Below are positions 1 to 64,000 of a stretch of 64,000 nucleotides of DNA, piece by piece. Source of the DNA: Muricea muricata (lineage: Eukaryota > Cnidaria > Anthozoa > Malacalcyonacea > Plexauridae); contig OY979716.1 of the NCBI GenBank assembly GCA_963855995.1, positions 35,961,818-36,025,817 on the forward strand. The letters are read 5' to 3'. The translations under genes were made by a program, and so were the position numbers. Position 1 is the first letter of the stretch; every line of letters starts with the position of its first letter. The notes under the pieces were generated by a model. The model had not been told where the DNA came from, did no database searches, and saw nothing but the letters and a program-made list of their open reading frames with translations.

Positions 1-57
1 GAAAAATATTGCTCCAAATTTGGAGGAAATAGTTCAAAAAATTTAGACACAATGTTT

Positions 58-975
58 CTATATAAGCATGTATGGGCATTTTGGAGCAAAGCAGAAACAA
101 TATAAATTTTGCCAATAGTTTTGCCAAAAATTTTGCTGTTTTTTCATGTCAATCAATGCAAAATAATTGCAGATGCTGCCAAACATCCATTCGACTGACA
201 CCCTCACTGAGCTCATTGACTTGTTGAATAGCTCCATTCCTGGGGTTAGTTGGCGGTCTTTATATGGCCTTTGTAGATGGACACCAATTGGGTATGCAGG
301 ATCCCCATAAAGACATAGTGGGGTCCCATTGTAGACAGCATGCTGCTGTAATAATGGGAGAAGCCCAGATTGATGGAGCATGGTGCTATCATGCCGTTTC
401 CCTTCGTATGGACCGGAAAGATTGGCAATCAAGCCATCAGGCACAACAACACTTTGAAATTTCATACCATGAAACCTCTTATACCCATTGTACATGGTTC
501 TCTGTTTCGTATTTGGCCTGGCAATCTTTGGTACGGTTCCATCAATAAAACCAAAACAGTTTTGCAGAGGGGCACCATGAGCATGTATGCTATCAGCATA
601 CCTGCTAAGGTTTTCAGGAGATAGAAATGGTAGCTCTAGACTCTCAAGGCGGTGATGATGTGTATTGAAGACAAGGCTTAGCATTTCGTTAAAGATAAGG
701 CAGATTTCAGTAGGATTACGACCAAATCTGCTGACCATGTCAGTATAGCGACAAGGGTACGCCAATCTTTTGAGAAGAATAAATAATCCTTCCAAGCCAC
801 TAAATGAAGTTCGCTGAGCGCAAACAACTTTCTCCGGAATGCCAAGACATATTAGTACGTGTGCGATGTCATCTTTTCGGAAACGCAGCTCTTTATAGCA
901 TTCTGTGTCATCCCAATTCTCAAAGTCAAATTTATCAAATTTCCAATATGGAAAGATCTCTCGAGATTGATTAGT
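58..975 (-). pseudogene. Harbinger-type (DDE) transposase, catalytic part
   Basis: This is the nuclease of a PIF/Harbinger transposon, which cuts and joins element ends in the nucleus. The listed Met-initiated ORF begins at 795, but the frame stays open to about 975 and carries a typical upstream block (FPYWKFDKFDF, then LRFRKDD). The catalytic region shows GFIDGT (first Asp), KRHDST, YGDPAYP (second Asp) and SVEWMFG (Glu). LKRLAYPCRY is also typical of the family. There is no start codon before the frame runs into the (GATA)n tail of the neighbouring LINE at 983, so the gene is cut there. The last 20 or so residues are low-complexity and unlike the family end. A possible N-terminal piece lies beyond the LINE at 5523-5726. 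Family assignment is firm; activity is unlikely. Confidence 0.8.
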
Positions 976-979
976 TGAA

Positions 980-982
<3 letters not shown>

Positions 983-1021
<39 letters not shown>
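983..1021 (-). repeat. (GATA)n tract, 3' tail of LINE 1
   Basis: About ten GATA units lie immediately after an AATAAA signal read on the minus strand (1024-1029). The position shows that the microsatellite is the simple-repeat 3' tail of the LINE, not an independent locus. Confidence 0.8.
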
Positions 1022-1143
1022 CGTTTTATTAGAAATACGTTGCAGCCACAAAAAGCTGAATTGCGTAACTTTACATGAAAATAAATAATACAATAGTAAG
1101 AATGTTAGGTAGAATATATACAATAAAATTCTCTAAGAATTAT

Positions 1144-3942
1144 TTAGAAATTGTTACTGTCGTTATATGCCCTACAACCAGATACTATAAAGGAGTTAAA
1201 GAAGCGATCAGTTTTTGCTCGTGGTACATTCAGTGGTCTTTGTTTCCTTAAAATGGGTCTGGGAGTTTCATTAACTTTTGGGATAAGATGATTCAATTTA
1301 TTATTATGGTTCTCTAAAATTTCTTTGAAGAGTTTCGCGGTGAGGTAACAATGTCGCTCATTGACGGAATTGATATTTGCTTCGAGCAGTGCAGCAGAGT
1401 ATGGCAGGTGCGGGAAAATACAACGCATTGCTCTCTTTTGGATGCGTTCCAGGTCTGCACGCAAATATTTTGGTAGCGCGTGATGGAACACTTGGCAAGC
1501 ATAGTCTAAGGAGGATCTAATACATGTACAATAATATGCCACCATATCCGCAGTGGACACTTTGGCTCGTTTTAATTGTACGAGAAAATATAGTTTCCGA
1601 GATGCCTTTGCCACTAGATTTGCAATGTGGTCATTCCACGAGAGTTTGGAATTTATTGTTACACCCAATAACTTGGCACTGGTTACTGTTCTTATCGGGT
1701 TGCCTTCAACATGTATAGGTGGTAGATTGGCTTCCTGATGCGAATGAGTAAAAGTAATAGTGAGTTCTTTAGTTTTGTCACAGTTAAGTTGGAACTTATT
1801 CTCTTTTGACCAGTCATGAATTTGGTCGGCTGCCAATTGGACTTCACTTGGGTTGCCCTTAATAACAGTTTCGGATGCAGTCGAATCATCAACGTATTTC
1901 CAGAGGCTGAATGGGTCTGAGACTGACAAGTCATTTATCATAATCAGGAAGAGCCAAGGGCCAAGTTTAGTTCCCTGAGGCACACCCGAGGGGACTGCTC
2001 CCCATTCAGAGAAGCAATCATATCCCAGTTTAACCCTTTGAAGTCTACATGTCAAGAAGCTTATAACCCAGTTTATTACACTATTAGGAATATCAAGCTG
2101 TTTTATCTTGTTGACAAGCAGGCGATGGTCAATCAAATCGAACGCTTTGCTGTAGTCGCATAATAATACTCGAATAGTGGATCCTGTTCCATCTGTGTCA
2201 CCCAGCCACTTGTGAAACATACTAATCAGGGCCGTAACTGTAGAGGAGCCAGGTACTGTTCCAAATTGGCGAGGATCAATTATTTTCAGGACGGCTGGTT
2301 TTATGTAGTCGTTAACAATTAATTCTTCAGCCATCTTGGAAAGACACGGTGTAAGTGAAATTGGGCGAAGCTCATTTTTTAGATTAGTAACTAGCCTCAC
2401 TTTAGGAATTGGGGTAATATTTGCAGTCCTCCAGGTAATTGGAACTCTCTGTTCTTTAAAAGAGGTATTAAGAATATCTGTAATGGGGTCTGCTAGTAAT
2501 TCAGCATATTCTTTCAAAAGCCAGTTTGGAATATTGTCCGGGCCAGGAGACTTGTACTTATTGAGGTGCCGTAATAAGTGACATACACGAACCACACAAA
2601 CCTCTAAGACTTCGCCGTCATCCTCGACGTCTAGTTCCATAGTTGACTGGTCAAATGTGTCGAAAACTTGAAGTGGTTCCAATAGAGCAGAATTAATTGC
2701 GTTTGCAATTTCTTGGTTCGACATATCCCCAAGATCAGGGACAGATAAGTCGTCCAAAAGATTTGTACTACTTTTCTTGGAAAGACCACTCAGTTTTTTC
2801 ATCGCCTTCCACCATTGCTTAGGATTTATACCTTTTAAGTCTTCAACTTTCGAAGAATAATATTTGGCTTTACAAGATTTTCTTTCCCTATTAACAGCAT
2901 TCCGAAGAGCTTTGTAAACGTTACTATGTTTGTTTGCATGGAAGGCACTCTGACGCTGTTGTATCAAATTCTTCAATTTCATGGTCATCCAAGGGGAATC
3001 CTTTGGATATACTCTTTTAGGTTTTTCAGGCATAATATTGTTCATTCCTATTTTTACGAGATTTTCGAAGGTTGAGAGTTTACTTTCACAATTAGGTTGA
3101 CTTTTTATAATAGACCAGTCGACGTTATTAAAATACCGGCCAAGTGCGTTGATATTACTCTCTCGCATATCTCGTGTAGTAATATACTTCCTAGTAAACT
3201 GACCTTGGGTTCTTTCTTTAGGTATTACTAGAACCGTGTTGTGGTCGGAGAGGCCAAATGGTGGAAAAATCGTAGGAGGCGAATAAAACTGAGCCATATT
3301 AGTAAGTATTAGGTCAAGGATAGCTTGGCCTCTAGTTGCTGACTTAACCAACTGTTTGAGGTTAAAATGGCGCTGTAAACTACCAAGTTTGACACGGTTA
3401 AAATCACCAGCAACTATAAAACCACAGGTAGGATATAGAGATTCTACCGTTGACATACTTTCAAAAAGATGATTCATAAAGGAGTGGTGGTCCGCACCAG
3501 GTGGATGGTAAACAACGGCGATCATTATGCAACAGAAACCACGAGGCAATCGGTTTGGTTTAAGTTTTAACCAGAGGACCTCGTGATTATCACAACATTG
3601 TGGCATATCAGGTATTTCAAACTTAATTCCGTTTTTGATGTAAACACAAACCCCGCCGTGTTGATGAGTCGAACGGTCTCTACGAACAATTTTATAGCCC
3701 TGAATTTCTACTACAGAATCACTAATTTCGTCTTTTAACCAAGTCTCTGTTATGAAGCCAATATCGACATTATTTCTTAAAAGGAATTCCTCAACTTCGA
3801 GTACTTTTGGAACCAGTGACATTGTGTTTGCTATCGTTAGCCGGGGTACAAAGTTGGGAAGTGGTTTGCTTTTATAATGGGTTGTGTTATTCAAGGGCAC
3901 ATAAATAAGATTATGTAAGTTAGTACACCTTTGGTTTCGCAC
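1144..3942 (-). CDS. LINE 1 ORF2: endonuclease-reverse transcriptase
   Basis: This 932-aa protein nicks the target and reverse-transcribes the element RNA at the nick. The N-terminal quarter is an endonuclease/exonuclease/phosphatase domain: ITETWL (catalytic Glu), RRDRSTHQHGG, VYHPPG, IVAGDFN (Asp/Asn) and GLSDHN (the terminal SDH). The central half is the reverse transcriptase: ANITPIPK, LCDYSKAFD (first Asp), GVPQGTKLGP, then YVDD as the catalytic box where many relatives have FADD. A C-terminal region with KLLGVTI and later RIQKRAMR follows, as in CR1-like elements. ORF2 starts about 69 nt after the ORF1 stop. No stops or frameshifts are seen, so it could be functional. Confidence 0.9.
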   Translation of the reverse strand: MRNQRCTNLHNLIYVPLNNTTHYKSKPLPNFVPRLTIANTMSLVPKVLEVEEFLLRNNVDIGFITETWLKDEISDSVVEIQGYKIVRRDRSTHQHGGVCVYIKNGIKFEIPDMPQCCDNHEVLWLKLKPNRLPRGFCCIMIAVVYHPPGADHHSFMNHLFESMSTVESLYPTCGFIVAGDFNRVKLGSLQRHFNLKQLVKSATRGQAILDLILTNMAQFYSPPTIFPPFGLSDHNTVLVIPKERTQGQFTRKYITTRDMRESNINALGRYFNNVDWSIIKSQPNCESKLSTFENLVKIGMNNIMPEKPKRVYPKDSPWMTMKLKNLIQQRQSAFHANKHSNVYKALRNAVNRERKSCKAKYYSSKVEDLKGINPKQWWKAMKKLSGLSKKSSTNLLDDLSVPDLGDMSNQEIANAINSALLEPLQVFDTFDQSTMELDVEDDGEVLEVCVVRVCHLLRHLNKYKSPGPDNIPNWLLKEYAELLADPITDILNTSFKEQRVPITWRTANITPIPKVRLVTNLKNELRPISLTPCLSKMAEELIVNDYIKPAVLKIIDPRQFGTVPGSSTVTALISMFHKWLGDTDGTGSTIRVLLCDYSKAFDLIDHRLLVNKIKQLDIPNSVINWVISFLTCRLQRVKLGYDCFSEWGAVPSGVPQGTKLGPWLFLIMINDLSVSDPFSLWKYVDDSTASETVIKGNPSEVQLAADQIHDWSKENKFQLNCDKTKELTITFTHSHQEANLPPIHVEGNPIRTVTSAKLLGVTINSKLSWNDHIANLVAKASRKLYFLVQLKRAKVSTADMVAYYCTCIRSSLDYACQVFHHALPKYLRADLERIQKRAMRCIFPHLPYSAALLEANINSVNERHCYLTAKLFKEILENHNNKLNHLIPKVNETPRPILRKQRPLNVPRAKTDRFFNSFIVSGCRAYNDSNNF

Positions 3943-4010
3943 TATTTTGTTTGTACAGGTAAAATGATTATTTGTTGAGTAATTTCGACCATGTGAGGAG
4001 ACTGAATTGC

Positions 4011-5456
4011 TTACATTCCTCCAATCAGGGGAAGAAAAAAGGGCTCTTGGGCACCTGTTTGTAATTCTGACAGAAATGGTCTGTTCCGTGATTTTTTTTT
4101 GTCCAGAAACCGGTGGTTGTTTGCAGTTGGACGACGAGGAATCGAAGGGGGTTTGTTCCAGGGACGGTGATAGTGAAAAGGAGTTTCCAAATGATTCACT
4201 GACTGGGGAACTTCAAGGTGTTCTTTAACTTGACGATTTATGCGATTTATGCGACTATTAAGATGGTTGTTATACCCTTTCTTTCTCTCCTTAATATTGC
4301 GACATGCATCAGATTTCGTTGTATCAATCAGGGGCAAATTCCCGAGACAGATAATATCACGATCACTAACAGACTTTTCTGTTGATTTATAAGCAGGGTT
4401 TGATAGTGGTTCCGTGGAGGATATTACAGGCACAGGGATCGGTGTAATAATCTCAAGCTCGTCTGGTTGGAAGGCATTACACTGGACATTAGTTGGTCGA
4501 TCAGGTGAATTTACTTTAGGTATATCCGCACAATGATGTTTATCCGACTCACATGTTCGTGATCGTACATGTAAATTTCCTTTCTTCGATTTGCATGTAT
4601 CCTGATTATTTAGTTCGGTAATTAGTTTTAAATCCGATAGGCAATTTGTTTGCGTGCTGAATGAAACTTTCTCACCTTCGATCTTCAACAACTTATTTTG
4701 AAGTTCATTTATGGTATTATCTCGGTCCTTTATTACTTTGTTCTTCGCATCAATGATTAAGCTGAACTCCTGAACGATGGATTCAATTCTGCTATTATAA
4801 AGACCACCGTCCCGTTCGCTTGGAAGCAGCGCATCACTGAGTCGCTCTATAATGTTATGGGTAGAGTCTATAACGTTATTGATCGAGCTAATTTGACTTT
4901 GTATGAAATTTATGTCCAACTTTACTTTTTTCATATCATTTTCGTACCTGCCACAGCCGCATGTGTCTTGGACAGGCTGAGATGCTTCAAATGTAGTATT
5001 ATTATCTGAAACAACTTCACACAAATCTTGTAAGGTTACACTAATGCAGTCAACATCTTGAGTTAAGCGATTTGTGTTGTTGTTGTTATTTAAAGTAAGA
5101 TTGTCGGTAGTCGGTGCATTCAGTGTTTCCAATAGGTAATCCCTGAATAAAATACCATCTTTACCATGGAATTGCAGAGAATTTTGTTTACCGGGATACC
5201 AAGTCATACTTAAATCAGCGTTTGTACTGTTAAATTGCTTCGCCTTACCACCAGGTGATCTCCAGCTACCGTATAGTCCGACAACATTTTTGATAAAAAG
5301 CCTGAGTGAATCGAGATCTTGCGTCCATTTTATTCGATGTCCTTCACAGATCAAATGAGCTTTGTCGTTTAAGGACTTAATTGTGTGAGTGTTGAGACAT
5401 TTAACAGAAAACATAACATTGTTTGCTAAGCTTATTGAGTCATGACCAGCCGCCAT
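4011..5456 (-). CDS. LINE 1 ORF1 protein
   Basis: This 481-aa ORF lies directly upstream of the endonuclease-RT ORF, so it is the ORF1 product, expected to bind element RNA. Residues from about 45 to 100 contain a block with spaced Trp, LRLFIK, GSWRSPGGKAK and SMTWYPGKQ that is clearly related to the start of ORF1 of LINE 2 at 24369, so it is a shared domain of this LINE group. The middle (roughly 170-270) is rich in charged and hydrophobic residues spaced as in a coiled coil. The last 60 residues are basic and Pro/Arg-rich. I see no CCHC zinc knuckle and no clear RRM-like block of the kind in LINE 2 ORF1. The start Met lies at the beginning of the related domain. Confidence 0.75.
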   Translation of the reverse strand: MAAGHDSISLANNVMFSVKCLNTHTIKSLNDKAHLICEGHRIKWTQDLDSLRLFIKNVVGLYGSWRSPGGKAKQFNSTNADLSMTWYPGKQNSLQFHGKDGILFRDYLLETLNAPTTDNLTLNNNNNTNRLTQDVDCISVTLQDLCEVVSDNNTTFEASQPVQDTCGCGRYENDMKKVKLDINFIQSQISSINNVIDSTHNIIERLSDALLPSERDGGLYNSRIESIVQEFSLIIDAKNKVIKDRDNTINELQNKLLKIEGEKVSFSTQTNCLSDLKLITELNNQDTCKSKKGNLHVRSRTCESDKHHCADIPKVNSPDRPTNVQCNAFQPDELEIITPIPVPVISSTEPLSNPAYKSTEKSVSDRDIICLGNLPLIDTTKSDACRNIKERKKGYNNHLNSRINRINRQVKEHLEVPQSVNHLETPFHYHRPWNKPPSIPRRPTANNHRFLDKKKSRNRPFLSELQTGAQEPFFLPLIGGM

Positions 5457-5522
5457 GCCGCCACACCTTCGATCTTTTATTTATGATTTTGAATGAACCA
5501 CTTTTTCATCATCAACAATTCT

Positions 5523-5726
5523 TCAGGAAAGCATAAAATGTACCATATCTCTTGAAGTTGAACGAGGATTTAGACAATAAACTTGTAGAATTTCAACAGA
5601 AATTTTCGAGGTAACTTTCGCCATGAGAAACAGTTCGACATATACATAATCTTCCATGTCAATTACATCTGACAAATATGCAATCGTAAGTTGTCCGCGA
5701 AATTCCTGTAAACTATTTCCTGCCAT
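5523..5726 (-). pseudogene. Possible N-terminal fragment of the split Harbinger transposase
   Basis: A 67-aa ORF whose segment AYLSDVIDMEDYVYV resembles the N-terminal region that precedes the YW-KFD block in Harbinger transposases (small, acidic, with an I-D-x-E-[DE]-[YF] pattern). It points the same way as the catalytic part at 58-975 and lies just beyond the LINE that separates them. The tail of this ORF (STSRDM) and the open start of the other part (STNQSREIF) look alike, which could be a decayed target duplication or chance. The alternative is LINE 5' leader sequence. Confidence 0.35.
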
Positions 5727-6626
5727 TTTTTATTTGGCAAAAGTGAAAAAAAGGCAAGCAAAATACAGTGGTTTAAACCACGTCAAATTCGCAAGGATTT
5801 TCAAAATTTGAAAGTGTACACTAATTTAACGGTCTTGAACTGACTCATGCCTTCGAAATTTGTTTCGAAAGTATTTTGAAAGAGAGCAACCACTTATATC
5901 TCCAGGATCTCCCATGTCATATTAGAGGGACAAAAACTGTTTCATTAATCTACTGTAGAAAAGGAAAAAGATTCGATGAGAATTCTTTCTTACAATCAGC
6001 CGTCGTCCAAGAACTCGCTAAATCAAACTTTGTTTACGACGTGGTGGCGACCTAGACTCAGACCCCATGCGGTTGAATGGCGTCCTAGTTGACGTCGCGT
6101 CGTGTTTGCTAAACCTCTCTAATATCAGCATTGGTTGCGCTTAAATCTTTAATTCAAAAGCAAAGTTCCACGTAGAATAATCATCTGCCCCCCTCGCACC
6201 CTCTCCCTTAACTACGCCACTGAATGGTAGACAAGGATAAATCAAAGTTTAGCAACAATGACTCGTGCGTTGGCCAGTACATACGAAGGACTATTCAAAC
6301 TGGGCGAGGAAACACGGAAAATTACCTCTGGATTTAGCGTCTATTACCAAACTTTATGCTGCTAAAGTTCTAAAGTTCTATGGTAAGTTTAAAGTAAAGC
6401 TATACGCCTATAACTTATAAAATCGGTACTTCTTTTAATAGATCAGATAACCTGAGTGTATAAAGCTTTTAGCAGTCATGCGGTCATGCTAGCTAAACCG
6501 TATTTTCCTGATATTGAGTGGATTTATTTCATGTATAAACGATCAGAGAGAGATACATATAAAATAAACAGTATATGGCGACAAGTAATTCAAGAGCTGT
6601 GTTTAATCTGCTTTTTAATATGTTTA
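5727..6626. other. No gene recognised
   Basis: AT-rich sequence with only short, unremarkable frames. The 106-codon frame at 6456-6776 crosses the boundary of a repeat at 6627 and has no recognisable motif, so it is not called. Confidence 0.5.
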
Positions 6627-7754
6627 CTAGAAATACATGCATGCAGCAACCCCTCGCCACTAAGAGCATGCTACTATATTTTCGGAATTACACGAAGTAC
6701 TTGCATAGGTTGTTGTCATAGCAACACGGCAATTGTTATTCTTTCTGTATATTTTTTCAAAATGACAAAATATTGAGTTTTTAATCCTTGTTTTATTGAC
6801 AATTTTTTAAAATGGCACAACATTTGTCATCGGTATGTTATTACGCCTAATGTAAGCTTAAATTTGGTACAAAATACGACCTATTAATTACATATATTAG
6901 ACGTTTTGCAATATCTATGAAACTAAATTTTTATCTATAGATATCTATAGATAAAAATTTAGTTTCATAGATATTGCAAAACGTCTAATATATGTAATTA
7001 ATAGGTCGTATTTTATACCAAATTTAAGCTTACATAAACTTTGAGTTTGAAATAACACCGTTTCAAGCCAATTTTGTATCTTCGCTCATATTCTTTTACA
7101 TGTAAAGTTCGTCAATATTTTGAAATACAGTAATAAGAAGACAGTCTTGCATTTTAATACAAAACATAAACTTACTCTGGAATTTAAACAGTGAACAGAC
7201 TGGAGGAGTACGGCTACGCCGGCCTTTATAAAGCATTAAAACACAAGTATAAATACGCATTATCAACAAACTTGCCTTGTGTTTCACGCCGTAGTCAATT
7301 CTTGGCGCTTCTGTGTATTTTCCCAGAGTTAATCTCTCTTCAGGAGTCTTGTCGCAGTCGTTTTCGTCTCAGTACTCGCCTTTTTGTATGCCTTAAGCGT
7401 TTGCTACTCCTGATATTCCGCCATACTCTTGAGATCATAAATGACCACCCTTCGTTGGTTGTGAAAGCTGCCATATCTTTTTGCAAAAATACAAAATATT
7501 GTAGAGCAAAAAGCAAATTTAGATATTTGCTTGCTGTCAGTTGAATTCCTGATTAATCAATCAACAATAAATTTTAAATCCGGCCAATCAGTGTTAGCCA
7601 TTCATGATAGTCCGCCATATTGTTGAGATCAGTGAGGACATACCACTTTTACTACCTATCACGAGCAACGACTTTGAACTCCGCTAATACGAAATTAGTA
7701 ACCCTCGCCCCGGGCTTACGCCCGGAACGGCGCTTCGCGCCGTTGGCTCGGGGA
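6627..7754 (-). mobile_element. Helitron-like non-autonomous element, copy 1
   Basis: Read on the minus strand the element begins TCCCCGAGCC and ends TTTCTAG, the TC...CTRR ends of Helitrons. The host bases on either side are A and T, the canonical insertion site. Near the 5' end is a GC-rich double hairpin (AACGGCGC/GCGCCGTT, then CCGGGC/GCCCGG). A TGCATGCA palindrome lies about 10 bp before the 3' CTAG. There are no terminal inverted repeats and no transposase. Two further copies are at 9804-10752 and 49757-50606. Frames of 100 or so codons inside recur in all three copies only because the copies are related. Confidence 0.6.
6851..7034. repeat. 184 bp near-perfect palindrome inside copy 1
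   Basis: Two arms of about 92 bp meet at about 6942 in TCTATAGATATCTATAGA with essentially no spacer. The left arm starts TGTAAGCTTAAATTTGG. The sister copies at 9804 and 49757 contain only part of the left arm, so this is an inverted duplication or an inserted foldback unit specific to copy 1. Confidence 0.85.
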
Positions 7755-8289
7755 TAAAGCCTACCCATGCTTAACAATACATTCCACTGGTTTCTAAATA
7801 ATATATTTAAATTTGGCGCGCACAATGACGTGTTGACTCAAAGCCCTTTGTAGCAGTTGCGTTTCAGAGACTTTCGAATTTTACCGCTCTGCAATATTTT
7901 GTCACCTGGGATGATAGTGATCTGAATTAATCTATTACTTAATTTTTATAATTAATAATTATTATGTTTTATCACTTTTTAGATGATGCAGCAGAAAAAT
8001 TTGGCGTAGCTAGATAAACAACGTAATCAAGTGTTGTAAACAACAAAAATTTGGAAGAAAAGAACGAGAGTTAGCTGTATCAATATTGACACTTATAGTA
8101 CGTGCAAAAATTGAACACTGAAAATATTTAAGCTATAAAGCATTTTATATCTTCCTTATTAGTTAAAATAGGTATATGTAATCTGTTATATTAAAATTTT
8201 AAAAAAATTAAATCATTAAAACATTTCTCATTATCTTAACTTGGCACTTGTATCGCAGACAGTAATTCTCTATTTATAAACTATTTTGA
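7755..8289. other. No gene recognised
   Basis: AT-rich intergenic sequence. No coding frame, RNA gene or structured repeat was identified. Confidence 0.5.
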
Positions 8290-8870
8290 ACTTAGTAATT
8301 TTTCTAGGAATCTGGGAATTCCTTTAGAAATCCACAGAAATTCTTTTGCGTTCTATAGTAAATAGTTTAAGATACGATTTTGTGGAAATATTTTACTTTA
8401 AAACTATTTTAAAACTTTAAAAGTTTCTGTAATCATCATTTCAAGAATTTCTTTAGGATTTTACCTGTATTTCTTTAGGATGGTACAGGAATTCCTTTAG
8501 GAAATCCAATTAATTTTTCATTTTCTGCAGGAAATCGTTTAGGAATTTCTTTAGGATTGTATAGGAAATCTAATTAAATTTATGTTCACTATAGGAATCC
8601 TATAAGAATTTGTTTAGCATTGTATAGGGATTCCTTTACGTATTTATTTAGGATTATGTAGTAATTCCTTTAGGAAATGCAATTGCAATTCCTATTGGAA
8701 TTCCTTTACAATTCTGTAGAAATGCCTTTAAGTTTCTATCAGAATTTCTTTAGGAAATCCTTTACAAATTCCTATTAAACTTCCTATTGAAAATTGTCCG
8801 AAAATCCTATAAAATATCCTATAGGAATTTCTTATAGGAATTCCTATAGGATTTTTTCGTAAGGGCTATA
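8290..8870. repeat. Degenerate array of GGAATTCCTTTAGGAA-like motifs
   Basis: Short variants of AGGAATTCCT and TTTAGGAAAT recur many times over about 580 bp. Because GGAATTCC is its own reverse complement, the array reads alike on both strands. Spacing is irregular, so this is a decayed satellite rather than a clean tandem repeat. No coding potential. Confidence 0.65.
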
Positions 8871-8935
8871 TACACGAATATTTACAATGCATAATTCATG
8901 TTGTGATGGGCAATGCCATGCCATACTATAAAGAA

Positions 8936-9803
8936 CTATAGGGTTTTTATTAGCCGTTTAAACGAGTCTTTTGAAAGAAATTCGCATTTATCTACGACTT
9001 CATGAGGCAACTTGTTCCATGCAAGTGCACCTCGGTAGGACAAACTCTTTTTTAAAAAATTTGTTTTAGGCTTTGGTAAATGTAGTTTTCGATTAATGCT
9101 TCTCAAACTATACATATCGTTCTGACAGGTACTATTATAGTTCAGTTAGGCATTTTGGTGTCATTTTTCGTATTGCCATAAATGTCATTACTTGTTGGCG
9201 TCGGTTCAAAATACTATCAATTGATTCCTACTGCAGAGTTTTAAAAATATCAGCACTTCTAACTTCGTAGCTTGAGCCAGTAATAACTCGTGCTGCCCTT
9301 TTTTGTTATTTATATGGCTTGTCTATATCAGTAACATTTCCTTGTTGCTATACTGTTGAACAGTAAGTGAAAAGCGGCAATACCAAAGCCTTATACATGG
9401 TAACTAGTGCGTCTAAAAATTTTGCTCTTCTTAGTAGATCAAAATTTTTAGAATTTTTTTTGCAGTGTGTGTCGACTTGTTAATTAAGCAGTTCGTCTAA
9501 GATTACGCTTAGAAATTCTTTATGCTCTACTCTCTCTATCGTTTGTTCACCTATGACAATTTCTGGGTTTGAGAGTATTTGGTTCAATCTATTTCTGGAT
9601 TCTATAATCATGATTGTATTCTGTTTTCTTGACATTTAGTGTTAGTTTGTTTGATCAAAGCCATTTATTAACGTTCTGGAGGTCTGTGTTGAGTTTCTGC
9701 TGGATGTCCACGGATGAGCTTCCATAACAGAAAATATTTGTGTCATCCGCAAACATCGATGCTTTTGTAGATGTCAAGCAGTTTGGTAAGTCATTAATAT
9801 ATA
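8936..9803 (-). pseudogene. CR1-like LINE reverse transcriptase, 3' half
   Basis: Minus-strand translation gives the end of a CR1-type ORF2: VYINDLPN, then ASMFADDTNIF (catalytic FADD), later AARVITGSSYEVRS, then SYRGALAWNKLPHE and a stop at 8936. Several frames are needed, so it is broken. The RT coding sequence continues exactly at 10753 on the other side of a Helitron-like insertion; joining the two sides restores the codons of LFLVYIND. This LINE differs from LINE 1 and LINE 2. Confidence 0.8.
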
Positions 9804-10752
9804 CTAGAAATACATGCATGCAGCAACCCCTCGCCACTAACTAAGAGCATGCAACTAAATTTTCGGAATTACATGAAGTACTTAAATAGGTTGTTGTCAT
9901 AGCAACGCGGCAATTGTTATTCTTTCTGTATGTTTTTTTCAAAATGACAAAATATTGAGTTTTTAAACCTTGTTTTATTCACAATTTTTTTAAATGGCAC
10001 AACATTTGTCATCGGTATGTTATTACGCCTAATGTAAGCTTAAATTTGGTATAAAATACGACCTATTAATTACATTAATAATAAGAAGACGGTCTTGCAT
10101 TTACAAAACATAAACTTACTCTGAAATTTAAACAGTGAATAGACTGAATGAGTACGGCTACGCCGGCCGTTATAAAGCATTACAACACAAGTATAAATAC
10201 GCATTATCAACAAACTTGCCTTGTGTTTCACGCCATAGTCAATTCTTGGCGCTTCTCTGTATTTTCCCCGAATTAATCTCTCTTCAATCTTCTTCAGCAG
10301 TCTCCTCGAGCCTTTGTCGTCGTCTACGCTCGTTTCGCCTTGCTAAACGTTCTGCTTCCTTGTTTTCCTTTCGCTGCTTGCTTGACTCCATATTTGTTGA
10401 CCTGATAAATGCTTTTTATTTAATTTTTACAACAATAAATTGTTGTTAAATTTGCAAAAATACAAAATATTATAGTGTAAAAAGCTAACTATAAAGTTAA
10501 ATATTTGCTGACAGTTGAATAACTTGAATTCGTGATTAATCAATCAACAATAAATTTTAAATCTGGCCAATCAGTGTCAGCCATTCATGACAGTCCACCA
10601 TATTGTTGAGATCAGTAAGGATGACGTCATGACATACCATTTTTACTACCTAACTACCACGAGCAACGACTTTGAACTCCCCTAATACGAAATTAGTAAC
10701 CCTCGCCCCGGGCTTGCGCCCGGAACGGCGCTTCGCGCCGTTGGCTCGGGGA
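9804..10752 (-). mobile_element. Helitron-like non-autonomous element, copy 2
   Basis: It has the same TCCCC start and CTAG end (minus strand) and the same 5' double hairpin as copy 1. It sits inside the RT gene of a CR1-like LINE. Removing exactly 9804-10752 restores the RT reading frame with no duplicated target bases, as expected for Helitrons and not for most other DNA transposons. The 5' flanking base is G, not the canonical A; the 3' flanking base is T. Confidence 0.65.
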
Positions 10753-11643
10753 CTAAGAAGAGTAATGGCCCAAGATTTGATCCTTGCGGGACTCCGCAGG
10801 TGATGTTGGCAGTATTTGATATTTCGTCGTTAATTTTACAAACTTGCTTTCTTTGTGAGACATGAGATGTAAACCAATGTAATGCGTGCCCTTGTATGCC
10901 ATAACTTCTAGCTTGGCAATAAGTATTTTATGGTCTACCGTAACAAAAGCTTTTTTTAGGTCGAGAAACAGGACACCGTTAATAAGACTTTTGTCCATGT
11001 TTACAAGGTATTGGTTCGAAGAATGTAAGAGTGTTGTCTCAGTTGAATGTTGGGTGCGGAAACATGACTGATTTGTTGATAGCAACTGGTTAGCATCAAC
11101 GAACTCACTTAATTATCGGTAGACCAGTTTCCCAAAAACTTTCGAAACTGCTGGTATTACTGAGATAGGCCTGTAATTTCAACACTCTGTCTTGTCTCCT
11201 GATTTGTAAATAGGTGTTACTTTGGCCAGTTTTAAATTGTCCGGAAAAATTCCAGTATTAATAGGTAAATTGAAAATGTATGTTAGTGAATTGACGATGG
11301 TTTCTCCTGCAGCAATTAAAAGTTTGTTAGAAATTTTGTCAAGACCTGCGGATTTTCCATCTTTTATTTTACTTATCTCGTTTTTGACTTCCGCAGAAGT
11401 AAAGTTACTGAAATTAAATTTTTGTGAACTAGGCGTCACGTAACTCATTGGATTGATACCACTGCTAGGTAAATTATCTCCTAGTTTTGGACCTATTGCG
11501 GAAAAATATCTGTTGAATTCTTCTGCAATGTTTTTGTCTCCAGTTACTTCTACGTGCTCAGTTTTTATTTTGTTAATCATTGTAGATTTTGATCTCTTAC
11601 TAACAATTTCATTAATTGTTTTCCATCCATTTTTGCTATTTTT
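10753..11643 (-). pseudogene. CR1-like LINE reverse transcriptase, 5' part
   Basis: Minus-strand frames show SKNSKNGWKTINEIV, EEFNRYFSAIGPKL, DGKSAGLDKISNKLL, LKLAKVTPIYKSG, then FLDLKKAFVTVDHKIL (first catalytic Asp, with one extra residue relative to the usual KAFDTVDH) and GVPQGS-LGP at the junction with the Helitron-like insert. Frames change between 11179 and 11085. The upstream end is cut at about 11643 by the giant inverted-repeat element, and the missing 5' part was not found beyond 21275. Confidence 0.8.
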
Positions 11644-11749
11644 GGAGGGTAGTAATATAGGGTCCGATCGAGCCCCTTTTTTGAGGGGGCGCGAGGGTGC
11701 AGGAGGGGGCGCACACATATTGAGAGGGCGCACCCTCATTAGAATATCG

Positions 11750-12012
11750 TGCCCTGATTGGTCAAACAGCGTACGTACACCCCGTGACGTACACACCGTG
11801 ACGTACGCCATAGTCGCGCCCTGATTGGTCAAACAGCGTACGTACACCCCGTGACGTTCACCCCGTACGTACGCTATTGCTATGCTCTGCTTGGTTGAAC
11901 TGCGTACGTACACACGCCGTGACGTACGTTATAGCCGTGCTCTGATTGGTTAATGGTTGGTCACATAAAACTATATAAATTCGCCGATACGTTTGGACTA
12001 TATAAGTTTACC
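11750..12012 (+). promoter_or_regulatory. Repeated CCAAT-box/CRE-like promoter
   Basis: Four modules begin near 11752, 11818, 11884 and 11939. Each has CTGATTGGT or a variant (inverted CCAAT box); the first three continue into GCGTACGTAC and GTGACGTAC (CRE-like half sites). The array ends in two TATA-type boxes (CTATATAAAT at 11971, and TATAAG at 12001), then the start codon at 12069. The same array recurs in inverse orientation at 20528-20700 and 21040-21160. Confidence 0.6.
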
Positions 12013-12068
12013 ATCGCGTTTTACTTACTACGATCACTAAGCTGTTTAATGGAAACTTGAAGACAAGA

Positions 12069-12557
12069 ATGAATAACCGACGCTCTGCAAGAAGAAGGCG
12101 AGTTCGTGATTGTGGATTTTGTCAGGACGATGTAGGTAAAATACCCGCTGTTGAATATCAGAAGTTGTTTTCACTGATCGAAGTGATATATACACACGCT
12201 GTTTTTACTGAAATCGAGCGACTCTGTGAAGGGAATTGTTGTGGTTGCAAGGTTGATCACCCAAGTCAAAGACAACATGACTGTCTGATGCTGACTGAAG
12301 AAGAAAAATGGGAATTATATTACAAAAAGGCTGTCGCATTACTGAACGAAAATCGATCGGTTTGGGACGAATTTATCGAAGCAACAAGGGTATTAAAACT
12401 GAGCTGTCATAAAGACGCTCTCGAACATTTAAGACACTTAGAGAGAGAGTCTGAAATCGCTTTGTATACTTTGTGGCAACTGCACAGCAATCAGGAAGAC
12501 CGTGAAATGAATTGTATTTTAGGATATCTTGCTTATTGGAGAGAAAGTAATAAATAA
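12069..12557 (+). CDS. Small Cys/His-rich protein of the giant inverted-repeat element
   Basis: A 162-aa protein; the frame is open from 12057 but the first ATG is at 12069. It begins with an Arg-rich stretch (NNRRSARRRRVRD) that could bind nucleic acid or act as a nuclear signal, followed by CGFC. Residues about 50-75 hold a compact probable metal site, CCGCKVDHPSQRQHDC (C-x2-C-x3-H-x5-H-x-C from the second Cys). The rest is charged and helical. A 3-codon upstream ORF (ATG at 12049) precedes the start, TATA boxes lie 70-100 bp upstream and AATAAA follows at 12686, so it looks like a compact self-contained transcription unit. I recognise the HPSQ-containing Cys/His pattern as a type seen in uncharacterised invertebrate proteins but cannot name the family. 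A truncated copy is at 20709-20924. Confidence 0.65.
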   Translation: MNNRRSARRRRVRDCGFCQDDVGKIPAVEYQKLFSLIEVIYTHAVFTEIERLCEGNCCGCKVDHPSQRQHDCLMLTEEEKWELYYKKAVALLNENRSVWDEFIEATRVLKLSCHKDALEHLRHLERESEIALYTLWQLHSNQEDREMNCILGYLAYWRESNK

Positions 12558-12685
12558 CTTTTACTGTCTGAGACATTGTGGTGGTAGTGATTTTGTTTCA
12601 GTAATTTTATTTCAGCGTTTTACTACGAACAGTGTTACGTACGCTATAAGCCGCGCTTTGTTTACATTGTCTGCATTCTTTCAAC

Positions 12686-12691
12686 AATAAA
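12686..12691 (+). terminator. Poly(A) signal AATAAA
   Basis: A canonical hexamer 129 bp after the stop codon of the Cys/His-rich gene. In the matching part of the right arm (near 20505) the hexamer is changed. Confidence 0.5.
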
Positions 12692-12804
12692 AAGGGTTTC
12701 ATATTTCATGTGTCGTGTTTGTGTTGTGTAATATAGTCTAGCTATTATGTGTCGCGTTATATGACCGTGTATTTTGTTTGGTTATTTTGTTGCACAGTTT
12801 GTTT

Positions 12805-13189
12805 ATGAAACGGGCAAAGATATCGATATCTTCGGATACTATTCAGAATATGTTTAGTACCTTAGTTAAAAATTTAAAGAAAGAAGTACGGGTGATATTT
12901 TGCGAGTAAGAAGGATTTATATCGTCATTTTAGTATATGCAACATAACAGGCTCTATCACTATTGCATCAATACATGTAGTTATGTGGCAAAGGATGGTT
13001 AAAGCATGTAAGATTTTGAAGTATCCAGAGTCATCGGCGATGCACGGAGACTACTTTGAAACAACGTTTGATATGTCTTGTTTCATTTGGTTTCAGCTGT
13101 ATTCCGAATCCCAAAGAACAGAGTGTATTAACAATCTTATTGACTATATTATTCGCGTGTGTAAATTAAAATTCACATCAACTGTATGA
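12805..13189 (+). pseudogene. Second small ORF of the giant element, frameshifted
   Basis: An ATG at 12805 opens a frame (MKRAKISISSDTIQN...) that stops at 12909. One frame over, the sequence continues without a stop from about 12897 through SKKDLYRHFSICNITG and MVKACKILKYPES to 13189, with a stop before STV-end. Together they would make a protein of about 125-130 residues with a single frameshift or a small intron near 12897. The inner part is mirrored at 15529-15723 with two amino-acid differences. No known domain was recognised. It might also be two unrelated short frames. Confidence 0.4.
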
Positions 13190-13439
13190 TGTATTATAAA
13201 TCATTTTAAAACTTGCTATATACTATGCATATTCTCTGTGGCTGTAGTATAAGCAAAATCACCAATTGGTTGCCGCTATTCAATCGAGAAATTATGATTT
13301 TTTTGAAGACATTGCATAAGTGAATATAAGTCCTGCGCGATGAGCATCATAACAACTGCTCATAACAACTCTTAAGCACATCCTGATATACTCATGCGAT
13401 CCGAATTATTGGGATTGCAATAGCATGGCTTGGGTGTTT

Positions 13440-13990
13440 TGCTGCGACGGGACTCCCGGGACCTGATTTGTCCCTCCACGGGACTTTGTGTCCCTCCACG
13501 GGACTTTTTGTCCCTCCACGGGACTTTTGTCTAGAAATAAATCTTTAGGAGCACATGCTCAAACAGCATGAGCACTTGCTCATATGCTCACAATTGTCCA
13601 TGAGCACTTCCTCATATGCTCACAATTGCTCATGAGCACTTGCTCATATGCCCACAATCGCTCATGAGCACTTGCTCATATGCTCACAAGAGCACTTGCT
13701 CATTTGCTCATAAGGTAGATTAATATATATATAGTTCTTTGAGACCTAAACACTAACATTATATATTCAAATTATTTTAAGATCCTAAGGCTGGCATGGG
13801 TTCGTTTTGCTGTGACGGGACTCCTGGGACTTAATTTGTCTTTCCACCGGACTTTGTGTCCCTCCACGGGACTTTGTCTAGAAATAAATGTTTATGAGCA
13901 CATGTTCAAACGGTATGAGCACTTGCTCATACGCTGACTGCTAATGAGCAATTGCTCATAATTTGCTCATAAAATTACAGCGCTTCCCAA
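13440..13990. repeat. Arrays of CCTCCACGGGACT and TGAGCA...TGCTCA motifs, left arm
   Basis: Three to four copies of TCCCTCCACGGGACTTT (13475-13530) are followed by about ten TGAGCAnnTGCTCA-type palindromes (13550-13715). A second, shorter round of both motifs lies at 13840-13975. The motifs are short inverted repeats, so single strands could fold into chains of hairpins. The right arm carries the mirror image at 14760-15230. Confidence 0.75.
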
Positions 13991-14024
13991 AAACAGGCCA
14001 ATTCTGGATAGTTAGTCTAGCGGA

Positions 14025-14583
14025 ATGAGCTGCAAGTTTTGTGGGAAAGTATTTAATCGCAACTTCAACCTACGCCGTCACGAAAGAGAATACTGTACAC
14101 TAAAGGATCGAAGAATTCAGGAAATGGATTTCAAAGATAATATTTCAACAAGTTCTATTGATAGTGAGTCCGAAAGTTTAATGGCAACCGGCAATGAGGG
14201 GAAAACGAAGAGCAGTTGGATCCTTGGGTACTATAATTGAAGAAGCAAAGCGACGTAGTGATATTGCTTTAGAGAATGTGAAGGAAATTCTAATAAACAG
14301 AGGTTTAGATGAGCAAACTGTAAGAGATCAAGCATATTCCAATGACTAGCTGAAACTTCAGAAAGAACTAGAAAGCGTTTGCATTTAACACCTTATGTGG
14401 ATGGTACTTAAAAACGATCCAATACATAGAAAAATAATGCTGGCAAAAAATGCATTGATGAAAAACGATGACTTTGACCCAGAAGAAGCTATGGAAGCTG
14501 CTATTGATAAGAGAAAGTTTCTGATAAGAAGACTTTTAAAAGATTATAGTTTTACAAAGGAAAATAATGATGCGGCCGATTAA
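14025..14583 (+). pseudogene. C2H2-type zinc-finger gene in the spacer of the giant element, decayed
   Basis: The start codon sits at the inner edge of the left arm. The first 70 residues contain one finger of the C-x2-C-x12-H-x4-C type (CKFCGKVFNRNFNLRRHERE then YC) followed by a Ser/Glu-rich acidic stretch. The frame then shifts at least twice (near 14200-14230) and has stops near 14347 and 14380. Homologous-looking sequence continues as IIEEAKRRSDIALENVKE, LKLQKELESV, DPIHRKIMLAKNAL and DPEEAMEAAIDKRKFLI to a stop at 14583. The intact ancestor would have had about 185 residues. I cannot name the family; the finger plus charged helical C-terminus suggests a DNA-binding protein of the element. 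Confidence 0.55.
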
Positions 14584-14715
14584 TTGTTCTCTACATGAGC
14601 GTGTTAATGAAGTATACTTCGTAGAATTAATGAACAAAGTCTGCTTTTCTTTTCAATTCTTAATAAATTTATCAAATACATATCTAAGTCTGGTGTCATC
14701 CCTCGAGGTTTATAT

Positions 14716-15889
14716 CTCATTCCGCTAGCCTAACTATCCAGAAATGGTCTGTTTTTGGGAAGCGCTGTAATTTTATGAGCAAATTAGTGAGCAGGTGCTC
14801 ATAAGAAGTTGTGAGCGTATGAGCAAGTGCTCATACCGTTTGAGCATGTGCTCATAAACATTTATTTCTAGACAAAAGTCCCGTGGAGGGACAAATTAAG
14901 TCCCGGGAGTCCCGTCACAGCAAAACGAACCCATGCCAGCCTTAGGATCTTAAACTAATTTGAATATATAATGTTAGTGTTTAGGTCTCAAAGAACTATA
15001 TATATATTAATCTACCTTATGAGCAAATGAGCAAGTGCTCTTGTGAGTATATGAGCAAGTGGTCATGAGCAATTGTGAGCATATGAGCAAGTGCTCATGA
15101 ACAATTGTGAGCATATGAGCAAGTGCTCATGCTGTTTGAGCATGTGCTCCTAAAGATTTATTTCTAGACAAAAGTCCCGTGGAGGGGCAAAAAGTCCCGT
15201 GGAGGGACAAATCAGGTCCCGGGAGTCCATTCGCAGCAAAACACCCAAGCCCATGCTATTGCAATCCCAATAATTCGGATCGCATGAGTATATCAGGATG
15301 TGCTTAAGAGTTGTTATGAGCAGTTGTTATGATGCTCATCGCGCAGGACTTATTATGAGCAGTTGTTATGATGCTCATCGCGCAGGACTTATATTCACTT
15401 ATGCAATGTCTTCAAAAAAATCATAATTTCTCGATTGAATAGCGGCAACCAATTGGTGATTTTGCTTATACTACAGCCACAGAGAATATGCATAGTATAT
15501 AGCAAGTTTTATAATGATTTATAATACATCATACAGTTGATGTGAATTTTAATTTACACACGCGAATAATATAGTCAATAAGATTGTTAATACACTCTGT
15601 TCTTTGGGATTCGGAATGCAGCTGAAACCAAATGAAACAAGACATATCAAACGTTGTTTCAAAGTAGTCTCCGTGCATCGCCGATGACTCTGTATACTTC
15701 AAAATCTTGCATGCTTTAACCATCCCTTGCTACGTAACTACATGGTGCAATAGTGATAGAGCCTGTTATGCTGCATATACTAAAATGACGATTTGAATCC
15801 TTCTTACTCGCAAAATATCACCTGTACTTATTTCTTTAAATTTTTAACTAAGGTACTAAACATATTCCAAATAGTATCCGAAGATATCG
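14716..15889. repeat. Right arm of the giant inverted repeat, inner part
   Basis: This is the reverse complement of about 12830-14029. It carries the mirrored TGAGCA arrays (14770-14860, 15020-15165) and CCACGGGACT motifs. A local duplication of about 39 bp (TTATGAGCAGTTGTTATGAT...) occurs at 15315-15395 and is absent from the left arm. The arm stops at 15889, where the YR retrotransposon begins, and resumes at 20390. Confidence 0.8.
15529..15723 (-). pseudogene. Mirrored copy of the second small ORF
   Basis: A 64-aa frame from MVKACKILKYTES to FTSTV, identical to the frame at 12983-13189 except for two residues (Pro to Thr, Tyr to His). The upstream ATG present in the left arm reads ACG here. 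Both arms are nearly identical at DNA level, so conservation does not itself show selection. Confidence 0.4.
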
Positions 15890-16423
15890 TTAATATCTGT
15901 CGTCGCAATACTTACCCATGTGGATGGTTAGGTGCAGACGTGTTCCGCTACTTATCTGGGGATTTGAGTTACTTGGAATCAGGTCCAACTCTCTTTGACC
16001 TGTCCATGCAGGACCTGACCACCGAACGTCTGCACCTTATCACACCGAACATTGTTCAGTGGAAGTTAAGTCATGACTGCACTGATTGCATTAAGAAAAA
16101 AAAAATTTTCTAATATTTGCGCTTTGGCTTTTCCTCTATACAGTGCACCGCTCCTGCTGGCTGTCTGATAGCTAATGTTCTGTGTGCCAGCTTGGCGCTC
16201 TCTATACCGGTCGCTTTAGGCTATCATAGGTCGTGCCCAGACTGCACGCGGCTCTTATGATATTAACCTAGGTTATTACATAACCTCATTTAATATCTGT
16301 CGTCGCAATACTTACCCATGTGGATGGTTAGGTGCAGACGTGTTCCGCTACTTATCTGGGGGTTTGAGTTACTTTGAACCAGGTCCAACTCTCTTTGACC
16401 TGTCCATGAACGACCTGACCACC
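15890..16423 (-). repeat. B2-A2-B1 repeat block of the YR retrotransposon
   Basis: Two copies of a 134 bp sequence (15890-16023 and 16290-16423, 400 bp apart, few differences) enclose a copy (16098-16289) of the sequence that also forms the other end of the element at 20202-20389. About 75 bp of unique sequence separates the first B copy from A2. Confidence 0.8.
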
Positions 16424-16569
16424 AAAGTGATATTTGATTCAAATTTCACCACTCCAAGGAACTCAAACCCTCCACACGGCTACACCCCCAGTGACAACCA
16501 CATGTGTCCGCGAAGTGCGAGATATGTCAGGATGATGCTAGCTCTACTATGGCCCAGACCCGATTGTGA

Positions 16570-17180
16570 AACTGTGCTGCGGTCATAACAGTTAGCCCAG
16601 GACAAGACCCCGCTGCTAAGTTGTACTGCGCTCAAATCAATATTAGCAAAGCGACCAAACCCAACTGCTGAGCTGTTCTACGGTCATATCAATTAGCAAA
16701 GGGACCAGACCCAATTGCTAAGCTGTGCTGCGCTCATATCAATTAGCAAAGGGACCAGACCCAATGGCTATGCTGTGCTGCGCTCGTATCAATTAGCAAA
16801 GGGACCAGACCCAATTGCTAAGCTGTGCTGCGCTCATATCAATTAGCAAAGGGACTAGACCCAATTGCTAAGCTGTGCTGCGCTCATATCAATTAGCAAA
16901 GGGACTAGACCCAATTGCTAAGCTGTGCTGCGCTTATATCAATTAGCAAAGGGACCAGACCCAATTGCTAAGCTGTGCTGCGCTCATATCAATTAGCAAA
17001 GGGACCAGACCCAATTGCTAAGCTGTGCTGCGTTGATAAGCTAGGAACGGGACGAGACCCAATTGCTAAGCAGTGCTGCACTTATAACTTAGCAAGGCGA
17101 CCATATGCAATTCCTGAGCCGCGCTGCGCCCATAAATTAGCGGAAGGACCCCACCCAATTGCTACGCTGCGCTGTTCATA
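16570..17180. repeat. 50 bp tandem repeat inside the YR retrotransposon
   Basis: About twelve units, each with AATTAGCAAAGGGACCAGAC followed by CCAATTGCTAAGCTGTGCTG. The central seven units are nearly identical and the flanking ones diverge. The period is exactly 50 bp (units start at 16741, 16791, 16841 and so on). It occupies the place where a recombinase gene would be expected. Confidence 0.85.
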
Positions 17181-17398
17181 CTAATTGGCAAACGACAGGA
17201 CGCACACGCGCTGCTCCCATGTGCGTTAGCTGTAGCAAGGCACTAGGCCCGAGACCAAATGAGACTACATTGTTTGGTTATTTTGTTGTTTGCTTGTTTG
17301 TTTTTTTTTTTTGTTTATTATTATTATTACTATTCTGTATGTTGAAACCGATATTAATCAAGCTATATTACAAACAATATTACAAATAATATGGAGTT

Positions 17399-20194
17399 CT
17401 ACGAGTTCAGACGTACTAGCAAGGACGGAGGAATAGCTACTGGTACTGGTTGGGACCGTGGAGCCAGCTGACGAAATACCTGCATGATAAAACGAGACAA
17501 GGAATCCGTAATAGCATTTTCCTTGCCCGGCACGTGTTTCGCGGTAATCATGAAATTAAAGTGGGCAGCGCACAAGAAAAGTTCTCTCAGCAGCTGCATA
17601 AGGCGAGTGTCTTTAGACGTGCCAGATGAAATTACCGCGTCGACCCCTTGGTTGTTACAACAGAATTGGATGCGGCGATCGCGCCATTTACTACCCCAAA
17701 CATGGCATGCAATGACTATCGGGAAAAGTTCTTTATACGCGATACTTAGTGACTGTTGAGCAGCAGACCTCGAGTCGTTGAACCATTCGCCAGAGTAGAA
17801 TGCCCCATACTCTTTGCTACCCGATGCGTCGGTAGTGAGAAAAAGGTCAGGAACGGGGGCCCAGTAAGGTAAATCAAAGAAATATACACCGTCCCAGTTA
17901 GGCAAAAGAGATCGCCACCATTCAATGTCCAATTTACATTCTTTATTAAGGCGTATAAATCGACATTGTTTGCCAGAATGGCCTTTCAACAGGTCAAGTA
18001 AGCGACGTAAGAAGGTACGGCCTTGAGGGACGACTGTACATGCATGGCTTAATTTCCCCACTAACGACTGGAGGTCTTTTAGTTTGCGCAAGCGCTTTTT
18101 GGCCCATTCTTCAAGTAATTCAATAAGCTCTTTGCGTTTGTCAGCGGGCAACCTAGCGGTCATGCGCACTGAATCTAATTCAATCCCTAAGAAAATCAAA
18201 CACGTTGGAGGGCCTACGCATTTTTCTGGGGATAAAGGTATGCCAATTTCTGTCGCGGCCTGGTCATTCGCTTTCAAACGCGGGCCACAAATATCCGACG
18301 AGGGGGGTCCTGAGGTAAAGTAATCGTCGAGGTAGTGTAGCAAGTCGAGAACGTTCCAGTTGTTAACTAAACACCAGCGAAAAATATCAGCGAGACTATT
18401 AAAAATGGCAGGTGCTGAACGCAGGCCAAACGGTAATGCCAGATCAAGATAGTAACCACCTTGCCAAAACATTCCCAATAAATGACGGTCGGAAGGATGC
18501 ACTGGAATTATGCGATAAGCGCTTTTAATATCCACTTTACCCATTAGTGCACCACGTCCGGCTTTAATGATTAGTGAAATGGCATCCAACACTTTACTAT
18601 AAGTTAGTGTAAATTCCTCTTTAATAATCCTATCATTTACGCTATGCCCAAAGAAAAACGATAAATCGAGAATTAAACGCCACCCACCGTCTTTCTTGGG
18701 GATCACACCAAACCGGTTTATCTGTAAATTATTCGCGGGTGGGGTAGCTGTAGGCCCAAACACACGGCCTAAAGATACCTCTTTCGCAAGATAGTCGTGA
18801 ATTACTGAGGGATGCTTTTGAGAAGATGGACAGTTTGCTTTGGCTGATTTTAACTTTATTGATTCAGGATGAAATCCAAGTCGAAACCCCTCACGGAAGC
18901 CGGTTAATACGTACTCAACTTTATGTCGATCTGGATGGCCATATAATTGTACTGACAGATTATCTACATTAATTGGTGCGACCGATGAAATGTCAGGAAG
19001 TTCAAAATTATTTTGCACAAGTAAACAAGAAAAAATGTTAATCTTATTAGCACTGTCAACGCCGTCTCGGCTAATCGCGGCTTGCGTATCGCCTACGGCT
19101 TCGTTCGTCTCCAGGACTACGCCCTCGTTTGCGCACGAATTCCTGGCACTCGATTCTGCGGTGTGGGCCATCACACGCAGCCCGATCACATTTGTGGCGA
19201 ATCTACAATACTCACGAGGACTACTACAAGCCCCCGTATTCCACGATTTACAGGCAATCGAGGCATTTTGATTACTGCGAGGTTCGCGCGGGTGAGATAT
19301 TTGCGGTCGACTGGTTTGTACCGCAACCGATGTATGATAATGGTACAAATCGGAGTTGATCTGACTCCAATTTAGCAAATTAGACGCAGCTGCTTGGAGG
19401 CAAAAGGCGCGATCATAATTGTACCAACAACGTCCTGGGAATTGCTCAGCGATACGTATTATAAGGGCCATATATGCGAGCAAGTCCCGAGTCCGTGCAG
19501 GTCGAACCGATGTGATAACTGCGATATAACTGTTAAAACAGTCGACCCAAGTGATAATATCATGAATATCACCTCTTTTGCGCGAAGATGTGGTGGTCGT
19601 GCGCACAATCGAGCGACCTTCGATGAGGAAGGACGGTATTTCGGGTGAAGGGTTCTCTAAATTGTCGGGGAGCAAGTCCGCCAGTTCTATAAACTTGTAC
19701 ACTAAAATTTGCGTTACTAGTTTGGCCGGGATAGGTGGGCGTCCTGGTCCCAGAATGAAGGCCCTACTGAAGCCACTATTGACGCCTGACGATACGATGG
19801 GGGGAGAAACCGGGAGCTCCGAAATTGTTGTCTCGTGGGTCAGATCAACCTGAGGGGCTGCACTCGATTGTGTCAACGAGGACGATCCCGAAATCCCAAT
19901 AAATGATGGAGCCGTTAACGTACGTTCATATGCTGCATGTGCTTCCGACGTGCTTACCGTCGCTGTGGGACAGACATCACCCAATTGCTCCAGCGCCGCT
20001 ACCGAGGATTCATTGGATCCACGTGCTCCAACAGTTTTTTCGATAGCGCCGGCTACGATCGACTGAAGACCAGGACAAAATTCAGGCGATTTGAAGGCTG
20101 CTGCCCAATCCACTGCCGTCGACGATGAGCCAGTTGGGCGATCATTCACGTTTTCATTATCCATATATTCCATATCAACACACGAGTACCACAA
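17399..20194 (-). CDS. gag-reverse transcriptase-RNase H protein of the YR retrotransposon
   Basis: A 931-aa single ORF; an alternative start MEYMDNENV lies seven codons in. Residues 1-360 are gag-like: a Ser/Thr-rich region, then PGRPPIPAKLVTQIL, FIELADLLPDN, DIITWVDCFNSYIAV, AEQFPGRCWYNYDRAF and a Cys motif CKSWNTGACSSPREYC. Normal relatives have a zinc knuckle here; the segment after it looks scrambled. The RT follows (about 480-700): FGVIPKKDGGWRLILDLS, MGKVDIKSAYRIIPVHP (first Asp), LPFGLRSAPAIFN and HYLDDYF (catalytic YLDD). An RNase H-like region follows (LFLTTDAS, then AKHVPGKENAITDSLSR). No methyltransferase domain is seen. Gag and RT are fused in one frame here. Confidence 0.85.
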   Translation of the reverse strand: MWYSCVDMEYMDNENVNDRPTGSSSTAVDWAAAFKSPEFCPGLQSIVAGAIEKTVGARGSNESSVAALEQLGDVCPTATVSTSEAHAAYERTLTAPSFIGISGSSSLTQSSAAPQVDLTHETTISELPVSPPIVSSGVNSGFSRAFILGPGRPPIPAKLVTQILVYKFIELADLLPDNLENPSPEIPSFLIEGRSIVRTTTTSSRKRGDIHDIITWVDCFNSYIAVITSVRPARTRDLLAYMALIIRIAEQFPGRCWYNYDRAFCLQAAASNLLNWSQINSDLYHYHTSVAVQTSRPQISHPREPRSNQNASIACKSWNTGACSSPREYCRFATNVIGLRVMAHTAESSARNSCANEGVVLETNEAVGDTQAAISRDGVDSANKINIFSCLLVQNNFELPDISSVAPINVDNLSVQLYGHPDRHKVEYVLTGFREGFRLGFHPESIKLKSAKANCPSSQKHPSVIHDYLAKEVSLGRVFGPTATPPANNLQINRFGVIPKKDGGWRLILDLSFFFGHSVNDRIIKEEFTLTYSKVLDAISLIIKAGRGALMGKVDIKSAYRIIPVHPSDRHLLGMFWQGGYYLDLALPFGLRSAPAIFNSLADIFRWCLVNNWNVLDLLHYLDDYFTSGPPSSDICGPRLKANDQAATEIGIPLSPEKCVGPPTCLIFLGIELDSVRMTARLPADKRKELIELLEEWAKKRLRKLKDLQSLVGKLSHACTVVPQGRTFLRRLLDLLKGHSGKQCRFIRLNKECKLDIEWWRSLLPNWDGVYFFDLPYWAPVPDLFLTTDASGSKEYGAFYSGEWFNDSRSAAQQSLSIAYKELFPIVIACHVWGSKWRDRRIQFCCNNQGVDAVISSGTSKDTRLMQLLRELFLCAAHFNFMITAKHVPGKENAITDSLSRFIMQVFRQLAPRSQPVPVAIPPSLLVRLNS

Positions 20195-20201
20195 AATAAA
20201 A

Positions 20202-20389
20202 ATTTTTCTAATATTTGCGCTTTGGCTTTTCCTCTATACAGTACACCGCTCCTGCTGGCTGTCTGATAGCTAATGTTCTGTGTGCCATCTTGGCGCTCTC
20301 TATTACCGGTCGCTTTAGGCTATCATAGGTTGTGCCCAGACTGCGCGCGGCTCCTATGATATTAACCTTGGTTATTACATAACCTCATT
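20202..20389 (-). repeat. A1 terminal repeat of the YR retrotransposon
   Basis: A 188 bp direct copy of 16098-16289, differing at a few positions. It forms the 5' end of the element and probably holds its promoter. The gag-RT start codon lies within 10 bp of its inner edge. Confidence 0.75.
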
Positions 20390-20705
20390 AAACAATACTG
20401 TGCGACAATACTGTGCGACAAAATAACCAGACAAAATACACGGTCATATAACTAGACTATATTACACAATACAAACACGACATATGAAATATGAAACCCG
20501 TAATTGTTGAAAGAATGCAGACAATGTAAACAAAGCGCGGCTATGGCGTACGTCACGGGGTGTACGTCACGGGGTGTACGCACGCTGTTTGACCAATCAG
20601 GGCACGATATTCTAATGAGGGTGTGCCCCCTCAATATGTGTGCGCCCCCTTTTGCACCCTCACGCCCCCTCAAAAAAGGGAGTTGACCGGCCCCTATATT
20701 ACTAC
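20390..20705. repeat. Right arm of the giant inverted repeat, outer part
   Basis: Sequence resumes the mirror of the left arm (CAAAATAACCAGACAAAA onward), including the region after the poly(A) site, then jumps directly to the promoter modules and the terminus ending CCTATATTACTACTA. The Cys/His-rich gene is deleted in this arm. A short duplication of ACAATACTGTGCGAC at 20393-20420 marks the YR insertion point. Confidence 0.65.
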
Positions 20706-20708
20706 TAC

Positions 20709-21275
20709 TCAGTCATGTTGTCTTTGACTTGGGTGATCTACCTTGCAACCACAACAATTCTCTTCACAGAGTCGCTCGATTTCAGTAAAAACAGCGTGTG
20801 CATATATCACTTCGATCAGTGAAAACAACTTCTGATATTCAACAGCGGATATTTTATCCACATCGTCCTGACAAAATCCACAATCACGAACTCGCCTTCT
20901 TCTTGCAGAGCGTCGGTTATTCATTCTTGTCTTCAAGTTTCTATTAAACAGCTTAGTGATCGTAGTAAGTACAACGCGATGGTAAACTTATATAGTCCAA
21001 ACGTATCGGCGAATTTATATAGTTTTATGTCACCAACCATTAACCAATCAGAGCACGGCTATAGCGTACGTCACGGGGCATACGTACGCTGTTTTAACCA
21101 ATCAGAGCGCGGCTATGGCGTACGTCACGGGGTGTACGTACGTTTTTCGACCAATCAGCGCGCGGCATTCTCGCATACTAATTAGTGCGGCACCCTGTGG
21201 AGGCTTGCGCAACCTCGCGCAGCCTCACGCAACCTCACGCAGCCTCAAAAAAGGGGCTCGAAAACCTCCTACTAT
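20709..21275 (-). mobile_element. Truncated second copy of the giant element's terminal region
   Basis: Starting at a terminus near 21275 and reading leftwards: CGAGCCCCTTTTTTGAGG, promoter modules with GATTGGT and GTGACGTACG, then the start of the Cys/His-rich gene (20924 down to 20709, about 72 codons, ending in the HPSQRQHD motif). It is cut where the right terminus of the main element lies. It differs from the left arm by several substitutions, so it is an older or separate copy. Confidence 0.6.
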
Positions 21276-21500
21276 ACTACTTTGAAAGTTCCAACAAAAT
21301 ATTTCAAGATTTAGAATATCTGCCTACTTAACGCAGATTTATCAAGAAGTAATAAACGTAAATTTAGAGATTTAAAGAGTAAAGCACATTGTGCAGATTA
21401 ATGATGATTAAGCGTCACATTTCTTAGCTAATCAGAATCGAGCACTCTGACAAAAAGGATATAACTGGTCGAAAACATAGTCTTATTGAAGTGTACTGAC
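21276..21500. other. No gene recognised
   Basis: AT-rich sequence next to the SRCR exon. A frame with DLSRSNKRKFRDLKSKAH (about 21325-21390, plus strand) is open but short and unassigned. Confidence 0.4.
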
Positions 21501-21818
21501 CTGCTTCACATTCTACACCGGCATCATTCGAATGATTGCGGTTGCGTCCAATAATTCCAGAATAACTGCAATACAAGAGTTGTGATTCATCACCTACGCA
21601 ATCCACAACATCAAACAATATTGGGCCACTTCCTTCTCCATAATAAGCGTCACATCTTACTTGTTTGGCACCTGAGAATCCCAGCTCACGGCACACGACA
21701 TCACCATCATGAATATCCCAAAAATCATCGCGGATTGTACCCCAGCCAAGCTCAGGGTCATAAAGCTCGACTCTTCCACTCCAACTGTTGTATGAACCAC
21801 TCAGTCGGACTACTAAAG
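21501..21818 (-). CDS. Single SRCR-domain exon
   Basis: This encodes one complete scavenger receptor cysteine-rich domain, an extracellular ligand-binding module. The order of motifs is VVRLSGS, GRVELYDPELGWGTI, DDFWDIHDGDVVCRELG, DCVGDESQLLYC and NDAGVECEA. GTIRDD lacks the first Cys of group B domains, so it is nearer group A; five cysteines are visible. The acceptor is TTTTTATAG just before 21818 and the donor is CAG|GTCAGTAC just after 21501. Both splits are phase 1, the usual arrangement for SRCR modules, so this 318 bp exon belongs to a larger minus-strand gene. The apparent signal peptide upstream of VVRL is intron sequence read through. No other exon of the gene was found here. Confidence 0.85.
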
Positions 21819-21849
21819 CTATAAAAAGAAATAAAACTTGATAAAACAC

Positions 21850-22184
21850 ATATTTACACTAAGAATTATCATAAAAAAAGCTTCAATAAGGTTACACATG
21901 TCCATATATTGAAGGACTTAAACTGGGCTGAAATATGGAACCTATTTAGATTGATTAAACTTTCTGAAAAAATACGCTCAAATGACGGGGAGGGGGGGGG
22001 GAGAGTTACAATTTTTGATCTAAGGGGTTACCAATACAAAGTTCTATTTAAAAGTTAGAATACAGTTTACTCTCAAGTATGTTATCAATTTTCTCACCTA
22101 TACACTATCAATGGTCATTTAATTGTTTTTGATGATTTTTCAATTTTTAGAACAGTGCAAATTTAAATTGATCACCATATTTGT
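21850..22184. other. No gene recognised
   Basis: Intron or intergenic sequence. It contains a G-run (GGGGAGGGGGGGGGG near 21988) and nothing else notable. Confidence 0.4.
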
Positions 22185-22430
22185 GACCGTCAACGGGAAA
22201 ACCAACGTTAACAATCTTTCGTCGAAACGAAAAATTCAACGAACGGCGAACGTACGTCGAACGAACGGTGTAAAAGTTTAGACGAACTTCTCGAACGATT
22301 CATCGATCTGGACTGAAAGTTACGAACGGTCAAAGGTCAAAATTCAAACGGTTTTCTGAAAGACTTTTCGCGAACGTTCGAACGAACGATATTGCATTCG
22401 TTCGAAATTAATATGCCTCACGTCATCAAA
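22185..22430 (+). repeat. Dispersed repeat rich in GAACGAACG, copy 1
   Basis: Begins GTGACCGTCAACGGGAAAAC, then ACCAACGTTAACAATC, followed by many GAACGAACG and ACGAACGG words. The reverse complement of the same arrangement occurs at about 34275-34495. No target duplication or coding frame is visible. Confidence 0.6.
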
Positions 22431-22834
22431 TCGTAATAATTATCGAAATAATTTTACAGTTTACCTTTGCGCGCAAATTAACATGTAGGTATTTATATAC
22501 AAGGCCTTAAAACAATATATTTGAATAATTGTTCTTCTAAGATTAATGTCGCAGCCGGTCACAAATTAAGATATGGGTGAGAGCGAGCAACACCTATACG
22601 TCAAGAGCACGACATAGGTTATTGGTATAGATGCATGCAGTAGGCCATAATCATTTTAGAAACATTTGATGCATAGCTATAGGGCTGGGTATATTTTTAA
22701 AATATTTTCAGAATAATGTCGATAACGATAACATATAGTTAGAGGTATTCTCATTGTGCCGCGCTTCCTAAGACGATTTTAAACCCGTCACAACATGTTG
22801 TGAGTAAACTTGTTTAAGAAAATGATTCATCGAA

Positions 22835-23330
22835 ATGCCTCCTGTTCGTCGTAAAAACGTCAAAGGGATTTCTAACCGCAGTAATCGATCTCAATCAACG
22901 GCGGCCAATAGTGATACGGAGAGTTTACAACGCCAATGTACTGAGAGAGGCTACCTAACCATGGACAAAAGAATGCTTCAATCTCTTGGCTACAACAGCA
23001 CGCAACCACTTCGTCTTCGAGGCCAACGGTAGATGCCACAGGGAACGCAAATTTGCTGCCTACGTCGACATCTCCTGAACGTGAAACCCCACAATCTACG
23101 TTATTTACCGAGAGTCGAGGACCACTTGGCGCAAATAAGATATGATCAATTGTTCCTCGTACCAAACCGAACGTCGAGCGTCGCGTCTCAGTCTGTAGAA
23201 GAACGAACTTGTATAGTGTCGCCAACACCGTTTCAAGCATGCATACTTGCTGTTAACGTGGTTTCTTCCCTGCGCTCTAGCGAGTATGGTACAGCAGATA
23301 TTACTACAACACCAACGTTGATCTGAAGAG
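22835..23330 (+). pseudogene. Possible gag-like fragment with SAP-like start
   Basis: The first frame (MPPVRRKNVKG..., then LQRQCTERGYLTMDKRMLQSL) has the basic start and helix pattern of the SAP-like N-terminus of gag proteins from invertebrate retrotransposons. It stops at 23032 and only weak frames follow to 23330. No RT lies downstream. The assignment rests on a short stretch and is tentative. Confidence 0.3.
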
Positions 23331-23339
23331 GATTGTGGC

Positions 23340-24150
23340 ACCTAGTTGAGTGTCGCACCAGATATTACATTTATCATGATGCGCGCTAGCTGTGTATGGT
23401 ATCGTAAGTATTCCGGGCATTCCAAAATTTGTATTGCATATTTCGTTTAAAATCTAATCAAAATGCGCACAGTGCATTTGTGGTAGGACACGGGCATAAA
23501 TAAGGCTTGCCAAGAGAGATTATTAATGTGTAATCTTACCTGATCTAATCAGCTGAATCTATTTTAACACGGTTTTAGACATGCGATACAAATATGATTG
23601 CTTTCCCACATGAGATATCTTGAGAAATACTGAGCACAAGATCTGTATTTGACACATATCAAGAAATTCTATCCCGGTATTACGATCAGTGAAAAAAAAA
23701 AAATTCTGCTTACACAAGCGACAATCTATTTCTTCAAACTGTACTTAAATTTCAATCTTTGCTTCAAAATAAATTAACATTAATTCTAGCGGCATTCGGC
23801 ATCTTATTAGAGCTAAATTTTGACACAGTTTATTTGTTTCAAATTGGTTTCTGCTTGAGTCGCATAATCAAACACTATACTGACTCGTGAAGCATAGCGG
23901 CTTGCACAGTGAGTTAAGCATAGCTAGCTGTCAGTCTGCGTTCGCCGCTCGGAATGGCAAAGTATAAGATTCAATATATTGATTAAAGCGCAGTTGATTT
24001 GTAAAAATTAACGACAAAAGTTTCCAAAAATATTGAAAATGAAGACAAGAGCAAAAAAAAAATGTTTTTAATATGCCAAGTTATTTTTATTCTTGCCAAA
24101 AAACACAACTCACATGCAGTCGTGTGAACGTGATTAAAACGGAATAAACA
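23340..24150. other. No gene recognised
   Basis: AT-rich intergenic sequence. The minus-strand frame of 148 codons beginning at 24429 is an artefact of the TA tract. Confidence 0.5.
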
Positions 24151-24165
24151 AATAAAAAAAATATA

Positions 24166-24290
<125 letters not shown>

Positions 24291-24368
24291 TGGTGAGCAA
24301 TATACAGTGAGCGAGAGGAGCAATGGAATCATACATTGGTGAGCAATATACAGTGAGCGAGAGGAGCA

Positions 24369-25556
24369 ATGGAATCAGGAGCGTCGCGAGAAAGTTTATG
24401 TTTTGCTTGGTCTGGCGATTTTGAGTCACTAAAGCTGTTTATTAAAGAAGATTTGAAACTTGATGGAACTTGGTCGCATCCTGGTGGAGACAAAAAGTTA
24501 TTCAGCACCGAAAATTTAACCATTTCGTGGCGCCGAAGTAAGAGCATATTATGGCTTAAAGGCGAAAACGCAGATGGTTTAATGAAGAATTTGTGCAATA
24601 TGATGCTTGAAAGAGGCAAGTATAGCAATAATTCTGATACAATCTCAAAACCTAGTCTGTCAGGCGAAGAATTTGATATTTATAACGAGATTGAGAGTCT
24701 TAAAACGGGCCAGTCAGTCAACAGAGACTTAGTACACACATTGTCAAATTCTATATCAAATATGGCAGAGGTAATTTCGAATCTTCAGGAATCTGTATAC
24801 AATAAGAGTAAGGATATTGCGGATTCGTTTGACTTATCAAAGACAAAGGGTAAAGTTGCTGAAAATTGTGTAAACAATTTAGATGATATTCATACGATTG
24901 CCCCAATAGACTCATTAGAAAATACACTCATGGATACTAATGGTAGTGTTGGCTTGTTGAGGGAGAATCCCGTTTGTTTCGACCAAGTTCGTGCATCGAG
25001 TCTCGAAAACGAGAAAGACTGTGAAATTAACGATTGTTTAACTACTACCAATAAACAGGCTGAATGTGATACGTTAACATATGCTAAAGTTGTTGCATCT
25101 AAGCCAACCTTGAATTCTGCAAATGAAAAGGAAAATGCTTTAAAACCTCAACCAAAGAACAATACTCCGAATAACAATACTCCAAATAACAATACTCCGA
25201 ATAACAATAGTGAGATTAGTGCCGATGGTTTTGTTGGAGTAAAGCGTGGGCGAAATCGAACAAAGAGACTATTTCTATCTGGAATTGCGTGTGGTGTAAA
25301 TGAAAAACATATTCAATCTTATCTCGAGAGGCGAAACATAAATCCAACCTACATTTCGGTTTTTCCTAGTAAGCGTAAAGGAACAGTGTCGGCTAAAGTA
25401 CATATCTCTTGCGCTGATCTTCCTGTTGTACAAAAAGATCATTTCTGGCCGAAATTTGTAATTTGTAAATTATGGCAATCTAAAGAGTCATTAGAGAAAA
25501 CATTTAACCAACACACCAAAACATCTCAAGGTGGTAATTTCTCAACTTATGTGTAA
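24369..25556 (+). CDS. LINE 2 ORF1 protein
   Basis: This 395-aa protein is probably the RNA-binding partner of the LINE. The first 80 residues carry the block shared with LINE 1 ORF1: [46 protein letters not shown]. The middle is charged, with an Asn/Pro-rich tandem (NNNTP repeated four times, about 268-285). The C-terminal 100 residues ([20 protein letters not shown], then [11 protein letters not shown]) look like the RRM-like or zinc-knuckle-free C-terminal domain of CR1/L2 ORF1 proteins. The frame is intact. Its TAA stop overlaps the ORF2 ATG as TAATG, at 25554-25558. Confidence 0.75.
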
Positions 25557-28235
25557 TGGCTCAAATCCCAGTGAGAATTTCCCGCCGAAACCACATCAAT
25601 AAACGAAACAGGCGCTGTGCTAGAAATCTCATCACAGTAAACATTTCAAAGCCTGGACCCCCTATCTCAAAAGCAGTTCCTAAATGCTTAGTAATGAATG
25701 CTCGATCATTGGTTAAACCCGATGCTCCATCTGCACTAAATACGGAGTTACGCTCAAATAATATTGACGTTTGCTTTGTATCTGAAACTTGGCTTAATCC
25801 TAATATTTCATCTAACGTCGTATGTCCTAATGGCTATAACATTTTACGAAATGATCGTTCAAACTTTCGTAAGGGTGGTGGTGTGGCTATTCTTTATAGA
25901 ACCGACTGGAAAATATTAAACGTTTACCCAAGTGAAAATTTTGAATGTTTATGGTGTGAAATCCAAAAAGACAACGCCAAATATTTTGTCGCTGCTTTAT
26001 ATCACCCACCAAATCCCAATTATCCTGAATGTGAATTACTACAGTATCTGTCCGATAAATGTGAAGAGATTCTACTTTTTGGATGCGTCATCGAGAATAA
26101 TAATTGCGGGGGACATCAACCAACTTCCTGTTAAAGACTTTTGTATACAGCATAATTTACAGCAACTAGTTTCCAAGTCTACAAGAGGTCTGCGGATTCT
26201 TGATATATTCATAACAAATTGCCCATATCTATGGAAGCCACCTAGTGTGTTTAAAGGGCTAGTAAGATCAGATCACATGGCGATTATCGCCAATCCATGT
26301 GTCCAAGTTAAACCAGAAAGAAAACACGTGTATTTCAGAGATGTTAGGGAACATAGAAAGATTAATATGGAAAAATGTCTACAAAAATGTGACTGGAGCT
26401 CAATTTATACCACTAATGATGTGGACAAAGCGACTAATTTACTGAACGATAAAATCTCTTCCATTTTTAATGAATGCTTTCCTTTGATTAAAGTAAAAGT
26501 TTCGACGCGTGATCCACCGTATATGTCACCTCTGGTTAAACACTTATGCAACAAACGTAATAAACAAATTAAAATAGGGGTGAATCCTGATATTCAAGAG
26601 CGAATAAATAAGTTAATTCGATTAAATCAAATCCGATCAGTTAATGAGGAAAACAGGAAGTATAATCAAGGGTCGCGAAAATGGTGGGACACGGTAAACA
26701 GAATAACTGGAAGAAAGGTTAAAGCAAACAATCTTAGCTTGTCTATTGATCCAAAGCTTATGAATCACCATTTTCACAATATAAATACTGATCCACAGTA
26801 TTCAACTCCAGAACCTTTATTGATCCCAGAAGGAACTCGTATTCCTGAGGTTGATGTTTCTATGGTCGAAAATTTCATGACGAAGCAAAAGAGTTCAGCT
26901 CCTGGTCCTGACGGTATTCCCTACTGGATATGGAGAGATTACGCTCAATATCTGGCGCCGATAATTACTAGAATATTAAACTTCTCTCTCAGTCAACAAT
27001 ATATTCCCTTAAAATGGAAACTTGCTAATATTACACCAATTCCTAAAGAATCCCCTGTTATGGAATGTTCTCAACTCAGACCAATATCGTTGACTAATAT
27101 TATAATGAGAATTTTTGAGAAAATCGTCTTTAAACAAGAAATATATCCTCAAGTTAAAAAGGTAATAGACGATGACCAGTTTGCCTACAAAGAAGGAACA
27201 AGTACTACAACAGCTCTTATTAAGTGTCAACATAACTGGTTGAAGTGGCTAGACGATGATGCCGACTATGTTCGGGTAATATCTTTTGATTTAAGTAAAG
27301 CTTTTGACACTGTTCCCCACGAAATCATTTGTGAAAAACTGAAAGCAACTGATTTAAACCCATACATCATTAACTGGATGATCAATTTTCTATCGAATCG
27401 GAAACAAAGAGTAGTGGTAGATGGAATTGAAACGGAATATGTCCATATTAATAGAGGTGTTCCACAAGGTACTGTATTGGGGCCTTTCTTGTTTTCTCTG
27501 ATGGTAAATGATATTAAACCAAAAGATCCCGAAAACAACATGTTAGTTAAGTTTGCTGATGACATGACAGTTAGTGCACCTGTTAAAACTACCGGAGATA
27601 CAGCTTTTAATGAAGTTAAAAATATTAGTGATTGGGCAAAAGAAAACAGAATGATCTTAAATTTTTCCAAAACTTGGGAAATTGTCATCAGTAAGGGATC
27701 ATTGAAACAGCTACCTCCTCCAATTGATGGGATTAGACGAAAGAAATGGATGAAACTACTTGGTGTTAAGTTTCAAGATGATCCTTGTTGTTGGGATTTG
27801 CACGTAGATGAATTACTGTCCAAAGCCAGCGGGCGAATGTATATCCTAAGAGTATGCAAATCATATGGTTATGCTGGAGATCAATTGACCAAACTATTTG
27901 AAACGTTGATTTTATCCTTGTTTACTTATGCAATCGAAGTATGGGGCTCTGCGCTCTTGAAAAAATATCTGAAACAGATAGACCAGTTCTTCAGACGAGC
28001 TCGTAGGTATGGGTACACCACCAAAGAATACGAAATGTCTTCACTAATAGAGGAGAAAGATAGAGCTTTATTCCGAAAAATTACTAAAGATACTGAACAT
28101 GTCCTTCATGATCTTCTTCCAGAAATGAAACATAGAACTTTAAGGACACAAAATCATAACTATATACTTCCTCAAATTAAAACTGAAAGGTTCAAGCGAT
28201 GTTTTGTAAATAGATGTCTTTTTAATAATTTTTAA
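25556..28235 (+). pseudogene. LINE 2 ORF2: endonuclease-reverse transcriptase, one frameshift
   Basis: The ORF begins at the ATG that overlaps the ORF1 stop. The endonuclease starts in the first frame (MNARSLVKP, FVSETWLNP, GGGVAILYR, ALYHPPNP) and changes frame near 26078-26090, at a T run, to continue as IIIAGDINQLPV and VRSDHMAI. The RT is uninterrupted: ANITPIPKES, ISFDLSKAFDTVPHEI (first Asp), GVPQGTVLGPFLFSLMVND, LVKFADDMTVS (catalytic FADD). The end contains KLLGVKF and FFRRARRYG. Only one single-base change separates it from an open frame, so the insertion is young. LINE 1 encodes the same architecture about 20 kb away. Confidence 0.85.
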
Positions 28236-28392
28236 ATATGAACTTTCGTGTTTTCTAGCTTTGTAACTTCAGCTAATATTCTAAATTCCTATTAATCATG
28301 TAAATATATTATAGATCAGTTAAAGATTATTATTGTTGTAAAGTCACACGTTTGTTGTGTCTATAATTTTAATAAAGACTTGAATGAATGAA

Positions 28393-29290
28393 AATATATA
28401 TATATGCTGAACTGCATGCTGAAAGCATGCGGAACTGATTAAATAGCGATGAACAAATATTTCAAAATGGTTAGAATGGTCAGCTCTGTTTTCCGTATTA
28501 CCAATGGTTTAATCATTTAGTTGTATTATAGAAGCTTTGTGGGGAAGCTGCTGGTATTTGTCTGGCCCCATCCAGGTTTCCTGTAAGACCAGGTTTTTCC
28601 TGGCCACCCTGATGATCCAGCCGTAATAAAACCAATGGTAATGCCTGAACAGCAAGTCTTACCATTTCCTGGCAAAAGCTGCCTTCTATATGACTACAGC
28701 TGTTGTGGGAGTTGGGTCCATTCGTCTATGGGGAATGCACATTTGTGCATTTGTGGGGATGAAGTCTCTAAAATGTCAACTTCAGCCCCATAGACTCAAT
28801 ACGTCACATATATACAATATCTACCTGAGGACTGTCCATAGGGGCCTAGCGCTCCTTGGTCAGGTTAAGGACTGTTCATTGGAGTTTTTATGCTCCCTGG
28901 ACAGGTTGGGGCCTAAGGACTGTCGAAGTGTTGTTATCTTGGTTAGGTTTCGTCAGGGATTGGCCACCCCTGGCAAGGCTACTTATACTGATGAAGTTCT
29001 TAACATACCTTGTGCGCTGTAACTTTGTTAATGGCTCGAAGCATTTCCAGCTTGGATAGTCTATTAGATCGCTGTACGTCCATTACTTTGCGTCAATGAT
29101 AGAATGTATATATTAATTCTAATATGGACTTGTTTCAAGCATTCAACAGTCTAAGGTTGATATGACTGGCACAGTACCAGGCTGAATTCGGCTCAAAATT
29201 CTTAATATTTTTCACAATAGTGATAAATACTCACCGGAAAAGACGGAAAAGATTAGTGATGACGGTTTTTAAGATAAAGTTTGGGCTTGC
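28393..29290. other. No gene recognised
   Basis: Intergenic sequence. Two stretches around 28840-28935 share GGACTGT-CATTGG/AGG and GGGGCCTA words, a local imperfect repeat. The 110-codon frame at 28690-29022 has no recognisable motif. Confidence 0.4.
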
Positions 29291-29330
29291 TTGCAGCTGT
29301 CAAAACGCCGGAAAATATTCAATCATGCAC

Positions 29331-29585
29331 ACTGTAAAAACAGATTGGTCAAAATGACCAATGTTTTTGGTTGCAACCAATTTCAAATGGTGATTGTAAC
29401 CATTACACAATTGGTTAAAAATGTACCAATTAAATATTGGTTATTTTTACCAATAAGTTGTTGCGTATTTTTAATTGCGCAACTATTTAACCAAATTAGT
29501 ATTGGTTGTGATTTCAACCAATTATAATTGGTCAAATATGTGACCAATTTAAAATTGGTCATCGAGTGACCAATTAATAATTTGT
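29331..29585. repeat. Array of TTGGT/ACCAA inverted motifs
   Basis: At least twelve TTGGT or ACCAA words alternate in orientation over 250 bp, often as near-palindromes such as ATTGGTCAAAATGACCAAT and TTGGTTGCAACCAA. No coding frame. It lies about 90 bp upstream of a candidate first exon. Confidence 0.75.
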
Positions 29586-29676
29586 AGCTTGAGGAAGCAC
29601 ATGTATGATTGCATGTCATGTCACCACTTAACATTTTTAATTAGCGCGAAAAAAACCTGGTAGCTAAGAGGTAATC

Positions 29677-30338
29677 ATGGCGGAACGCGTGGATGAAGAG
29701 GTGCGTATGAAACACTGAAATCAACTTGATAATTACATGAAAGATTAGAATTATTAACTTTTAGGCTTTTTTACGTTTCAGATTGTAAAACACGACAGAG
29801 AAGAAACCGGAGAAGCGAAATGTAAGCATATCGCCGACATATTAGCAAGAATATATCGATACGCATGTGCCTGAAGATATATATCGGCCTTTTATATATA
29901 GATGACAAGATTGCAGCGGTGTGGGTTGTAGTTCTCAATTGTTCAAGAGAGGGGTGACTATCATTGATACATCAACTTCCAATTTGTAGACTACGGGCCT
30001 TAGATCCATAGACATGGATCCATAAGAGGAAGTAGACCTGTTTTTGGCTTCATAATTTGAGCTCATGCAAATGCATCTTCTACTTACATAGCTATTGCTG
30101 CTTATACAACCTCTAAGTATACAAATAAGGTTGAGTTTTCATTTTTTATGACAGGCGTGGGTGGGATCTGAGATTTGTATGTTTTCCCGGAGTGATAATT
30201 AATAAAGGTTTACATTTTTAGTAGATCAAAGCAAAAGAAAAGCAAAAAGGAAAAAAAAGGGAAGAGAAAAGAGAAGGCAATAGAATATGGATCTGATCAG
30301 TCAGCCGACACGATAATTGTTGAAAAGGAGGTTTAAAA
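29677..30338 (+). CDS. Tentative multi-exon gene for a small basic protein
   Basis: ATG at 29677 opens MAERVDEE, ending at a possible donor GAG|GTGCGT (29701). An acceptor TTTACGTTTCAG precedes 29782, where IVKHDREETGEAK is read in phase to a donor T|GTAAGC at 29822. The intron would be 81 bp. A Lys/Glu-rich frame (SKQKKSKKEKKGKRKEKA, then a stop near 30336) lies after an acceptor-like TTTTTAG near 30222, but its phase does not fit exon 2 directly, so an unseen exon or other junction is needed. The protein would be small, acidic at the start and very basic after. No family was recognised. Confidence 0.3.
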
Positions 30339-30339
30339 G

Positions 30340-30755
30340 GAGGATAAAAAGGAGGATGAAAAGCACAATAAAGAGTCGAGACCAGCAAAGCTTATAAGAT
30401 CTAAACCAACGGAGTCAAATGGTTTGATTTGGAAATTCTTAAGATACTAAAGACTTTGTTTCTCATACAAAGCATTGTCAATCATACAAAGTGATATGTA
30501 ATTTATTGTTAGTGACATTAATTTTATTTGTAAAATATAGTTAATATAATATAATATACACCTAAATATCACAATTATCCATAGATATTGTTTGTGGGGG
30601 AAGATAACTTGGTGAAATATAAAATAGACCATTTTTACAAGTTGATGGCTGAACGACATGCATTGGGAGGTACACCTTTAACATCACCTGCTCCAATATA
30701 AATAAATTAGAAATTTAAAGTCTTTGTGTATCTCATAGGAATGAAAATGGCTTGA
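30340..30755. other. No gene recognised
   Basis: AT-rich sequence between two gene pieces. Nothing supported on either strand. Confidence 0.4.
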
Positions 30756-30758
30756 CTA

Positions 30759-31855
30759 CTTAATAGTTTTAAACCTTTTCACAATGAAATATATTTTGTC
30801 TGTATCCAATACAAAAATTCCTTGAATTACAGCAAACTCAGGCAGACCATCACTTTGCCCAACATACACCATAGCACCAACTTTGTATTTTGTCCCGTTA
30901 AACAAAATAGTCGATGGACTGAAATAGGAAAATAGATTCTCATAAATATGAATGGCAAAAAAGTTTGACATAGTTACTAACCCTATAAACTGGTCAGACT
31001 CCATTAACTGTTTTTTTATAATGACATAACAGAAAAACAACTATTGTAGGGAGGCTTACTTGCACAAGACATCAGTTACAGCAGGGGTTGGCTCTTTTTC
31101 CTTTAAGAGTCCAAAGTGCTGGCAGTCACCAGCAACAACATGTTTTGCCGACTCTAGAAAATTACAAAGACAATAATTGATTTAATAAAGGTTATAAGTT
31201 CATAAGTTCAACAATTAACTGAATTTCATTAATTACCAATTTTAGGTTTCTTTACTAAATGTTCATTTCTAGCACTACCAGCTTGAGTACTCATCAGATA
31301 GCAATTGCGAGTCTGATGTCGCTCCCCCAAACTTACAGCAACATTGGTGAAATTTCCGAGAAGCATAGCCAATCTTTTGAAGTAGCTATGCTTTGCTTCG
31401 TAACCGCATACACCAACTGCGGACCATTGGACCAAGCCTAAAAAAATGGTAAGCACACAAAACAAAATAATTCAATTTAATTTATAAGACTGCTTTTGAA
31501 ATTGCCCATGCCAAAACCTTGATATCTAGTCTAATATGACTCCAAACATCAAAGCAAAATTGTACCTGTAAATATGTGCAGGATATTGAACAATGTAGTG
31601 CATCTTCGGTATGATCGATCGCCCTGGGTAGATGCAGGTGAACTGCCACAAGAAATCTTCTATGTGACCTTCTAAAATTCCAAGTTGATCCACACTTGCA
31701 ACAGGTGCAAACACAATATCAACAATTTTGAGCAACAACAAAAAATGTTGCCATTTCTCATCATTGTTTGGGATTGAGGCACCAATTACCAGGGGTAGGA
31801 ATTTTCCAAGGCACCACATTTGTGCGTTTCGTGTCATTGTCATGATCATTGTCAA
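30759..31855 (-). pseudogene. Multi-exon gene copy of unknown function, frameshifted
   Basis: Four exon-like blocks read on the minus strand. Block 1 (31850-31566): MWCLGKFLPLVIG, HFLLLLKIVDIVFAPV, PGRSIIPKMHYIVQYP, donor CAG|GTACAA. Block 2 (about 31440-31237), after TTTTTTTAG: GPMVRSWCMR then, one frame over, EAKHSYFKRLAMLLGNF and SLGERHQTRNCYLMS, donor GTAATT. Block 3 (about 31155-31063): ESAKHVVAGDCQHFGLL, donor GTAAGC. Block 4 (30918-30759): GTKYKVGAMVYVG and DTDKIYFIVKRF. Introns are about 80-140 bp. The frameshift in block 2 suggests a pseudogene. I recognise the pattern as a type of multi-copy invertebrate and fish protein often linked to transposons, but cannot name it. Confidence 0.5.
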
Positions 31856-31859
31856 CCTT

Positions 31860-33400
31860 AAGCTGCCATATCGTCATCTATTACTGTATTTTATCATATA
31901 AGAACCGTAACTGTTTATAGGATGTGCTAGGTTTGGCACAAAAAGTTATTCAGTCAATTTTTTACCATATAATTACCATCAATTTTTTTGCCCTAAAAGC
32001 AAAGCGCCTTTTTATAGCTCAAGTAAACACTGAGCAATTGTTTTGTTCATTTCAATTATCACAAACCATCTAGCACTACTTTGATTTCATTTGAGCGGAT
32101 TTATTGGTAAAGTGAGAATACCGTAATACATATGAGATAAATTAATGCTACAAAAATGCTTGAACCTGAGCAAAGTTAAGTCTCTTCGCTGAAACGTCTG
32201 TATTTGCCCTACATTTTTTATTTATAGCTGACTTAACTCCTTTCCATGCGCCCTCTTCCTCTATCTACCGAAGACTTGTCAATTTTTCATATTCTACAAG
32301 TACCGAATTGAATAATTGTTTTATTATTTATTTGCATTCATATAGCATCAACCTATTCGACTAGCAGTAAAAACAATAATGTAATCTGCCTTACATTTTA
32401 CATGTTTTTTAACCAACAATTCCTGGTAAACGTGGAACTACATTGGCGTGCTGATTGTAGCTCTAAGGAACAAAACAGCACTCAATTTTGTCACCCTACT
32501 GTATGTTATGCCATCACCACCACCAAGGTCTTCCTTAGCGTGAAAGTTATTGCCCCTAAACATCTCTAAAGCTTAGTCCAGCGACTCCAGCTCCTGTATC
32601 TTTGATGTGGGAAATAATACTGCCTTTTTGCGAATACACATGACAGTATCAGCGTTAAGTTTTGTTCCAAAAATGTTTGAGGTCTCTTGGAGTTGCATGA
32701 GATGTTCTCACAAGAGTTGCATGAATATTTATGTATTACTCGTTACCATATTATACAGGGACGTAATTGATTGCATTTACTTTTAGTACATATATACGTT
32801 TAGTAAGACATTTGGAACATATAACAAGATCAGCAAACGCAAATTTTAGAAGCGAGCTTCTCAGTTGTGACAGCATCCGTAATCTAGCGCAAAATCCGTC
32901 ACTCCTTGACGCAATGCCATATGGTCTCAACGCCTAGGCATGTACCCTATTCCAAACGAATAAATCTTGTTTGTATTTTTTTAATAATAATACCCTGTTT
33001 CATAATAAACAACTTGTGAAGTGCATCATTTATTGCTATTAATGCATGCGTGTTTTAGTGGAGTAAAGTTTGTTTAATATTTGATATGGTGTTTTTTTCA
33101 CACTTTTTAAACATGTCCGCCAATCTGCTAACTGATTTTAAACATTAATACCTTCATGAATTTTCAAGTAAAATACTACAGGAATATATCAAGATCTAAG
33201 TTAATCTTCCTAATATCCAATTTAAGTTACTTCAGCTGAATATTTCCACTTGTTTAGATGTTATTATCAATCAAGCCGGAGAATTTTTTTGGGACACCCT
33301 GTATGAGGGAAGAAACCAACATACTCGTGCAAAAATACAACGTGTATTTTTTATCTACCTCGAGCTCTATACGTTTTTATGCTTAAGTCATGCATCACTA
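31860..33400. other. No gene recognised
   Basis: About 1.5 kb of AT-rich sequence with no frame, RNA gene or repeat that I can support. Confidence 0.4.
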
Positions 33401-33411
33401 TATATTGCTAA

Positions 33412-33563
33412 CAGTAGCGTAGCCAGCCTGACGATTTAGTCCCGCTATGCAAATATTTTCCTGTTGAATGACTGTCAAAACAACAATTTCTAAAAAAATT
33501 AATAATTATGACGATCTGAAATTTGCATAGCGGGACTAAATTGATGGGATGGCTACGCCACTG
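33412..33563. mobile_element. hAT-type MITE
   Basis: A 152 bp inverted-repeat element with ends CAGTRGCGTAGCCA. Inside, TTTAGTCCCGCTATGCAAAT and its inverse form longer arms. It is flanked by an 8 bp target duplication, ATTGCTAA on the left and ATTGCCAA on the right (one difference). The CA-GTGGCG-type ends and 8 bp duplication fit hAT. Confidence 0.8.
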
Positions 33564-33690
33564 ATTGCCAACACTTATAATTCCAAACTGGTAATCATGG
33601 TAAGCTTCGCGATGTATCTGATATGTTTGTGTCGACTGTGCAATTATCTGCCTTTTCTTTTGTCGTCTGCATTAAAATTAGTCATGTTAA

Positions 33691-34083
33691 GGTGGCTCGA
33701 TAGTCTAACTCATAGCACATAATACTTCTTTCGCCGTAGAATCTTTTATAGTGCGCGTGTAAAGCTTAGTTTAGGTCATTGCATAGCTCTACTGGTTGTC
33801 TTCATAATTGGGAAAGTTTTATACCCCTACCGTTCGTATGTCCAGAGATATTGTTGTCATAGGTAAGATGTGGAGTTTATGCAAATGAATTATAATTAGA
33901 ATCGAGTTCCAACAAGAAACGTGATTTCTATGATCAGGCAAACTTTGAAGAAATTCTTTTTTAAATACAACAAACAGTGCTATAGAGCTGTGCAACGACC
34001 TAAAATGAAGCTCAAGCATTCACTACAAAACATTTAATCGTAGAGACATAAAATTTCTAATGAATTCTGACTATCGAGCCACC
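33691..34083. mobile_element. MITE with TTAA target duplication
   Basis: A 393 bp element with inverted ends GGTGGCTCGATAGTC and GACTATCGAGCCACC, flanked on both sides by TTAA (33687-33690, 34084-34087). TTAA duplication is made by piggyBac and Kolobok transposases; the GG-start of the ends is closer to Kolobok. A second inverted pair, TAGCTCTA-type, occurs inside. No transposase. Confidence 0.75.
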
Positions 34084-34274
34084 TTAAGTGTCCAGTAGGT
34101 CGACATACATACTCTATCACATCGGTCACGTACATATATTCAGGATAGATCACGACTAAATGCTAACTGGGCATTACTATTTGTTAAAATATAATCGTAT
34201 TGAAGTATACTATTGTATGTAGGCTAAAAAATTACAATATAATATATGGACAAATGCCGCAGAGGCATTCGACG

Positions 34275-34495
34275 CGTAGTAATAGATCAACGAACGACTT
34301 GAGCGTTTTTTTTTTCAATGCAACGAACAATTGATTGTAATTTTCCAACGAGCGATTCAACGGTCCCTTCACAGCGCCGAATGATTTATCGGAACGTTTT
34401 GACGAACGGCTAAAAATTTCGAACGATCAACGAACGAATATAGAGAACGCTTTGCAACATCGTTAACGTTGGTTTTCTTGTGGACGGTCGCATTT
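34275..34495 (-). repeat. Dispersed GAACGAACG-rich repeat, copy 2
   Basis: Reverse complement relative to 22185-22430: the right edge reads CGTTAACGTTGGTTTTC then GGACGGTC. It is rich in AACGAACGA and CGAACG words. The two copies are 12 kb apart in opposite orientation and diverged. Confidence 0.6.
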
Positions 34496-34499
34496 TACC

Positions 34500-35690
34500 G
34501 TAAGAATAATATCTCACATTAACAAGGCCTAGTTACAAATAGCAATCTTAACAACGAACTTTAGTAGCGCTAAAAAACGATTTTCAAAATTTAGTCGCCA
34601 TTTTAAAATGTTTATTCAAAAAACACAGAGGAAGTGCCGGTGGTAAACTTTGAGGACATATTTATATTTAGGAGATGGGTGTAGCAAGATAAATTTCGAA
34701 AAAATGGCTGCTTTTTTCTCATGCCGATTGTAAGTATGTTATAATGACGCAAATAACTGTTTTTATGTGTAATTTTATTTATATACAAATGTAAACTTTG
34801 TTGCAGATTTTAGTCATCAAATTTCACAAGCATAATGCAATTCGATACTTGCCCCGGCCCATTAAGTAAGCTTTGAAAGAGTAACGTGACCAGCTGCAAC
34901 CAAGGTCATCACGCGTCCAGCGCTGAGAAAATACCCTGGTAGCTTCTCACGTTACTTTTCTTGATAGGTTGGTGCAACTGTCAAATATCATACTTCCGTA
35001 TGCAAGCGATGCATTTCAACTGCAAGGAGGAAGATCAGAAGAAGTTGGTAACGTCTTGGCTGAGAATAGTGTGTTCAAAATTTAGACAAGACGCAAAAAA
35101 ACTTCTGAGAACGTTCATAAATAAAATAATTTTTGTATGAAATAAGAATTGTGACGATGAAAGCGGCAACATCAACAGAGACATTCTAGACACACGAAAC
35201 TTTTTACGTTATTGAGACGATCGAATTTGGATACGTCGTCCCAAGGTGGTGACTTAATTCTTCATTCATTTGTGATTTTCAACCGAAACTATCTGAAGTT
35301 CTCATATTTTTAATTTTTTCGAAAATGTAAATATGAATGTCAAAGAAAATTTCATCACCCTGATTCGCTGATAATTTTCGGGATATTCATCATTGAATTG
35401 ACCTTGGTCATTCAAATTGATTTGAAAATATCGAAAACTGAATATCTAACGGATCAGAGAGACATTGCGCTACCATATGACGCGCCATATGTGACAATAT
35501 ACCGATAAAAATATGTAGATCAGATAAAAAATATAGCCATTAGAGTTTCATATATTCATACTAGAAATTCAAAAAAATGTATTAGAGTTTCGCATATAAA
35601 TATGCCACACTCTTTACCGCATTTTTACAGTAGAGTCAGCAGTCTTTAGCGTATAAAACAAACAGTACTTCATCTTAATACACCAATTTT
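34500..35690. other. No gene recognised
   Basis: AT-rich intergenic sequence. Weak short repeats such as TATTAGAGTTTC(G/A)CATAT (35535-35605) only. Confidence 0.4.
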
Positions 35691-35693
35691 AAT

Positions 35694-38509
35694 ATGCACA
35701 AGAGCAACATGGCGGATCAAGTGGAAAATTTTTTGTTCGATTTATCGGAAAGACACATTCATAATGACAATCTGAATATTATTGAATATTTAAAGCGTCG
35801 TTTGAACGATAGTTATACTGCTTTATGCATTATTGTCATGCATTGTATGGAACAAAATATTTGCCACGAAGTTATCGAGAAGCAACGAGAGACTCTTCAC
35901 AGACTGTCCACGAATGTTGAGCGATACAATGAACTTTGTGATTCCAATATCGAAGGCCGCGATGCTATGGAGATTTCATCAACTTTGACATTTTAAGAGG
36001 AACGCGGACACACACCTGGCAGACCCAGAATAAATGTTTGTCCTGACACTTTAGTGGATTCATTCAATATCCATAATTCCTGGAGTATTCTTGCGCGGCA
36101 AACTAGCGTGTCATATAAAACACTTCTGCGACGAAGACGCGAGTATGGGTATCAGGTCGCAAATACAGTTGGCCCTCGAAATACCTACACTGAAATTGGT
36201 AAAGAACAACTTTGCAACACTGTGTGAGAGATTTTGGGAATCATGTCTGACGCTGGAGAAACTTACGTCACTGGTGCACTGAGGAGTCCTGGGATCCATG
36301 TACAGAGGCGGCGTATCAGAAATGCAATCCAGACTGTAGATCCTATTAGTCGAGCTCTAAGACGTACTTTTGCTGTTGTGAGGCGTGTCTACAATGTTCG
36401 ATGCCCCAATGTTTTGTGGTAAGTTTGTATTGCACATTTAAATAATGTTCAAATCTGACTGACATAAGATATTGGAAACAGTGAACCTATTCCAAGCTTA
36501 CATTTATAATCCCCTTCCCCAAAAAGTTGTTTCCCAAGTATTTTTGATTTCAGTTCGTAGGTTAAATCCTGAATTATTTTTTTATTACAAAGGTTTTCTA
36601 GACTTTTGTGATATATACTAAAAATGTCTGTACCAGTGTAGGTAGTACCGATGTAAACTTGATGCGGTGGTGGGGATATTACTGCCTGAAAAAATAACGG
36701 CAGAAACTCTATTTTTCGAGCAAAGGCCCTTTGTCAAGAATTAGTGGCTTTTTGCTTCTTAATAGACCTATTGCCTAATAACTAAAATTTTAATCTAGAC
36801 AAGTCTAGATAAAAATTTTACCACAGCTTGAAAGAGTATCACAAAATTAGCAATATTCCAAAGTTTCGTTGCAAAGTGTTGTAAAATGTGGATAATATAG
36901 TCCTGTAAAGTTTGCCGTTTTTCAGTCATTTTTTGTTACGCACGAAAAATTGATACCTTTTTGCTGAAAAAGATATCAATTTTCTGTGCGTAAAATGTGT
37001 GATTATGTGAACAGAATTTTCCAGAACGAGGAGTGAAATTGCATTCAGGTTCAGGATTTCCATTGGAGATGGTCATTTCTGCATGGAAATTTCAGGGGTT
37101 GGGTCAGAAAAAATCCCTTCCTCAACTGGGTGGGCTGGTGCGGATATTACAGTCAAACCAGATGTTCTCTTGCGAGCAATATTGCGACGCAATGTTGCAA
37201 TATCGAGTTGCAAATTGCTCGGAGCAAATTGCAATCGCTTTGGACAAGCTGCCGGCGTACAGACGAGATAGCGTTTAGAATTTATTTGAAAAACTTAAAT
37301 AGGATTTTAGGAACTTAAATTTGGAACAAATTCACCTTTAATGTTGTAATGAAATTTGAAAAGTAGAGTAAATTTAAGAACAGCTTGTCAAAAGCTATTG
37401 CAATTTGCTCTGAGCAATTTGCAACTCAATATTGCAATATTGCATCGTAATAGTGCAATGTTGCTCGCAAGAGAACATCCGGTTTGACTGTAATTGGGGT
37501 AGCCCAATTACTGCACATCTTCGAATGAGGAATTCACTATTAATTCCGATCAATACTCTTGAGTGAACATGCTCGCATCTATATATGTTCATATGATCTA
37601 TGCTAACAGTTTTTAAGTAATTTTGTTAAGAATTTACATGTACAGTCCTTGCATGGAAATTAACAAAATTATTTTTAAAATCTCTTAAATCCAATCGGCA
37701 CATAGATGGCCACCACAAGCTAATTTGTGACGAGATTTGTCATCCACGGAGGTATTGATGGGTTTAGCAGGTGCATAGTCTTTCTCAGATGCTCAACCAA
37801 CAACAGAGCAGACACTGTGCTTTCATTATTTGAAGATGCGGTGAGAAATTTTGGTTTATCATCTAAGGTCAGATCAGACTATGGAAGAGAGAATTATGTT
37901 GTTGCAAGGTATGTTGGAAGAAGGTTGTTAGAACATCCTGCTCGGGGGCCAACAAAGGTAGCATGATCACAGGAAGGAGTGTGCATAACCAGCTCATTGA
38001 GCTATTATGTTTGGAAGTCAAAAAACTTGTTGTAAATTACTATAGAAACAATTTTTTATTACCTGGAGGAATAACAACTGTTCGATCCTCTAAATGAAAT
38101 ATCTATGTATGCATGACATTACATTTATTGCCCACACATTAACAAATCATTAGCTGAACTAATGAGCAGCTGGGACAACCATCCTATGAGAACCACATAT
38201 AGTCGGTCTCCTTTACAGCTTTGGCATTCTGGGTTCTGTGCTGCATGCAAATGCAGGCTATTAAGAAGTTCAAGGTGTTATTGATGATGCTAACAGAGAT
38301 TGGAATGATTATGGTATTGATGGGGATGGACCACTTTCAGAAACCAGTACAGATTACACCATTGAAGTGCCAGAAGTACAAATAAGTATTACTGAAGCCC
38401 AATTGAACCAACTCCAGGCATGGATTGATCCTTTGTCTAATGATGATAATCATGGTATAAATTTGTATGTTAATACATTAGAAGTTGTTAATAGAATTGT
38501 TCAATTGTA
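35694..38509 (+). pseudogene. Integrase-core (DDE, rve-like) gene, disrupted
   Basis: The first part (35694-36422) begins MADQVENFLFDLSERH with a helical N-terminus. It shifts frame near 35995-36040 and continues as SWSILARQTSVSYKTLLRRR, YTEIGKEQLCNTVREIL, GIHVQRRRIRNAI and VRRVYNVRCPNVLW. After about 1.26 kb (intron or insertion, containing a MITE) the catalytic core appears at 37690-37960: HIDGHHKLI (first Asp), [36 protein letters not shown] (second Asp). It continues in several frames as [30 protein letters not shown] and ends at 38509. The order matches a multi-copy metazoan protein family with a retroviral-type integrase core, possibly of transposon origin. Several frameshifts make it a pseudogene. 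Confidence 0.6.
37132..37505. mobile_element. Foldback MITE within the integrase-core pseudogene
   Basis: A 374 bp element with imperfect ends GGGCT...TACAGTCAAACC and GGTTTGACTGTA...AGCCC. Long arms follow (TGTTCTCTTGCGAGCAA and its inverse) with internal GCAATATTGC-type palindromes. No clear target duplication and no coding frame. Confidence 0.65.
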
Positions 38510-38855
38510 AAACATTTGTTTCTTTAATGTATAAATATCAATTTCTGAAATATCATTTACTGTACTATATACTATACAGAAGTAATTTTAATGTTATTAC
38601 GGTATGTGTAATTATGTCGATTGACTTAAAACAAAATTTTGAACTTTGTGTAAATGAACAGTTCCTCTTAAATGAACCAAACTTTCTCCAAACAATCAGG
38701 CATAAAATAAGCTAGCCTGCATTCAAGTGTTGAATGGGTTAATTAACAGTAACAAAACTATAAGACTAAATATAAACAATGTTTGTTGAAAATTAGTGCA
38801 TTGCTAGGTTTTTAACGAGCGTACCATACTGTAAAAGTTTTTCTTCTCTCATTTT
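38510..38855. other. No gene recognised
   Basis: AT-rich sequence between two gene pieces; the 76-codon frame at 38485-38715 is not supported. Confidence 0.4.
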
Positions 38856-38857
38856 TA

Positions 38858-39103
38858 ACAGCTTCCAAAGCCACATTTGCCACAGCAAATTGCTTTGTCC
38901 ATGAATGCTCTAAGCTGATCGAATTCTTTGTGGACAGTTGGTATTGATAAGACCATTGGACATATATTGGCTTCTGATAAAACCTTGGAAGGAAGTGCCT
39001 GTAGGAAAGCTGCCGTGAGTTTTGCTGATGTATCCATTGGCAGGGTAGGATGGGAAGTCCGGAAAAGCAGCAGATCTTTTATATCCTCTTCATCGCTATC
39101 ACC
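38858..39103 (-). CDS. Candidate exon of an unassigned gene
   Basis: After a possible acceptor (AATTATTTGTAG), the minus strand reads GDSDEEDIKDLLLFRTSHPT, LPMDTSAKLTAAFLQALPSK and CPMVLSIPTVHKEFDQLRAF, and ends ICCGKCGFGSC with a stop. The acidic start, good codon texture and Cys-rich end suggest real coding sequence, probably the last exon of a gene whose other exons are not visible. No family was recognised. Confidence 0.35.
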
Positions 39104-39119
39104 TACAAATAATTAAGCC

Positions 39120-39833
39120 AACATCATGTGAGAATAAATTAACATATTAACAAATATATACAGTACTCAATATTCTAGAACATTGTGAAACTAGTTTTTC
39201 ATATCTCTTGGGATGGTTCTGAAATATACAGTACTGCAGTATTACTTCGAGAATTAGTCCCTTACAAAATCTCCATGATTATGTTTCAAGTTTACACGTG
39301 GTTTCAAGTGAATCACAAGCAGATTTGGGTTTAATTTGGAACAGACTATTGCAGAATTCTTATAACAGGTTTTCCATGAATAAACCTCAAATATCATGTG
39401 AAAGTGGTCCATCCTTATCAATAGAGGGTCTGAAATTTAAATCTTTTTTCGTATCCAAATGAGATATTAGGATGCAAAGTCCTAGTATCCCCCTGACAGT
39501 ATCCCACTTCTGGATGTAATAACTAAGTTTCCTTAATGCTCTGTAAGAAATTACAACAAAAAACAGGAGACTTGGCAGTCAACGACTAAACAATTTATGC
39601 ACCAAAATGAACAAAATCCTTCAACAAACTACTACTGTATATGCTATATGCTAGTCCTCAATGAGGAAACGCTGGTGGCAAAATCATAGTAATTAAAAGC
39701 TAACAGGAGACTGTGAGACTGGTCAGAGGTGCTTAACATTTTCCTAATGTTTAAAGTTTTCTTTCACAGTTCGGGATCCCAGACCAAACTTTAGTGTTGA
39801 TATCAGGATAGTGCAAATTTCAGACCCCGATCA
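39120..39833. other. No gene recognised
   Basis: Intergenic sequence left of the ISL2EU-like transposon. Nothing supported. Confidence 0.4.
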
Positions 39834-40676
39834 ATGGGCCAATTGCGGAATTGCAAAGCATCATGGTAGTTTAGTTACCGAACAGAATTTTGCCAAACAT
39901 GGCGACCGAATTTTTCAAGCATGGGGAGCTTCATTAATTCAAATTTATGGAAAATACAAATCATTGTTCAACTCAATTTAAATTTTCAAGAAATCTGTAC
40001 GTTTTGTTCTATATTTGTGCGAAGTTTTTGGTTTATACAAGCTACTGATTCTTAAATATTCAACATACCGTACGGGATTCTCGAAATGAGGAATGACCAA
40101 TTTTCGAAGGAGTCAGGCACAAATTTTGCTGTTTTTCATAGCATAAAGGTGAGTACCTGGTTAAATTACTTCTAGGATAATAGGAACTTTATGGATCATC
40201 GTTTGCATAAAGAAACACAGCGATCGCGTGGTTTTTAGCGGCTTGAGAAGCGACGTTGCCTGTATACTTGATCGGTCTAAAACAACACATCCTTGATCAA
40301 ACGTTCTTTTCACAAACCGAAACATTGAGGCTGTTTTGCCGCGAAATGTTTATATCTCAACACAAGCTTTGTTGTTCAAAATATTTTCACTGTTGTCAAA
40401 AGCACTTTTAAGGACTATTTACTGTTCTTGGCAAGTTAAAATTTCCACAAAAATGTGAACAGATACTGTTCCTTCGGCGAATATTTTTTCCAACGTTTTG
40501 GAAATGTATTTTTTGTAAACAAATGGACAATACAAGACAAGAAGACCATAGTTTGAAGACAATTAGGTGGACAAAAAACCTCAATGTCATCCCCCCTTTT
40601 ACGCATGAGCTGCTGAAAGAACATTTGATAACCAACACCTCAAGTAAAATAAACAATGGGCAACCAAATAATTTCA

Positions 40677-41043
40677 TTTCGAACTTCCCAACCAACTTCA
40701 TTTCGAAGCCAGTCAGCTACATACTCAGCATACAAAAATCATAACACTGCTAAGGGACTATTGGGCATTTCCCCAGCAGGTTATCCTACATTTGTGTCAG
40801 AGCTTTATGCGGGGTGTTCTAGTGGTAAACAGATTACCAAAGATTGTGGTATTCTAAATTTACTTGAGTCTGGACATCAAGTTATGGCAGACAGGGGGTT
40901 TGATATAGAAAATGAGATGCCTCCTGGTGTTGGGCTAAATATACCACCGTTCTTGGATGGTGCACCACAATTATCACTTCAGGATGAAGTTAAAACAAGG
41001 AAGATAGCATCACTCAGGGTACATGTGGAAAGAGCGATACAAT
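40677..41043 (+). pseudogene. DDE transposase, C-terminal part only
   Basis: The frame shows TSFRSQSATYSAYKNHNTAK, LLGISPAGYPTFVSELYAG, KQITKDCGIL, HQVMADRGFDIE (second catalytic Asp), VGLNIPPFL and IASLRVHVERAIQ (catalytic Glu). This is the second half of a DDE_Tnp_4-type transposase. The N-terminal region with any THAP finger and the first Asp is missing: homology starts right after the left terminal repeat ends. The frame stops at 41043. Confidence 0.75.
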
Positions 41044-41203
41044 GAATAAAAAGTTACAAAATACTAAGTAATGTTTCCCATTAAAAATGTCATCAGAACT
41101 CAATAAAATTTGGGTAGTTTGTTCCTACCTCACATTGTTTTATCCCCCCTTAATCAATGCAAATAGTGAAATAGAAAGTAACACTTAATTTTTTGTATTT
41201 TTA

Positions 41204-42830
41204 CTGTTTTGTTAATTCTGGATACATGTATGTAAAATAGAATGAAGTTAATTCTGGCAGCATTGTTTTATACCATAATTCAGTGTTGAAGTAAATTCTT
41301 TCACTAAATGTTTCTTGCTTAGTATATACTATAAAGTCTGCCCACTTCACTTTGCATGCTGCCATCAGGCCTTGAACCTGGAAGTAGCTGTTATGATTAT
41401 GCTTTAAAGTGGGTTTGCTCTGTTTGTTGCTTGGTGCAGCTAGGAAAAAGATGGATCCTGACATGCTTCAGAAATTCTCATGTCTTTCTTAGATGATGGG
41501 AACTTAACTTCACCTAACCACAATAACATTTCTTCATCAGGGTCATGTAGCAGGCAGTCTGGTATGGCTCCAAGCCAAGGAGTTTCAGTGTTTATAAATA
41601 ATCTACACTGTGTACAAGCAGCCACAGATCTTTCATCAGATTTTAACTGCTCCAAATATTTTGCTATAGCGACTTGCTCATTAGTTTTACCCCACAAATA
41701 TGATTCTGGTGTCTTGGACTGACTTGTTGCTGGGGAAAGCATTTTTTGTAAGTGGGATTTTAGAAATATATTTTTCTTTCGTTTAATAACTGAACCAAAA
41801 TTGGAGGCGGTTAAACGGGCCCTCCTTTCTCCAACCCAAAGTGTACAATCTGATTGGCCTCTTGTATTACGTTCTAACTCAACCATCTGTTCTCTTGTAG
41901 TGTATAGATAGTTTTGAACAAATGGTGCATAATCTTGAGATGGTAGGTGCTTGCATACTTCAGAGAAGTCTGGAACTCTGATTTTATTTAGTACTGATTC
42001 TCTAATATTGTTATTGTAAAGTTGAGAAACATTGTTATTGTAAAGTTGGGAAACATTTGCATCAATAAAAACTCTCTTTGAAGGTAGACCTTCCAAATAC
42101 TCATTGTAATCCCATGGTTGATGCTGATTAGATTTTAAAAGGCCTTGAAAATAATGACATGAGTTTGTTGATTTTAAACCATCTTCTAATTTCTTCAAAT
42201 CGAATTCAGTAACTTTTTTTACCAAATGCAGGTGACGGATTTTTGTATTGTGGTTGATATATTTTTTCCTCTTTGCAAGTTGCTTTCGTAAATTTTACCT
42301 GCTCAAAAAAAATATGCTGTTTCAAGTTTATCATTTGGTCGTACATGCCATTGCTGAAGTAGCTAGGTGCATGTTAAGTCATCAGGTACTTCAGTCAGTT
42401 CAAGCTGTATGTAGTCTAAAAGTTAAAACAGCAATGCTGCTACATGCTTACAACAACCTCCTTGTCCAGCAGGGCATAAACAGCTTGCATGAGATACTTT
42501 GCCGGTATCTTGATGTAAGTGTACATAAACAACATACTGAGTCTTTTTCATGGATGCATGGACATTGCACTTTACTAAGAAAAACTTTTCTTTGCCTTTC
42601 ATGATATTTGCCTTGACTAAGACATGAATTACCATTTTGTTTTTAAATAACTGATAACCTTCCTTTTTGTGTTTGTGTGCATTATTTGGTTGCCCATTGT
42701 TTATTTTAATTGAGGTGTTGGTTATTAAATGCTCTTTCAGCAGCTCATGCGTAAAAGGGGGGGTGACATTGAGGTTTTTTGTCCACCCAATTGTCTTCAA
42801 ACTATGGTCTTCTTGTCTTGTATTGTCCAT
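41204..42830 (-). pseudogene. SWIM zinc finger-YqaJ nuclease protein, broken
   Basis: Starts MDNTRQEDHSLKTIGW in the right terminal repeat. The SWIM finger is at the end of the first frame: CLCPAGQGGCCKHVAALLF (C-x-C-xn-C-x-H). A stop follows at about 42421, another near 42365, and frameshifts in T and A runs near 42300 and 42215. The YqaJ (PD-(D/E)XK-type exonuclease) domain follows: GERRARLTASNFGSVIKR, YLWGKTNEQVAIAKYLEQL, PWLGAIPDCLL (acidic site), WLGEVKFP (E-x-K), then after another shift near 41460 KHNHNSYFQVQGLMAACKV, ERIYFNTELWYKTMLPEL and a stop at 41204. SWIM plus YqaJ occurs in multi-copy proteins of cnidarians and sponges. This copy is dead. Confidence 0.8.
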
Positions 42831-43550
42831 TTGTTTACAAAAAATACATTTCCAAAACGTTGGAAAAAATATTCGCCGAAGGAACAGTATCTGTTCACAT
42901 TTTTGTGGAAATTTTAACTTGCCAAGAACAGTAAATAGTCCTTAAAAGTGCTTTTGACAACAGTGAAAATATTTTGAACAACAAAGCTTGTGTTGAGATA
43001 TAAACATTTCGCGGCAAAACAGCCTCAATGTTTTGGTTTGTGAAAAGAACGTTTGATCAAGGATGTGTTGTTTTAGACCGATCAAGTATACAAGCAACGT
43101 CGCTTCTCAAGCCGCTAAAAACCACGCGATCGCTGTGTTTCTTTATGCAAGCGATGAACCATAAAGTTCCTATTATCCTAGAAGTAATTTAACCAGGTAC
43201 TCACCTTTATGCTATGAAAAACTGCAAAATTTGTGCCTGACTCCTTCGAAAATTGGTCATTCCTCATTTCGAGAATCTTGTACGGCATGTTGAATATTTA
43301 AGAATCAGTAGCTTGTATAAACCAAAAACTTCGCACAAATATAGAACAAGACGTACAGATTTCTTGAAAATTTAAATTGAATTGAACAATGATTTGTATT
43401 TTCCATAAATTTGAATCAATGAAGCTCCCCGTGCTTGAAAAAATTCGGTCGCCATGTTTGGCAAAATTCTGTTCGGTAACTAAACTACCATGATGCTTTG
43501 CAATTCCGCAATTGGCCCATACCATAATCATTTCTATCTCATTAAACTGG

Positions 43551-44161
43551 CATGTACTAAAACCCGAAAAAGCCAGAACGAAACCACTGGAATAAAACGA
43601 CCAGAACCACCGTAACAAGAATCGGAAACAATCGGAAACCACCTAAACCAAAATCGGAATTTGACCAGTCTCGTAAACATCACACAAGTCATAACAAAGA
43701 ATAAAGGGCATAGTTAGGTCTCATAAAGACACACATCTAAAATAAACATCTAAAATTAGCTACTATATCATGGATTTTACTTGTAAATGAGCACGAGAAA
43801 AAGCACACTGTACACAGTTCGCTTTTCGCGTCTCTAATTCTCTATAGGTCTTTGCATTTAGAATCTACAAAGCAATTATACGGCCCAGTTTTCACCTGAT
43901 TGAATTTAAACAATGTGTACTGTTTTCATGCAAATTTAACAAGCAAGTAGCTTAGTGTTTTGTTTAGCTCTTCCATGTTTTCCATATTAACGATAACTTA
44001 AAATCGCACGGGAAATACATAATGTGGTAACACGTGCTATGTTGCTTGGTATAATATAAAAGGAGAGAAGATCTGGGAGTTCGATTCGTTCCGGTTGTTT
44101 CCGAGTCTTGTTCCGATGGTTCCGGTCGTTTCGTTCCGGTTGTTTCAGGTTTTAGTACATG
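43551..44161. mobile_element. MITE-like inverted-repeat element, about 610 bp
   Basis: Ends CATGTACTAAAACC and GGTTTTAGTACATG are inverted. The next about 90 bp of each end are rich in TTCCGGTCGTTTC/CGAAACCAC-type words and are also inverted relative to one another. No coding frame and no clear target duplication. It begins 33 bp from the ISL2EU-like element. Confidence 0.55.
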
Positions 44162-44324
44162 AACATTAAACTACATATAATAGATGAGAGTTTCCATAGT
44201 GCCAATACCGTGCCACTACCATATTCTCTACACAAGATACTGTTATTCCTTAAAATGAAAAAGGCACTGGAAAAGTATTTGGGAAGAAAATAAAGTGTAA
44301 CCTACCACCTCTGGCACCTAATTC

Positions 44325-44690
44325 ACCAACATATTTCTCAGAGTATGCTCGTACTTCACGGTTCACTTCAGTATCACCCATTACATACATGATTCGGGAG
44401 GCCAGCGTTGTTTAATCAACTTGCTTCTGGGAAAAACTTCTTCGGGCAATTCGGGCCACTTTGAGAGAAGGTCTAATACTGTATTCCCCAAAACTTTTAC
44501 ACTTCGTAGACCTTTCCTGATATCATCAAGTAGTGCAACTCTTTTTGTGACCACTTCATATCACAAACAACAGTCATAAGCTAAGGCTCTTTTTTCTTCA
44601 TTTATGCTTATGTGTGGAAAACCAGCACACATAAGAAGCTCAGTTATGTCAAGTTGGCTGCCTGGTGAAGTGAATTGACCACTCTAAAAA
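44325..44690 (-). pseudogene. Gene fragment of unassigned family, broken
   Basis: Minus-strand translation gives SQLDITELLMCAGFPHISIN, EEKRALAYDCCL, a stop, then YEVVTKRVALLDDIRKGLRS, VKVLGNTVLDLLSKWPELPE and EVFPRSKLI. Long conserved-looking helical text interrupted by one stop suggests an old coding exon. The pattern is reminiscent of the region upstream of HECT domains in multi-copy invertebrate genes, but this is recollection only. The HECT exon at 57990 is on the same strand 13 kb away. Confidence 0.35.
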
Positions 44691-44694
44691 CAGT

Positions 44695-45025
44695 TGTGCT
44701 TAATAACACACCAAGGTGTGCAGAATAGCACACAAAGGTGTGTAATGTTAATGCACCTTTTTACTTATAATCAGAAAACACACCATGGTGTGTAGGAAAA
44801 CACACCAAGGTGTGCTGGAAAACACATCAATATGTGTAAGAAAACGCACCAAGATGTGTACAAAAACACACCGTATTTTTACACACCTTTTATTACACAC
44901 CTTTGAAAAATACAAGCTGTGTTAGGAAACACACCTTTTTGATGAAAACACACCATGGTGTGTTTTGGAACACACCATGCACAAGTTTGAAAAACACTGC
45001 TTGGTGTGTTAGAAAGCACACCTTG
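44695..45025. repeat. Array of CACACC/GGTGTG palindromes, copy 1
   Basis: About fifteen CACACC or GGTGTG words in alternating orientation, many joined as CACACCAAGGTGTG or CACACCATGGTGTG. The same motif family recurs at 57095-57520. No coding frame. Confidence 0.8.
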
Positions 45026-45407
45026 TTTTTGGTATGTTACGAAGCAAAAGTATGAAGAATTTCATATGGTAAAAGTATGAAGAATTTCATATTAACATGG
45101 TGTTAACTTCAGTTTATCCGTCCTAACATGGCGACTCAGAATATCGAGCTTATAGTCTTATATATTTAAATCTTGATGTGTTAAAAATATTAGCCAAAAT
45201 ATGATTAAATCTCTCACAACACATCAAATCTATGCCGCCCGGTTGTCCAGTAGCAGTTAGATAAGAATGTTATGTATTTATTTTTTCCTTACCCGATAAA
45301 AATGTAAACTATTTCATTTTTCGTTCTGCGGGCAAGTAGGTTTTTATCCAGTTGTTTCTAGAGATCAGTGGTAGTAGTACGCGCGCAAAGCTTCTTCAAA
45401 GAGTCTT

Positions 45408-45530
45408 CACACTTGGACCAAAGAGTAGAGACTACAAAGAGGGACCACTTCAGTCAAAAAAGCGTAAGGTGCTGTCGTCATGACTCGTCATGGGCGCCAT
45501 GTTCCTAGCCAGTGCCCTAAACAGCTAAGA
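45408..45530 (+). repeat. Module shared with the 2.97 kb palindrome
   Basis: CAAAGAGTAGAGACTACA through GTAAGGTGCTGTCGT to GCCATGTTCCTAGCCAGTGC recurs at 47240-47345 (same orientation) and 47520-47630 (inverse). Three copies lie within 2.3 kb, linking this flank to the palindrome. Confidence 0.7.
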
Positions 45531-45953
45531 AACTGTGTTTGAAAACGGTATTTAAAGTACTACCTAAACGTGTTTAATAAATATAAGAATTAATGACGTC
45601 ATGGTACGTTAACTCGATATGATCTAACGCTAACCCAGAAGTCGGTGCAGCGTTCATGGGGGATACCGCTGGCACACACAAGCCGCGTGAGCCGACCTAA
45701 ACACGGCGTTTAAACTCAATTTCTAGCGAAATGTGTCAACAAAACACGCATTTTAACATGTCTGCTAGAACATCTAAACCCCAAGAAGGTTTTACGTGCA
45801 ACGATTCTCATCCAAAATGTTTTAAAACGACAAATTCCACCGCGAAACTTTAACGAGGAGCGATGTTTTGCGGTGAAGTTTTGAGAGCGTGTTTCCGTCA
45901 TTCTGTTGTGTTCCTACTTTTAAGGAAATTTAAAAATTCCTACACAAGAATCA
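45524..45953 (+). repeat. 430 bp repeat, uninterrupted copy
   Basis: Almost identical to 50875-50989 joined to 52743-53061. Both encode, by chance or not, the same 61-codon minus-strand frame (MTETRSQNFTAKHRSSLKF...). This copy serves as the empty site for the 1.74 kb transposon inserted in the other. Confidence 0.85.
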
Positions 45954-46916
45954 ACATAATGGTATAATCCTCTGAGAATGGGGATCATAAAGTAGATACA
46001 GTTAGACCTTTCCATTGGTCATTTAATGTATTTCTTGCTTTGTTTGACTAAGGGTAATGTACTTAGTAACTGCTTATAGAATATTGTTTGCTTGTAGGAC
46101 AACATCCTGCAACGTGAATCATGATTTCAACTTGCGGACACTTGATGTTGCATGGAGTTCAAATATTCTAGGTCAAAATGTTTCTGTTCTTCTCCGTTTC
46201 TGCAGCAGAACTATTTAGTAGCCCCCTTACCGACATACAGCTAAAACCAAGCGTAGTAACATCTCTGACAGACAAGTAACTACAAAAATTGCCATGATGG
46301 CGGCCGCGCGAGTCTAGCACTTTCCACCGTTGTTTTCGTCCATTTCAACATTAAAACATTATCTTTTTGCGACCCTTTGTCAATCTTAGTTACGTTTTTT
46401 AACCCATGTTTATGTTTAGGGCTAAATATTGCTTAAAATTTCCTTAGGGAGACTTCGATTGAGAGAGATTGTTATGATGTATAATCATTCCTCACACATC
46501 GCCATTATACAAATTTCAGCAAAACACGCTTTGCGTATTTCAGGGGCATAAGTCGAGGAAAATATATGCATATTTCAGGAGGGGGGGTTCTATTGTACTA
46601 TTGGGGGGGGGGGGGGGGTTTACGAAAACATTGTGTATTCAGGATGAATAAACCCCGTAGCAACCAAAGTAAACAAAGTGAACACAAACCGTTGCTATGT
46701 TGAATTTTAGGTTATTTTCTCAAATAAACAGATATTTTCGCGAAAATAGCTAAGATATCTAACAAAAAACACTAGAAAGTGAAAATATAATGGTTTATGG
46801 AAGAAATAATGAAAAAAACATTATGTTCCCGAAATTTTAGGGTAAACTACCAGGCTCGAATCCCGTCGATGACAATTTTATACAAAGTTTTTTTTTCTAA
46901 GTTTTTTTCTTTATAG

Positions 46917-46972
46917 TTAGGGTCAGGGTTAGGGTTAGGGTTAGGGTTAGGGTTAGGGTTAGGGTTAGGGTT
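46917..46972 (+). repeat. Telomere-like (TTAGGG)n tract, left arm
   Basis: About nine TTAGGG units with one TCAGGG. It is mirrored by (CCCTAA)n at 47886-47940 in the right arm. It is interstitial and inside the palindrome. Confidence 0.9.
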
Positions 46973-47885
46973 GATTGACAATGATATTAATGCAAAAATA
47001 TTTTTTTTCAAGCACCTCTAGACTCTTAAATTCAGGTATTGCAAAAACCGTGACGTCATGGTACGTTAACTCGATATGATCTAACGCCGACCCGACTTCT
47101 GACACCGAAAAAAATAAAAAAAAAAACAGAAACGGGGCGAATTTAAAACTCCGCCTCGCCTACAATAGGCGGAGTAAATACTGTTTCTTTTGCTATAAAC
47201 ATCACCATTTATAATACAACGTGCAAAAATATGGAGTCCAAGCAAAGAGTAGAGACTACACAGAGGGACCACTTCATTGAAAAAAGCGTAAGGTGCTGTC
47301 GTGATGAATCGTCATGGGCGCCATGTTCCTAGCCAGTGCCCAAAACAGAAGCATTTCCCCCCGGTATTAGTACCCATCTTTAATATTTCCGGGGGATGAC
47401 TTCCTCTGTTTATGGCACTGGCTAGGAACATGGCGCCCACGACGAATATTGCATGCTCGTCCCCCCGGAAATATTAAAAATGGCTACTAATACCGGGGGG
47501 AAATGCTTCTGTTTTGGGCACTGGCTAGGAACATGGCGCCCATGACGATTCATCACGACAGCACCTTACGCTTTTTTCAATGAAGTGGTCCCTCTGTGTA
47601 GTCTCTACTCTTTGCTTGGACTCCATATTTTTGCACGTTGTATTATAAATGGTGATGTTTACAGCAAAAGAAACAGTATTTACTCCGCCTGCTGTAGGCG
47701 AGGCGGAGTTTTAAATTCGCCCCGTTTCTGTTTTTTTTTTTATTTTTTTCGGTGTCAGAAGTCGGGTCGGCGTTAGATCATATCGAGTTAACGTACCATG
47801 ACGTCACGGTTTTTGCAATACCTGAATTTAAGAGTCTAGAGGTGCTTGAAAAAAAATATTTTTGCATTAATATCATTGTCAATCA

Positions 47886-47940
47886 ACCCTAACCCTAGCC
47901 CTAACCCTAACCCTAACCCTAACCCTAACCCTGACCCTAA
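47886..47940 (-). repeat. Telomere-like (TTAGGG)n tract, right arm
   Basis: The inverted partner of 46917-46972, with CTAGCC and CTGACC variants. Confidence 0.9.
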
Positions 47941-48919
47941 CTATAAAGAAAAAAACTTAGAAAAAAAAACTTTGTATAAAATAGTCATCGACGGGATTCG
48001 AGCCTGGTAGTTTACCCTAAAATTTCGGGAACATTTGAAAATTTTCAAAATTTTGTTTTTTTCATTATTTCTTCCATAAACCATTATATTTTCACTTTCT
48101 AGTGTTTTTTGTTAGATATCTTAGCTATTTTCGCGAAAATATCTGTTTATTTGAGAAAATAACCTAAAATTTAACATAGCAACGGTTTGTGTTCACTTTG
48201 TTTACTTTGGTTGCTACGGGGTTTATTCATCCTGAATACACAATGTTTTCGTAAACCCCCCCCCCCCAATAGTACAATAGAACCCCCCCCTCCTGAAATA
48301 TGCATATATTTTCCTCGACTTATGCCCCTGAAATACGCAAAGCGTGTTTTGCTGAAATTTGTATAATGGCGATGTGTGAGGAATGATTATACATCATAAC
48401 AATCTCTCTCAATCGAAGTCTCCCTAAGGAGATTTTAAGCGATATTTAGCCCTAAACATAAACATGGGTTAAAAAACGTAACTAAGATTGACAAAGGGTC
48501 GCAAAAAGATAATGTTTTAATGTTGAAATGGACGAAAACAACGGTGGAAAGTGCTAGACTCGCGCGGCCGCCATCATGGCAATTTTTGTAGTTACTTGTC
48601 TGTCAGAGATGTTACTACGCTTGGTTTTAGCTGTATGTCGGTAAGGGGGCTACTAAATAGTTCTGCTGCAGAAACGGAGAAGAACAGAAACATTTTGACC
48701 TAGAATATTTGAACTCCATGCAACATCAAGTGTCCGCAAGTTGAAATCATGATTCACGTTGCAGGATGTTGTCCTACAAGCAAACAATATTCTATAAGCA
48801 GTTACTAAGTACATTACCCTTAGTCAAACAAAGCAAGAAATACATTAAATGACAAATGGAAAGGTCTAACTGTATCTACTTTATGATCCCCATTCTCAGA
48901 GGATTATACCATTATGTTG

Positions 48920-49756
48920 GAGACCCAAACCCTCGTAACCCACCTTTGGATACCAGGATGGTTACCATGACTTATTAAAATTTTGCATCTAATTTGGTCA
49001 TGCATGATCATTGTGAATGGATTTAGAATGAAACATAACCAAGAAGCATGAATGTATTTGTTCCAATGGACTGGACATGTAAAAGCCACAATGAGTAGCA
49101 AGGCTCTCGGAAGGCTGGACATTGGTTGAAGGCGATGGTCATAAGATAGGATTGTGTGCGTTAAGAGAATGTTAACGAGACGGTTCCCTACATCATATAG
49201 TGATCAGTAGCTAGGAAATAGGAGGTCACCCATCACCAGGAAATGATAAACATGATATGCTTGGCTATCTGTTTTGTGCCATCCTTAGAAACTGTGAACA
49301 AGTTCCAATAATATACTGCTGGAGTACACTCTAGTTTGTTGGTATTTTTTCCATTTTATCATTATTTTATCATTTTAATTATGTAAAATAGAGAATGTTT
49401 ATTATACTAGAACATTGTAGGGAAGGTATACATTACTTTTTGTATATTCTGTGTGCTGCACACAATAGCTAAGTACTTTGCAAGCTTGCCTATGTTTAAC
49501 TTCAATTTTCTCTAAATAGCTTATTTTCGAAATGCCAAATTTGTGGAAACTCTAAATGAGAGGGAATTTAATGTATTGACTTCATTTTTTTACAGTAGGT
49601 GTATCTTTTGATGCTTTATGCAACAACCAAATAGTTTTTTGACATTTGCAATATTTAGTCTGTTGCTATGGAAACAGTGTTTTTTTTGTAATTTGGGCAA
49701 AGTAATTAACGAAATATAAATCTGTCTGCTTGTTGCATCCTATTTAGTGTAACTAA
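48920..49756. other. No gene recognised
   Basis: AT-rich intergenic sequence between the palindrome and Helitron-like copy 3. No supported frame. Confidence 0.4.
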
Positions 49757-50606
49757 CTAGAAATACATGCATGCAGCAACCCCTCGCCACTAACTAAGAG
49801 CATGCAACTATATTTTCGGAATTACATGAAGTACTTCTAAAGGTTGTTGTCATAGCAACACGGCAATTGTTATTCTTTTTGTATATTTTTTCAAAATGAC
49901 AAAATATCAGTTTTTAATCCTTGTTTTATTGACAATTTTTTTAAATGGCACAACATTTGTCATCAGTATGTTATTACGCCTAATGTAAGCTTAAATTTGG
50001 TATAAAATATACGACCTATTAATTACATTAGTAATAAGAAGACAGTCTTGCATTTACAAAACATAAACTTACTCTGGAATTTAAACAGTGAATAGACTGG
50101 ATGAGTACGGCTACGCTGGCCTTTATAAAGCATTAAAACACAAGTATAAATACGCATTATCAACAAACTTGCCTTGTGTTTCACGCCATAGTCAATTCTT
50201 GGCGCTTCTCTGTATTTTCCCCGAATTAATCTCTCTTCAAGAGTCTTGTGGCAGTCGTTTTCGTCTTATTTCTCGCCTTTTTGGATGCCTTAAGTGTTTG
50301 CTACTCCTGATAATACGCCATATTCCTGAGATCAGAAATGACCACCCTTCGTTGGTTGTGAAAGTTGCCAAATCTTTTTGCAAAAATACGAAATATTGTA
50401 GTGCAATATAGTCCGCCATATTTTTGAGATCAGTGATGACCACCCACTCCCACTCACCGCCACCCTTGAACCACGCGCCCGCGATATTTGATGAACTTCA
50501 GACTTCCCTATGCTTTCCTTTTCCCGGGTGTAAATAGCCGTGCGGAATTAGTACCCTCGCCCCGGGCTAACGCCCGGAACGGCGCTTCGGGCCGTTGGCT
50601 CGGGGA
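49757..50606 (-). mobile_element. Helitron-like non-autonomous element, copy 3
   Basis: 850 bp, the shortest copy. Minus-strand ends TCCCCGAGCC and TTTCTAG with T after the 3' end and G before the 5' end. The 5' hairpin has one changed base (GGCGCTTCGGGCC). It shares the internal segment that reads EYGYAGLYKALKHKYKYALS with the other two copies. Confidence 0.6.
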
Positions 50607-50874
50607 CAACCTCAAGAAGTTTCAAAGTGATGTGTATTTTCCCTTTTTAGATATCATTGCCACAAACTTAGGATTATGACATAGTTATCCCGTGTTTCCA
50701 TGGGAACCATAAAGTGCATGACAACCTAATTATGCTTTAACTCTGTGTCATAGTCAAGTCTATTTCCATGCCAAATTTGGTGAAGTTTGGTTGATTTGTT
50801 TTGAAACTAGAGTGAAAAGAGTGATTTTGGCATTTCAGGGTAAACTACCACCTTAACCACTAGGACATAGCACA

Positions 50875-53061
50875 AGAGCTAAGAAACTGTGTTTGAAAAC
50901 GGTATTTAAAGTACTACCTAAACGTGTTTAATAAATATAAGAATTAATGACGTCATGGTACGTTAACTCGATATGATCTAACGCTAACCAACAGCTGGGC
51001 ATTTTGTTGTCGCTGTCAAAAATAGCGCGGGCGCATTTCTTGAACTTAATTTTTTTTCTGCGAACAATGAAAACACATATTTTGAGAGAATTTTTTTAAG
51101 TCTCTTGTTGATTTCTTCATGGAAAATAAGACGTTTCTCAACAAAAAAAGTCACAGTGTTTGTATGCGACGATATAACAGCGTAATCGAGTGCAAACGTG
51201 CGAAGAAATGCTATTTGGAAATTGGCGACAAATGGATATTTTCCACTCATGGTCAGATTTTCAGAGGCACGGTTTAACTACATGGAAACAAGCAATTGTT
51301 CTCATTTTACTGTTGGTAGATACTTAGTAACTGTTTATTCCACAGGTATGCTCAGTAAGTTGTTTGTTCTACCTTATCAGGAATCATAAGTGTCTGAAAA
51401 TACACAATTTGAAGAAAATGACGTATATTCCCCTTGTAGATTCGCAGAGTAAAGCCGTTGCCTTTAATTAAAAATTGTGTTTTATGAAAGTTAAATCCTA
51501 CTTTGTTCTATTAGAGCTTGAACCATTCATAGGAAAAATGCGCCAGATGTGGCAATCAACAAATGCATTTGCTGTAGTGCAGATGACATGTGATGACATG
51601 TTATTTTAATTGCTCCACTATTGGCTTTTTATAAAGTAAAAATAGCTGCAAAATGATGTTGAAGAGAATCGAGTATTGCTGTTATGATATAGGAAGTGCT
51701 GTACTGATTTGTTCAAATTTAGAAGTCTCATGGTACTGTTTAACACAGGCATGTTTGCCTTGTGAAATCCTGTAGTGACATGGCATATAAATGCAAATAT
51801 CTCAAAGGTTTGACTATTGCCTTTCTCTGAAATATGCCCTAAAATTATCTTTTCATATCAAGTGTCCTGGTAAAGTTAGTGGGCATGCTGGGAAAAATGC
51901 GCATGATATGTTTTTTTTACCTAAATCATGTACATCCAGTAATCTCATAATATTGTGCTTCCTCTTTCTAGTCACATAATAGCTATATATTCACTCATTG
52001 TAAATGAAAATTTGATACAATGTTGCTTGCACCCTGATAAAGTAATGAAAGTCTTTTGTACCCCTTTAATTCTATATAAAAGTTGTAGACGTGTGTCAAA
52101 TTTTGCACTTGGCTGTTAGCATGTTACTGCTAAGGCTTAAATTATGTTGCATTTATTGAAATGATATTACAAAACAGTCTAGATATGCTTTTTAATTGCA
52201 ATTTTCATGAAATAATCCCAAAAGTTGTTATACTGGTATACTGCTGTACAATTGTGCAGTTTTTTATGTGCAGCATATGCATTAATTTGACAAATTAAAT
52301 TACATTTATTTTTATTATATTTTATGCTTTATTTGTAATAACATTGCCTAAATCTTCCAAACCAGTCAACAATGTCTTTCTAGCTTGTATACCTATGTTT
52401 TTAATCCGTATCTACTTGGACTGGACAAATTATGGGTAATATTCATTGACTGAATTTTCAAAAAGTACGAGCTTGCCTGTATTCATAGCATAAAAGCAAA
52501 ATAATGAAGCAAAATAATAAGTTTTTACGTTAAAACCTTTGCGATGGATCAGTTAACGTTTTTCATTAAATATTAAAGTATTTTTGTTCGCTAAAGTGGT
52601 CGTTCTATGAGTATGGAACCAGGCAAATCCAGAAACCACTCTATTCATACGCCGCCATATTGAATTTCACTCCATCGCCCCAGGGATTGCGCGCTAAATT
52701 TGGCGCATGCTCCGTACAAAATGCCCAGCTGTTACGCTAACCCAGAAGTCGGTGCAGCGCTCATGGGGGATACCGCTGGCACACACAAGCCGCGTGAGCC
52801 GATCTAAACACGGCGTTTAAACTCAATTTCTAGCGAAATGTGTCAACAAAACACGCATTTTAACATGTCTGCTAGAACATCTAAACCCCAAGAAGGTTTT
52901 ACGTGCAACGATTCTCATCCAAAATGTTTTAAAACGACAAATTCCACCGCGAAACTTTAACGAGGAGCGATGTTTTGCGGTGAAGTTTTGAGAGCGTGTT
53001 TCCGTCATTCTGTTGTGTTCCTACTTTTAAGGAAATTTAAAAATTCCTACACAAGAATCAA
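50875..53061 (+). repeat. 430 bp repeat, copy split by a transposon
   Basis: The first 115 bp (GAGCTAAGAAACTGTGTTTG to ACGCTAACC) and the last 320 bp (CCCAGAAGTCGGTGCAGCG to ACACAAGAATCAA) match 45524-45953 closely. The split point is the 9 bp duplicated target of the inserted element. Confidence 0.85.
50990..52733. mobile_element. 1.74 kb non-autonomous DNA transposon, 9 bp target duplication
   Basis: Ends AACAGCTGGGCATTTTGT and its inverse (18 bp perfect). The flanks repeat ACGCTAACC (50981-50989, 52734-52742). The uninterrupted sister repeat has a single ACGCTAACC at the same place, proving insertion. A 9 bp duplication suggests a Mutator-like (MULE) element; hAT (8 bp) would require unequal ends. 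It encodes no transposase; the frame at 50984-51250 has no motif. Confidence 0.85.
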
Positions 53062-53418
53062 ACGCAAATTCTACTGAAATATCTATATACAAAACACAAT
53101 TTTTAACATGTAATAGCGAACAAAAAGGGACAGGAACTAAGGTTTTTTATCAAACATTGCTCCAGAAATGTTTTAAAACGGCAAAATTTGATAGACTCCA
53201 TCATTTCCATGATTAAGGAGTGAGTCTAGGAAATGTGTTCCTAATTCTAAGCACGTTGTGATTTCTTTCCTTGGTTTTCTATTTCTACCTATGTACATGT
53301 TGAGATGCAAATATTTCGTACAAAATGATTTATTTGCTTGCGGGATCTCATATGATTATAAAAGGTAAGAGACATTTTACATTCCAATTCCAGAAATATA
53401 TTATGTTAGTCTAAAGTT
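53062..53418. other. No gene recognised
   Basis: Short AT-rich intergenic stretch; nothing supported. Confidence 0.4.
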
Positions 53419-53849
53419 CCCAACAAATTATATCGTGGAGACTTCAGATTTCAGACTTAATAGCTTAGTCTAATTTTTAATTTTTGTTGTTCTTATGAGC
53501 GATTTACTTGTTTTGTTAGAACGTCAACAGTCATAGCTGAGTGCGGCATTTTAGTCTTTATCTATGATATTTATAATAACTTTCTTTATAAAAAATCGAC
53601 AAGTTTGTTGTTGAATAGTTGACTCAGAGAAAGGATTTCAAATGGGATGTCACAGAAAATACAGATCACAGAAATACTTTTAAGTCGATTACTGTAAAGA
53701 TTGTTGCTATAATTATTAATATAGCAAGACAAAAACTCAAATTTAGTAAAATTTTCACTGTCACTTTCTCAATTTACCAAAACTTTATCAGACACCCTGC
53801 CTATATACCAATGTTTTAACTGACACCTGAAGCTTTCTGAAAGTAAATA

Positions 53850-54870
53850 CTTTGTCAGCATGTCGAAAGTCTAACTGACAACTTGTGGGCATGTACAGGT
53901 CAAAGTCTAACGGACATCTTGTCAACGAGCCAAAAGCCTTACCGACATCTTGTCAACAAGCCAAAAGCCTCACCGACATAAGGCTAGCCGACATCTTGTC
54001 AACAAGCAAAAAGCCTTACCGACATCTTGTCATCAAGCCAAAAGCCTTACCGGCTTCTTGTCAACAAGCAAAAAGCCTAACCGACATCTTGTCAACAAGC
54101 CAAAAGCCTTACCGACATCTTGTCAACAAGCCAAAAGCCTTACCGGCATCTTGTCAACGAGCCAAAAGCCTAACCGACATCTTGTCAACAAGCCAAAAGC
54201 CTTACCGACATCTTGTCAACAAGCCAAAAGCCTAACTGACAACTTATCAATGAGCCAAAAGCCTAACCAACATCTTGTCAACAAGCCAAAAGCCTAACCG
54301 ACATCTTGTCAACAAGCCAAAAGCCTAACCGACATCTTGTCAACATGCCAAAAGTCTAACTGACAACTTGTCAACAAGCCAAAAGCCTAACCAACATCTT
54401 GTCAACAAGCCAAAAGCCTAACCAACATCTTGTCAACAAGCCAAAAGCCTAACTGACATCTTGTCAACAAGCCAAAAACCTAACCGACATCTTGTCAACA
54501 TGCCAAAAGTCTAACTGACAACTTGTCAACAAGCCAAAAGCCTAACCGACATTTTGTCAACATGCCAAAAGCCCAACTAAGTAACTAACATCTTGTCAAC
54601 ATGCCAAAAGCCCAACCAAGATCTTGTCAACATGCCAAGTGTTTAACTAGGAGCATATCAACATGTCAAAAGTCCATTTTAAAGCTTGTCCACACATCAA
54701 AAGACTAACTCAGATCTTATCAACATGTCAAAAGTCTAGTCGAAAACTTGTCAACTAGTCAAAATCCTTACTAACATTTTATAAACATGTCAAATATTTA
54801 CCTGACACCTTATCAACACATCAAATATCTAATTCAAAGCTTGTCAATATATCAAAAGGCTAGCCAACAT
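53850..54870 (+). repeat. 31 bp satellite array
   Basis: About 32 units of AAAAGCCTAACCGACATCTT followed by GTCAACAAGCC. The centre is homogeneous and both ends degrade, as expected if exchange keeps the middle uniform. As 31 is not a multiple of three, all frames stay open and give repetitive 93-nt-period ORFs, which are not genes. The array lies between two direct copies of CCCAACAAATTATAT-GTGG (53419 and 54874). Confidence 0.9.
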
Positions 54871-55285
54871 TTTCCCAACAAATTATATTGTGGAGACTTC
54901 AGGCAGTGTGCTACAGAATAAGATTTAAATGATGCTATCAGGTTAATATATTGATGTATTGTATAGACTTTTAGTAAAATTTTCTTTACTTGCAAAATAA
55001 AACAGCTATATGTTGGTGGTATTATGACAAAAGAATCTTGTTTAACATATGTACTATGAAAGTCTTTAATTTAAATTAAATTCTAAAAAATGCAATCCTA
55101 CTAGGACTCTGGACAAAGTGCCCGGCAGGTCACTCAGACATTGATTTTTGGTTATCTTAGTGATTACATAAGATTTGCTAGCAATGTCTTACTGGTAAAA
55201 TGCCTTGGAAGGTACCCTAATAATAATTGATTTAAAAAGGAATTAGTTGGGCAGAACAGAAATAAGTGAATATACCCCACCCCCA

Positions 55286-56338
55286 ATGAACTCTCTAGTT
55301 ACAGCCCTGCCTGGCCTTGTGCCCATTTTCGTTTCGGCAGGCGGAGTGAACGCCTTAGCAAGCGTTTTGTTTAACCAATATTCTCAAAGAAATAACTCCC
55401 AATACATCACAAAGGAAGGTGTAAAAGTCAGGTAAGCTCACTGTTTTGATTTTTGTATGGATAAAGCAAGTTTGGTAAAGCAAATTTGATAAAGCAAATT
55501 GGCCTACTGTCAACATGCTATTACCGGTACTGAAGAATCCTTAACACTGAACATGTTTGACACTATACTGCTTAGATTTGTGTCGTTCCAATAAAGACTT
55601 CCTGCCCCTCTAATCAAACTTGCTGTATAACTGGGAGGAAAGAAATAGTGTTTAATTCACGATAATGATAAAATATTGTGTGACATTGAAATGTTGGTAA
55701 AGGAAATTAAATCAGTTTTAGGGGGGAAGGTGCAAATGTCTAAAATTACATATCAATTTGCCCTAATTTACCATGAATTAGCCTCACTGGTCTTTCAGAG
55801 GCAGAGCATCTCGTGTTGAACGATAATAAACCTTTATGCCATAATGTTTTTTCCACACTTAGTGTCTTACATTATACAGTACTTGATTTTATAATGTCAA
55901 TTTGCTTGACACCAAACAATTCCATTCATCAATGAAAAAGTGCTAAAAAGTGCTTTCAAGAATTAAATGTAAAATTATAAACTTTGCTATTTTATTATTC
56001 ATTTCTGATAAATACTAGGAAGACTGCCGATACTTCTTTAATGCATTGTTTTTTTGTCAAATCAAATAATAGAATATTTTGCATAGAAGGGTGATTTATG
56101 ATAACCTCATGTACAGTATTATTGCATTGAATGCCTAAGATATACCTTGCATGTTATGTAAGATATAATACTTATCTTAGTATATGACTTATCTTATTAT
56201 AGACCTACGAAATTTGGATTGCATGCATATAACTGCCTGGAAACAGCTTTAGGTAAACTTCCATGCGAAGTCAAAGCAAATGATGCAAGGCTTGGTTTAA
56301 AAGAGTTGAATCAAGTGCTGCAAGGCTTCAACAATTAG
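55286..56338 (+). CDS. Candidate two-exon gene for a 93-aa protein
   Basis: Exon 1 (55286-55431) starts MNSLVTALPGLVPIFVSAGG and ends at AG|GTAAGC. Exon 2 (56203-56338) follows TATCTTATTATAG and reads on in phase as PTKFGLHAYNCLETALGKLP, CEVKANDARLGLKELNQVLQ and a stop. The split Arg codon (AG|A) joins correctly and the total is 282 nt, an exact number of codons. The N-terminal half is hydrophobic and could be a membrane segment or signal anchor. Exon 1 might instead begin at an acceptor-like TTACAG 20 bp downstream and have upstream exons. No family was recognised. Confidence 0.45.
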
Positions 56339-56344
56339 ATGCAA

Positions 56345-57090
56345 GATATTTTGATTGATGATTCAGCCTTGGAAAATATGGGATTCCGGACCAGTAACTC
56401 CCGTAAGCAGTTTAACAGCATTCGAATATGTTATTTGAAAATGTGTGACAATGAAAATTTTGAACTCTGCACTAATTAGTAATTATGTAGTGATTACCTA
56501 TTGATATATGTAATAAACATACTAACTGTACCCAAGACCATTGAATGGTTGATATACATGTCTGTGACACAACCAGAAAACTAATTGGTTGAATTATTCA
56601 TAAATTTGTTGGTAAAAACAGCCAAAAACAACTATTTACAGCAACAACAACAAAAAAATTTACTTTGTGGACCATTTATTCCTTGGTTGTTTTAACCAAT
56701 TACTTTTTTGTTAAAAAAAAACTTAAACTCAGATGCATCTAACTGTATGAAAACTGGCCTTGTCAGTACTCTGATAGATATGATCTCAGTATTGTATGTC
56801 TTTGCAAAGTCCAAGCCTCACAGTATGATTGTGGTGCTGTTTATTTTTTATGAAATTGTTTTGAACTGCAGTGAGAATGCTTATTGAGGTTGATGACTGA
56901 GTGATTATTATATATTTCCTAACTGCATGTGCTGTGTATATTCTGTAACTTGTGTTATTAGTCTGATACAATAGAAATTAAAAGTGTCATTTATGAATTT
57001 ACCAGTTAAAGGATAATACATTCTCAACAAGTTCATGTATCTGTACTTATATAACTATATACAGTGTGTTTTCTTCAGGTAAAACTGAAT
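56345..57090. other. No gene recognised
   Basis: AT-rich sequence. It contains several loosely spaced TTGGTT/AACCAA words (56580-56710) resembling the 29331 array. Confidence 0.4.
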
Positions 57091-57094
57091 CATG

Positions 57095-57520
57095 TGCCTT
57101 TCAAAAGGTGTGTAAAAAAGCATGTCTATTGGTGTGTTAGATTACACACCTTCTGTGAAGGTGTGATATAAAGCACTTTCTAGGTGTGTAACAAAACCCA
57201 CCAAGGTGTGTTTGAAAACGCACCATGGTGTGCTAGAAAACACACCGAGGTGTGCTAGAAAACACACCTTTATACAAAACCCACCTTAAGGTGTGCTAAA
57301 ATTTGGACAGGCAGAAAACACACCTTAAGGTGCGTTTTGTAACACACATAAAGGTGTGTTTAACACACCTTAACATGCGTTAAACACACCTTAAGGTGTG
57401 TTGTAAAACCCAACTTAGGGTGTGTTAAACACACCTTAAGGCGTGTTTTAAAACCCACCTTAAGGTGTGTTAAAATTTGGACAAAAAGGTGTGTTAAATT
57501 AACACATCTTTTTTTAGAGT
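57095..57520. repeat. Array of CACACC/GGTGTG palindromes, copy 2
   Basis: About twenty CACACC or GGTGTG words; the right half is dominated by CACACCTTAAGGTGTG. It is the same motif family as 44695-45025 but a different spacer type prevails (TTAA instead of AA or AT). Confidence 0.8.
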
Positions 57521-57900
57521 GACTGAGCTCTTCAACTGTACAATTTGAAAGCTGTGGAAAAGACATGTATTTTGAAGTTATGAATTAGATATAAATATCT
57601 GAACTGTCGCAGTGTTGGGACTAATTTAGCGTAATGTACAAAATAGAAATAGGTCAGGCTGTAGCAAAGATCAATAATACAATAGCCAAAGTTTGTGGAT
57701 TACAATAAGTTGTAACTTTACAATAAGTTGCAACAATAATTACAAGAAGTTGTAACAGTAACTTTTTAAACAGTTCTGTTTCTTAATTGAACATTTTCCA
57801 ATTTTGAAAACCAACCAAAAGCAATCTATGCCTGTACAACCCATATTCCTACAACATCTCACATGAAAATACAACTCCTTTACCCAATTACTTACCTCAT
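57521..57900. other. No gene recognised
   Basis: AT-rich sequence with a few copies of ACAATAAGTTG(C/T)AAC (57705-57760). Nothing else. Confidence 0.4.
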
Positions 57901-57989
57901 TGGATTTATGACAGCCCTAGCTGTAATAAACTGCTTGGACATGCATAATTAAATAGTCTAGTTTCTAGGCCTACTATGCATGTAAATAC

Positions 57990-58375
57990 CTGCTTTAATT
58001 GATACTGCATTACTGGATCTGGAATATTTTCCAACACTATATGCTCAACAGCCGCAACACGAATACCACTGACAATATAAGCAACAATTGCTGGAGATAA
58101 TCCTGCCATTCCTTTGCATTTATTTAAGACAGCATAAAGAATCATCTTTCTAACCATAAAGAACAACCCGCCTGAGAGGTAATCATAATTGTGCATTGGT
58201 ACGAGATGCCCACTTGGACCCTCAAACATATGGAACCAGTTTGATTCTGTAACCTCCGCATCTGACCCCTCTGGTGACCCCTCCAGCATCTACTCCAGGC
58301 TCCTTGTGAAAGGCAACATTGAGAGGCCTTGTTACATCAAATGATGGATTTTTATATTTCCTCACTGCTTGTTCC
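57990..58375 (-). pseudogene. HECT-domain (E3 ubiquitin ligase) exon, frameshifted
   Basis: Minus-strand text runs MEQAVRKYKNPSFDVTRPLN, VAFHKEPGVDAGGVTR (the start of the HECT N-lobe), then after a one-base shift near 58265 SNWFHMFEGPSGHLVPMHNY, DYLSGGLFFMVRKMILYAVL, CKGMAGLSPAIVAYIVSG and VLENIPDPVMQYQLKQ. It ends at a donor CAG|GTATTTAC. HECT ligases transfer ubiquitin through a C-terminal Cys, which is not in this exon. The order and sequence type match the G2/M-phase E3-ligase-like genes that are multi-copy in some marine invertebrates. The shift makes this copy probably non-functional unless it is an assembly error. No downstream exon was found. Confidence 0.7.
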
Positions 58376-58726
58376 ATGAGAATCCGCACGGCCGAAAAAA
58401 AGTGTCAAACGCACAAAATTTGTGCGTTTCTCCAGATTCAATTATGCCTAATTCCAACAAGTTTAATAGGTAAAGCTGTCATCAATCCGACTCTATTCAC
58501 AGTTGGTATGGAAGCAGCTGCATGTGGTTTTCACTTTAATATTAGGAAATAGTTTACTGAAATGTAAGACGATTTGGCACAGCGTTGGTTATGTTAAAAA
58601 CACGCATCCAGCTACTGTTAATAGTTTTGAGAATATACGTGGTAAATACAGTCCTATGGATTAACCATATATCCGGTGCATTAAGAGAATTAGTGATTTA
58701 ATTGTAATAGTTTGCTTTCAGGTATA
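58376..58726. other. No gene recognised
   Basis: Contains the inverted words CGCACAAATTTTGTGCG near 58412. Otherwise nothing supported. Confidence 0.35.
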
Positions 58727-58728
58727 TA

Positions 58729-60305
58729 CACTGCGACTCACGATATTACTTGTATGAGATATTTATGCCGTACGTATTCAAAATGAGCATTGCTATTCAT
58801 TAAAACTTACGAACATCAAAACAAAGTTGTGAGAAGATCTTTACGATGTAGATATTTGACGTTAGTCACATGACTGAAAAAATATGGCGTTGTTCCATAT
58901 TTGAGGCGGACCACGCTATTAGTTTTAAAAATTTAATAACACGACAGGACGTCGTTTTTAGCTTAATTGGAAATGAAAACGACATTCTTTAACCAAAAAC
59001 AGCATAGGTAACAACAAGAGAATGCTTTAGCGAGAAAATAAACGAACTTGGTGTCATAGTTGAAGGATTTTTCAAAGATTACGTGGAACGGTGGAAAAGA
59101 GGGATTCTGGACTTCTAAAATGGATAAGAATGGGAGGTATTAGGCGTTTGAAGGAGAACTGTTCGTAAATTATCGCCTATCAACATTTTGAGAAAGTTTG
59201 CTTTGCCATATATCTTCAAAACTAGCAATGATGGATTCCTGGTAAGCAATAATAATTCTAAAAGTACCTCCACTGGTGTCGTGGAATAAACGTTTGGCAC
59301 TGGATTGAGGCAAAAAAATGCTTGAGAGCACAACAAGTCGAGACAGACAAGACAAAAATCGAGATCAACATGATAATTCCCTAATGCTGGAAAAGGAACT
59401 TCTGATGAAAGGTTTTAGGTACCTGCCAAAGAAGTGGTAAAACGATCATTTAGATCCGTATTATCATCAACCAACACGTCTTCATATGTATGTGCCTAAA
59501 TGTGCAAAAGAGACCTCTGATCCCTATTTCCGCTGTTACCAGCAGAACTCGTTTACTTTACCACTTTTTTGTTGACTCCTTAGCCTCGCTGGTCACATAC
59601 CATCATTGAATATAAATAATCTAACCCATGCATACATTTTCCAAGCTTTATCATGCTGATTTCGTCTGCCCGTCAAGAGGACAAACTTCTGTTGTGCTCT
59701 CAAGAATTTTTTTGCCTCAATCCAGTGCCAAACGTTTATTCCACGACACCAGTGGAGGTACTTTTAGAATTATTATTGCTTACCAGGACTCCATCATTGC
59801 TAGTTTTGAAGATATATGGCAAAGCAAACTTTCTCAAAATGTTGATAGACGTTCATCATGATAATTTACGAATAGTTCTCCTTCAAACGCCTAATACCTC
59901 CCATTCTTATCCATTTTAGAAGTCCAGAATCCCTCTTTTCCACCGTTCCACGTAATCTTTGAAAAATCCTTTAACTATGACACTAAGTTCGTTTATTTTC
60001 AAGCTAAAACATTCTCTTGTTGTTACCTATGCTGTGTTTGGTTAAAGAATGTCGTTTCCACTTCCAATTAAGTTAAAAACGACGTCCTGTCGTGTTCTCA
60101 TATTTTTAAAACTAATAGCGTGGTCCGCCTCAAATATGGAACAACGCCATATTTTTTCAGTCATGTGACTAACATAAAATATCAACATCGTAAAGATCTT
60201 CTCACAACTTTGTTTTGATGTTCGTAAGTTTTAATGAATAGCAATGCTGATTTTTACTACGTACGGTATAAATATCTCATACAAGTAGTATCGTGAGTCG
60301 CAGTG
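58729..60305. mobile_element. 1.58 kb inverted-repeat element with TA flanks
   Basis: Ends CACTGCGACTCACGATA and its inverse, flanked by TA on both sides. The arms are about 620 bp (58729 to about 59345, about 59670 to 60305) around a spacer of about 320 bp. Both arms contain the same frame (RLFHDTSGGTFRIIIAYQ...). TA duplication fits Tc1/mariner-type transposition; no transposase is present. The spacer at 59350-59670 shows nothing recognisable. Confidence 0.7.
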
Positions 60306-61249
60306 TACTAGCTATATATAATGCAATAAAATTCATCTTTATTCGTGCATACCACAATAACATATAGCCTATATTCACTTATTACATATCATAATTTTCA
60401 TTACAAAGACTTTGCGTCAACTGATTAAGCAAAGATGACTACATCTTCTTAACCTGCCAGCAAAAGATGACTGCATCTTTCTGACACAGGAGTCTCTGCT
60501 AAGTTCTTTATAATAGAAACACATAAAAAGCTTCCTTCGAAATTCGCTCGACTCTGTTCAGTTCAGTCTGACTATAATAATGTTCGGATAATTATACTTA
60601 TTTGGATGCCGATTTGATTTAACTCAATGCATGAATTGCGAATAAGAAAAGTATATGAACATATAGTATTTTCATGATCATTCAGTGGCGAAGCCAGATG
60701 TCCTGCTTGTCCTGCTGAGCATGACATACAAAATTTCAAATAATGAATTTTTTCACGCATATATTTTTTAAAAGAAAACACATTTACCCAACTTTACACA
60801 TTTTCTTATATTTTCCTAATTTCAATACGTTGCGCAGAAATTATAACCAGAGGAAACATTATGAACGTTATTTAATAACTTATTTTGAGTGAATGCGGGC
60901 CTTTACCTGCATGCTGGCAAAAGCAGGAAAAATGGGTGGCCTGCCCGAAGTTTAGTCCTGCTCAACTCAGGCGAGCAGGAAAATCTTAAAATTCTAACGT
61001 TGTTTATTGGCTAAAACAGCTTTTAAGAATGCAAAACACGCCAAAATATGCATTTTACTCCTGCTCGAGCTTCGACGCATGATAAGCTTTGAATATTTCT
61101 GAATTATTCATATTCCGGTGGCGAAATAGATTTATGAATATGGAAATCAATCCGATTCAACCAAGCGTATCTGACAGTACACGAGATGTTATTGTTGATC
61201 TATTACAAAAGTCTTTTAGTACGCGAAATCAAAGCGAACAAAAGGCTAT
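60306..61249. other. No gene recognised
   Basis: AT-rich intergenic sequence. A solitary CAGTGGCGAAGCCAG near 60684 resembles a hAT end but no partner was found. AAAGATGACT-CATCTT occurs twice (60430-60480). Confidence 0.4.
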
Positions 61250-61400
61250 AGTATGCTCATCATATCCTAGCAATTACAACAATACAGTATATAATACGTC
61301 AATGTGTCTGCAAAATTTGATCGGGAAATTTTAAAGCAGTTGAATTGAGATACATATTAGACATGAAATTTGATGAGACGCTACAAAAACATCATGTAAA
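61250..61400 (+). repeat. Direct repeat flanking the hAT-like element, left copy
   Basis: TATGCTCATCATATCCTAGC, then ATTACAACAATA, and later GACATGAAATTTGAT-AG-CGCTA match 63570-63705 in order and orientation with moderate divergence. Confidence 0.6.
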
Positions 61401-61410
61401 TTCGCTTGTA

Positions 61411-63524
61411 CAGGGGCGGATCTAGGGGTCGTCAAATCAGTCGCGCGACTAAAGTAAAAATCATCCATTTAAAAAAATTTCGACCCCACCTTTACTAGTA
61501 ACTATAGCGGCAAGCAGATTGAGTTAGTTAAAGTTCGAATCGTAGTCCAGTTATACGGTTAGTGCTGCGGCAAAGCTTCGGCAAAGTTAATCTTAGTCAC
61601 AGACAGCGGTCGTACGCATGAATCTTGACGGATTCGGGTGTTGAATCCGGTTATCTGATTGGCTGATGGGCTCATTTCCATGGTTACGGCCATTTGCGAC
61701 GGATCTGTGGGGTGGCCTGACGGATTTGCAGATTCAGGGGCTCTGTATAAGCCTTCTGACTGGACCATTTAAAAAAATTCTCCACTGTTATTGGCCTACA
61801 TTTTCGACGGATTCGCAGCGTGGGGCATTCGTCAGCACGGCATTATGAGCCGCGAGTGTTTACTATTTCGGAGGTCTATAGTCTATATTTGAGAAATTTT
61901 ACGAGCGATTTCAACCGGCGATGTCTGGAAACATTTTCGACACTGTTCAGTCTGCGTTCGCGGCAAACGATTTGGAATCTCTACAATGTTTGTATACCGA
62001 GCTTGAGAAGAAGATCGATGTTTCACGGACGAGTTCTGTTGACGAGCTATTGAGCGCGATTAACAACACAAGCAGAATCCTGACGCTAGAAATTTTGGTG
62101 CAGAGAGCTACATCCCGAAATATGTTCGAGATAAGAAGGACAAAGCTTGCACTGCTATAAGGTAGATAAATTTATGGTTTTTAGAGTGCCATCGGTGTTT
62201 GTCTGACATACTTAATTTTCAGTATGCTGTATTAGCATAATTCTGCGGTCAAGAAGCTATTATGTTAATATTTAGTCATTCAATCCCCGCATTGTAAGCA
62301 TTTGTTGCTTCTTATAATTATGTCAGTGAAGTTTTATTTAAGATATCTGTATATTTATTCTTAGATCACACAAGTTTATACATATAAGCTTTAGATAAGA
62401 GTATTGTTTGTCTTGTTAGACACATGGTCAGGTGTAACATGATGATGTGACATATTTAATAGGCTAACAATTCTCATGTTACTAGCTTAATATTAATTCA
62501 CTTATTATTTTTACATGTTGTTAATGTAATAGTGTTTGAGTTAATAGTTAATTTAATGGATATCTGGTTGGTTGTTTTTTTAGATCTGAAGTTACTGACA
62601 ATTGTTTGTATAGTTCTGTGTCTTTGCTACTGGTAGGTGACAACAGTCTAGTACAAATTTTGAGAATCTTGACATCGATTGAGCTTTTTGTCAATGCTCC
62701 GTTTTACTTACATTGATTGAGCTTTTTAATTGTCTCCTGTAGATAAGCATGGTTAGTACTTCAGCAATATTAATAATCTTTTGCCAATGTCTGTTTCTCA
62801 GCAGAGCATAGATACAGGTTATACATGTAGATATGCATATATACATGTAACAGAAAAATGCAGCAAAAGCTTCACTCACTACCTAAACAATACAACAGAA
62901 TTTGACATTTCCAACGCCTTAATTCGTCGGGGAGAAATGTAAAATACAAAGGCGAAAAACGTACTGGTAACATATCTGTAAAATTTTGTATTTAAAACTG
63001 CATCAATATATCTTTGTGCATATTTGTAATTTTTTACAATGAGTAAGAATCAAACATTCGTTTGAGTTTTGCAAGTCATCTAGATAGGTTTTATAATGAG
63101 GATTTAGGTTAGGTGGGGGTAAGGAGGGGTAAAGGGAATGGTGTGGAAATTGCGCAATTTCACATCTATAAAGTTTCCCATAAAGTCGCCATATCCAACC
63201 AAACTCCTTTAGCTCCGGAGCAAAGGTGTGATGGCGGGTGCTGGAGCCTTAATAACTAGTCTGCTCTTTGAGGCCTTTAATAAGGGTTGTCCATGTCAGA
63301 AACACAAGTTGAAGTATCGTTCTTTCCACTGCCTAGGCATGCTGATGAGCCCTGATGTTGGACGAAACAGTCATTTCCTCAAATGTCGAATCGAATTTTA
63401 TGTATGGACTATCAGCATTAAAATTATTTAGCCACTCTCGGCGTCCACCGCGCCCTGCGCTGACCACGCCCTGTGCGAATTTTTTTTTTTGACTGAAGTA
63501 CGAAAAATCCTAGATCCGCCCCTG
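61411..63524. mobile_element. 2.1 kb hAT-like non-autonomous element
   Basis: Ends CAGGGGCGGATCTAGG and its inverse (CCTAGATCCGCCCCTG), flanked by a perfect 8 bp duplication CGCTTGTA (61403-61410, 63525-63532). The end sequence and duplication length fit hAT. No transposase frame exists. The left third is GC-richer and contains gene-like sequence (see 61921-62160). Confidence 0.85.
61921..62160 (+). pseudogene. Possible captured gene fragment inside the hAT-like element
   Basis: A 79-codon frame starts MSGNIFDTVQSAFAANDLES with a helical pattern. Near its end the next frame reads HKQNPDARNFGAESYIPKYV then RDKKDKACTAIR, which has better coding character than the ORF's own end, so a one-base shift near 62070 is likely. 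AAG|GTAGAT follows at about 62161 like a splice donor. Upstream lies GC-rich sequence with ATTGGCTG (CCAAT-type) and TTTCCATGGTTAC (RFX/X-box-like). This could be a promoter plus first exon of a host gene picked up by the transposon. No family was recognised. Confidence 0.3.
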
Positions 63525-63569
63525 CGCTTGTAACTTTTTATAGACGGACTATGAATTTCATTCAACTAT

Positions 63570-63705
63570 ATTTATGCTCATCATACCTTAGCGATTACAA
63601 CAATATATAATATGTAAATGGTGGCGAAATGGTAGAAACTTTGATTGGGATATATTTTTCCAGTGAAATTGATATAAATATTGACATGAAATTTGATCAG
63701 GCGCT
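63570..63705 (+). repeat. Direct repeat flanking the hAT-like element, right copy
   Basis: Partner of 61250-61400. With the hAT-like element removed the two copies would lie only about 190 bp apart, so this is an older tandem duplication into which the element inserted. Confidence 0.6.
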
Positions 63706-64000
63706 AAAACCACGAATTATTTTGGAATACACGGCGATACGAATTATTATATCATCAATATCTGCCGGTGTCTGTGGATGGGGTTTTCCTATCTTTTTAT
63801 CAATCTTGTTGTCCGAAATATGCTTAAATATCCACATTTTGCCCTTCATTAGGTCAAGCTATTCCCTCAAATTTCATGCTCAGGTTGCCGCAAATGGCGA
63901 TTCTGGGAGTCTAGATTTCAAAATTTTCCGGGGAGTTCGCCCGGACCCCCCCCCCCCCCATGTGCACCGGACTCGCACCTTCGGCGCTCGTTGCGAAATA
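63706..64000. other. No gene recognised
   Basis: The end of the window. It has a C-run (14 bases near 63945) in a GC-rich stretch, possibly the start of another repeat. Confidence 0.35.

What the first reader, a model, noticed from the sequence alone, without database searches (positions are those of the whole stretch)
11648..20705. Giant inverted-repeat element with virus-like promoter arrays and no known replication gene
Arms of about 2.4 kb carry a tandem CCAAT/CRE-like promoter, a compact Cys/His-rich gene, a second small ORF and hairpin arrays, and enclose a C2H2 gene. This is seen directly. No transposase, integrase, polymerase or capsid gene was recognised, so it matches none of the common eukaryotic element classes. 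I infer either a non-autonomous member of an unknown mobile or viral lineage, or a self-contained small-genome element with long terminal repeats.
Basis: partly seen in the sequence, partly recalled or inferred. Interest (0 to 1): 0.85.

Follow-up and report, generated by a model that had tools for sequence, protein, structure and literature searches.

The report
Palindromic gene-carrying satellites of animal Mavericks
The giant inverted repeat is a worn copy of a family of virus-derived mobile elements that lack genes for copying and inserting themselves, yet share their end sequences with Maverick (adintovirus-like) proviruses in the same genome and keep small genes of their own, so they probably live as parasites of those proviruses.

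Summary
The inverted repeat is real, but its class is known. It is a rearranged copy of a multi-copy family that behaves as non-autonomous Maverick/Polinton elements. [quoted passage not shown] A provirus locus with an rve integrase shares the satellites' terminal sequence; another has an intact 1374-aa PolB and an integrase with chromodomain, its ends unseen. The 162-aa Cys/His protein belongs to a family found beside PolB genes (24 of 107 diverged rows within 15 kb, 0.93 at random). Unusual: 12 of 16 fetched elements are long palindromes; the Cys/His and C2H2 genes show dN/dS below 1; and the C2H2 gene is tied to arrays of GAGCAnnTGCTC (9 of 9 C2H2 rows in the stretch examined lie within 0.6 kb of one). 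Best reading: copy-back-derived satellites replicated and inserted in trans by Maverick proviruses, the C2H2 protein probably acting on the arrays. New variant of a known kind.

The parts
11648..11740 (+). left terminus, GTAGTAATATAGG... (first A of the family's AGTAGTAATATA reads G here)
   Evidence: aligned with the ends of 8 fetched satellites and 3 provirus ends
11741..12000 (+). tandem CCAAT / TGACGTAC promoter-type array with TATA-like stretch
   Evidence: TGACGTAC 7 against 0.98 expected in the window; sequence
12069..12557 (+). 162-aa Cys/His-rich accessory gene, open in this copy
   Evidence: relatives in the genome; 42% identical to the gene beside the 1374-aa PolB at L036:5627-6115, E 4e-39
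12983..13189 (+). 68-aa ORF, probable C-terminal remnant of a second accessory gene
   Evidence: 39% identity (E 1e-11) to a 156-aa protein of L033
13470..13957 (.). left arm repeat array: GTCCCn5GGGAC and GAGCAnnTGCTC palindromes
14025..14583 (+). C2H2 gene, broken in this copy (71-aa ORF, then stops)
   Evidence: zf-C2H2 E 1e-5; stops; intact 171-aa relatives
14716..15892 (-). inner part of right arm, inverted copy of 12.8-14.0 kb, with GAGCAnnTGCTC array 14789-15149
16096..20392 (-). nested retroelement: ~200-bp direct repeats at both ends, 50-bp tandem array about 16592-17088, ORF 17399-20194 with RVT_1
20405..20706 (-). remainder of right arm (promoter array and terminus ...TATATTACTACT), Cys/His gene missing
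20707..21281 (-). second, partial element end: about 75 codons of the Cys/His gene, promoter array, type-2 terminus AGTAGTATAGTAGG

Best explanation
The element is a decayed copy of a non-autonomous (satellite) Maverick/Polinton family. Shown: family copies have Maverick ends and 6-bp duplications, and a provirus locus in the same genome has the same ends plus an rve integrase and polymerase pieces. Inferred: (1) satellites arise when protein-primed replication of a provirus end switches to its own displaced strand (copy-back), giving a genome whose two halves are inverted copies of one end, so that end genes come to lie in both arms; (2) because they keep both ends, proviral PolB copies them and proviral integrase inserts them, in trans; (3) they keep Cys/His and C2H2 genes because these help the satellite, the C2H2 protein most likely by acting on the GAGCAnnTGCTC arrays beside it. 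The window copy was later broken by a retroelement insertion, loss of part of the right arm and a junction with a second partial element. Step (1) I put at about 0.5, step (3) at about 0.4; the stated confidence is for the core claim (non-autonomous Maverick derivative).
For: Ends and duplications: of 10 satellites with both ends in hand 8 have perfect 6-bp duplications, 1 has 5 of 6, 1 none; provirus L031/L032 has TACCAC. The first 39 bp of satellite L024 and provirus L031 are identical. Provirus content: rve E 4e-14 and GRF E 1e-19 at L032; PF03175 E 5e-52, rve 7e-13, Chromo 1e-11, GRF 4e-17 at L035/L036. Diverged Cys/His rows within 15 kb of a PolB row: 24 of 107 against a random mean of 0.93, maximum 5 in 500. 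Polymerase pieces: stretches of 100 aa or more at 89-96% identity to L031 in satellites L009-L012 and L015-L020. Palindromes: 12 of 16 fetched elements have inverted arms of 300 bp or more; outer arms agree with their own partner at 98.4-100% (10 copies); of 150 polymerase-fragment rows 51 convergent pairs, 40 of them 1380-1420 bp apart, none in the opposite order. Selection: C2H2 dN/dS 0.13-0.18 between L013 and three copies; Cys/His 0.29-0.34 between L013 and five copies. Gene-array link: 9 of 9 listed C2H2 rows (7 loci) in C1:1-13.82 Mb within 0.6 kb of a double array, 0.04 of 7 expected; 0 of 20 PolB rows within 2 kb.
Against: The window copy itself has no target-site duplication (left TTGGAG; right ACTCAG or TTGAAA) and a substituted first base; it shares only short end/promoter stretches (about 100-220 bp, 80-93%) with L030-L032. 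No single provirus locus shows everything: in L031/L032 the polymerase lies in three ORFs that hit no Pfam model, its integrase shows no chromodomain match, and the locus is not in the PF03175 rows shown; L035/L036 has an intact polymerase but no AGTAGTA end was found in the stretch fetched. Ends of L011/L012 and L014 were located by searching for the motif itself. C2H2 rows do not cluster with the PolB rows (2 of 99 within 15 kb, 0.5 expected; 0 of 17 near-identical ones); the only C2H2 relative in a fetched locus with capsid-type genes is broken (L034), and L038, with C2H2, Cys/His and GRF relatives together, shows no polymerase, integrase or hexon-like match, nor does L039 beside it. Own-arm identity exceeds the best other copy in 8 of 9 comparable copies (not in C2_24M: 98.70 against 99.22). 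Changes per pair behind dN/dS are few, frames with stops were left out, and no significance test was run. Array exceptions: L028 has 6 motifs without a C2H2 match; L034 and L016 have C2H2 matches without motifs; 9 of 16 array clusters have no listed C2H2 row, though that list scored 150 of 715 candidates. L037's flanks show no perfect 6-bp duplication. No direct evidence of mobilisation or DNA binding.
Confidence: 0.88

Rival explanations
1. Ordinary dead deletion derivatives of Maverick proviruses: internal deletion plus inverted duplication, with no biology of their own; the reading frames survive only because insertions are young.
For: Polymerase pieces at 89-96% identity sit inside some copies; the window copy is clearly decayed; the dN/dS values rest on few changes; most vertebrate Maverick copies are defective (PMC8097293, passages).
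Against: 40 of 51 polymerase-fragment pairs share nearly the same spacing and the three of these that I fetched (spacing 1380, 1396, 1396: L011/L012, L009/L010, L015/L016) have perfect 6-bp duplications, so palindromes multiplied as such; C2H2 dN is 0.22-0.23 with saturated dS between subfamilies; C2H2 gene and arrays stay together over about 60% protein identity.
Confidence: 0.3
2. A satellite-virus lineage: satellites are packaged in the provirus capsid as well as copied, an animal counterpart of virophage or P4-type parasitism, with Cys/His and C2H2 proteins as hijacking or interference functions.
For: Termini shared with a locus that carries capsid-type genes; own genes with dN/dS below 1; many copies (196 matches from 150 scored of 715 candidates; 844 double-array sites, 0 for the reversed pattern).
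Against: No packaging signal, particle or infection evidence; no IMG/VR relative with the 162-aa, C2H2, hexon-like, Cys/His-alignment or PolB queries (short-pattern scans of limited reach).
Confidence: 0.25
3. A foldback-type or other DNA transposon with long inverted repeats, unrelated to viruses, that merely captured Maverick ends.
For: Long inverted arms and a zinc-finger ORF are common to foldback-like elements (recalled).
Against: (AGT)2 ends, 6-bp duplications and a terminus identical to a provirus end over 39 bp. The only transposase-like ORF I noted in a fetched copy is a hAT-type one in L017 (DUF4371), which looks like a nested insertion.
Confidence: 0.03

Closest known systems
Maverick/Polinton elements
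   Same: [quoted passage not shown] here), terminal inverted repeats, PolB remnants in several copies
   Different: no intact polymerase, integrase or capsid-type gene found in the satellites; the inverted repeats extend to nearly the whole element in many copies and contain genes
Adintoviruses (as defined in PMC11071296, passages)
   Same: accessory gene family and termini shared with adintovirus-like proviruses in the same genome
   Different: the satellite has none of the defining genes
MITEs and other non-autonomous DNA transposons
   Same: depend on a relative for movement (inferred), many copies
   Different: 5-13 kb long in the copies measured and carrying open reading frames, whereas MITEs are short and have no coding capacity (PMC3517528, start of abstract in search listing)
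Virophages and P4-like satellites (recalled)
   Same: possible parasitism on a larger element, own genes kept
   Different: no capsid-type gene found, no particle evidence
Copy-back (snap-back) defective genomes of protein-primed replicons such as adenovirus (recalled)
   Same: inverted duplication of one genome end giving a palindrome
   Different: here integrated and multiplied in a genome; one literature search listed no paper on this and none was read

Membership tests
Maverick/Polinton (autonomous) | (AGT)2 // (ACT)2 end motif | tested here: met
   AGTAGTA/TACTACT at both ends of 10 satellites; for most the arm ends were found first without the motif, for L011/L012 and L014 by searching for it. 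Window: left end has one substitution, right end at 20706 canonical
Maverick/Polinton (autonomous) | 6-bp target-site duplication | tested here: met
   8 of 10 satellites perfect, 1 at 5 of 6, 1 none; provirus L031/L032 1 of 1. Window copy: not met
Maverick/Polinton (autonomous) | protein-primed PolB gene | tested here: not met
   no PolB match in the window; some relatives carry only pieces
Maverick/Polinton (autonomous) | rve-type integrase gene | tested here: not met
   no match of the L032 integrase in the window or the 20 satellite stretches
Non-autonomous Maverick derivative | termini shared with a provirus that encodes the replication and integration genes | tested here: met
   alignment of 14 ends; two end types, each with a provirus and satellites. 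Type-1 provirus: integrase E 4e-14, polymerase in three ORFs. Type-2 provirus L029/L030: polymerase pieces, integrase not in the stretch fetched
Adintovirus | rve integrase with C-terminal chromodomain | tested here: not met
   absent in the satellite; rve 7e-13 and Chromo 1e-11 in provirus L035; L032 integrase shows rve only
Adintovirus | PolB with N-terminal OTU-like domain | tested here: inconclusive
   satellite has no PolB; in proviruses no OTU Pfam match; resemblance recalled only
Adintovirus | hexon-type capsid protein | tested here: inconclusive
   448-aa (L032) and 445-aa (L035) proteins are 46% identical but hit no Pfam family; 'hexon-like' is recalled; no match in satellites
MITE | no coding capacity | tested here: not met
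   intact 162-aa and 171-aa genes with dN/dS below 1 in relatives
Virophage / satellite virus | own capsid or demonstrated packaging in a helper capsid | not testable with these tools
   no hexon-like match in the satellites; packaging needs experiment

The most novel reading that the evidence does not exclude
A true gene-bearing satellite lineage of animal Maverick/adintovirus proviruses: palindromic genomes born by copy-back, kept alive by trans replication and integration, and evolving their own C2H2 protein plus cognate GAGCAnnTGCTC array module, absent near the PolB rows tested; an animal-genome counterpart of virophage- or P4-like parasites of parasites, present in a hundred or more copies.
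Probability: 0.35. Interest if true: 0.8.

Novelty: new variant of a known kind. Interest (0 to 1): 0.55.

Why it matters
Mavericks are usually discussed as whole proviruses or fossils. A large, gene-keeping, palindromic satellite family would suggest that they sustain parasites of their own in a germline, would give a natural record of protein-primed copy-back replication, and offers a directly testable protein-DNA pair (C2H2 protein and GAGCAnnTGCTC arrays). It also warns annotators that long inverted repeats with unknown small genes can be Maverick satellites.

Tried and rejected
IMG/VR scans with the 162-aa protein, the C2H2 protein, the hexon-like protein, an alignment of the Cys/His family and the 1374-aa PolB found no relative; they depend on short peptide patterns and mostly reach close relatives. 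PDB sequence searches gave nothing for the 162-aa protein (L013 copy, best E 0.23) or the PolB C-terminal piece, and one weak hit of the protease-like protein to a cysteine protease (E 0.024). AlphaFold2 of the window's 162-aa protein alone gave pLDDT 51, mostly helical; too poor for a fold search, so none was run. Pfam gave no match and PHROGs none better than E 0.15 for the 162-aa protein; NCBIfam and PADLOC were not run on it. 'Unique local duplication' rejected; 'unknown class'. A nested hAT-like insertion (DUF4371) in L017 was set aside.

Limits of the counts. PolB positions were the rows shown, with many second pieces of a locus left out; Cys/His and C2H2 positions were hand-copied with second pieces of the same locus left out; five contig lengths in its random control (C4, C6, C7, C11, C13) were my guesses and contigs without a length (such as C51, C58) were skipped in the control; only the array places listed (C1 up to 13.82 Mb; 50 of 844) could be used, and its PolB rows were one per piece; one of ten copies (C3_20M) had no comparable other copy; only hits covering 90% of the query without a stop were used. 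L034's C2H2 relative was left out of the C2H2 alignment because it has a stop. Kapitonov and Jurka 2006 was not read (one search failed on a bad search word and was not repeated); the adintovirus description paper asked for by DOI is not held.

Full report
What is in the window. The interval holds a real long inverted repeat. The left arm starts at 11648 with the end motif, runs through a tandem CCAAT/TGACGTAC array (TGACGTAC 7 in the window, 0.98 expected), an open 162-codon Cys/His gene (12069-12557), a 68-codon ORF (12983-13189) and palindrome arrays to about 13.97 kb. A C2H2 gene follows (14025-14583; zf-C2H2 E 1e-5), broken in this copy. The right arm begins at about 14.7 kb, is interrupted at 15.9 kb, and resumes at 20405-20706 without the Cys/His gene. 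A second partial element end with about 75 codons of the same gene follows to 21281. The interruption includes a retroelement: ~200-bp direct repeats (16096-16293, 20194-20392) around a 931-aa ORF with a reverse-transcriptase domain (E 5e-10).

The family. The window lies in an unnamed 453-Mb genome; I did not identify the host. A 1.5-kb query from the left arm gave 69 matches with 40 of 628 first-look candidates scored. I fetched 20 stretches at 16 places. Twelve of the 16 elements show inverted arms of 300 bp or more, the longest pairs 96-99.9% identical; L019, L021, L026 and L027 show none. In ten copies the outer arms (up to 2 kb) agree with their own partner at 98.4-100% and beat the best other copy in 8 of 9 comparable cases. 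Copies start AGTAGTA and end TACTACT; of 10 with both ends in hand, 8 have perfect 6-bp duplications (CATGCG, AACGAT, CCTGTG, GATTTA, CATACT, CATATT, AATTTA, AAGGTC), one matches 5 of 6, one has none. The window copy has none.

The helper. Several satellites contain pieces of a DNA polymerase. Searching the genome with one piece gave 150 rows, from 150 scored of 260 candidates: 51 convergent pairs within 8 kb, 40 of them 1380-1420 bp apart (24 at exactly 1410) and none in the opposite order, so a palindrome with one centre has multiplied. Unpaired places led to provirus loci. L031/L032 has AGTAGTAATATA ends, a TACCAC duplication, an rve integrase (E 4e-14, no chromodomain match), a GRF zinc protein (E 1e-19) and a weak packaging-ATPase match (Pox_A32, E 0.0014, below cut-off). 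Its polymerase lies in three ORFs that hit no Pfam model; they are assigned by a weak PHROGs polymerase match of the L017 piece (E 0.0023), by 31% identity over 71 aa to the L036 polymerase and by recalled motifs. L035/L036 has an open 1374-aa polymerase (PF03175, E 5e-52), an integrase with chromodomain (7e-13, 1e-11), GRF (4e-17) and a sub-threshold adenovirus-protease match (0.0066), but no AGTAGTA end in the stretch fetched. Its integrase and its 445-aa capsid-type protein are 57% and 46% identical to those of L032. 'Hexon-like' and 'OTU' are recalled resemblances that no search here confirmed. The first 39 bp of satellite L024 and provirus L031 are the same, and a second end type joins provirus L030, satellite L014 and the window's 21281 end. 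Published Mavericks have these end motifs and 6-bp duplications (PMC8097293, passages seen); rve integrases typically give 6-bp duplications (PMC12220804, passages); adintoviruses are defined by PolB with OTU-like domain, hexon and rve-chromodomain integrase (PMC11071296, passages).

The genes. The 162-aa protein (L013 copy as query) has 151 matches with 150 of 428 candidates scored, from identical satellite copies to relatives around 31-50% identical. Of 107 rows under 60% identity, 24 lie within 15 kb of a PolB row against 0.93 at random; of 20 rows at 60% or more, none does. Direct comparison with the gene beside the 1374-aa polymerase gives 42% identity, E 4e-39. A conserved block (invariant C57, G59, C60, C72, L73, M74 in six relatives) suggests a zinc site (inference). 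The 68-aa ORF matches the C-terminal part of a 156-aa protein in L033 (39%, E 1e-11). The C2H2 protein has 196 matches with 150 of 715 candidates scored, many open over the full length at about 60% identity. C2H2 rows do not cluster with PolB rows (2 of 99 within 15 kb, 0.5 expected). C2H2 dN/dS is 0.13-0.18 between L013 and three copies; Cys/His 0.29-0.34 between L013 and five copies, with 0.12-0.59 across the other pairs that differ at both kinds of site; between subfamilies C2H2 dN is 0.22-0.23 with saturated dS (73-80 non-synonymous against 68-74 synonymous changes). Within the family the changes per pair are few (0-10 non-synonymous, 0-7 synonymous), only frames without stops were used and no significance test was run.

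The array. GAGCAnnTGCTC occurs 14 times in the window, only at 13549-15149 (0.02 expected). Twelve fetched loci (window included) have a C2H2 match of 80 aa or more: ten of them (L013, L014, L021-L025, L037, L038, window) have 7-38 motifs; two with diverged matches (L016, L034) have none. L017-L020, with C2H2 remnants of 35-45 aa, have 4-5; L028 has 6 without a C2H2 match; the other loci (L009-L012, L015, L026, L027, L029-L033, L035, L036, L039) have none. Genome-wide, 844 double sites occur (palindromic, so the same on both strands) against 0 for the reversed pattern. In the listed stretch C1:1-13.82 Mb, 9 of 9 listed C2H2 rows (7 loci) lie within 0.6 kb of a double site (0.04 of 7 expected), 0 of 20 PolB rows lie within 2 kb (nearest 3.0 kb), and 7 of 16 array clusters have a listed C2H2 row nearby; one of the other nine is L019, with a C2H2 remnant. 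L037, a subfamily with other ends (AGTAGTTCTTTACCCCC; no perfect 6-bp duplication) and about 61% C2H2 identity, has the same kind of array, so gene and array have stayed together over much divergence.

How it most likely works. Shown: shared ends, Maverick-type duplications, palindromes that multiplied, genes with dN/dS below 1, gene-array linkage. Inferred: copy-back origin during protein-primed replication, replication and insertion in trans by the proviruses, and action of the C2H2 protein on the arrays (origin, segregation, packaging or transcription control cannot be told apart here; the motif contains CANNTG, so a host E-box factor is a rival, and a purely structural hairpin role is another).

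Novelty. Literature searches for non-autonomous, satellite, palindromic or deletion-derived Mavericks and for adintoviruses listed no title or abstract start describing such elements; I saw 15 of 134 papers listed and 12 of 20, and most subscription papers are not held, so this is weak evidence of absence. I file it as a new variant of a known kind.

Noticed in passing
window 16096-20392: Nested retroelement with a 931-aa reverse-transcriptase ORF on the minus strand, ~200-bp direct repeats and a 50-bp tandem array.
   Followed up: partly
G000, rows (C6:12570651, C1:96938001, C1:67712911, C1:90038533, C3:27664251, C13:6415868, C14:10327310, C1:17047583): Eight polymerase loci with the same open frame of 1301 aa and near-equal scores, suggesting a recently multiplied provirus family.
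   Followed up: no
window 54001-55000: One 1-kb bin with strong strand asymmetry (GC skew -0.35, AT skew 0.24) unlike its neighbours.
   Followed up: no
L037 1975-7319: A second satellite subfamily with different ends (AGTAGTTCTTTACCCCC), a C2H2 palindrome and an ORF2 relative 90% identical to one in L033.
   Followed up: partly
L017 4535-6295: 587-aa ORF with DUF4371 (E 3e-15), probably a hAT-like transposon inserted in a satellite arm (recalled association).
   Followed up: no
L017 3427/3431, L018 5495/5499, L020 3494/3498, L019 4551/4571: The C2H2 3' half abuts polymerase codon 150 of the L031 C-terminal ORF at four junctions in three elements: a shared chimeric junction between satellite and provirus sequence.
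   Followed up: partly
window 21424-21849: ORF on the minus strand resembling a scavenger-receptor cysteine-rich domain (recalled, not searched), suggesting an animal host.
   Followed up: no
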